Below, one piece after another: positions 1-30,454 of a stretch of DNA of 30,454 nt. The stretch spans positions 1 to 30,454 of IMG/VR virus record IMGVR_UViG_3300032287_002561, one strand, 5' to 3'. The stretch's first letter is position 1. Every line of letters begins with the position of its first letter. Position numbers and translations under genes: made by a program. The DNA comes from a virus. A model generated the notes under the pieces. It was not told where the DNA came from. It did no database searches and saw only the letters and a list, made by a program, of their open reading frames with translations.

Positions 1-834
1 AGCTGGCGTAAGGATCATTACAAGCCTTATAAGGCTAATCGTAAGCTTGACGAATCTGCGATGACTGATGCAGAGATTGAGGAGAACAAGATGTTCTGGG
101 AAACGTATGAAATGTTTACTACATTCGTGCGCGACAAGACCAACTGTTCTGTTCTACGTGTTCCTAATGCCGAAGCAGACGACATTATTGCACGATTTGT
201 ACATCTACATCCCAATGATACGCATTATATTATTAGTAGCGATACTGATTATGTTCAACTTATCGCTCCGAACGTGTTCCAATACAATGGCGTCAGCAAT
301 CAACTCATCACCCTCGAGGGATATCATGATGAGAAGGGCCGACTGGTTATTGATAAAAAGACTAAGCAACCTAAATTGCTAGGTGACCCACAGTTTGTAC
401 TGTTTGAGAAGTGTATGCGCGGTGATTCTACTGACAATGTATTCAGTGCATACCCGGGCGTTCGCACTAAGGGCAGCAAGAACAAAGTAGGATTGACTGA
501 GGCTTATGCTGACCGTAATAAGCAAGGCTTCAATTGGAATAATATGATGCTGCAACGTTGGGTAGATCATGATGGGATAGAACATCGGGTGCGTGATGAC
601 TATGAACGTAACCGCACACTCATTGACTTGACTGCACAACCGCAGGAAATCAAAGACACGGTTGATCAAGTCATTCGTGACAATGTTCAGATCAAGCATA
701 TTCCTCAAGTTGGCATTCATTTTATGAAGTTCTGTGGTAAGTATGAACTTACTAAAATCAGTGAGCAAGCTGAGACTTATGCTAAGTGGCTTAACGCACC
801 CTATAAAGGTGAATTGATTGGCGAGACTGTGTAA
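1..834 (+). CDS. rnh: RNase H / 5'-3' flap exonuclease, 5'-truncated by window edge
   Basis: The frame is open from base 1 and begins SWRKDHYKPYKANRK, so the true start lies upstream of the window. Such phage nucleases remove RNA primers and 5' flaps from Okazaki fragments. Visible FEN/PIN-family marks are EADDIIARF (acidic metal ligands, about bases 172-198), SSDTDYVQL (about 235-261) and GDSTDNVFSAYPGVRTKGSKNKVGL (from about 421), which resembles the helix-three-turn-helix region that grips DNA. It fits functionally with the DNA ligase at 10269. It could instead be annotated as a general 5'-3' exonuclease; family membership is clear, the exact subfamily is inferred. Confidence 0.85.
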   Translation, partial: SWRKDHYKPYKANRKLDESAMTDAEIEENKMFWETYEMFTTFVRDKTNCSVLRVPNAEADDIIARFVHLHPNDTHYIISSDTDYVQLIAPNVFQYNGVSNQLITLEGYHDEKGRLVIDKKTKQPKLLGDPQFVLFEKCMRGDSTDNVFSAYPGVRTKGSKNKVGLTEAYADRNKQGFNWNNMMLQRWVDHDGIEHRVRDDYERNRTLIDLTAQPQEIKDTVDQVIRDNVQIKHIPQVGIHFMKFCGKYELTKISEQAETYAKWLNAPYKGELIGETV

Positions 835-836
835 GA

Positions 837-1064
837 ATGAAGATCACTACTAGGCAGACTTGTATTCGTACCCTGAGAAAAGGTGATAGTAAATTTACTA
901 TCACTGATGGGTTAGTGCAGGCACCACGTGCTGGTTTTGAAATTGATCAACGTTGTCCTAGTGAGTATAGGATTATTATCCAACAGGCTATTGAATATGG
1001 TTGGTTAAAGCCAATTGCAAACGTCAAGGATAATGAGTTGTTTTGGGAAGAGTTTTCTAGGTGA
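837..1064 (+). CDS. small hypothetical protein (75 aa)
   Basis: It starts 2 bases after the RNase H stop and overlaps the next reading frame by 4 bases, so it sits in the same operon. The protein is basic at the N-terminus (MKITTRQTCIRTLRKGD) and ends in an acidic, aromatic tail (NELFWEEFSR). No membrane segment, signal peptide or known motif is visible. I do not recognise a function. Confidence 0.7.
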   Translation: MKITTRQTCIRTLRKGDSKFTITDGLVQAPRAGFEIDQRCPSEYRIIIQQAIEYGWLKPIANVKDNELFWEEFSR

Positions 1065-2293
1065 CATATAGATTATATTCACATGTATTAAATTCTAACA
1101 ATAATAATCCAATATTGCTAGAACAAAATGCCTTCATCCACGACTGGTAACTCTTTCTCAAAGAAGATTGCACTAAGTTCTACTACATTTGGGAAAATGA
1201 TATATTCAATGAATTTTCTAAACCCAGTGGTAGTAGTACACTAAACATCGAAGCTTACAAAATAGATGATATCATAAAGCATGATATAAAGGTTATACTT
1301 GACATATCTACTGGGGCAATCAATTTTCATTCGTACAGCAAAATACTAGAATTTATTGATACTACCGGGATCGATCATATCAATATTTTTATATTGGTTA
1401 ATACACCGGTAGAAGTCGATAAGATATCTAGCATTTTTGAGAAGGATAAAAAGCCTAGTATAATTTATACTGGACGAAACGAAATTCTATTCATATGTGA
1501 TGTATTAAGTCAGCGTAAGCCTAAAAAATTCTTATTTCTTTCCAGACGATGGACTATAGATAGGTTCTTTACCTTCTTAGACTTAAGACGCCGCAACATA
1601 TTAGATAACTCAATTTATAGTTTCTCCTTAAGTTCCAACCCATATGGCTTCGCCCCTGAATATGTTGATGAAGTAATGTTAGACGGGACATTGATTAGCC
1701 ATGTAGAGAGTTATGGTAAAACCAATCCATATGCTAACGATATAGTAGATTATTGGTTTACCACAAAACATGACATACTTAATGAGATACCAAGAAGCCT
1801 AGGTGACATTTTTAAGGATCAGTATAATAGTTCTATTGTAGATGCATTTAATTCTACGTATATGTCATTGTGCGTAGAAACTGCTACAATGATGAGTGAC
1901 GGTATGCATTTTCAACCTAGTGAAAAAATTTATAAATGTTGTTATCATAGGCATCCCTTTGTAGTATATACCACTCCTAAATTCTTAAGTTATTGGAAAG
2001 ACTCAAATTATAAATCATTCTCATCGATTATCAATGAAGATTATGACAATAAATGGAATTGTATAGAGAGAACACAATTTATTAATGACGAAATACAAAA
2101 ATTGAATGAGATGCCTTTCCAACACTTTCACCAGTTGACAACTTGGGCATGTGCTAGTGAACTGACACATAATCAAATTGAAATTGTTAGGAAGTTCGGA
2201 AACTTAAGTGCAAAGAACTATCCAACAAATACCATGGTTCAGGACATATTTACCAAAACTCCGTTAGATTATAATCCGCATCATATACCATGA
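1061..2293 (+). pseudogene. interrupted 410-codon gene with in-frame TAA at 1148-1150
   Basis: A GTG at 1061 overlaps the previous stop (GTGA) and opens a frame that runs to 2293, broken once by TAA at 1148. Both sides read as real protein: FIHDW, then stop, then LFLKEDCTKFYYIWENDIF. There is no ATG between the stop and TTG at 1394, which is the first plausible restart (299 aa). The C-terminal part has HPFVVYTTPKFLSYW, IINEDYDNKWN and ERTQFINDEIQKL. From memory this resembles a family in marine and freshwater phages often found beside glycosyltransferases, with the pattern HPF..DESYD..R...I. CAA to TAA is a one-base change, so this may be a recent nonsense mutation, readthrough or a sequence error. 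Confidence 0.7.
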
Positions 2294-2748
2294 AAAGAAT
2301 TTACTATGAAAAAGTAGGGAGAAAATACGTCCCTGTCTCTGAATATGATGATGCTGTCATGGATAGTTTCCCTAAAGGAAACCATCTTGTAATGAGTTAT
2401 CCAGGTGGTCAATCACGTAGGTATAATATAGAACCTGCATATGCATCTATGATTGCAGCAGGACGTGTGGCTGAAGATGCTATCTGTACCGCTATATCTA
2501 AGGCATTAGAAATGCGACCTCAGAGTACACCTATCACTGAGAGTCAACGTAAAGCATGGAAAAAATTAGCAAAAGAATTCGGAAATGACTTATGCCCACT
2601 GATACATCCAAGTGTGCATGACGGTGTAGATGCTGGTATCAAGGCTATGATCATGGAAACTGAGAAGCTTATGACTAATCCGGCAGTTAAAAAAGCATAC
2701 GAACATTTTTTACTTGTTTGTGAATTGACTAAAGATGAGCAAACCTGA
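2290..2748 (+). CDS. conserved-looking hypothetical protein (152 aa)
   Basis: The ATG overlaps the previous TGA (ATGA), which suggests translational coupling; no Shine-Dalgarno sequence is obvious. The N-terminal half contains KGNHLVMSYPGGQSRRYNI and a likely helix AYASMIAAGRVAEDAICTAISKALEM; the C-terminal half is helical and charged. No catalytic motif or membrane segment is seen. The compact fold and operon position support a real gene; the function is unknown. Confidence 0.75.
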   Translation: MKRIYYEKVGRKYVPVSEYDDAVMDSFPKGNHLVMSYPGGQSRRYNIEPAYASMIAAGRVAEDAICTAISKALEMRPQSTPITESQRKAWKKLAKEFGNDLCPLIHPSVHDGVDAGIKAMIMETEKLMTNPAVKKAYEHFLLVCELTKDEQT

Positions 2749-2986
2749 TCCAGAACACTTTGATAAGTTGGGAAATCGTGTTAACATTAATGATGTTGTC
2801 GCGGTAGGTCATCATAACGGATTGATGATCGCCAAAGTTATAAAAATTAATCCCAAAATGATACGAGTGAGAGAATTTAAAGCAGTAAAGTATTCATGGG
2901 CTAGTGGTGAATACAATAAATACTCATCCGAAATGGTTAGGATTCCCGAACCTGACGCAGTGATGTACATTCTAAAAAACACATGA
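2735..2986 (+). CDS. small hypothetical protein (83 aa), SH3-like beta pattern
   Basis: It overlaps the end of the previous gene by 14 bases. After a charged N-terminus (MSKPDPEHFDKLGNRVN) the segment VAVGHHNGLMIAKVIKINPK alternates hydrophobic residues as in small SH3- or KOW-like barrels; this is a guess from pattern only. The end is YSSEMVRIPEPDAVMYILKN. No function is recognised. Confidence 0.7.
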   Translation: MSKPDPEHFDKLGNRVNINDVVAVGHHNGLMIAKVIKINPKMIRVREFKAVKYSWASGEYNKYSSEMVRIPEPDAVMYILKNT

Positions 2987-3180
2987 GAACACGCGAAGAA
3001 GTAATTACTGAAATGTGCTATACATACCGTCATGATTACGGATTAACCCGTAGTCCTGACGATCCGCCTTGGTTAACCGGCATGACAGAAACAGAACGAA
3101 AAGGTTTGTGGCTTACTATGTCACAAATTTTTGACAACAACATTGCACCTTATATGAAAATGAAGGAAGATGATGGTTAA
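2983..3180 (+). CDS. small hypothetical protein (65 aa)
   Basis: The start overlaps the preceding stop (ATGA). The sequence is mainly helical with a PDDPPWLTGMTETER turn and ends in MKMKEDDG. No signal peptide, membrane segment or motif is visible. It belongs to the run of coupled small genes from 837 to 4944. Confidence 0.65.
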   Translation: MRTREEVITEMCYTYRHDYGLTRSPDDPPWLTGMTETERKGLWLTMSQIFDNNIAPYMKMKEDDG

Positions 3181-3472
3181 TATCCAATTAAGCATTCGAA
3201 ATCCGTGGTCTAATAAATTTCATAATTATAAATGTTATACATGGCAGGTTAGTGAAAACAAAGCCATAGAAATAGAATTTTTGAAGTCAGCGGATATAGT
3301 TGATTTACATTTATCAATAACACATAGGCAGTCACACGCCGGTGTAGATTTTGAGTTAGGACTACTGGGATACAACTTTCATTTCATGTTCTATGACATT
3401 AGACATTGGGATTACATTTTAAAAAGATGGGAAACATATGATGAAGAATCTAATAGCAAAGCCGATCATTAA
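3173..3472 (+). CDS. hypothetical protein (99 aa)
   Basis: Two ATGs stand in tandem at 3170 and 3173. AAGGA at 3163-3167 is better spaced for the second, so I chose 3173. The C-terminal half HRQSHAGVDFELGLLGYNF followed by HFMFYDIRHWDY is a beta-rich, aromatic block that I recall from other T4-type phage hypotheticals; this is not a functional assignment. It overlaps the preceding and following genes. Confidence 0.7.
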   Translation: MVNIQLSIRNPWSNKFHNYKCYTWQVSENKAIEIEFLKSADIVDLHLSITHRQSHAGVDFELGLLGYNFHFMFYDIRHWDYILKRWETYDEESNSKADH

Positions 3473-3899
3473 AGATCAATATTGGGTCGTTACTGACGGT
3501 GAGAATAAAGTTGGCAATGTTGTTGCTGATGGATCAGGGTTCAACCTCAAGATCAATGGTGTTAATAAGCACTTTACCAATACTACTGACCTAAAGAAAA
3601 CCACAAGGATACAGTTTCAGACACTAAAAACAGATAAAAGAAGTGCAGAGCTACCGTTTGCACATTTTCCTACTACCGCTAAGGTCTATAACTCTATACT
3701 AGACATTAAGCGTAGGTTGCACCTATACACTAAAACATCAAAGAGCAAATGCTTCTATGCGGCAGGTTGGTTTGCAATTAACCAGAATGGCAGCTATGAG
3801 GCTGTATTTTGTCCTAAGTATATTTTTGTGCAAAGATACCCCTATCAGGGACCTTATAAAACACAGGTAGAAGCGGAAAATGTGATAAATAGTCTATGA
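3441..3899 (+). CDS. conserved phage hypothetical protein (152 aa)
   Basis: The start is ATG at 3441 (MKNLIAKPIIKDQYW); an ATG one codon earlier is possible. It overlaps the previous gene by 32 bases. The middle holds a long basic stretch with KVYNSILDIKRRLHLYTK, and the end has CPKYIFVQRYPYQGPYKTQ. The combination KNLIAKP, a YTK..KSK..F.AG block and FCPK near the C-terminus looks like a family shared among aquatic T4-type phages (recall, unverified). No enzymatic motif is seen. Confidence 0.75.
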   Translation: MKNLIAKPIIKDQYWVVTDGENKVGNVVADGSGFNLKINGVNKHFTNTTDLKKTTRIQFQTLKTDKRSAELPFAHFPTTAKVYNSILDIKRRLHLYTKTSKSKCFYAAGWFAINQNGSYEAVFCPKYIFVQRYPYQGPYKTQVEAENVINSL

Positions 3900-4102
3900 T
3901 ACACATTAAGAAGTTTATCGATAAGGTGTCTATGATAGAGAGTAAGAAGGGTAAGGATTTTGTTATGCCAATTATTGAGGCGCGCGGTCTACGTGATGAA
4001 CTGGCAAAAATACTTGCAGACCATTATCAAATGAATAGTGACAAAAAGCCAAGCGAAGAACCAGTATTAAAAGTAGAAATTAAAGGCGGAAGTTTTAAAT
4101 GA
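3896..4102 (+). CDS. small hypothetical protein (68 aa)
   Basis: The ATG overlaps the preceding TGA. The protein begins MIHIKKFIDKVSMIESKKGKD and continues with MPIIEARGLRDELAKILADHY, likely a helical hairpin or coiled coil, then a charged tail. GATAAATA lies 4 bases before the ATG, and no Shine-Dalgarno sequence is seen. The function is unknown. Confidence 0.7.
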   Translation: MIHIKKFIDKVSMIESKKGKDFVMPIIEARGLRDELAKILADHYQMNSDKKPSEEPVLKVEIKGGSFK

Positions 4103-4398
4103 GTCGTTCACAACCCAAAGTCCTGTTAGAGATAGTCGATAAGAAAACTTATAAGTGCGATCAAGTTATTGAAGCTGCAGGAATTTGGGCTGTTTTTTAT
4201 GATGCACAACCTATAAATTTAAAATCTCAGCACTATCTAGACAACGAAACTACGCCTAAGTATAAGAAAACAAGTTTTAGTAATCCCGGTCATGCTAGAA
4301 ATCTGTGCAGAAAATTAAACGCACAGTTTAAGACAGACAAGTTTACAGTGGTCTTCATGAATTCGGGAAGCATCGTATATCCCGATGAACAATCGTAA
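4099..4398 (+). CDS. conserved phage hypothetical protein (99 aa)
   Basis: It overlaps the previous stop by 4 bases, and GGCGGAAG upstream can act as ribosome binding site. The protein contains GIWAVFYDAQPINLKSQ, KYKKTSFSNPGHARNLCRKL and FTVVFMNSG, a small mixed alpha/beta fold. I recall the FSNPGHARNL block from other phage hypotheticals. No catalytic motif is visible. Confidence 0.75.
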   Translation: MSRSQPKVLLEIVDKKTYKCDQVIEAAGIWAVFYDAQPINLKSQHYLDNETTPKYKKTSFSNPGHARNLCRKLNAQFKTDKFTVVFMNSGSIVYPDEQS

Positions 4399-4789
4399 GT
4401 CAATCAAGCAGCAAATAACTGAAGCCGTTTTGGCTGAGATACCCAAATCACACAGGATTTATCATCAATTGCCTATTGAAGATGTGATCTTCAAATGGTG
4501 GTTCACTGGGCGTCAGGATGGGCTTAGACTAACCGACGAAGGGGTTACTGCTTTTCAGTTAGGGGAGATTGAATTCTACGATCATGAATTCAAGCAAGAG
4601 GGAAAGAGCTATCATAATTTTATACTTGAATTGAACAAAAAAATCAAATGCCCGTATTACATCGGCGTAAATAAAGCAGATAAAAAGAAATCATTTTATC
4701 TACGTTTATACGATAGCAAGATTGCTATGATGTTAAATCTATATGGTAGCTTACAAGAATATTTAGACTCAGTAAAGGTAAGAACATGA
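4385..4789 (+). CDS. conserved phage hypothetical protein (134 aa)
   Basis: It overlaps the previous gene by 14 bases. Features are the block WWFTGRQDGLRLTDEGVTAF followed by LGEIEFYDHEF and a central LELNKKIKCPYYIGVNKADKKKSFYLRLYD. The RLTD.G..AF block recurs in my memory of T4-type phage hypotheticals. No metal or nucleotide binding motif is evident. It is coupled to the next gene through ATGA. Confidence 0.75.
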   Translation: MNNRKSIKQQITEAVLAEIPKSHRIYHQLPIEDVIFKWWFTGRQDGLRLTDEGVTAFQLGEIEFYDHEFKQEGKSYHNFILELNKKIKCPYYIGVNKADKKKSFYLRLYDSKIAMMLNLYGSLQEYLDSVKVRT

Positions 4790-4944
4790 CCGAACAAAAG
4801 AAAAATCCCAATCCATTTGTAAATCTTGCTAATGCAGCAAAAAAGAATATTCCCAATATCAAAGGGAAACCAGTAAAACCCAACAAGCCCTCCAAAGGAT
4901 TTGGTGGTCCTTCTGTAATTCGCAGAAGTGGGCGAGGCGGGTAG
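4786..4944 (+). CDS. small basic Pro/Lys/Gly-rich protein (52 aa)
   Basis: It starts ATGA-overlapped with the previous gene behind AAAGGTAAG. The protein starts MTEQKKNPNPFVNLANAAKK, then KPVKPNKPSK, and finishes with GFGGPSVIRRSGRGG, so it is strongly basic and probably disordered; nucleic acid binding is possible but unproven. It ends with TAG at 4942-4944, the only TAG terminator I see in the window. Confidence 0.65.
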   Translation: MTEQKKNPNPFVNLANAAKKNIPNIKGKPVKPNKPSKGFGGPSVIRRSGRGG

Positions 4945-4963
4945 TATTTACCCAAATTTAGTC

Positions 4964-4987
4964 AACGCTTTATGCCTCTAAAGCGTT
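4964..4987 (+). other. perfect 9-bp hairpin between genes
   Basis: AACGCTTTA at 4964-4972 and TAAAGCGTT at 4979-4987 form a perfect stem around a 6-base loop. No T run follows directly, so it is a poor classical terminator; RNA processing, pausing or stability are alternatives. It lies in the roughly 95-base gap between 4944 and 5041. Confidence 0.4.
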
Positions 4988-5040
4988 ATATATGTACACA
5001 GACAAAATGTTTGTGCATTTTTAACTTAAAGGAAATGAAA

Positions 5041-5334
5041 ATGAAACTAGTACTAGCATTAATCGCATCTTTTGGTATCGCTTCGGCTGCTGTTGCCGCT
5101 GAACCTGCTAAAGCAGAAGCTCCCAAGGCACCCGCTGCTGCTGCACCTGCAGCGCCAGCAGCAGCTCCTGCTGCTGATGCAAAGAAGCCTGAGGTCAAGT
5201 TGGCTAAGAAGGCTGAGAAGTCTGAAAAGAAGCCCGCTACTAAAAGCGAAGCAAAGCCTGCTGCGCCAGCATCAGCTCCAGCTGCTGCACCCGCTAAAGC
5301 CGAAGATAAGAAAGCCGAAGCTCCTAAGAAGTAA
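5041..5334 (+). CDS. exported Ala/Pro/Lys-rich low-complexity protein (97 aa)
   Basis: AAAGGA at 5028-5033 fits the ATG at 5041 better than the ATG at 5035. The N-terminus MKLVLALIASFGIASAAVAA is a textbook Sec signal peptide with likely cleavage after AVAA. The mature part is almost only A, P, K, E and S (for example AAAAPAAPAAAPAADAKKPE), so it is basic-acidic and disordered. It may act in the periplasm or at the envelope. Similar composition is seen in bacterial histone-like tails and acid-shock proteins, but the signal peptide argues against a cytoplasmic DNA-binding role. Confidence 0.7.
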   Translation: MKLVLALIASFGIASAAVAAEPAKAEAPKAPAAAAPAAPAAAPAADAKKPEVKLAKKAEKSEKKPATKSEAKPAAPASAPAAAPAKAEDKKAEAPKK

Positions 5335-5341
5335 TCCTTCT

Positions 5342-5539
5342 AGGCTCTTACTACTTCAGAATGGGGATGATTTTGGTTATCTAATAGACGATGAGGATAT
5401 ACTCAGCGGATATAGAGCATTCAGACTCCCCAAAAAACTAGAAGTAGAAGATGATGAGGAACTAAGCGATTATGTGAAGTTCCGACTTTTTCTAGCTAGA
5501 CAACTAGCAATGAAAAAGTATGACGAGAAATGGGGCTAA
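5342..5539 (+). CDS. small acidic protein, start codon not found
   Basis: The frame encodes FGYLIDDEDILSGYRAFRLP, then KKLEVEDDEELSDYVKFRLF and LARQLAMKKYDEKWG, which reads like a genuine acidic phage protein and ends exactly at a terminator hairpin. No ATG, GTG or TTG lies in frame between the previous stop and this block, so the start given is only the frame opening. Options are an ATA at 5384 in place of ATG, a +1 frameshift out of the preceding gene near its stop, or a decayed gene. Confidence 0.45.
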   Translation, partial: RLLLLQNGDDFGYLIDDEDILSGYRAFRLPKKLEVEDDEELSDYVKFRLFLARQLAMKKYDEKWG

Positions 5540-5555
5540 GGCCCCATTTCTTTTT
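5528..5555 (+). terminator. rho-independent terminator
   Basis: AAATGGGGC at 5528-5536 pairs perfectly with GCCCCATTT at 5541-5549 around loop TAAG, followed by CTTTTT. The stem includes the end of the 5342-5539 frame. It closes the first transcription region. Confidence 0.9.
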
Positions 5556-5583
5556 ATGTAAATATATTGCGCTGCAACATAAG

Positions 5584-5591
5584 TATAAATA
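5584..5591 (+). promoter_or_regulatory. TATAAATA motif, possible T4-type late promoter
   Basis: TATAAATA matches the T4 late promoter consensus and sits 50 bases before the phasin-like gene, directly after the upstream terminator, where a promoter is needed. No good -35 box is present. The presumed leader holds a GTAGAT/ATCTAC hairpin at 5597-5612 and ends in an ACACACACAAGGAG ribosome site. In AT-rich DNA the motif also occurs by chance. Confidence 0.45.
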
Positions 5592-5640
5592 TGTTAGTAG
5601 ATAGCAATCTACAGTTATACACACACACAAGGAGAAAATA

Positions 5641-5919
5641 ATGTTTAACACTTTCACAGATGCCTTTATTGACACGTTTCAATCGGGCAAGAAAAATTTT
5701 GTCAACACCTTTGTACAGCACGAAGGAATAGCTAAGGCTCTTAATCAATTCGTTGACGCACAAACAGCATATACAAAATCCGCAGTAAATGCAGGAATTC
5801 AATCAGCTACTTCTATTGGCATGATTGTTTCTAGCAAACAATTTATGGATGAAATTACTTCCGAGGTCAAAAACTTGATGCCAACTGGAATCAAGGCTAA
5901 GTCTAAGAAAGAGGTATAA
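5641..5919 (+). CDS. phasin-like small protein (92 aa)
   Basis: AAGGAG upstream sets the ATG at 5641. The protein is all-helical and amphipathic, with FVDAQTAYTKSAVNAGIQSA resembling the core of bacterial phasins, which coat polyhydroxyalkanoate granules; the C-terminus is basic (KAKSKKEV). It starts a three- or four-gene run of very small, partly membrane-bound proteins and ends 2 bases before the next gene. A granule role in infection is inference; the resemblance could reflect only shared helical composition. Confidence 0.55.
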   Translation: MFNTFTDAFIDTFQSGKKNFVNTFVQHEGIAKALNQFVDAQTAYTKSAVNAGIQSATSIGMIVSSKQFMDEITSEVKNLMPTGIKAKSKKEV

Positions 5920-5921
5920 TT

Positions 5922-6119
5922 ATGTTTAGTTTAATTGCAGGTGGTATCGCATTCCTAGTTGCGGTCGTACTTCCTATATATGGATTTATCACTAACAAAA
6001 TCACATATGGGTCTGAGCTTGAAAACTACATTGTAAGTCGCAACCCCAAAGATGCAGGGGATGTAGAAAGGCTTACTATGGAGTATAGCAACAAATTACA
6101 AAGGAATCGAATACTATGA
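5922..6119 (+). CDS. single-span membrane protein (65 aa)
   Basis: The N-terminal stretch MFSLIAGGIAFLVAVVLPIY is a clear membrane segment. The remainder (GSELENYIVSRNPKDAGDVE and RLTMEYSNKLQRN) is charged and helical, likely cytoplasmic. AGAGG upstream can serve as the ribosome site. It is ATGA-coupled to the next small gene. Confidence 0.75.
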   Translation: MFSLIAGGIAFLVAVVLPIYGFITNKITYGSELENYIVSRNPKDAGDVERLTMEYSNKLQRNRIL

Positions 6120-6214
6120 AATTCATGAAAAATATAGGTACATCTACTTGGAACTTTTTAATGGCTATTGCAGAGTTTAGAGCCAAATACTCTAAGCACT
6201 ATGGGAGATATTAA
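6116..6214 (+). CDS. tiny hypothetical protein (32 aa)
   Basis: The ATG overlaps the preceding TGA, with AAAGGA at a good distance. It encodes MKFMKNIGTSTWNFLMAIAE then FRAKYSKHYGRY. The basic, tyrosine-rich C-terminus and coupling suggest a real micro-gene. The function is unknown. Confidence 0.55.
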   Translation: MKFMKNIGTSTWNFLMAIAEFRAKYSKHYGRY

Positions 6215-6215
6215 A

Positions 6216-6308
6216 ATGCTTAATTGGTGGCCAGTCACTGATGAAGAATAGGAACGTTTGAATTACCCAGAAAAATTCAAAGACCCAAAGATTGTTGACA
6301 AACAATAA
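6216..6308 (+). pseudogene. tiny gene interrupted by in-frame TAG at 6249-6251
   Basis: GGGAG precedes the ATG at 6216. The frame reads MLNWWPVTDEE, TAG, then ERLNYPEKFKDPKIVDKQ and TAA. The downstream part looks like a continuous polar peptide, and CAG to TAG would explain the interruption (EEQERL). It may be a decayed micro-gene, an amber-recoded gene, or an 11-codon peptide with coincidental downstream sequence. A promoter for the next gene overlaps its 3' end. Confidence 0.4.
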
Positions 6309-6323
6309 GAAAAGAACTATTAT
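6295..6323 (+). promoter_or_regulatory. sigma70-like promoter
   Basis: TTGACA at 6295-6300, a 17-bp spacer and TATTAT at 6318-6323 lie just before the 6352 gene, with an ACACACGAAGGAG leader. It does not carry the ATAAATC spacer shared by the main promoter set. Confidence 0.7.
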
Positions 6324-6351
6324 ATAACACATACACACGAAGGAGAATGTT

Positions 6352-6648
6352 ATGGCAAATAATGATCGTATTTTACCGGAAATGAAAATGCCCGAAGTTA
6401 AGTTTAATAAGAACGGGTATGAAATCCGTACAGATATTTTGCATCTTGCAAAGGATCTTGTGACACACGATTTTCAAGTGAAATTTTCAGGATGGGAGTT
6501 GACTGCTACCCGTGATGAAAAGACAGGTCAAATCGTAAACAAGGTAGAAATGCCTACGTTTCCAGGACTTGACAAGGTTCTTGAGACGGCTGAGAAGATG
6601 TACGCATTCGTAAATCAAACGAATCAAAGCTATACTTCCAAGAAATAA
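6352..6648 (+). CDS. conserved phage hypothetical protein (98 aa)
   Basis: GAAGGAG precedes the ATG. The protein begins MANNDRILPEMKMPEVKFNK followed by GYEIRTDILHLAKDLV and ends with PTFPGLDKVLETAEKMYAFV. I recall the ILPEMKMPE..GYEIRTDIL pattern from several aquatic phages, always without a function. It forms its own transcription unit between the promoter at 6295 and the terminator at 6651. Confidence 0.8.
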   Translation: MANNDRILPEMKMPEVKFNKNGYEIRTDILHLAKDLVTHDFQVKFSGWELTATRDEKTGQIVNKVEMPTFPGLDKVLETAEKMYAFVNQTNQSYTSKK

Positions 6649-6650
6649 TT

Positions 6651-6675
6651 GAAAGCCCCTATGAAAGGGGCTTTT
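6651..6675 (+). terminator. rho-independent terminator
   Basis: AAAGCCCC at 6652-6659 pairs with GGGGCTTT at 6667-6674 around TATGAAA, followed by a short T run. It separates the 6352 gene from the promoter at 6683. Confidence 0.85.
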
Positions 6676-6682
6676 CCACGGC

Positions 6683-6711
6683 TTGACAATAAATCAGTTT
6701 GGGCATATACT
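6683..6711 (+). promoter_or_regulatory. shared-type early promoter (TTGACA-ATAAATC set)
   Basis: TTGACA 6683-6688, 17-bp spacer beginning ATAAATC and containing TTTGGGCA, TATACT 6706-6711. It drives the gene at 6742. Confidence 0.9.
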
Positions 6712-6741
6712 ACGTGTATTGATTGATTAAAGGAGCACGTG

Positions 6742-6978
6742 ATGACCGAATTCGAAACTAACTGCTATGGTATGACTGAGCAAGATATCCGCGAACAGTA
6801 CATGGAAAGTATTACTGCTAAGTTTTCGGGTTTGGAAATGGTTGTGATGGGAATCATGTCTGACTGCCAAGAAATGATGGCAATGGGCACTGGTCCTCGC
6901 TCTGTTGAATACGTTCGCAAGCAAATGAATGTTGCTAAGTTTATCCTGTCTGAAATGATGGAAGCCAAGCAGGTCTAA
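6742..6978 (+). CDS. small Met-rich hypothetical protein (78 aa)
   Basis: ATG at 6742 is best placed behind AAAGGAG; a GTG one codon upstream is an alternative. The protein is helical and unusually rich in methionine (VVMGIMSDCQEMMAMGTG). No motif is recognised. It has its own promoter and a promoter right after its stop, so it is probably monocistronic. Confidence 0.75.
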   Translation: MTEFETNCYGMTEQDIREQYMESITAKFSGLEMVVMGIMSDCQEMMAMGTGPRSVEYVRKQMNVAKFILSEMMEAKQV

Positions 6979-6981
6979 AGG

Positions 6982-7010
6982 TTGACAATAAATCGGTTTG
7001 GGCATATAAT
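6982..7010 (+). promoter_or_regulatory. shared-type early promoter (TTGACA-ATAAATC set)
   Basis: TTGACA 6982-6987, 17-bp spacer with ATAAATCGGTTTGGGCA, TATAAT 7005-7010. Its leader shares TAGACAGTTA and AGGAGCA with the leader of the promoter at 29606. Confidence 0.92.
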
Positions 7011-7043
7011 ATATACTTAGACAGTTAGATATAGGAGCAACAC

Positions 7044-7358
7044 ATGACAAAGTTCATCAAGTCGGAGTTTTCGGGTTCTGAGTATGTCTCTTACGAGGGC
7101 AAGTTTATTGCTCGGTTTAAGTATGCCAAAGCCGGTAAAGGGTCGTTTTTGACGTTTTTGGTTAAGAACTTTTCAGTTGAAGAATACTTCGGTCGGTTGG
7201 ATGCAGGTGAGGCTCCGTTGAAGGTTCTAGAGTCTAAGGGCTACTTGCAACCACATATCAAGAAGTTCCTCAAGCAAGACGGCTATGAGGTTTCAGTTGC
7301 CGGTTTCAAGAAGTATATCGAGGATCAGGTTGCTCGGCACTATGCAAAGGTTGCGTGA
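7044..7358 (+). CDS. hypothetical protein (104 aa)
   Basis: A TAGGAG site precedes the ATG. The protein is basic and aromatic (MTKFIKSEFSGSEYVSYEGK, then FIARFKYAKAGKGSFLTFLV) with a helical second half. It is the first gene of the promoter-6982 operon. No catalytic motif or membrane segment is seen. Confidence 0.75.
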   Translation: MTKFIKSEFSGSEYVSYEGKFIARFKYAKAGKGSFLTFLVKNFSVEEYFGRLDAGEAPLKVLESKGYLQPHIKKFLKQDGYEVSVAGFKKYIEDQVARHYAKVA

Positions 7359-7360
7359 TA

Positions 7361-7471
7361 ATGAGTTCGGAACTCTTAGCAGGAATTTTACTGTTCGGGC
7401 TTCCTTTATGGGTAGGTATAATCCTTTGGATTATAGTTAAGGTATTTAAAATCACTAGCGTATTTGATTGA
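7361..7471 (+). CDS. 36-aa single-span membrane peptide
   Basis: It encodes MSSELLAGILLFGLPLWVGI followed by ILWIIVKVFKITSVFD: a short outer head, one membrane helix and a basic tail. It starts 2 bases after the previous stop. The membrane topology supports translation; the role is unknown. Confidence 0.6.
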   Translation: MSSELLAGILLFGLPLWVGIILWIIVKVFKITSVFD

Positions 7472-7473
7472 TT

Positions 7474-7752
7474 ATGAACGAGCGAATCCTTGAGTTGGCA
7501 CGACAGGCTGGATTGAAAAAGCCACATGCTAGTGATACTGAGTATATCGGTAATTTTGACTGGAGAGAATTCGCCGAGTTGATGGTGAAAGAACACTTGC
7601 GTATCATGCAGCAAGAGTGGTATGACATTAACAATGAGCCAATAGATCCTACGAGTGAGAGCCCCAGAGATGTTGGACTTAGGGTAGGCAGGAAAAGTGA
7701 AATCATTGTTTTAATGCACAAGGTCAAGAAACATTTTGGAGTTGAAGAATGA
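7474..7752 (+). CDS. MNER-family paralogue 1 (92 aa)
   Basis: The start MNERILELARQAG at 7474 matches other family members; an upstream TTG is less likely. The family layout is MNERI.EL at the N-terminus, a variable linker, a core F.EL(I/M)V.E and a C-terminal IK.HFGVEE. This copy has FAELMVKEHLRIM and ends VKKHFGVEE. The final codons (GGAG at 7738-7741) also form the ribosome site of the next gene, whose ATG overlaps this stop. I recall similar small proteins in many T4-type phages; the function is unknown. Confidence 0.75.
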   Translation: MNERILELARQAGLKKPHASDTEYIGNFDWREFAELMVKEHLRIMQQEWYDINNEPIDPTSESPRDVGLRVGRKSEIIVLMHKVKKHFGVEE

Positions 7753-7913
7753 AGATCAAGCACAACCCTTTCCAAACACGACAAATTGGTGATAACCTTG
7801 TTGAAGTTTGGCTTGGGGAGCCTGCTCAAGCAGAAAGCGAATTCATCTGCTCCGTTAGCATCCAACTGCTGCCACAACTGATTGCCACACTTCGCAATGT
7901 ACAAGAGCAATAA
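7749..7913 (+). CDS. small hypothetical protein (54 aa)
   Basis: It begins on the ATGA overlap with the previous gene, using GGAG inside the FGVEE codons as its ribosome site at a 7-base spacing. The sequence MKIKHNPFQTRQIGDNLVEV and WLGEPAQAESEFICSVSIQL looks like a small beta sheet followed by a helix. No function is recognised. Confidence 0.6.
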   Translation: MKIKHNPFQTRQIGDNLVEVWLGEPAQAESEFICSVSIQLLPQLIATLRNVQEQ

Positions 7914-7923
7914 GGATCGCAAT

Positions 7924-8115
7924 ATGTGGGACGTAATTGTGCAAGATGGTAAGGTTCTTCTGAGGGTTCAGCGTACTATGCAAGATGGTGCTGATACGTC
8001 CCAAATTTTCGAGATTGCCACTCACAGTGATGAGCCAGAGGATTTGGCTTGGTATCGTGAGATGTTGCAGAATGCTATGCGTAGTGTTGCTAAACGAGGA
8101 ACGGAGTCAAAGTGA
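7924..8115 (+). CDS. small hypothetical protein (63 aa)
   Basis: AAGGAT at about 7913 best fits the ATG at 7924 (MWDVIVQDGKVLLRVQRTMQ). An upstream extension into the previous gene is possible but lacks a ribosome site. The C-terminus is helical and basic (AMRSVAKRGTESK). The function is unknown. Confidence 0.65.
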   Translation: MWDVIVQDGKVLLRVQRTMQDGADTSQIFEIATHSDEPEDLAWYREMLQNAMRSVAKRGTESK

Positions 8116-8333
8116 TGAACAAACTTCTTCAGAAACTTGCCGAACAATGCCGAACAGAATACCGTGATGGTCATGGTTGCTTTGTTGAACAATTTGACGA
8201 GGAAAAGTTCGCCGAGTTGATTGTGCGGGAATGTTTAGACATTGTTAATAGACACGAGTACAGTTATCATGAGGCTGATCCACTTTGGGAAACAGCACAA
8301 CTAATTAAACAACATTTCGGAGTTGAAGAATGA
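8115..8333 (+). CDS. MNER-family paralogue 2 (72 aa)
   Basis: The ATG overlaps the previous TGA (TGATG). The N-terminus is changed to MNKLLQKLAEQCR, but the core EEKFAELIVRECLDIVN and end LIKQHFGVEE are typical. The DNA segment AAGTTCGCCGAGTTGATT at 8205-8222 is identical in the copies at 11896 and 12343. The FGVEE codons provide GGAG for the next gene. Confidence 0.75.
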   Translation: MNKLLQKLAEQCRTEYRDGHGCFVEQFDEEKFAELIVRECLDIVNRHEYSYHEADPLWETAQLIKQHFGVEE

Positions 8334-8527
8334 ATAAAATTTTTATGAATAGCAAGGATTTAGAGGCAATCAACAAGATTGTTCAAGAAAATAAAATCCA
8401 ATCATTTGTATTGGTATATGATAATAGTAGCGGCATTGGCTACACCATTGACCTAGAGTATGAAACTACTATCAATGGGTTTAATGCTACAGTGCGTATC
8501 CCAGTTTGTGGACAGGAGAATTGGTAA
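8330..8527 (+). CDS. small hypothetical protein (65 aa)
   Basis: It is ATGA-coupled to the previous gene with the embedded GGAG at 8319-8322. The pattern is a short helix (DLEAINKIVQENK) then strands (SFVLVYDNSSGIGYTIDLEY and INGFNATVRIPV). It ends in TAATG with the next gene. The function is unknown. Confidence 0.65.
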   Translation: MNKIFMNSKDLEAINKIVQENKIQSFVLVYDNSSGIGYTIDLEYETTINGFNATVRIPVCGQENW

Positions 8528-8721
8528 TGATGGATGACAATGAATTCGAAAAGTTTGCCCGAGGCAAGTTGATTGACCCGCCCTCAGGTTGGCTGTATGG
8601 TTTCCCCAAAGTCTATAACCCTAATCCAGGAGAAACCCTCCAGGACTTCTTGGTTAGGAGTCAATACCCTAAGAAAGATGTAGATTTTGCTATGAAATAC
8701 ATGCGGGTTATTGGCGATTGA
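8527..8721 (+). CDS. small hypothetical protein (64 aa)
   Basis: AGGAG at about 8513 fits ATG 8527, which overlaps the previous stop (TAATG). The protein is acidic at the start (MMDDNEFEKF) with a PSGWLYGFPKVYNPNPGE middle. It is the last gene before the next promoter. No function is recognised. Confidence 0.65.
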   Translation: MMDDNEFEKFARGKLIDPPSGWLYGFPKVYNPNPGETLQDFLVRSQYPKKDVDFAMKYMRVIGD

Positions 8722-8724
8722 AAT

Positions 8725-8753
8725 TTGACAATAAATGGACTTGGCTATATAAT
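8725..8753 (+). promoter_or_regulatory. shared-type early promoter (TTGACA-ATAAAT set)
   Basis: TTGACA 8725-8730, 17-bp spacer starting ATAAATGG and containing CTTGGCTA, TATAAT 8748-8753. It drives the operon beginning at 8788. Confidence 0.92.
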
Positions 8754-8787
8754 ACGTAGTATTGAAACTGATAACTAGGAGTAACAA

Positions 8788-9435
8788 ATGGCCCGATATC
8801 AACGCCCCGTTCTGAACTTCAACGCATCCGATGTTTGGGCCGCTGCTTGTGCAGCCCAACGTATCAATGGCTCTTATGTTAAAGCCGTGTCCGAAGTCGC
8901 AGAAGGACAAAACGTCAAAACCAATCGTCAGATTGTTGAGATGTTCCTTGGTCAAACCGATCTGATTCAGCAAGCCGATCGCGACCTCGCTGAGAAGGTT
9001 CGCACGTATTACAAAGGCTTTACTTTCCGTATCCTCAAGGGCATCAAGCTGAACGAGTTTGATAGCACTGCGATGACTATCGCTAACCGCGATACTATCG
9101 AATCCACTTATGATTTGGCAGTCATCTGCTCTCTGCCCTCATGCTATGAGCGGGCAGTTAAGCGTGACTCGGTTAACCAGCGTGTAGAATTCGCTAGTGG
9201 TGGTTTTATCAGTTCCCCCGGTAGCAAGGTGCGCCTCAATAACATCGAGGTTCTGAAGTCTAACTATTCTCAACAATATGGCGTGTACTTTGTCACTTGC
9301 CTTACTGCTGAGGATCAGGTTCTGTTCTTTTCGTACAAGAACGGTCTTGAGGTTGGCAAGTTTGTTAGCATCGAGGCTACTGTCAAGGCCCATCGTGATA
9401 ACAGCACCCAACTTAATCGTGCAAAGGTTGTGTAA
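8788..9435 (+). CDS. hypothetical protein with OB-like C-terminus (215 aa)
   Basis: TAGGAG precedes the ATG. The N-terminal half (VWAAACAAQRINGSYVKA, then helical RDLAEKVRTYYKGFTFRILK) is basic. The C-terminal part has alternating strands (LFFSYKNGLEVGKFVSIEAT), ending in HRDNSTQLNRAKVV, which resembles OB-fold nucleic-acid-binding segments that close with a TQLN(R)..V strand. That suggests single-stranded DNA or RNA binding, an inference from pattern only. It heads a four-gene operon (to 10217) directly before DNA ligase. Confidence 0.7.
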   Translation: MARYQRPVLNFNASDVWAAACAAQRINGSYVKAVSEVAEGQNVKTNRQIVEMFLGQTDLIQQADRDLAEKVRTYYKGFTFRILKGIKLNEFDSTAMTIANRDTIESTYDLAVICSLPSCYERAVKRDSVNQRVEFASGGFISSPGSKVRLNNIEVLKSNYSQQYGVYFVTCLTAEDQVLFFSYKNGLEVGKFVSIEATVKAHRDNSTQLNRAKVV

Positions 9436-9665
9436 TGATCACCAATGAAACTCTGCGTCAGTGTGCCTATCTTAATTCTATCAGCCTTGAAGGGTTGATT
9501 CGTAAGAACTACCCCAAGGATGTTGTTGTTCAAAGTAACTTTCTAGGTATCACTAATTCAGGGCAGTTCTGCTATGATATTGCATATCCTGAAGAAGGAG
9601 AGTTACGCCGTAGCAAGGTATTTGTTTACATTGATAATAACGGTAAAGTAACTGCGGACTACTGA
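9435..9665 (+). CDS. small hypothetical protein (76 aa)
   Basis: The ATG overlaps the previous TAA (TAATG), and AAAGG lies upstream in the preceding gene. The protein has a helical start (MITNETLRQCAYLNSISLEG) and a beta-rich end (KVFVYIDNNGKVTADY). No function is recognised. Confidence 0.65.
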   Translation: MITNETLRQCAYLNSISLEGLIRKNYPKDVVVQSNFLGITNSGQFCYDIAYPEEGELRRSKVFVYIDNNGKVTADY

Positions 9666-9666
9666 T

Positions 9667-9873
9667 ATGGAAATCGAATTTCAAAATAAGAATCAAGTTG
9701 CAATCGCCGATCTTCTTTGGCAAGCACAAGACCGAACTACAGTAGATATGATTTTAGCAACCTTCGGTAATGATGCACAGTTAGTCTACCAAATGATTAT
9801 TGCTGCGTCATTTGATGAGGTTGATGATACACAAGTTGCTGGTGAGATTTTGTCAAACATTTTTAATAAGTAA
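9667..9873 (+). CDS. small acidic helical protein (68 aa)
   Basis: It starts one base after the previous stop. The protein is helical with ADLLWQAQDRTTVDMILATF and many Asp/Glu residues near the end (FDEVDDTQVAGEILSNIF). The composition suggests a small protein-protein interaction factor; there is no direct evidence. Confidence 0.65.
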   Translation: MEIEFQNKNQVAIADLLWQAQDRTTVDMILATFGNDAQLVYQMIIAASFDEVDDTQVAGEILSNIFNK

Positions 9874-9875
9874 TC

Positions 9876-10217
9876 ATGGCTGGATACCAAGCTGTACTAA
9901 AGATTCGTCGCCTCGAGGAGCAGTGTAACAATCTCGGATTCATGTTCTGCCATAGTAAGCATGGTTACCGAGAACACGATGTAATCGCACTGAAACCCAA
10001 AGATCAGGATAGCCTTCCTATCTATTGCCGTGATGCTGAACTATTTGTAGGTTCTATTGAGGAGCTTGAGCGTTGGGTTCAAGGTATTCAATGGGCACGT
10101 GATTATGATCGCATGTTGTTTGGTAAAACGTATGAGAGCAAGCGTGAGCGCAAGGAGCAAGACTGGCGCAATCGCAACCTAGTTGACATTCTGAAGAAAG
10201 ATCAAAAGGTTGACTAA
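9876..10217 (+). CDS. conserved phage hypothetical protein (113 aa)
   Basis: It starts 2 bases after the previous gene. Notable blocks are LEEQCNNLGFMFCHSKHGYR, IYCRDAELFVGSIEELERWV and a very basic helical tail (YESKRERKEQDWRNRNL). I recall the RDAELF.G...LE.W..G..WARDYD pattern from other phage hypotheticals. Its last codons overlap the ligase promoter. Confidence 0.75.
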   Translation: MAGYQAVLKIRRLEEQCNNLGFMFCHSKHGYREHDVIALKPKDQDSLPIYCRDAELFVGSIEELERWVQGIQWARDYDRMLFGKTYESKRERKEQDWRNRNLVDILKKDQKVD

Positions 10218-10238
10218 TTAACAAGCCTGTAGTATACT
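10210..10238 (+). promoter_or_regulatory. sigma70-like promoter for DNA ligase
   Basis: TTGACT 10210-10215, 17-bp spacer, TATACT 10233-10238, placed about 30 bases before the ligase ATG. The -35 box lies inside the end of the preceding gene. Confidence 0.8.
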
Positions 10239-10268
10239 ATAGCTTATTATTTTTATTAAAGGAATTAA

Positions 10269-11615
10269 ATGTCTGCGAGTTGGATCAACAAACTGACCGA
10301 GAGCGATAGCCGTCTGCACAAGGAAGATGTACTCAAGCAGGCGCTTGAGGCTAGTGTCCTTGGTAGCACTAATGCACAAATTTTCCTAGGCTTTACTAAA
10401 GCCTGCTACAACCCCTACGTGACTTTTGGTGTCAAGCAAGTACCTAGCACAGTTGGTATCGTTGATGCAGAGAATCCCTGGTCTGACTTTAATGAGTTGA
10501 TGGTTCAACTTAGCCAACGCAGGCTGACAGGTCATGCCGCACGTGATGCTATCCAAGAAATGGCAGAACGTTTTGACAGTAATGAATGGAATACATTCCT
10601 TGCTCCGGTACTGCGTAGAGATATGCGGGCAGGAATCAGTGACAAGACCATTAACAAGATCACCAAAGGTACCGATTACGAGATTCCAATCTTCGGTTGC
10701 CAACTTGCTACCAACAGCGAGGGTCGTCCTGAAATGAAGGGAAACAAGCGACTTGAACCTAAGTTGGATGGTGTTCGTGTACTGATGACTGTTATCCCTA
10801 GCGACTTCGGTCTTACTGTAGTGAGCTATAGCCGTAACGGCAAATTGTTTGAGAACTTTACGCATATCGAAACACAAGTAGGGGACAATTTTACTAAATT
10901 GATCCGTGCTTGTGCAGGTGTAGATCAAGGTCGTAGTCTGGTAGATGGTTTTGTTCTTGACGGTGAGGTTATCGGCAACACATTTCAAGAACTCATGCGG
11001 CAAGCCCGCCGTAAAGAAAATGTACAGGCTGATGATTCAGTGTTCAACATTTTTGATATTATTCCTCTGCAAGATTTTCGTGCAGGTCATTGGAACGCTC
11101 CGCTTAAAAAGCGTATTGCTTTAATCGATGCAATGCGTCCAGTAATTGATACTATGGGTAATGTTGAGCTACTGCCTCACATTATGGTAGACCTCGATAC
11201 TGCTGCAGGTAAGAATCAACTTGAACGATATGCTAAGGACAATGTGAACGCAGGGTTTGAAGGCATCATGATTAAGAACATGGATGCTCCCTATTTGTGC
11301 AAGCGTAGCACTGACTGGATGAAGTGGAAGCCCACTATTACAGTAGATTTGGAGGTGATCGGTGTCGAAGAAGGTACTGGACGAAATCTCAATCGCCTTG
11401 GAGCGTTGGTTTGCTCTGGATCAGATGACGGCAAAGAGATTACCGTCAATGTTGGTAGTGGTTTTAGCGACAGTGATAGAGATGATCTTTATCGTGACCG
11501 TAATATGGTTATTGGTCGTACAGTTGAAATCTTGTGTGATGTGATTACACAAAATCGTGATGGCACATACAGTCTTCGTTTCCCTCGCTTTGTTCGTTTT
11601 CGTGATGACAAGTAA
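10269..11615 (+). CDS. ATP-dependent DNA ligase, T4 type (448 aa)
   Basis: This enzyme seals nicks in duplex DNA after self-adenylation. The order of nucleotidyltransferase motifs is clear: motif I EPKLDGVRV with catalytic Lys165, VLDGEVIG near 229-236, FEGIMIKN near 330-337, and WMKWKP near 350-355. An OB-like C-terminal region follows (residues 356-448, ending LRFPRFVRFRDDK). The length is close to that of T4 ligase. AAAGGA precedes ATG 10269. With RNase H at the left edge it makes up the Okazaki fragment maturation pair of T4-type replication. Confidence 0.96.
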   Translation: MSASWINKLTESDSRLHKEDVLKQALEASVLGSTNAQIFLGFTKACYNPYVTFGVKQVPSTVGIVDAENPWSDFNELMVQLSQRRLTGHAARDAIQEMAERFDSNEWNTFLAPVLRRDMRAGISDKTINKITKGTDYEIPIFGCQLATNSEGRPEMKGNKRLEPKLDGVRVLMTVIPSDFGLTVVSYSRNGKLFENFTHIETQVGDNFTKLIRACAGVDQGRSLVDGFVLDGEVIGNTFQELMRQARRKENVQADDSVFNIFDIIPLQDFRAGHWNAPLKKRIALIDAMRPVIDTMGNVELLPHIMVDLDTAAGKNQLERYAKDNVNAGFEGIMIKNMDAPYLCKRSTDWMKWKPTITVDLEVIGVEEGTGRNLNRLGALVCSGSDDGKEITVNVGSGFSDSDRDDLYRDRNMVIGRTVEILCDVITQNRDGTYSLRFPRFVRFRDDK

Positions 11616-11632
11616 ATGGGTGTGAGGTCAAA

Positions 11633-11899
11633 ATGAACGAAAGAATTCGAGAACTTGAACTTGAGGCCGCTAACTGGGCAAGACAGAATCATCAGGCAGT
11701 AGATTCAGAAAACTTGACTAAGCAAGAATATGAACAGCGTGTATTGATGATGATTGAAAAATTTTCAGAGTTGATTGTCGAGGAATGTGGAAGAGTAGCA
11801 GATGTATTTTGTCGTATATGGTGCGAGGAAGATAAACCGCATGATGTAACTGTAGGCAATTACATCAAGAGGCATGTACTGAGGGCAGATCCAGAATGA
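11633..11899 (+). CDS. MNER-family paralogue 3 (88 aa)
   Basis: It begins MNERIRELELEAANWARQ and has the core MIEKFSELIVEECGRVADVF; the C-terminus diverges (YIKRHVLRADPE) and lacks FGVEE. It is the first of a dense cluster of family copies after the ligase and is ATGA-coupled to the next. The function is unknown. Confidence 0.75.
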   Translation: MNERIRELELEAANWARQNHQAVDSENLTKQEYEQRVLMMIEKFSELIVEECGRVADVFCRIWCEEDKPHDVTVGNYIKRHVLRADPE

Positions 11900-12228
11900 A
11901 TGAACGTCTAAAAGAACTGGTTGATAAAACTAATGACTTCATGCATACGAACTATCTTAACTGGTTGGAGGCGCCATCGTTCTATCAATCTATCTGGCAA
12001 GAAAAGTTCGCCGAGTTGATTATTCAGGAATGTGCTGACATTGCTACAAATCGGTATCAGCGACTAATGGATGGTGGTAAAGCAATTAAACAACATTTCG
12101 GAGTTGAAGAACAGGAAAAGGTTGTTCCAAAGCTCAGGTGCAGTGTTTGTGGCACAACTGAAAATGTAAAGTATATGGGCGGGCATCAGCCTTACCTGTG
12201 TGATTCAGAAGATTGTATTCCGTATTAA
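11896..12228 (+). CDS. MNER-family paralogue 4 fused to a Cys-pair tail (110 aa)
   Basis: Residues 1-72 follow the family plan (MNERLKELVDKTNDF, core EKFAELIIQECADI, end IKQHFGVEE). Instead of stopping, the frame continues into a tail with CSVCGTTENVKYMGGHQPYL and CDSEDC, a C-x2-C...C-x4-C pattern typical of small zinc ribbons. The DNA at the junction still contains GGAGTTGAAGAA, where other copies have the stop and next start. This looks like a fusion of two formerly adjacent genes through loss of the stop. Confidence 0.8.
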   Translation: MNERLKELVDKTNDFMHTNYLNWLEAPSFYQSIWQEKFAELIIQECADIATNRYQRLMDGGKAIKQHFGVEEQEKVVPKLRCSVCGTTENVKYMGGHQPYLCDSEDCIPY

Positions 12229-12239
12229 GGAGTTGAATC

Positions 12240-12359
12240 GTGAGTGATAAAGACTTTCTGCTATGGTTAGCCTCGAGACTCGTTAATGTTTATGGTGAAC
12301 ACGAACTAACAGATTTTGTCCTTAAATTAAAGGAGATTGCAAATGAACGAACGAATTAA
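12240..12359 (+). CDS. small hypothetical protein, GTG start (39 aa)
   Basis: AAGGAG lies a few bases before GTG 12240. The protein begins VSDKDFLLWLASRLVNVYGE (initiator read as Met) and continues HELTDFVLKLKEIANERTN. The DKDFL.W....L...GE pattern with a KL..I tail is one I recall from short phage proteins. It overlaps the start of the next gene by 17 bases. Confidence 0.6.
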   Translation: MSDKDFLLWLASRLVNVYGEHELTDFVLKLKEIANERTN

Positions 12360-12573
12360 GGAACTGTTGAATCAAACTTCAGCTTGGGGTCCAGGTGGTG
12401 CTACAATGGATCGTTATAATTTTCATGTTAGTGACGTTGAAAAGTTCGCCGAGTTGATTCTGGTTGATCTAATCAGTGAATTTGATCAGTCAATGACCGG
12501 AGAGGAAGATAGTGTTGATTACGGTCTGCATTTAGCCAAAGAAATAATCAAGGAAAGATTTGGAGTTGAATGA
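12343..12573 (+). CDS. MNER-family paralogue 5 (76 aa)
   Basis: AGGAG is well spaced for ATG 12343; a TTG two codons upstream is less likely. It has MNERIKELLNQTSAW, the core VEKFAELILVDLISEF and the end IIKERFGVE, one Glu shorter than usual. Its DNA carries AAGTTCGCCGAGTTGATT at 12442-12459, identical to copies 2 and 4. The embedded GGAG at 12562-12565 serves the next gene. Confidence 0.75.
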   Translation: MNERIKELLNQTSAWGPGGATMDRYNFHVSDVEKFAELILVDLISEFDQSMTGEEDSVDYGLHLAKEIIKERFGVE

Positions 12574-12785
12574 TGCCTACTAAACTAATAGTAGATGAAT
12601 ATACTAAATCAAAAATGTCAGAGTACATTGGGCTAACACTAATACCAAAATACTGGCACCGTGATAACGAAGATTTGATCTATTGTGAGTGTTTAGAAGA
12701 TTCACAATTAGATGGTTACATTTTTTATCTTTTTCTTGAGAATTGGAATATAGAAACCGACTTTAGGTTTGGAGTTGAAGAATGA
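12573..12785 (+). CDS. small protein with family C-terminus only (70 aa)
   Basis: ATG 12573 keeps the 7-base spacing to GGAG seen at other cassette joints; an ATG at 12570 is the alternative. The body (KLIVDEYTKSKMSEYIGLTL, then CECLEDSQLDGYIFYLFLEN) is unrelated to the MNER core, but the protein ends RFGVEE with the same DNA, GGAGTTGAAGAATGA. It may be a foreign gene inserted into a cassette slot. Confidence 0.65.
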   Translation: MPTKLIVDEYTKSKMSEYIGLTLIPKYWHRDNEDLIYCECLEDSQLDGYIFYLFLENWNIETDFRFGVEE

Positions 12786-13024
12786 ACGAACGAATTCAAG
12801 AACTTGCATGGAGCATTGGTATTGCTGGTAAGAATTTGCAGGGACAAATTGACACCGACTGGAATCAAATTGAAAAGTTCGCCGAGTTGTTGATTCGGGA
12901 ATGTATCAATATCGCATACGAGTATGACAAACCTAAACTGTCTGGACCGGGACTTGCCATTGCCAGCAATATTGAATCACATTTTGATATTTACATTGAA
13001 GAAGACGGTAGGTTTGTAAAATGA
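12782..13024 (+). CDS. MNER-family paralogue 6 (80 aa)
   Basis: It starts on the ATGA overlap using the GGAG at 12771-12774 within the previous gene. It has MNERIQELAWSIGIAGKN and the core IEKFAELLIRECINIAYEY with one extra Leu codon in the otherwise identical DNA core. The C-terminus departs from FGVEE (IESHFDIYIEEDGRFVK). Confidence 0.75.
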   Translation: MNERIQELAWSIGIAGKNLQGQIDTDWNQIEKFAELLIRECINIAYEYDKPKLSGPGLAIASNIESHFDIYIEEDGRFVK

Positions 13025-13422
13025 ACGCTTGGAGCCACCTACCTAATGCGGCACATATTGACCGAATTATCCAGTCTGTAAAATCACACCCCGAATCTTG
13101 GAATTCGGCTTGGAATGCGGCTCGGTCTATGACTTTGGGTGAGACTCGGAATGCGGCTCGGTCTATGACTTTGGGTGAGATTCAGAATGCGGCTAGGGAT
13201 GCGGTTCGGGTTATGGCTTGGGGTGTGACTCGGAATGCGGCTTGGGATGCGGCTAGGGATGCGGTTCTAGCACTGGTCGCATATGATGATGCTGCCAAAT
13301 ATCTAGATATGCCGATGGATCAATTGCGTGTATGGGCAATTCTAAGTGAAGAGCCAGCAGCAGTTTTACTATTACCAGCAGTTGTCGCATACGAAAAAAT
13401 TAATGAATTGGAGACAGTATGA
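13021..13422 (+). CDS. Ala/Trp/Arg repeat protein (133 aa)
   Basis: The middle consists of degenerate 6-residue helical units such as NAARSM, TLGETR, NAARDA, AAWDAA and RDAVLA, following an N-terminal HIDRIIQSVKSHPESW. After the repeats comes LALVAYDDAAKYLDM, then QLRVWAILSEEPAAVLLLPA, probably a folded helical domain. I recall phage proteins with AAWDAAR repeats joined to a YDD..KYLDM domain. A perfect DNA repeat lies inside (13114-13185). It is ATGA-coupled on both sides within the MNER cluster. Confidence 0.75.
   Translation: MNAWSHLPNAAHIDRIIQSVKSHPESWNSAWNAARSMTLGETRNAARSMTLGEIQNAARDAVRVMAWGVTRNAAWDAARDAVLALVAYDDAAKYLDMPMDQLRVWAILSEEPAAVLLLPAVVAYEKINELETV
13114..13185 (+). repeat. tandem 36-bp coding repeat
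   Basis: Two 36-bp units (13114-13149 and 13150-13185) share their first 31 bases exactly, starting AATGCGGCTCGGTCTATG. A partial third copy (AATGCGGCTAGG) begins in phase at 13186. Each unit encodes 12 residues, so copy-number change keeps the frame. Confidence 0.9.
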
Positions 13423-13661
13423 ACGAACGATTGAAAGAACTATACCTTCAAGCCCACAGCACTCGCCACTACGATGGTGATCCTGCACTTGATGGTAATC
13501 CCCCTACAGTATATTGGCAAGGTGAAGTCAGTGCCCAACGATTCGCCCAGTTGATTGTCCAAGAATGTATTCAGGTTTGTAGCAGCCGAGTAGGTAATAG
13601 TGATTACAACACCGGAAGAATGCATTGTGCTAGTGATATAAAGGAACATTTCAATGATTAA
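13419..13661 (+). CDS. MNER-family paralogue 7 (80 aa)
   Basis: GGAG lies before the ATG, which overlaps the previous stop. It has MNERLKELYLQAHSTRHY, a longer linker, the core AQRFAQLIVQECIQVCSSR and the end DIKEHFND, a diverged form of IK.HFGVEE. It is the last family copy seen; the next gene begins inside its final codons. Confidence 0.75.
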   Translation: MNERLKELYLQAHSTRHYDGDPALDGNPPTVYWQGEVSAQRFAQLIVQECIQVCSSRVGNSDYNTGRMHCASDIKEHFND

Positions 13662-13830
13662 AGTTATTTTTGCATTTTTATTGGCATTCTGTGGGTTTTT
13701 CTTTGGAATCCGTGCTATCAGAAAAATGAATGGAATGGAAAAGTGGACATTGACAAAGAATATCAGCTATGCTATACTGTGTGCAGTGCTGACGATGTTG
13801 GTGCTAATTGGGATAGTTTTAATTTTTTAA
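13654..13830 (+). CDS. two-span small membrane protein (58 aa)
   Basis: AAAGGA precedes ATG 13654. Two hydrophobic segments, MIKVIFAFLLAFCGFFFGI and AILCAVLTMLVLIGIVLIF, flank a short basic loop (RAIRKMNGMEKWTLTKN). It overlaps the end of the previous gene by 8 bases. The promoter for the SPFH gene lies inside its coding sequence. Confidence 0.7.
   Translation: MIKVIFAFLLAFCGFFFGIRAIRKMNGMEKWTLTKNISYAILCAVLTMLVLIGIVLIF
13750..13778 (+). promoter_or_regulatory. sigma70-like promoter inside the upstream gene
   Basis: TTGACA 13750-13755, 17-bp spacer, TATACT 13773-13778. It sits within the 13654-13830 membrane gene and would start transcription about 55 bases before the SPFH gene. Confidence 0.8.
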
Positions 13831-13840
13831 AGGAAATCAA

Positions 13841-14635
13841 ATGAAGCGTGTTTTTTCTCTTGCTGTTATTGCCTCTGCTATTTTGGCTACTGGTTGTACC
13901 CGTATTGAAACCGGTGAGGTAGGTGTTCGTGTTGGCTTTGACAAGCAGGTGCAAACTGGTGAATTGCAACCCGGTTCTTTCAACCAAACACTGATTGGTG
14001 ATGTCCTTACTTTCCCTGTCAAGGATGTTGCAGTTGCAGTTGATAATATGACTCCTCTTGCTAAGGATAATAGTACCATGAAGGATGTGGATATGACTGT
14101 TATCTATAGCATCAACCCTAGTCAGGTTAGTGAACTCTACACCAGCAAGAATCAAAGCTTCCATGCTAAGAATAAGGAAGATACTCTATTGATGTACAAT
14201 TACATCTTCCAAGCTGCACGTAATGGTCTCTACAAGGCTGCACGTGAGTATGAAGCATTGGATATGAATGACAACCGCGCCCTGATCGAACAAAAGATTC
14301 GTGAGGCAATGCAGTCTACTCTTGCTGCTGAGAAGTTGGAGAATAGCATTACTATCCAGCAAGTTTTGGTTCGTGGTATGACTCCTGCTGATAGCGTTGT
14401 TGCTAGTGCTAACGAGTTGGTTCGTAGTAAGAATGAACTCAAGCAAAAGGAAGTCGAGGTCAAGACCGCTGAAGCAGAAAGCCGTCGTATGGCAGCACTG
14501 GCTAACAACTCCGCACAAAGTGTCCAATTCATGCAGGCACAGGCTATGCTGAACATCAGTGAAGGTATCAAGAACGGCAAGGTCCAAACTATTGTTGTGC
14601 CTAGCAATTTCACTTCACTGATGACTACTAAGTAA
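13841..14635 (+). CDS. SPFH/band-7 (prohibitin-like) lipoprotein (264 aa)
   Basis: AAAGGA precedes the ATG. The N-terminus MKRVFSLAVIASAILATGC is a lipoprotein signal with lipobox LATGC, lipid attachment predicted on Cys19. Residues about 20-170 follow the SPFH/band-7 plan (ETGEVGVRVGFDKQV, PVKDVAVAVDNMTPLAKDN, DVDMTVIYSINPSQV), and 160-235 form an Ala/Glu/Lys coiled coil (SKNELKQKEVEVKTAEAESR). Such proteins build membrane-bound oligomeric cages or scaffolds and often regulate proteases. Its place shortly before the Clp island makes a link tempting but unproven. Confidence 0.85.
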   Translation: MKRVFSLAVIASAILATGCTRIETGEVGVRVGFDKQVQTGELQPGSFNQTLIGDVLTFPVKDVAVAVDNMTPLAKDNSTMKDVDMTVIYSINPSQVSELYTSKNQSFHAKNKEDTLLMYNYIFQAARNGLYKAAREYEALDMNDNRALIEQKIREAMQSTLAAEKLENSITIQQVLVRGMTPADSVVASANELVRSKNELKQKEVEVKTAEAESRRMAALANNSAQSVQFMQAQAMLNISEGIKNGKVQTIVVPSNFTSLMTTK

Positions 14636-14651
14636 GGTAGGGGTTTGTATC

Positions 14652-14915
14652 ATGGCTTCTCTAGCAGAATATTTTGAGAAAAATAGGTACAAACCCAAAT
14701 ACTTTATTGGTGATCGTGTACACGGGCATTGGAATAAAATTCCATTTAGAGGTACCGTTGGTAATGATTCACTAGTAAGTGAAGAGGAAGGTCCTAAGAT
14801 AAGCATATTCTTGGATCTTCCTATAAAGCATGATGGTAAGTTGCACAATATTATTCATGTCAAGCATAAAGACATTCTAAAGTCTGGTGCTAGTTTCTTC
14901 AAGGAGAAAAAATAA
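14652..14915 (+). CDS. conserved phage hypothetical protein (87 aa)
   Basis: AGGGG lies before ATG 14652. The sequence MASLAEYFEKNRYKPKYFIG is followed by DRVHGHWNKIPFRGTVGND and HVKHKDILKSG, a compact beta-rich fold reminiscent of small SH3-like proteins. I recall the LAEYFEKNRYKPKY..GDRV..W block from T4-type phages. No catalytic motif is visible. Confidence 0.75.
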   Translation: MASLAEYFEKNRYKPKYFIGDRVHGHWNKIPFRGTVGNDSLVSEEEGPKISIFLDLPIKHDGKLHNIIHVKHKDILKSGASFFKEKK

Positions 14916-14916
14916 A

Positions 14917-15189
14917 ATGGTACAAATCGTTAAGAAAGAGTGGCATCAGGTTACTAGTTCATACAAGCTAGACATTGATGAAGCATTGTTAAGTGAAATC
15001 TATCCTGACATGTCCGAAAAAGAATTGGCTAAGTTCCTCGAGGATATCGAAAGCGGTGATGCAGTGGTGGATGATGTAATCTCTGATGCTAGTGATAACG
15101 ATGTTGAGCTTGAATGGGATCATGACTACGATGACTGGTGGACTGACCGTAAAGGTGGTTATGAAGTAACCTACGAACTGGGAGAGTAA
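14917..15189 (+). CDS. acidic hypothetical protein (90 aa)
   Basis: ATG 14917 follows AAGGAG in the end of the previous gene. The C-terminal half is strongly acidic and aromatic (VELEWDHDYDDWWTDRKGGY). Such composition occurs in DNA mimics and inhibitor proteins, but also in ordinary phage small proteins, so no role is assigned. Confidence 0.7.
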   Translation: MVQIVKKEWHQVTSSYKLDIDEALLSEIYPDMSEKELAKFLEDIESGDAVVDDVISDASDNDVELEWDHDYDDWWTDRKGGYEVTYELGE

Positions 15190-15194
15190 TCACA

Positions 15195-15419
15195 GTGAAC
15201 CATCCTCTAGTAGATCAAATCTACACTTTCCCGGACGGTAATAGTATAACAGTCACTCAAGTAAAGATCCGTGACGAAAATATTGAGTGGGTCACCTATA
15301 AAGTAAAGACTGGCCCTGGCATCCCTCAAAAATTTGTGCTACCCATACATGAGTTTATGAACATGTATGGTCATTTATTCGGAAATACTGAAGATAATTC
15401 TTCAGATGCAAACGAATAA
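15195..15419 (+). CDS. small hypothetical protein, GTG start (74 aa)
   Basis: GTG 15195 stands 5 bases after the previous stop, with GGAGAG upstream. The protein shows TFPDGNSITVTQVKIRDENI, then WVTYKVKTGPGIPQKFVLPI and EFMNMYGHLFGN. The pattern suggests a small beta barrel. The function is unknown. Confidence 0.65.
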   Translation: MNHPLVDQIYTFPDGNSITVTQVKIRDENIEWVTYKVKTGPGIPQKFVLPIHEFMNMYGHLFGNTEDNSSDANE

Positions 15420-15426
15420 ATACTTG

Positions 15427-17022
15427 ATGAAAAGAATAATCAGCATATCCAACCTCACACTAATAGTAGCACTTTCATTAAGCACTATTGCTGCCTACTA
15501 TAGTATTATAGGATTAACCGCTATCTTTGCAGGGGCGGTTGTTCCTGTTATTGTAATGGGTTCGATCCTTGAGATAGGAAAAATAACCACTACAGTTTGG
15601 CTTAGAAAGTATTGGCATAGAGCTAGTTGGGTACTCAGACTATATCTGGTGCCGGCAGTATTAGCACTAGCTATGCTAACCAGTATGGGAATCTTTGGAT
15701 TCTTATCTAAGGCTCACATGGATAGTGGTGTAGCATCGGGTGACATACAGGCTAAATTAGCACTGTATGATGAAAAAATAAAAACAGAAAAAGACAACAT
15801 TGATACTGCTAGAAAAGCATTACAGCAAATGGATGCTCAACTAGAGCAATTGTTAGCTAGAGGTAGTACTGAACAAAATGCTGAACGTGCTGTCACTATA
15901 CGTAGACAACAAGCAAAAGAGCGTGGCGCATTGCAGGCTGACATGGCTAAAGCGCAGGCTGCTATTGCTAAGTTAAATGAAGAACGAGCCCCTATTGCTG
16001 CGGAGAACAGAAAAGTAGAGGCTGAGGTTGGCCCAATAAAATATATTGCTGCGTTAATTTACGGAGATAATGCAGATCAGAACATGCTAGAAGCCGCTGT
16101 TCGTTGGGTAATCATTTTATTAGTTATTGTTTTTGATCCACTGGCTATCGCACTTGTTCTTGCTGCCAATGCAAGTAAAGAATGGGACAAAGAAGAACCC
16201 GAAGAAGAATCTGATAAACCAGATGCGTGGGTTGCTGACGTAGATGAAAAGCCAACAGAGGAAGAACTCAAGGAAGAACCCGAAGTTGTTGAACCTCCTG
16301 CGAAAGAGGATGATTTTGACATATCAAAGCACCCCTACCTGTTTAAAACAGGTGGAGGATTTAAGAATCTTACGCCCATGGTTTATAAGCCTGAACTAGA
16401 AGCTAAACCTGAAGTAATCGAAGAATTCCCAACCATAGTTCCCGAAGAACCCATCGTTGAAGAACCTGTAATAGAAGAACCTGTAATAGAAGAACCTGTA
16501 ATAGAAGAACCTGTAATAGAAGAACCTGTAATAGAAGAACCTATCGTTGATACAACTCCAGTCATAGTCGAGGCCTTGATACCCGAAGAGGAGTTGATTG
16601 CTACTCAGGTTAAAGAATTGACAGCCGGTTCCGATGTTACTATCAATGAAGTAGATGGTGGCTACGTCATCTACGAAGGTAAGATGATGTCCAAAGATGC
16701 TCTTAAGTCTATGAAGCCTGAGCTTTTTAAGATTAAGGCAGATACTGTTCCTAACACTAGTACTAGCTTTGGTACTCACTTCCCTCAGTTTGCAAATAAA
16801 GGTGATATCTTTGTTCGCGTTGATAATCTACCTAATAGAGTATTCAAATTTGATGGGCATAGATGGATAGAGATTAACAAAGATACATCACAAACTTATT
16901 TGCAAGATGATTCATATATTCAATTCCTTATTTCCAAGATAGATAGCGGAGAATACGATATTGATTTATTGTCTGAGTATGAAAAAGAACAAATCGAATC
17001 TTACCTTAAGACTAGTAGATAA
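15427..17022 (+). CDS. multi-span membrane protein with coiled coil and EEPVI repeats (531 aa)
   Basis: ATG 15427 gives MKRIISISNLTLIVALSLST; upstream in-frame ATGs at 15406 and 15367 would add residues with no better ribosome site. Three membrane helices lie in about residues 5-100, a coiled coil follows (EKIKTEKDNIDTARKALQQM), and a fourth membrane segment is near 226-248 (WVIILLVIVFDPLAIALVLA). Then come an acidic Pro-rich spacer with perfect EEPVI repeats and a C-terminal domain with GDIFVRVDNLPNRVFKFDGH and RWIEIN. The plan suggests an envelope-anchored protein with a long flexible arm. AATAAATA lies 4 bases before the ATG. Confidence 0.75.
   Translation: MKRIISISNLTLIVALSLSTIAAYYSIIGLTAIFAGAVVPVIVMGSILEIGKITTTVWLRKYWHRASWVLRLYLVPAVLALAMLTSMGIFGFLSKAHMDSGVASGDIQAKLALYDEKIKTEKDNIDTARKALQQMDAQLEQLLARGSTEQNAERAVTIRRQQAKERGALQADMAKAQAAIAKLNEERAPIAAENRKVEAEVGPIKYIAALIYGDNADQNMLEAAVRWVIILLVIVFDPLAIALVLAANASKEWDKEEPEEESDKPDAWVADVDEKPTEEELKEEPEVVEPPAKEDDFDISKHPYLFKTGGGFKNLTPMVYKPELEAKPEVIEEFPTIVPEEPIVEEPVIEEPVIEEPVIEEPVIEEPVIEEPIVDTTPVIVEALIPEEELIATQVKELTAGSDVTINEVDGGYVIYEGKMMSKDALKSMKPELFKIKADTVPNTSTSFGTHFPQFANKGDIFVRVDNLPNRVFKFDGHRWIEINKDTSQTYLQDDSYIQFLISKIDSGEYDIDLLSEYEKEQIESYLKTSR
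16444..16548 (+). repeat. 15-bp tandem coding repeat (EEPVI)
   Basis: Five identical copies of GAAGAACCTGTAATA (16459-16533) are flanked by variants GAAGAACCCATCGTT (16444) and GAAGAACCTATCGTT (16534). Identity at the DNA level, including synonymous sites, indicates recent expansion. The unit keeps the reading frame. Confidence 0.95.
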
Positions 17023-17091
17023 GTTAAACTAATTGTATAATAGCAACATAACAAAAAATATATTCACCATTTCTCAAGATACATATAATAC

Positions 17092-18300
17092 ATGACTCAG
17101 GAAAATAAAATCAACCAATGCTCATTTTGCGGTAATCACAAAGATATCGTAAAAAAGCTTATTGTCAGTGAAACTGTTGCAATTTGCAGTGATTGCATCG
17201 ATCTATGTACTCAGCTAATAACCGATGACTCTACGGTCGAGCCCGAGAAAAAGGCATCTGTTGTCTATGATCCTATAGAGATTAAGGCACACCTGGACAG
17301 GCATGTTATAGGTCAAGATGCTGCAAAGAAAGTATTGAGTGTTGCGATTGCAAATCACTATAAGCGTATTGATAACCCTCCCAAAGATTTAGAAATCTCT
17401 AAGGGCAATATCTTATTGATTGGTCCTACTGGAAGTGGTAAGACACTGCTAGCTAAAACAGTAGCTAAGTATTTGAATGTTCCATTCATTGTCGCTGATG
17501 CAACATCACTAACCGAAGCAGGTTACGTGGGCGATGATGTAGAAAGCATGATCAGTATGCTAGTAAATGCAGCAGGTGGCGATGCTAAACTTGCAGAACG
17601 TGGTATTGTCTTCATTGACGAAATTGATAAGATTGCACGTAAGGGTGAAAGCACTAGTATCACTAGAGATGTGTCAGGTGAGGGCGTTCAGCAAGCATTG
17701 CTTAAGTTGGTTGAAGGTACTGTATGCCGAATTCCAGCAAGTGGTGGTCGTAAGCATCCCGGTGGCGAAATGCTAGAGGTTAATACTAAGAATATTTTGT
17801 TTATTTCAGGCGGTGCTTTTGTAGGTCTAAAAGAAATTGTTAAGACTCGCATTAAGGGAACTACTATTGGGTTCGGTGCTGAGATACGTGATACTAAGGA
17901 AGAAGTGGACCTTACTAATGTTGGCCCTGATGATTTGACTAAATTTGGTATGATTCCTGAATTTATTGGCCGATTTACTACGTCAGTGACACTGAAGGAC
18001 CTTACTAAAGATCAACTGTTGCAGGTCTTAACTGATATTAAAAGCAACTACATCAGTCAATATCAATATTTGTTCTCTCTAGATGCAGTAGAACTTGAAT
18101 TTGAAAATGATGCATTGGAACAAATTGTCGATAACTGCCTTGTACTGAAGACTGGTGCCCGTGGGCTTCATACGGAAATCGAACGAGCATTGATGCCTCA
18201 CATGTTCTATATTAAGCAGTATCAAAAGAACGGTCTTAAGAAAGTACAAATTAATCGTGCTTTGGTTGTAGAACCCAAAGCACTTATTTCACCTAAATAA
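17092..18300 (+). CDS. clpX: ClpX, ATPase unfoldase of ClpXP (402 aa)
   Basis: A full-length ClpX. The N-terminal zinc-binding domain has Cys10, Cys13, Cys32 and Cys35. Walker A is GPTGSGKT (111-118), pore loop GYVGDD (144-149), Walker B VFIDEID (173-179), the second pore/RKH loop GGRKHPGGE (218-226), and sensor 2 GARGL with Arg357. The ClpP-docking IGF loop is present (259-261 in TTIGFGAEI), so it can be expected to work with ClpP. No Shine-Dalgarno sequence is seen; ATATAATAC directly precedes the ATG. It opens a cluster with Hsp20, ClpS and, further on, ClpP. Confidence 0.97.
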   Translation: MTQENKINQCSFCGNHKDIVKKLIVSETVAICSDCIDLCTQLITDDSTVEPEKKASVVYDPIEIKAHLDRHVIGQDAAKKVLSVAIANHYKRIDNPPKDLEISKGNILLIGPTGSGKTLLAKTVAKYLNVPFIVADATSLTEAGYVGDDVESMISMLVNAAGGDAKLAERGIVFIDEIDKIARKGESTSITRDVSGEGVQQALLKLVEGTVCRIPASGGRKHPGGEMLEVNTKNILFISGGAFVGLKEIVKTRIKGTTIGFGAEIRDTKEEVDLTNVGPDDLTKFGMIPEFIGRFTTSVTLKDLTKDQLLQVLTDIKSNYISQYQYLFSLDAVELEFENDALEQIVDNCLVLKTGARGLHTEIERALMPHMFYIKQYQKNGLKKVQINRALVVEPKALISPK

Positions 18301-18323
18301 TAGAATTTTTTGCGTATTTTTCG

Positions 18324-18334
18324 TATAATAAATA
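18324..18334 (+). promoter_or_regulatory. -10 / late-like promoter of hsp20
   Basis: TATAATAAATA combines a perfect sigma70 -10 hexamer (18324-18329) with an AATAAATA late-like motif (18327-18334). There is no recognisable -35 box at 16-18 bp, so an alternative sigma factor or phage late transcription is possible. The predicted leader is about 60 bases. Confidence 0.5.
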
Positions 18335-18340
18335 CGTGCT

Positions 18341-18399
18341 GTAGATGCCGATGGTCGGGTCTACATTATAGTCATCTTGCTTAATAAAGGAGAAAACAA
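18341..18399 (+). promoter_or_regulatory. candidate ROSE-like RNA thermometer in hsp20 leader
   Basis: Hairpin 1: GTAGA (18341-18345) pairs with TCTAC (18360-18364), with inner CCGA/TCGG (18348-18351 with 18355-18358). Hairpin 2: TCTT-G-CTT (18375-18382) pairs with AAGGAGA (18387-18393) with the G at 18379 bulged, so the Shine-Dalgarno AGGAG is closed. The anti-SD strand contains UUGCU, the conserved U(U/C)GCU of ROSE elements, which control small heat-shock genes in proteobacteria. The next gene is a small heat-shock protein. Heat melting of hairpin 2 is inferred, not shown. Confidence 0.7.
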
Positions 18400-18843
18400 A
18401 TGACAAACCTATCCCTACGTTCTTTAGATATCCCATCAATTCACAAATTTGCAGTCGGTTTCGACTCAGTGTTCGATGAACTTCATCGTTTGACGAACTC
18501 GCAAAATAGTGTAAACTATCCACCATACAATGTTGTGAAACATAGTGAGGATAAGTTTAGTATTGAGCTAGCAGTCGCTGGCTTCAAGGAAGGAGATATC
18601 GATATCCAAGTTGAAAAAAATCAACTAACTATCAAGGGAGAGCAATCCGTCAATCTTGACAGCCCAGTAGAATATCTACATCGTGGTATTAGTGCCCGTA
18701 ATTTCTCTCGCACATGGACTCTTGCAGACCATGTTGAGATTGCAGGTGCAACTGTTAAGGATGGTATTCTGACAATTGACTTAGAGCGTATTGTTCCTGA
18801 AGAACAAAAGCCCAAGAAGATTGCTATTACTTTCACTAAATAA
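18400..18843 (+). CDS. small heat-shock protein Hsp20, IbpA type (147 aa)
   Basis: An ATP-independent holdase that keeps unfolding proteins soluble. The alpha-crystallin domain runs from about residue 43 to 138: PPYNVVKHSEDKFSIELAVA, GFKEGDIDIQVEKNQLTIKG, then ARNFSRTWTLADHVEIAGAT and VKDGILTIDLERIVPEEQKP. The end PKKIAIT resembles the C-terminal I-x-I anchor. The RNF.R...LADHV..A...DG.L.IDLER pattern is close to bacterial IbpA. T4-type cyanophages are known to carry Hsp20 genes. The leader has a candidate RNA thermometer, and a perfect palindrome follows the gene. Confidence 0.95.
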   Translation: MTNLSLRSLDIPSIHKFAVGFDSVFDELHRLTNSQNSVNYPPYNVVKHSEDKFSIELAVAGFKEGDIDIQVEKNQLTIKGEQSVNLDSPVEYLHRGISARNFSRTWTLADHVEIAGATVKDGILTIDLERIVPEEQKPKKIAITFTK

Positions 18844-18856
18844 TATAGTGTGAAAC

Positions 18857-18878
18857 AGTGTGCAACATGTTGCACACT
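18857..18878 (+). terminator. 22-bp perfect palindrome, terminator or operator
   Basis: The palindrome starts AGTGTGCAA and ends TTGCACACT, with CATG in the centre, so the RNA can form a 9-bp stem; TCTTT follows. It lies 14 bases after hsp20 and 20 bases before clpS. The weak T tract makes attenuation or a DNA-binding site possible alternatives. Confidence 0.55.
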
Positions 18879-18897
18879 TCTTTAAAGAGATAATAAA

Positions 18898-19203
18898 ATG
18901 TCAAAAACAGAAACTAAAGTAAAGATTAAGCCTAACGTGGGATTACAAGAGCCACCGTTGTTTAGAATCATCTATATCAATGATGAAGTTACTTCGATGG
19001 AATTTGTAGTCGGGTCGTTAGTTGATTATTTTAATTATACTAATGACACCGCCATGAATATTACTAAAAATATTCATGAGACGGGAAGTGCAGTAGTAGC
19101 GATTCTTCCTTATGAAATCGCAGAGCAAAAAGGCATTGAAGTTACTTTAGACGCTAGAGCTAGAGGATTCCCGCTTCAAGTTAAAGTGGAATCAGAAGCT
19201 TAA
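18898..19203 (+). CDS. clpS: ClpS-like N-degron adaptor (101 aa)
   Basis: ClpS delivers proteins with destabilising N-terminal residues to Clp proteases. The ClpS core is evident: PPLFRIIYINDEVTSMEFVV with Asn28-Asp29 at the positions that bind the N-terminal amino group, then NITKNIHETGSAVVAILPYE with His60, and AEQKGIEVTLDARARGFPL. The length matches the family. Classical ClpS works with ClpA, yet only ClpX is seen here. The C-terminus overlaps the convergent minus-strand gene by 4 bases. Confidence 0.9.
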   Translation: MSKTETKVKIKPNVGLQEPPLFRIIYINDEVTSMEFVVGSLVDYFNYTNDTAMNITKNIHETGSAVVAILPYEIAEQKGIEVTLDARARGFPLQVKVESEA

Positions 19204-19898
19204 ACTTCTACATCAATTCTCTTTGCCCAGTAAGGATTTTTCTTATACGCTGGGTTACTTATATAGTTGATACCATTTAGTTTGGTATCAACTATTTTTT
19301 CATATGTACCAAATGCCCAATGTGTAACCTTAGATTCCGAATCGGCTACTAAGGTTAATGTAAGTTCGGGCAAAGTCTTAAAATTGTCTGGGGCCTCACC
19401 AAAATACAGTTCTTGATTAGGAACTGCATTGGTGAGAACTAGAATCTTTGTAACATCTAAATGTTTCTGTAACTTCTCTATAGAACTTTTCAAATAGATC
19501 AAATCTTCAAATCTATGCATGTCGATAATCTCAGTTCCTTCGGTCTGTAATTTTTCATCATTACCATACCAACCGGTACACCCTACAACTGCAATGCCAT
19601 CTATTATCACTACATGATGATGCAATAAAGCTACGTTTCTGATTTTTTTACAGGCACGCGATATTTCAGATACTCTTTTTCGATAATCAACTGCATTATC
19701 AAATTCCAGTGATCCAGGGGTGTAGAATACACCTTGATAAAACTTAGCTAAGTGACTTAACACCTGAGATACAATCAGTAAATCAGAACTTATATTTCCT
19801 GCAACTAGGCAATATAGACTAGTCGCTTTACCTTCCCAACTGAAACTGTCTCCATGAGACAAGTTTAAGTCACTTATTAAATCGAATCCAATATTCAT
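19200..19898 (-). CDS. metallophosphoesterase-like protein with degraded active site (232 aa)
   Basis: The order of strands follows calcineurin-like phosphoesterases: FDLISDLNLS where active enzymes have SDLHL, LVAGNIS for AGDI, YTPGSLEF for PGNHE, IAVVGCTGW for the G.TLW strand, and ILVLTNAVPN for the THH.P motif. A NGINYISNPAY end corresponds to the NG..V.SNP.GY end of phage relatives. Several metal ligands are replaced: His to Asn12, Asp to Asn35, Asn-His to Ser63-Leu64, and His-His to Asn157-Ala158. Asp10 remains. It is probably a pseudoenzyme, possibly a binding protein. One of two minus-strand genes in the window. Confidence 0.75.
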   Translation of the reverse strand: MNIGFDLISDLNLSHGDSFSWEGKATSLYCLVAGNISSDLLIVSQVLSHLAKFYQGVFYTPGSLEFDNAVDYRKRVSEISRACKKIRNVALLHHHVVIIDGIAVVGCTGWYGNDEKLQTEGTEIIDMHRFEDLIYLKSSIEKLQKHLDVTKILVLTNAVPNQELYFGEAPDNFKTLPELTLTLVADSESKVTHWAFGTYEKIVDTKLNGINYISNPAYKKNPYWAKRIDVEV

Positions 19899-19903
19899 CT
19901 GGT

Positions 19904-20284
19904 TTATTTTGCAACAGACATTTTGGGTGTTCTCTTAGGCTTTGTTGCAGCCTTTTCTGCTGGTTTAGTTGCAGGCTTGGTTGCGGGTTTAGTAGCGGGT
20001 TTAGTAGCGGGCTTGCTAGTACCTTTAATTGCTGCAGGTTTAGCAGGTGTCTTAGCTTTTGGCTTAGCAGGCTTTTTTGCTTTAGGTGCTGGCTGTTCTA
20101 TGACAGGAATAACGGGCGCAGATTCGATTACCGACTCCACAACCGGCTTCGTCAATGACGGCGGTACGGGTTCAGGTGTTTCTACCTTATAAGGTGCCAA
20201 CGCTGATGCAACGTCCTCTTTTTGACGAAATACAAAAAACCAGACTAATCCGGCTACAATAACCAATCCAATAACTAATTCCAT
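19904..20284 (-). CDS. membrane-anchored Lys/Pro/Ala-rich protein (126 aa)
   Basis: On the minus strand AGGAG fits the ATG at 20284 (MELVIGLVIVAGLVWFFVF), so an upstream extension is rejected. One N-terminal membrane helix is followed by a Pro-rich acidic spacer and a highly basic tail with KPAT tandem repeats (about 19950-20040). TonB-like envelope spanners and histone H1-like tails have comparable composition; the anchor makes an envelope protein more likely. It stands 5 bases upstream of the phosphoesterase-like gene and is probably co-transcribed. Confidence 0.7.
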   Translation of the reverse strand: MELVIGLVIVAGLVWFFVFRQKEDVASALAPYKVETPEPVPPSLTKPVVESVIESAPVIPVIEQPAPKAKKPAKPKAKTPAKPAAIKGTSKPATKPATKPATKPATKPAEKAATKPKRTPKMSVAK

Positions 20285-20394
20285 TATTTTTCTCCTAAAA
20301 AGTATTAGTAATGTATTTACTGGTAACTCTACCAAATGTGTTTTTTCCTAAGAGTTTTACAAACCTTTTTGAAAAATATACAATAAATACTATC

Positions 20395-20892
20395 ATGTCC
20401 AAATATAGTCAACTCTATCATTTGATGAATGAGGATCTCCCGAATTTAACCTCGCAGAGAAGACTATCCTATAGGACTAATCAAAATGAAGTAGCATCTT
20501 TGTTCAAACTAATAAACAAAGAGATATTCGATAATAGATTACCGATACCTGAATTTCAAATAATGCCCAGATGCAGAGAGTACTGGGGGTTTTGTTTAGC
20601 TAAAGAATGTATCCCTGATTGGGAAACAACCAAGTCTAATTGTATAATCAGACTGTCAGATAAATGGTACTGCAAGCAATGGCTGATACTAACTCTTGCC
20701 CATGAAATGTGTCATCAGTATCAGTGGGATATAGATAGCAAGAAACGCATGAAGAAAGGCCTAGACCCATTAATGAGCCATGGTCCTAGTTTTTTTAAAT
20801 ATAGAAACAAGCTTGCGAGACATGGCATACCATTGAAAAAAGCATTGGGTATGCGTAAGTGGTTTACATATCAAAATCTCTTTAAGTGCTAA
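20395..20892 (+). CDS. SprT-like zinc metalloprotease (165 aa)
   Basis: The start MSKYSQLYHLMNEDLPNLTS at 20395 matches a compact domain; longer starts run through the intergenic region. The zinc motif HExxH appears in LTLAHEMCHQYQWD, followed by MSHGPSFFKYRNKLARHGIP, which supplies a third His region as in SprT/SPRTN domains. Eukaryotic SPRTN cuts DNA-bound proteins; phage members are uncharacterised. There is no Shine-Dalgarno sequence, and AATAAATA ends 5 bases before the ATG. The Cys-rich C-terminal zinc finger of bacterial SprT is absent. Confidence 0.85.
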   Translation: MSKYSQLYHLMNEDLPNLTSQRRLSYRTNQNEVASLFKLINKEIFDNRLPIPEFQIMPRCREYWGFCLAKECIPDWETTKSNCIIRLSDKWYCKQWLILTLAHEMCHQYQWDIDSKKRMKKGLDPLMSHGPSFFKYRNKLARHGIPLKKALGMRKWFTYQNLFKC

Positions 20893-20907
20893 GATAAATA
20901 ATAGATT

Positions 20908-22452
20908 ATGCGTGAACTTATCAATTTAATCCAAAATATATCCGAAGGCGTTGTGGGGTTAAGCGCCGGCGAAATTAACAAGTACGACTGGCGTTTCAAA
21001 AAATTCATAGAATACATAGACATCGACAAACCTTTCACTACTATAGACGGTGAAGAAGTAGTATTGCATCCTGATGAAGCCGAGCGTTTTCAGCAAATGT
21101 ACGATGATGGTACATTTAAAGGCAATCTGAAGGCTGTACGTGCCGATGGTGGAGAAATTGCTCTTAGTAAGATTGCAAAGACAGGTGACTTTGGTGGTGC
21201 CGCCGTTGCAGCAGGGCAAGCAGCAGACACTGGTGGCAAAGAAGGACTATTAGTGAAACCTAGCCAAATTGGTATATGCGATCAAAATATACCTGCTAGT
21301 GAATTTTATGATATGATAGTAAGCAACACCGTACTTAATAGCACTGATTACGGCAAAGTCGTTATCCAGTTAGCAGAGTATATTACAGCCGGAGAATACG
21401 TGATGCTTCCGCAAGAATATCAAGGTAAAGAAAAAGAAAAAGTTCGTAAAGCCATCATTGATTATGCAGGTGAATATTTAGGTGTGTTAGCATTACTATA
21501 TGGTCGTTCACGTTTCCCACGCCGTGCAAGTTTCGAAGAATGGATGGGAGGCAGTGTCGGTGACCTAACATTATTCTTCCCTAGCAAGGCTAACACTAAT
21601 CTAGCTGATAGTTATGCTCAGATTAGTAATCCAACTACAAGCCATAATATTAACATATCTAGTAAGGGAACAGGTGGCGGTGCCGCTCCTGCTATCTCAG
21701 GGTTGAAAGTTCCACCAAATATTGAAAATGATCCTAACTTTGCTGCTGCGGTAGAGTTTATAAAAATTTGTAGAGACCAAGGTACTATCCCACAATCATT
21801 TAGTGCTATGGACTTAATATATAAAACAAATCCACAAGCCTTATCTAAAAAATGGCATAAGTTTTTACCGTTTGCTACTAAGAACCCTGAATTAGAAGGT
21901 GCAGCAAAAAGAAGTATTGATGCTAAAAAGCAAAGACAAGATTATCCATTACCAAATAAGTTTGCGCCATTGTATAGCGATATTACTGCTAGCGCAAGTG
22001 CAAGTGACGGAGGTAAGCTAATATACGCAATCAAAAAAGAAGTAGCCGATGCAGTAAACAATCGTGATGCTATCCCTGGATTTAAAGACGCAATTCTTCA
22101 AATACTTGAAATGAACTTCATTCAGCAGTACACTGATTATAAGGGCGGTCAAATTACTTTTGCCACTCAATGGCCAGCCAAGCTAGACGGAAACATTTCT
22201 GTTGAAAATAAATCTAGTGCAGTTGATCCAACTGCAGGTGGATTCTCATTCAAACTAGGTAGAACTGATGACAGCGTTAGCAGCGAACCTGGAGTAGATC
22301 CAATAGATGGCAGCGACAGCGAAGAAGATTTTGTTGACATGTCTGCTCAAATTGCAGGTGGTGCTAGTGGCAAAACATCCAAATCAAGCAAAATTAGCAG
22401 TGCCAAAGCAAATGCAACTGTGGGCGATGTTGGGCGTAAGAAACGCAAATAA
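20908..22452 (+). CDS. large hypothetical phage protein (514 aa)
   Basis: The start is MRELINLIQNISEGVVGLSA. Recognisable blocks are KYDWRFKKFIEYIDIDKPF, VKPSQIGICDQNIPASEFY, STDYGKVVIQLAEYITAGE, PSKANTNLADSYAQI, NISSKGTGGGAAPAISGLK and QQYTDYKGGQITFATQWPAK, then an acidic Ser-rich linker and a basic end (VGDVGRKKRK). I recall related long proteins from marine phages without assigned function. The SSKGTGGGA segment recalls lysine-containing motifs of restriction-like nucleases, a weak idea; a virion role is equally possible. No Shine-Dalgarno sequence; GATAAATA ends 7 bases before the ATG. Confidence 0.75.
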   Translation: MRELINLIQNISEGVVGLSAGEINKYDWRFKKFIEYIDIDKPFTTIDGEEVVLHPDEAERFQQMYDDGTFKGNLKAVRADGGEIALSKIAKTGDFGGAAVAAGQAADTGGKEGLLVKPSQIGICDQNIPASEFYDMIVSNTVLNSTDYGKVVIQLAEYITAGEYVMLPQEYQGKEKEKVRKAIIDYAGEYLGVLALLYGRSRFPRRASFEEWMGGSVGDLTLFFPSKANTNLADSYAQISNPTTSHNINISSKGTGGGAAPAISGLKVPPNIENDPNFAAAVEFIKICRDQGTIPQSFSAMDLIYKTNPQALSKKWHKFLPFATKNPELEGAAKRSIDAKKQRQDYPLPNKFAPLYSDITASASASDGGKLIYAIKKEVADAVNNRDAIPGFKDAILQILEMNFIQQYTDYKGGQITFATQWPAKLDGNISVENKSSAVDPTAGGFSFKLGRTDDSVSSEPGVDPIDGSDSEEDFVDMSAQIAGGASGKTSKSSKISSAKANATVGDVGRKKRK

Positions 22453-22455
22453 CTG

Positions 22456-22483
22456 TTGACAACGCATAAATTTCCTGTATAAT
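22456..22483 (+). promoter_or_regulatory. sigma70-like promoter of clpP
   Basis: TTGACA 22456-22461, 16-bp spacer, TATAAT 22478-22483, then AAGGAAA before the ATG. It gives clpP separate transcription from clpX and clpS. Confidence 0.88.
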
Positions 22484-22506
22484 GTTATTTTTATATAAGG
22501 AAATTT

Positions 22507-23097
22507 ATGAGCCTAGTACCAATCGTCCTAGAACAAACGTCACGCGGTGAACGTAGCTACGACATTTATAGCCGACTACTTAGGGATCGTGTTATCCTAC
22601 TTGAGGGCGAAGTACATGATCAAATGGCAAATCTCATTGTTGCCCAGCTATTGTTCCTAGAGAGTGAAAATCCTGATAAGGATATCAGCATCTATATCAA
22701 CAGTCCAGGTGGAAGTGTCACAGCCGGGATGGCTATCTATGATACTATGCAATTCATCAAACCCGATGTACAAACTATTGTCATGGGACAAGCTTGCAGC
22801 ATGGGTAGCCTTTTAGCACAAGCTGGTGCTAAGGGTAAGCGAATGATTCTTCCTAATGCGCGACACATGATTCATCAACCTTCGGGTGGTGCGCGTGGGC
22901 AGGCTACTGATATGGAAATTCAAGTAAAAGAAATTCTAGCATTGAAGAAGTCATTAACGCAAATCTATGTAGATCATAATAGCGCGGGAAAGACTTTCAA
23001 AGAACTTGCTAAAGATATGGAACGTGATTATTTCATGTCTGCTAAAGAGTCCGTAGCATATGGACTCGCAGACAAAGTACTTACCTCACGTGGTTGA
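22507..23097 (+). CDS. clpP: ClpP serine protease (196 aa)
   Basis: The proteolytic chamber subunit of ClpXP. The complete catalytic triad is visible: Ser98 in GQACSMGS, His123 in [11 protein letters not shown], and Asp174 in [31 protein letters not shown] and the handle helix region ([20 protein letters not shown]) are typical. The N-terminus is short ([20 protein letters not shown]), beginning at the LVPIV.EQ segment where mature cellular ClpP starts, so no propeptide removal appears needed. The stop TGA lies inside the -35 box of the next promoter. Confidence 0.97.
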
Positions 23098-23122
23098 CAA
23101 TAAATCCAATCTATAATATAGT
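23094..23122 (+). promoter_or_regulatory. shared-type early promoter (TTGACA-ATAAATC set)
   Basis: TTGACA 23094-23099, 17-bp spacer starting ATAAATCCAATC, TATAGT 23117-23122. A TATAAT at 23112 is only 12 bp from the -35 box and probably not used with it. The clpP stop codon is part of TTGACA. Confidence 0.85.
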
Positions 23123-23143
23123 GTTATATTATTGGAGAATATT

Positions 23144-23641
23144 ATGAATCCATGGATTCAAAACATTTCATTAAGTGACATTAAACGGGGTTTCCATATC
23201 GACGCTGGATTCAACTCAATGCTCATTCAAATCGTTGATCCACCGGGTGATTTCCCTACACCTAAATTAGCATTTAGGGAAATTCACCAGTTCCAATTCT
23301 TGGACGTCGAAGAAAAAGACTTTGTCCTAGAAGAAGAAATGCGGTGCAGCCAAGAGCAAGCCAATGAATTGGTTCGTCTACTTCAACATGCGTTGGAGAA
23401 GCGTATGAACGTCATTGTTCACTGCCATGCAGGTGTGTGCCGTAGTGGTGCTGTCTGCGAAATCGGCGTCATGCTTGGCTTTAGAGACACTGAAGCTTTC
23501 CGAAGTCCTAATCTGTTGGTCAAGCATCGTATGATGAAGGCACTAGGATGGACATATGATGAGAACGAACCGTTCACCATTAATGGGGTACCGTTTGAAT
23601 ATGATGAATTAAACAACAAAGTACCATTAGAGAAGAAATAA
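23144..23641 (+). CDS. dual-specificity/tyrosine phosphatase-like protein (165 aa)
   Basis: TTGGAG precedes ATG 23144; a TTG start at 23132 would use the ribosome site itself and is rejected. The P-loop CX5R motif is VHCHAGVCRSGAV with nucleophile Cys94 and Arg100, followed by a helix (CEIGVMLGF) as in cysteine-based phosphatases. Asp54 in FLDVEEKDF is a possible general acid. It likely removes phosphate from proteins or small molecules after infection. It forms a unit with the oxygenase-like gene directly downstream. Confidence 0.88.
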   Translation: MNPWIQNISLSDIKRGFHIDAGFNSMLIQIVDPPGDFPTPKLAFREIHQFQFLDVEEKDFVLEEEMRCSQEQANELVRLLQHALEKRMNVIVHCHAGVCRSGAVCEIGVMLGFRDTEAFRSPNLLVKHRMMKALGWTYDENEPFTINGVPFEYDELNNKVPLEKK

Positions 23642-24283
23642 ATGGATACACTACTAAACACTGCTCAGAAATTTATCCTTGTCAAGGATATGTCTGACCT
23701 AATCGACTTTGATCAAATTAATCAAGAATTTGATAAGCTACATTGGAAAGAGAATGTAAACAATAAGATTAGCGAGGAGATGGATTTTCTTGACAAGGAT
23801 TCTTTTTCAAAATCTCAATCAACGATAGTAGAAGTTTGTAAAAACTATCTCAATCGTTCACTGAATCTAGAGCCATTCTACGATGATCTACGTATCACTA
23901 ACAGTTGGGGTAATATCACAGAGCCGGGATATGCACACCATGACCATGTTCATCCATTCAGCGTTGTAAGCGGAGTCATCTATCTTGATGACAATCCAAC
24001 TAACTTGAACCTGTATGTAGAAGCATTCATGTCTGATATTCCATATTTTATCAGCAAAAACAAATCCTATGTTTCGTTGAAGAATCTATTTCAGGATGCA
24101 GGAATCGATCCTGCTACTTGTAACAATTTGAAGAATCACATGGTTTTGTTCCTATCTAATTGTGCCCATTTTGTAGAACGTACCGATGAACAATCACAAC
24201 CACGCCGTAGTATTTCTTTCAATACTTTTTGGAAGGGATTGACCGGAGTACGTCATGAGGCGCTAGGATCCATTAAATTCTGA
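23642..24283 (+). CDS. probable 2OG-Fe(II) oxygenase (213 aa)
   Basis: It starts immediately after the previous TAA, with an AGAGAAG ribosome site. The C-terminal half shows the phage 2OG-Fe(II) oxygenase pattern: ITNSWGNITEPGYAHHDHVH and PFSVVSGVIYLDDNPTNLNL supply the first His/Asp or His-x-His iron ligands (near 100-104), HFVERTDEQ the distal His176, and QPRRSISFNTFW the arginine that binds 2-oxoglutarate (Arg188 or Arg189). Such enzymes hydroxylate proteins or modify DNA bases; the substrate is unknown. Confidence 0.75.
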   Translation: MDTLLNTAQKFILVKDMSDLIDFDQINQEFDKLHWKENVNNKISEEMDFLDKDSFSKSQSTIVEVCKNYLNRSLNLEPFYDDLRITNSWGNITEPGYAHHDHVHPFSVVSGVIYLDDNPTNLNLYVEAFMSDIPYFISKNKSYVSLKNLFQDAGIDPATCNNLKNHMVLFLSNCAHFVERTDEQSQPRRSISFNTFWKGLTGVRHEALGSIKF

Positions 24284-24285
24284 GG

Positions 24286-24314
24286 TTGACAAATAATCCG
24301 TTTGGGCTTACAAT
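24286..24314 (+). promoter_or_regulatory. shared-type early promoter, variant
   Basis: TTGACA 24286-24291, 17-bp spacer AATAATCCGTTTGGGCT (a variant of the ATAAATC type), TACAAT 24309-24314. It drives the gene at 24343. Confidence 0.85.
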
Positions 24315-24342
24315 AAGGTATAGTCGATAAACGGAGTAAGAA

Positions 24343-24615
24343 ATGTCTGGTACTTTCAAGGTCAAGTTTTACAATGATCCGGGTCATGGTTGGGGCGCAG
24401 TCAAGCGTAAAGTTCTCGAGGATCTCGGAATTCTTGACCGTATTAGTCACTATAGTTACCAAAAGGGTGACACTGTATACCTCGAGGAAGATTGTGACTT
24501 TCCCTTGTTTGCAACCACTCTGAATGCCACCCGCAATGGTGTTACTTTTCAGTACGAAGAAAAAACTACTAACAACCGTAGCCCTATCCGCAGCTACGAT
24601 TCTTTCAAGGTCTAA
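24343..24615 (+). CDS. small hypothetical protein (90 aa)
   Basis: ACGGAG precedes the ATG. The protein begins MSGTFKVKFYNDPGHGWGAV and continues KRKVLEDLGILDRISHYSYQ, then a likely beta sheet (DTVYLEEDCDFPLFATTLNA). The GHGW..V....L..LGI..I..YSY..G..VYLEED.D layout is one I recall from small phage and plasmid proteins. The function is unknown. Confidence 0.75.
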   Translation: MSGTFKVKFYNDPGHGWGAVKRKVLEDLGILDRISHYSYQKGDTVYLEEDCDFPLFATTLNATRNGVTFQYEEKTTNNRSPIRSYDSFKV

Positions 24616-24616
24616 A

Positions 24617-24694
24617 ATGATTACTAGTTTGCTGATTATGTTTGCTCCCATTATCATTATGGGCATTGCAATCATTGTTGCCGGAGAGTGGTGA
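24617..24694 (+). CDS. 25-aa membrane micropeptide
   Basis: ATG 24617 follows the previous stop by one base. The product, MITSLLIMFAPIIIMGIAII ending VAGEW, is a single hydrophobic helix. Its position in the same transcript and its membrane-like composition support it; chance cannot be excluded for so short a frame. Confidence 0.5.
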   Translation: MITSLLIMFAPIIIMGIAIIVAGEW

Positions 24695-24704
24695 TAGCCA
24701 AAAT

Positions 24705-24733
24705 TTGACAATAAATCCAAACCCTGATATACT
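24705..24733 (+). promoter_or_regulatory. shared-type early promoter (TTGACA-ATAAATC set)
   Basis: TTGACA 24705-24710, 17-bp spacer starting ATAAATCCAAAC, TATACT 24728-24733. It drives the gene at 24763. Confidence 0.9.
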
Positions 24734-24762
24734 GTATTCATAGTAGACAAAAGGAGTTAACG

Positions 24763-25086
24763 ATGTTTGGTACTTATGCTCGTAATTATTTTGCTGGTCA
24801 AGGCCGTTACCGTCCTGATGTAGAACCTGAAATCCCTACAGTTAGTCTCAAATTGTGTGAGTACGACAAGAACCGTAAGGTTCTCAAGTTGGCGTCCGAG
24901 TACTTCGGTATGCCGTCCACTTTCTTTGTCAAGAGCCATCACACCGGCAAGGAAGTGCGTTTCGTTACTGTTGGTCCTGAGGACAAGTTGTTTGATCAGG
25001 ATCAATGGGATGGTGAACAGCAAGTGTATCGTCCTCTTGGCAATGTCCCGGGTGTAGATCACATGGTTATCTATCATGCTTGGTAA
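24763..25086 (+). CDS. hypothetical protein (107 aa)
   Basis: AAAGGAG precedes the ATG. The sequence is polar and mixed (TVSLKLCEYDKNRKVLKLAS, then EYFGMPSTFFVKSHHTGKEV), ending PGVDHMVIYHAW. The block of a VLKLASEYFGMP helix followed by F.V.S..TGK.V.F suggests a small alpha/beta fold. It is probably monocistronic, as the next promoter follows at once. No function is recognised. Confidence 0.75.
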   Translation: MFGTYARNYFAGQGRYRPDVEPEIPTVSLKLCEYDKNRKVLKLASEYFGMPSTFFVKSHHTGKEVRFVTVGPEDKLFDQDQWDGEQQVYRPLGNVPGVDHMVIYHAW

Positions 25087-25092
25087 ACAAAT

Positions 25093-25121
25093 TTGACAAT
25101 AAATCCAAATGCTAGTATAAT
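25093..25121 (+). promoter_or_regulatory. shared-type early promoter of the rII operon
   Basis: TTGACA 25093-25098, 17-bp spacer starting ATAAATCCAAAT, TATAAT 25116-25121. With the terminator at 28418 it defines a three-gene unit: 48-aa gene, rIIA, rIIB. Confidence 0.92.
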
Positions 25122-25148
25122 TCATGTATTGAACGTTAAGGAGTATGT

Positions 25149-25295
25149 ATGAAATACACATTGATTACCCCGGTCGGTCGAGTATATACTTTCTACATCC
25201 TTGCAACTGCTGAATGCTACCAACAAGCATATGGTGGCACCCTGATCAATAATGAAGTTGTGACCGAAATTGTAACTGAAATGGAAACTGTTTAA
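25149..25295 (+). CDS. small hypothetical protein leading the rII operon (48 aa)
   Basis: TAAGGAG precedes ATG 25149. It encodes MKYTLITPVGRVYTFYILAT followed by AECYQQAYGGTLINNEVV and an acidic tail. Its TAA overlaps the rIIA ATG (TAATG). rIIA has no ribosome site of its own, so its translation probably depends on this gene. Confidence 0.65.
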   Translation: MKYTLITPVGRVYTFYILATAECYQQAYGGTLINNEVVTEIVTEMETV

Positions 25296-27424
25296 TGATT
25301 CTAAATAACGCACCCCAAGATCAAGCTATTCTGTCCAACGTCGGGCAGATTGGTGAATTCCGTATTCGCAATAGTGCGAAGGCTTTTAACATTCTCTCTT
25401 CGGGCCTGTATGCTAACAAGATTCGGGCTATCATCCGAGAACTGTCGTGCAATGCTGTGGACAGCCATGTTGCTGCTGGCAAGTCTGATGTGCCTTTTGA
25501 CGTACATCTTCCCAATACCCTAGAACCCTGGTTCAGTATCCGTGACTATGGTACTGGCTTGAGCCATAATCAAGTTACCAGCATCTACACCACTTACTTT
25601 GAATCTACCAAAACCGATAGCAATGATTTTATCGGTGCGCTTGGTCTTGGTTCTAAAAGCCCGTTTAGTTACACTGATAACTTTACCGTGACTGCCATCA
25701 AGGATGGACGTAAGGGTATCTATACTGCCTTTATCAATGAACATGGAGTGCCCAGTATCGCACTCATGCACGAAGAAACCAGCACTGAACCTGCAGGTGT
25801 CGAGGTAAAGTTTAGTGTGAATGACCGCTGGGACTTTGATAAGTTCCGTAACGAGGCACAAATTGTTTATGTCTATTTCAATCTGCGTCCTGTTGTCCAT
25901 GGTTTGAAGGAATTCAAATTCCAAGATCCTTCGTACAAGGACAAGGACATCATCAAGGGTGTGCATTACACTGGTTACAATAACCGTAGCATTGCTGTAA
26001 TGGGCAATATTGCATATCCTATTGATGTTCCGAAAGCTGACACTACACTCGGTAACCTCCGCAGTCTGATTGAATGTGGCCTTGTTATTGAATTTGCTAT
26101 CGGTGAAGTTGACTTTCAAGCTAGCCGCGAAGGTCTTAGTTATATTCCTAGCACTGTGCAGGCTATCAAGCGTAAACTTGAGGCATTGAATAACCAATTG
26201 GCTGTTCATATTGCCGGTGAAGCTGAACAGTTTGCTAATCTTTGGGATCGTGCTGAATACTTGGAAAAACGTAACAGTGAAACTCTTTGGAAGAATGCTG
26301 TAACCAAGTATGTGCAGGATACCAAGTTTGTATTGGCTGATCCTAGCAACCGTTATAACTTGCTGAAGCCTTTCCTCTTCAAGGTCGAAGAAGTTGCTAA
26401 GAAATATAATATCAATATTCGTGCTTTTTACAAAGAGCGCCATAACGATAAGTGTAGCAATGTCAAGTCTGAAAGTACGTGGGACGATGTTACCAAGACT
26501 CATGTAGCAGGACACAAGATTTGGCCTAACAAGAATGTAAACTTTGTTATCACTGATACCAAGCGTGGTGCCTTTGAACGAGCAAAGTATCACTGGCGCA
26601 AGTCTACTCAAACTAATTCCGGAGAGAGTGTAGTTGTACTAGAGGCAGTAGACAAGAATCGTACTGCACAATTTGCTAAGTTCCTTAAGGATCTATATAA
26701 CCCTCCCCGTGTTATCAATGCTAGCGCATTGCTTGAAAAGGATCGTAATAGTTCGGGCGGTAACTGGGGTAAGGCTAGCATTCTAAAACTTGAGGAGCGT
26801 GACCGTGCCCGGCGCACAACTATTATGGCATGGGGTAAAGCAGGTAGTGCTAGTGACTACGATACTACCGAAACATACTACTATGTTGAATTGAATGGTT
26901 GGAATGCTGTTGGTTTGCCAATTGGTAATATCAAGGATTATTATGAAATGATTACCCGATCGGGTATCTTTACTAATGATGTATATGGCGTGCGTAAGAG
27001 TGATATCCCACTGATTCGTACCCAAAAGAATTGGATAGAACTGACTGGTCATATTCGACAAAAATTGTCATCTACTACTGCTAGTAATGTCATGAGTTTG
27101 GTCAAACAGGCTATTGACTTTAAGAGTGCTTTCAAGTATAGTAGCGATAAGATTAATCAAGATAGTCCATACTATAAGTTGTATGCAGAGTTTAAGGATA
27201 TCGAAGTTGATGACGCACACGAGCGTTCATATCTTGAAAAACTGCTACATCTATATGGTATCAAGGTCAACAATGTTGACCCAAGTAGTCTGATTAATTT
27301 GTACAAGCAAAAAGTAGCGGCAGTTATGAATCGTTATCCGATGCTACGGCACATCGGATATCATGCTGAGAAAAGTGATGTTGCCGATTATATTAACATG
27401 GTTGATCAATTGAAAGGTATTTAA
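25295..27424 (+). CDS. rIIA: rIIA-like protein with GHKL ATPase domain (709 aa)
   Basis: In T4, rIIA and rIIB together overcome exclusion by the RexAB system of phage lambda. The N-terminal GHKL fold is clear: RAIIRELSCNAVDSH (Glu49, Asn53), IRDYGTGLS (Asp84, Gly86, Gly88) and GALGLGSKSPFSY (114-126). The length is close to T4 rIIA. The C-terminal two thirds have no further motif I recognise. It is coupled to the 48-aa gene by TAATG and is followed 2 bases later by rIIB. Confidence 0.92.
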   Translation: MILNNAPQDQAILSNVGQIGEFRIRNSAKAFNILSSGLYANKIRAIIRELSCNAVDSHVAAGKSDVPFDVHLPNTLEPWFSIRDYGTGLSHNQVTSIYTTYFESTKTDSNDFIGALGLGSKSPFSYTDNFTVTAIKDGRKGIYTAFINEHGVPSIALMHEETSTEPAGVEVKFSVNDRWDFDKFRNEAQIVYVYFNLRPVVHGLKEFKFQDPSYKDKDIIKGVHYTGYNNRSIAVMGNIAYPIDVPKADTTLGNLRSLIECGLVIEFAIGEVDFQASREGLSYIPSTVQAIKRKLEALNNQLAVHIAGEAEQFANLWDRAEYLEKRNSETLWKNAVTKYVQDTKFVLADPSNRYNLLKPFLFKVEEVAKKYNINIRAFYKERHNDKCSNVKSESTWDDVTKTHVAGHKIWPNKNVNFVITDTKRGAFERAKYHWRKSTQTNSGESVVVLEAVDKNRTAQFAKFLKDLYNPPRVINASALLEKDRNSSGGNWGKASILKLEERDRARRTTIMAWGKAGSASDYDTTETYYYVELNGWNAVGLPIGNIKDYYEMITRSGIFTNDVYGVRKSDIPLIRTQKNWIELTGHIRQKLSSTTASNVMSLVKQAIDFKSAFKYSSDKINQDSPYYKLYAEFKDIEVDDAHERSYLEKLLHLYGIKVNNVDPSSLINLYKQKVAAVMNRYPMLRHIGYHAEKSDVADYINMVDQLKGI

Positions 27425-27426
27425 AA

Positions 27427-28419
27427 ATGAGCTATCCGTTTATTCTCCAAGGCGATAATGTTACTCTTGTTATCGATGGTACTCCGCACACTGTCAACAA
27501 GACTCATGTGGCTTATCAAAAGGTTGTCGATGCTATCAAGGCAGGTAATTGGGATGATGTTAAAGCATTGATCAACCCTGTTAAGGCTGTAATCACTTAC
27601 AGTCAAGGAAACGTGAGCATCGTTGATGGTGAAATGTTCTGGAAGGGTCAAGAGTTCCATAACAGTCTTGCTACTCGCATGATTCAAATGTTGACCGATG
27701 GATTCAATATCGAACCCATGATTAGCTTTATGAATAATCTCATGCAGAATCCTAGTCGCCAAGCAGTTACCGAACTGTACGGTTTCTTGGAAAAGAACAG
27801 TTTGCCGATCACTCCAGACGGTCACTTCCTCGCATACAAGCGTGTGCGTGAGGATTACAAGGATTGTCATAGTGGCACTATGGATAACAGTGTGGGTCGT
27901 GTCGTTGAAATGGAACGCAACATGGTTGACGACAAGCGTGACAACACCTGTAGTACTGGTCTTCACTTCTGCTCTCATAGCTATCTGGCTAGCTTTAGTG
28001 GTGCTCGTACTGTCATCGTTAAGATCAACCCGCGTGATGTTGTAAGCATCCCTAGCGACTACAACGATGCTAAGGGCCGTGCTTGTCGTTATGAAGTTAT
28101 CGGTGAAGTTGACCGTGATGTTAAAGACAATGTTGAGTTCACTAAGCCTGTGCAGAGTAATGCTAACAGTGTGAAGGTTGAACCTAAGACTGGTTCTACT
28201 CCTTTCTATCGTGGCTATACTGATGGTTATACTGGCAAGGATTATAATCCAGGTGACTACCGAAATATTAACGATCAACATGACTATGAAGAAGGCTTTG
28301 ATAAAGGTCAGATGCATAGTGATGATAGTATGCCCGAACGTTATCGGTATGTTCCTAAACAGGAAGTTGTCAGTGACAGCAAATGGCCCTTTGCAAAGAG
28401 TGGCCCGATGGGATACTAA
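27427..28419 (+). CDS. rIIB: rIIB-like protein (330 aa)
   Basis: The partner of rIIA, placed directly downstream as in T4. The central signature is well kept: LPITPDGHFLAYKRVREDYK, DNSVGRVVEMERNMVDDKRD and TCSTGLHFCSHSYL. The N-terminal part (LVIDGTPHTVNKTHVAYQKV) looks like a DNA- or protein-binding head domain. A C-terminal extension with FYRGYTDGYTGKDYNPGDYR and YEEGFDKGQ is low-complexity Gly/Tyr/Asp and may be a lineage-specific addition. A strong terminator overlaps the stop. Confidence 0.93.
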   Translation: MSYPFILQGDNVTLVIDGTPHTVNKTHVAYQKVVDAIKAGNWDDVKALINPVKAVITYSQGNVSIVDGEMFWKGQEFHNSLATRMIQMLTDGFNIEPMISFMNNLMQNPSRQAVTELYGFLEKNSLPITPDGHFLAYKRVREDYKDCHSGTMDNSVGRVVEMERNMVDDKRDNTCSTGLHFCSHSYLASFSGARTVIVKINPRDVVSIPSDYNDAKGRACRYEVIGEVDRDVKDNVEFTKPVQSNANSVKVEPKTGSTPFYRGYTDGYTGKDYNPGDYRNINDQHDYEEGFDKGQMHSDDSMPERYRYVPKQEVVSDSKWPFAKSGPMGY

Positions 28420-28443
28420 AAAGGCCCCGAAAGGGGCTTTTTT
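28418..28443 (+). terminator. rho-independent terminator after rIIB
   Basis: GCCCC at 28424-28428 pairs with GGGGC at 28433-28437 around GAAA, extended by A/T pairs into a run of six T. It ends the rII operon and lies just before the promoter at 28449. Confidence 0.95.
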
Positions 28444-28448
28444 ATTGG

Positions 28449-28477
28449 TTGACAATAAATCACTTCGGTGATATACT
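28449..28477 (+). promoter_or_regulatory. shared-type early promoter (TTGACA-ATAAATC set)
   Basis: TTGACA 28449-28454, 17-bp spacer starting ATAAATCAC, TATACT 28472-28477. It drives the alarmone hydrolase-like gene and the two genes after it. Confidence 0.9.
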
Positions 28478-28506
28478 GTAGTTACAGTAGATAGAAGGAG
28501 TTAAAA

Positions 28507-28956
28507 ATGAGAAAAGGTGAAATGCTAGGTAAGATGCTAGTTATTGCTACTAATGCTCATGCTGGTCAATTTGACAAAGGCGGCAATCCTTATATCCTTC
28601 ACCCTCTCAAGGTCATGCATTATCTCAAGACCGATGATGAGGAACTGATGTGCATGGCACTTGGTCATGATGTAGTCGAAGATACATCAGTTACATACAA
28701 GGACCTTCGTGATGCAGGTATCAGTGACCGCGTAATCAATGGCATCCGCGCATTGACTAAAGTGCCCGGTCAGACGTATGATGAGTATAAAGAAGGCGTA
28801 TTTGCTAGCGAGGATGCTATGCGTGTCAAGATGGCAGACTTGCGGCACAATACTGATATTCGCCGACTGAAAGGTGTCAGTGAAAAAGACATTGCTAGGA
28901 TGGCAAAGTATCATCAGTTTTTCATGGAAATTAAGTCACGTATTTGTAAGGAGTAA
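28507..28956 (+). CDS. MESH1/SpoT-like HD hydrolase, probable (p)ppGpp hydrolase (149 aa)
   Basis: GAAGGAG precedes the ATG. The metal-binding HD layout of small alarmone hydrolases is present: AHAGQFDKGGNPYILHPLKV with His32, ALGHDVVEDT with His54-Asp55 and Glu58-Asp59, and KMADLRHNTD with Asp111 and Asn115. No synthetase or regulatory domain follows, so it is hydrolase-only. In a phage it could cut host (p)ppGpp and suppress the stringent response during infection, an inference. Nucleotide pyrophosphohydrolase activity on another substrate is the main alternative. Confidence 0.88.
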   Translation: MRKGEMLGKMLVIATNAHAGQFDKGGNPYILHPLKVMHYLKTDDEELMCMALGHDVVEDTSVTYKDLRDAGISDRVINGIRALTKVPGQTYDEYKEGVFASEDAMRVKMADLRHNTDIRRLKGVSEKDIARMAKYHQFFMEIKSRICKE

Positions 28957-28959
28957 ATT

Positions 28960-29277
28960 ATGCCCTGCATGAGTTATGATACCGAATGGGCCCATTCAAG
29001 TGGCAATTCAGAAGTAAAGAAGGTTAAGGCTGAGGCCGACAAGTTGGCGCGAATCGCATGTGCTGCAATGGATATGCTAGAACAGTATGGTCCTGGTCTA
29101 AAGGGTATGAATAAAGAAGCGTTGACTTGGTATGAGAAGCATAAGTCAGAAGATAAAAAGCGTACGGATGCCGAAGCTAAGGTAAAGGCTAAGAAGGCAG
29201 AGGCCAACAAGTTGCGAAAAGAGGCATTAGCAAAACTAACCCCTGAAGAAATTAAGGCGTTTGGTATTAAGGTGTAA
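28960..29277 (+). CDS. conserved phage hypothetical protein, coiled coil (105 aa)
   Basis: AAGGAG precedes ATG 28960. The protein begins MPCMSYDTEWAHSSGN, has a helical core with LARIACAAMDMLEQYG and a Lys/Ala/Glu coiled coil (AEAKVKAKKAEANKLRKEAL), and ends LTPEEIKAFGIKV. The MPC.SY start with a following helical CAAMDMLE and W...HK segment is common among phage small proteins in my recall. The LT.EE...GI end recurs in the next gene. The function is unknown. Confidence 0.75.
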   Translation: MPCMSYDTEWAHSSGNSEVKKVKAEADKLARIACAAMDMLEQYGPGLKGMNKEALTWYEKHKSEDKKRTDAEAKVKAKKAEANKLRKEALAKLTPEEIKAFGIKV

Positions 29278-29279
29278 TT

Positions 29280-29609
29280 ATGAGCGAAGAAGATAGTGTA
29301 CTAACCAACGAAGTCATTGAGTATATCCAACGCGGTTTTGCCGATGATGGTTATATGTACAAGGCTGAGCGCATTTCTAGGAAGGTCATGGTCGAACTGG
29401 TTAAAGCTGGTCGTGCCGAATTCTTGCTGTTGCGTGATGATGAGGTTAGTAAATGGTGGAATGATATTGTGGGTAGCATTCAAGCTAAGATCGCTCGACA
29501 CAAGGAAAAGATGGCCATCTATGAATTGAAATTGCAGGCTTACAACAAGCTGACTGCTGCGGAAAGAAAGACGTTAGGCATTAGGAAACCTGTCAAACCC
29601 AAAGGTTGA
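29280..29609 (+). CDS. helical hypothetical protein (109 aa)
   Basis: It starts 2 bases after the previous stop behind AAGGTG. It is helical throughout (IQAKIARHKEKMAIYELKLQ) and ends LTAAERKTLGIRKPVKPKG; the LT..E.K.LGI element matches the previous gene, suggesting a shared C-terminal module. The stop TGA lies within the -35 box of the following promoter. Confidence 0.75.
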   Translation: MSEEDSVLTNEVIEYIQRGFADDGYMYKAERISRKVMVELVKAGRAEFLLLRDDEVSKWWNDIVGSIQAKIARHKEKMAIYELKLQAYNKLTAAERKTLGIRKPVKPKG

Positions 29610-29634
29610 CAATAAATGGTCTTGGGTATATAAT
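29606..29634 (+). promoter_or_regulatory. shared-type early promoter (TTGACA-ATAAAT set)
   Basis: TTGACA 29606-29611, 17-bp spacer starting ATAAATGG with CTTGGGTA, TATAAT 29629-29634. Its leader shares TAGACAGTTA and AGGAGCA with that of the promoter at 6982. Confidence 0.92.
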
Positions 29635-29667
29635 ACATACATAGACAGTTAAGACACAGGAGCAGTT

Positions 29668-29835
29668 ATGACGACTTTCACAGTTCACATGATCAATTTC
29701 AACATGAACAAGGGCACATTCAATACTGCCCAAGAAGCGATTGACCAAGCAAAGGCATTGGGGTTCGAATGTGCTATCTGGGTCAATGAACCTGGTAAGG
29801 ATTCTCTTCACCTGTGTACTGTCAAGCCTTACTAA
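29668..29835 (+). CDS. small hypothetical protein (55 aa)
   Basis: AGGAG precedes ATG 29668. The product begins MTTFTVHMINFNMNKGTFNT, with a helix AQEAIDQAKALGFEC and strands CAIWVNEPGKDSLHLCTVKP: a small beta-alpha-beta unit. The layout with TFTV start, helix, and VNEPG before CTVKP is familiar from short phage proteins (recall). The function is unknown. Confidence 0.7.
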   Translation: MTTFTVHMINFNMNKGTFNTAQEAIDQAKALGFECAIWVNEPGKDSLHLCTVKPY

Positions 29836-29866
29836 TTTTATTCATATTTACTTAACGGAGCAATAA

Positions 29867-30274
29867 ATGGGAACTAGATCCTTTGTCGGTGTACTGGTCG
29901 GCGACAAGTGCCGTGCAATCTACGTCCATTGGGACGGATATCTGAGCGGTGTCGGTGCTGAACTGCAAGAATACACTACCCAAGCAGCGGTTGAGGAACT
30001 GATTAGTCACGGTGACCGTAGTTCTTTGGAAGACGGATATTACAAGGATCGCGGCGAGGATGATGTTGATCCTATCGAATACGATACCTTTGAGGATTTC
30101 TTTGAAGCCTGCAAGAATTCGTGGGGTGAATATTACTACGTCTTTATGGATGGCGCTTGGTATTGCGGAACCACCTACGAACCCACTGTTATCAGTGGCA
30201 GCCCCTTGTACAAAAAATTGACCCCTTATGCAGAGGCAATCGTTCGGGAAACTGAATCTGCTGAAACTGTTTGA
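29867..30274 (+). CDS. conserved phage hypothetical protein (135 aa)
   Basis: ACGGAG precedes the ATG. The start MGTRSFVGVLVGDKCRAIYV then HWDGYLSGVGAELQEY, with ISHGDRSSLEDGYYKDRGED in the middle, follows a widespread phage and bacterial small-protein pattern: GTRS...V..G.....VY.H.DGY..G.G..L...Y, GD.S.L and a RGE segment. The protein is acidic and aromatic. No biochemical role is known to me. The stop TGA is inside the next promoter's -35 box. Confidence 0.8.
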   Translation: MGTRSFVGVLVGDKCRAIYVHWDGYLSGVGAELQEYTTQAAVEELISHGDRSSLEDGYYKDRGEDDVDPIEYDTFEDFFEACKNSWGEYYYVFMDGAWYCGTTYEPTVISGSPLYKKLTPYAEAIVRETESAETV

Positions 30275-30299
30275 CATACCACAATAATTTTGTTATAAT
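30271..30299 (+). promoter_or_regulatory. sigma70-like promoter
   Basis: TTGACA 30271-30276, 17-bp spacer, TATAAT 30294-30299, ahead of AAAAGGA and the last gene. The spacer is unlike the ATAAATC set. Confidence 0.88.
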
Positions 30300-30321
30300 A
30301 GTTTTTTTAAAAGGATTTATA

Positions 30322-30454
30322 ATGGCACATGTTCAAGTTAAAGTCACCAATAGTCTTGGTGTGTTCGAAGGTTTTATCAAGTTGGATGCAAATTCTACGC
30401 TTGAAGATGCAACCGATACCATGAAGGCTCTTATTGGTGGAGTCAACGCCGTTC
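30322..30454 (+). CDS. hypothetical protein, 3'-truncated by window edge
   Basis: AAAAGGA precedes ATG 30322. The visible 44 residues, starting MAHVQVKVTNSLGVFEGFIK then LDANSTLEDATDTMKALIGG, suggest two strands and a helix. The gene continues past the window, so no family can be named. Confidence 0.65.
   Translation, partial: MAHVQVKVTNSLGVFEGFIKLDANSTLEDATDTMKALIGGVNAV

Follow-up and report, generated by a model that had tools for sequence, protein, structure and literature searches.

By its features, the leader of the small heat-shock gene hsp20 on the virus DNA analysed here is of the ROSE type, although by cut-off it is not a member of the Rfam family RF02523. Comparison with related leaders established, as far as sequences can establish it, a conserved RNA structure that is tied to chaperone genes, in which the Shine-Dalgarno (SD) sequence can be masked by a hairpin with a bulged purine and in which the preceding hairpin 1 repeats the bulge motif. 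In the absence of temperature, probing or binding data, it is likely that this leader is a short two-hairpin translational switch of phage hsp20, which would sense temperature as well as unfolded protein.

The window, by which we mean the whole stretch of 30,454 nucleotides that was analysed, is a 30.5-kb virus fragment with T4-like features (rIIA/rIIB, DNA ligase). No close relative outside IMG/VR was found when the region was compared by megablast with plasmids and by blastn with phages. Around the leader, the gene order is clpX-like, hsp20, clpS-like, with all features on the plus strand. The upstream neighbour encodes a ClpX-like ATPase (17092 to 18300; Pfam zf-C4_ClpX and AAA_2) and the downstream neighbour a ClpS-like adaptor (18898 to 19203; Pfam ClpS, E 4.8e-22). 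The hsp20 gene itself (18400 to 18843; PHROG 432) encodes 147 amino acids from its start codon at 18400 and matches Pfam HSP20 (PF00011, E 5.8e-21). A promoter-like box, TATAATAAATA (18324 to 18334), which resembles a sigma70 -10 or a T4 late promoter, lies 5' of hairpin 1 and probably places the start of the hsp20 transcript near 18336; the start site is unmapped. A TATAAT, TATAAA, TAAATA or TATATA box was present upstream in 277 of 366 hsp20 leaders. Directly 5' of the box, a conserved ATTTTTTTGCG(A/T) stretch (18301 to 18318) is also found in the close relatives of the window. Moreover, the gap between hsp20 and clpS contains a hairpin, GTGTGCAACATGTTGCACAC (18850 to 18880), located 5' of the clpS SD and kept in relatives with differing sequence (e.g. 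L035, L038 and L044), and the phage carries a gene for an SPFH/Band 7 protein at 13841 to 14635.

The hsp20 leader comprises 64 nt, and the two-hairpin element spans positions 18336 to 18404. Direct reading of the sequence revealed that in hairpin 1 (18341 to 18364) positions 18341-18346 pair with 18359-18364 and 18348-18351 with 18355-18358, leaving G18347 as a bulge in the setting U-G-C opposite G-G; this hairpin is supported by compensatory changes in 55 leaders and by the ROSE_3 alignment described below. In the SD hairpin (18375 to 18393), for which sequence, folding and conservation speak, UCUU-G-CUU pairs with AAGGAGA. Its outer part consists of U18375-A18393, C18376-G18392, U18377-A18391 and the wobble pair U18378-G18390, followed by the bulged G18379, the inner pairs C18380-G18389, U18381-A18388 and U18382-A18387 and the loop AAUA. 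The ROSE motif UUGCU (18377-18381) faces positions 18388-18391, and the SD sequence AGGAG (18388 to 18392) is masked. Both G18347 and G18379 are bulged in the identical U-G-C/G-G setting, and hairpin 1 thus repeats the bulge motif of the SD hairpin. Moreover, GUCA (18371 to 18374) is complementary to UGAC (18401-18404), a pairing that appears in the minimum-energy fold including the coding region and that could mask the hsp20 start codon; GUCAU..AUGAC or AGUC..GACU is retained in close relatives. The preliminary description of this DNA had proposed the outer hairpin, the second hairpin with the hidden AGGAG and the bulged G18379, a UUGCU motif of the U(U/C)GCU type on the anti-SD strand and an Hsp20 gene downstream, and each of these elements was found exactly where it had been placed. 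Of the features of the ROSE-like class, the motif opposite the SD, the bulged G with the wobble pair, two hairpins (two to four are usual for the class) and a small heat-shock gene downstream are all present, and a rise of translation with temperature is inferred.

A covariance search with the Rfam ROSE families, which had been put forward as a check, supported this assignment in part. The ROSE_3 model (RF02523) aligns over its entire length at 18339-18405 with 25.2 bits (E 0.0022, 4227 families), but the gathering score of 43 bits was not reached, and a search of the window at gathering thresholds gave no match. Likewise, 18 close relatives remained under the ROSE_3 cut-off, as did the leader of the Methylophilales phage Melnitz-3 with 34.1 bits. 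Like the ROSE_3 element of Pseudomonas ibpA, the window element has two hairpins in a leader of about 60 nt, U(U/C)GCU opposite the SD, a bulged G and a small heat-shock gene (PMC3669281), and the core of hairpin 1, GAUGCCGA..UCGGGUC, is nearly identical in both, including the bulged G. However, unlike the Pseudomonas element, the window element is phage-borne, AT-rich and under the Rfam cut-off, it has a weaker SD hairpin, and the phage elements possibly pair the start codon, also precede phage dnaK and groES and include a lineage with a bulged A and possibly one with a bulged U. ROSE-like motifs have also been added by later work at ABC transporter genes (PMC12857270). The ROSE-like and ROSE-G elements of the transporter genes share U(U/C)GCU or CUGCU and the bulged G at the SD with the window, but they belong to bacterial transporter genes, and in ROSE-G the SD strand contains another bulged G (PMC11342760, PMC12857270). 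Among phages, the RNA thermometers of lambda cIII, of SPbeta blyA (fourU) and of Caudoviricetes sigma70 (fourU) have been named (PMC11182007, PMC10586365); these are phage RNAs too, but they are neither of the ROSE type nor located on chaperone genes. The statement that no phage-borne ROSE element is known to have been described agrees with the open-access literature, in which none was found, although reports may exist elsewhere.

The conservation of the leader was assessed with relatives of hsp20, of which an IMG/VR protein search returned 80. In distinct hsp20 leaders that had been fetched by protein similarity alone and contain a recognisable SD, U(U/C)GCU occurs within 18 nt 5' of the SD in 59 out of 59 cases, in comparison with only two of 178 other SD-preceded gene leaders, both of which belong to phage dnaK. 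It had been argued that the coincidence of motif, bulge, masked SD and Hsp20 is hard to explain by chance, and this numerical contrast bears the argument out. In hairpin 1, compensatory changes were detected at nine of ten pairs (55 leaders). Over the whole structure, 93.3% of the cells are paired, compared with 44-53% if the partners are slid, and none of 500 shuffles matched the covariation. The compensatory changes anticipated for hairpin 2 exist at the one pair next to the SD core that is free to vary (U-A in 196, A-U in 16 and C-G in 14 of 372 leaders; 61% paired versus 50 ± 1% after shuffling), but the core of the SD helix is nearly invariant. RNAalifold alone recovered only hairpin 1 and not the SD hairpin, since the core of the latter hardly varies and is misaligned in places.

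Scans for DNA patterns in which AGGAG and ATGAC come after CTTGCTT or CTCGCTT led to hsp20 in 70/80 and 72/80 of the loci read, respectively. Moreover, the motif precedes hsp20 in all nine cultured, credible phage records that were read, which include S-PM2, P-SSM4, S-CAM1, HTVC008M, HTVC115P, Mosig and Melnitz-3. A covariance model built from close relatives gave 101 matches in 1.04 Mb, essentially all at chaperone genes, among them the hsp20 leaders of S-PM2, P-SSM4, HTVC008M, Mosig and Melnitz as well as dnaK and groES leaders. The element is present in cyanophages, pelagiphages and the Melnitz phage, and hundreds of phage contigs conserve the motif and the bulged G together with the masked SD and an Hsp20 gene downstream. 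An hsp20 leader of this kind also exists in bacterial relatives, including the SAR11 strain HIMB114 and Burkholderiaceae, and the module is therefore common to phages and bacteria. The same two-hairpin leader was observed at hsp20 of SAR11, other alphaproteobacteria and betaproteobacteria (L581, L582, L601, L605, L559 and L588); with Rfam 15, 15 such bacterial loci yielded one match at E up to 1, which is below the cut-off. The ROSE matches in "Campylobacter phage A11a" (MG065691.1, L209) and "Pseudomonas phage Y7" (OQ572409.1, L205) were not counted. Both are unverified records with ibpA loci of the bacterial type (ROSE_2 with 100 bits and ROSE_3 with 69 bits) and are probably bacterial ibpA contamination.

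In some phages, dnaK and groES are preceded by the same ROSE-type leader. The dnaK leaders (L071:2978-3041, L077:2976-3043, L143:5585-5657 and L333-L412) carry U(U/C)GCU in 43 of 63 distinct cases; nearly all others have UUACU, in which the bulged G is replaced by A, so that about one third are of the A-bulge form. In the A-bulge dnaK leaders, the bulged G of hairpin 1 is likewise replaced by A. The groES-like leaders (L156:10718-10782, L456:3101-3127, L506:285-310 and L509 on the minus strand) occur in G- and A-bulge forms that match hsp20 on the same contig where both are present. All 22 contigs that were queried from the list of A-type dnaK leaders encode Hsp20, and the hsp20 leader is of the A-type in 21 of them; only L418 differs, and this belongs to L396, which has an unscored dnaK leader. 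In the scored leaders, the bulges of hairpin 1 and the SD hairpin agree as G/G and A/A in 301 and 50 hsp20 leaders, 43 and 33 dnaK leaders and 3 and 4 groES leaders, respectively. Inspection of the odd rows by eye left one clear mixed leader, L470, with G in hairpin 1 and A in the SD hairpin. Most other apparent mismatches between the hairpins were motif-finding artefacts (CTTGCTTACT), and a few leaders lack a recognisable hairpin 1. The base bulged in the SD hairpin agrees in 70/70 loci carrying at least two of the genes hsp20, dnaK and groES, and the hairpin stems differ between the chaperone-gene leaders of one contig. Many A-type leaders (among them L364, L372 and L404) have a third short hairpin (GGGCAUAGUGCCC-like), which separates hairpin 1 from the SD hairpin.

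In the alignment of the Hsp20 proteins, there is one column that varies in step with the bulge base of the leader. It contains Ala60 in the window, Thr57 in L364 and Ser in L470. In an alignment with the IbpA sequence, Ala60 corresponds to Ala54 of IbpA, and Tyr40 and Arg100, the equivalents of Y34 and R93, are kept in the window protein. Among 403 phage Hsp20 proteins, the combination was Ala with G in 336, Thr with A in 62, Ser with G in four and Ser with the mixed leader in one. A set collected by protein similarity only, about one third of which was already in the earlier set, gave Ala with G in 54 and Thr with A in 30 cases, the Ser case again and one Thr with G that reads as A-type. L694 was counted as A-type after re-reading. 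An A-type leader combined with Ala (L530) lacks hairpin 1 and was taken as a false leader. Among close relatives, the residue-60 column alone separates the bulge types perfectly, whereas the next best column reaches 0.917. The third codon positions vary freely, and the constraint therefore acts on the protein, which rules out an RNA motif within the coding region as the source of the correlation. A YPPYN-like motif and GI..R.F are present in 338 and 318 of 357 phage Hsp20 proteins, respectively, and an AlphaFold2 model of Hsp20 (mean pLDDT 76.5) resembles the solved small heat-shock protein of Synechococcus phage S-ShM2 (7ck4). A scan for pyrimidine bulges uncovered a small phage lineage of six loci (L745, L746, L749, L757, L763 and L779) with U in the SD hairpin, Pro at the tracked residue and, according to folding, a bulged U in hairpin 1 as well. 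The pairing of U with Pro is only suggestive, because this lineage has a single origin and carries other residues in place of Y34 and R93, with Lys as the equivalent of Arg93.

The matched changes could also reflect shared descent, if bulge and residue changed a single time in one lineage and the leaders were then distributed through duplication or gene conversion. We regard this as unlikely, though it has to be taken seriously. In a tree built without the residue-60 column, bulge and residue change two to three times, on the same branches, and a single A-type clade was not rejected (AU test, p 0.17); the number of independent switch events is therefore small. Moreover, hsp20 and dnaK are often neighbours, and joint transfer could shift several sites together. 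However, one change suffices in 0% of the bootstrap trees, and G-type phages that have both Ala and G are nested inside the A-type clade. A single event also fits poorly with the intermediate residue Ser next to the sole clear mixed leader, with Pro at the same residue of the U-bulge lineage and with the divergence of the stems within one contig.

Rather unlikely is a purely cis-acting thermometer, in which temperature alone opens the SD hairpin without any protein and hairpin 1 merely stabilises the mRNA. This explanation matches the short ROSE element of Pseudomonas ibpA, in which hairpin II melts, hairpin I does not and hairpin II alone confers control by temperature (PMC3669281). Folding across temperatures, another check that had been suggested, gave mixed results. 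With the leader only (18336-18402), the unpaired fraction of the SD rose slowly from 0.10 at 20 °C to 0.20 at 42 °C and 0.29 at 50 °C, and with identical settings a Pseudomonas-type ROSE element gave 0.04, 0.14 and 0.21. With the coding start included, the SD was unpaired to about 0.4-0.5 without a clear temperature trend and a competing fold appeared; almost no response to temperature was predicted in this case. However, standard folding energies ignore the non-canonical pairs of ROSE elements, and folding therefore neither proves nor excludes thermosensing. Global SD accessibility was left out as an argument because it separates hsp20 only weakly from other genes (0.42 versus 0.50 at 37 °C). 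Temperature sensing by the window leader is inferred. What the cis-acting explanation leaves unaccounted for is that the bulge of hairpin 1 follows that of the SD hairpin, that the leaders of hsp20, dnaK and groES agree within a contig, and that a residue of Hsp20 follows the bulge base. Thermosensing is probably not the whole story, and the covariation with Hsp20 suggests that a protein reads the leader too.

Conversely, repression might be due to protein only, with Hsp20, or else some other protein of phage or host, binding the two bulged hairpins and temperature acting solely via unfolded protein. The modest predicted melting, the correlation between bulge base and residue and the IbpA precedent (PMC10474464) would suit this idea, which we consider improbable; against it stands that U(U/C)GCU together with a bulged G masking the SD is the tested thermosensor of bacterial ROSE elements (PMC3669281). 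Finally, the idea that a T-rich stretch resembles an anti-SD by chance, to which only the short and weak SD helix would lend colour, is refuted by the motif conservation and the shuffling results given above.

A switch responding to both signals remains the preferred reading, and the analogy with IbpA suggests how it may work. It has been shown that E. coli IbpA binds the 5' UTR with the ROSE element of its own mRNA and represses its translation, for which R93 and an aromatic residue at position 34 (Y34) are needed (PMC10474464). Like IbpA, the phage protein has equivalents of these residues and is encoded by an mRNA with a ROSE-type leader; unlike for IbpA, binding of the leader by the phage Hsp20 lacks data, and a pairing of the bulge base with residue 60 (IbpA A54) was not found described. 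Since these residues are kept and base and residue match, autoregulation by Hsp20 is the simplest reading, in which binding and repression are inferred; the comparison suggests that, like E. coli IbpA, Hsp20 may read its own leader. At low temperature, the SD and possibly the start codon would be held shut, and warming would loosen the bulged SD hairpin and allow ribosome entry. Free Hsp20 may bind both bulged hairpins and repress its own translation, as judged from the base-residue correlation, and the same repression could act on dnaK and groES where the element is present. If infection or heat caused Hsp20 to be sequestered by unfolded protein, repression would be lifted. With thermal opening and release of Hsp20 by unfolded protein combined, the switch would sense both. 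An evenly balanced proposal, which could turn out either way, is that ROSE elements are binding sites of the small heat-shock protein they control, that one alpha-crystallin residue reads both bulges (Ala with G, Thr with A, perhaps Pro with U, and Ser being permissive) and that this pair serves many phages to control hsp20, dnaK and groES as a small regulon.

In the literature found, phage RNA thermometers amount to a handful of cases, none of the ROSE type. The ROSE-type leader described here occurs widely, in cyanophages and pelagiphages as well as in uncultured phages of fresh and marine waters; some of these also carry it in front of dnaK and groES. That bulge and residue change together provides a direct handle on how IbpA-type proteins recognise thermometer leaders, and it bears on whether ROSE elements respond to temperature, to unfolded protein or to both signals.
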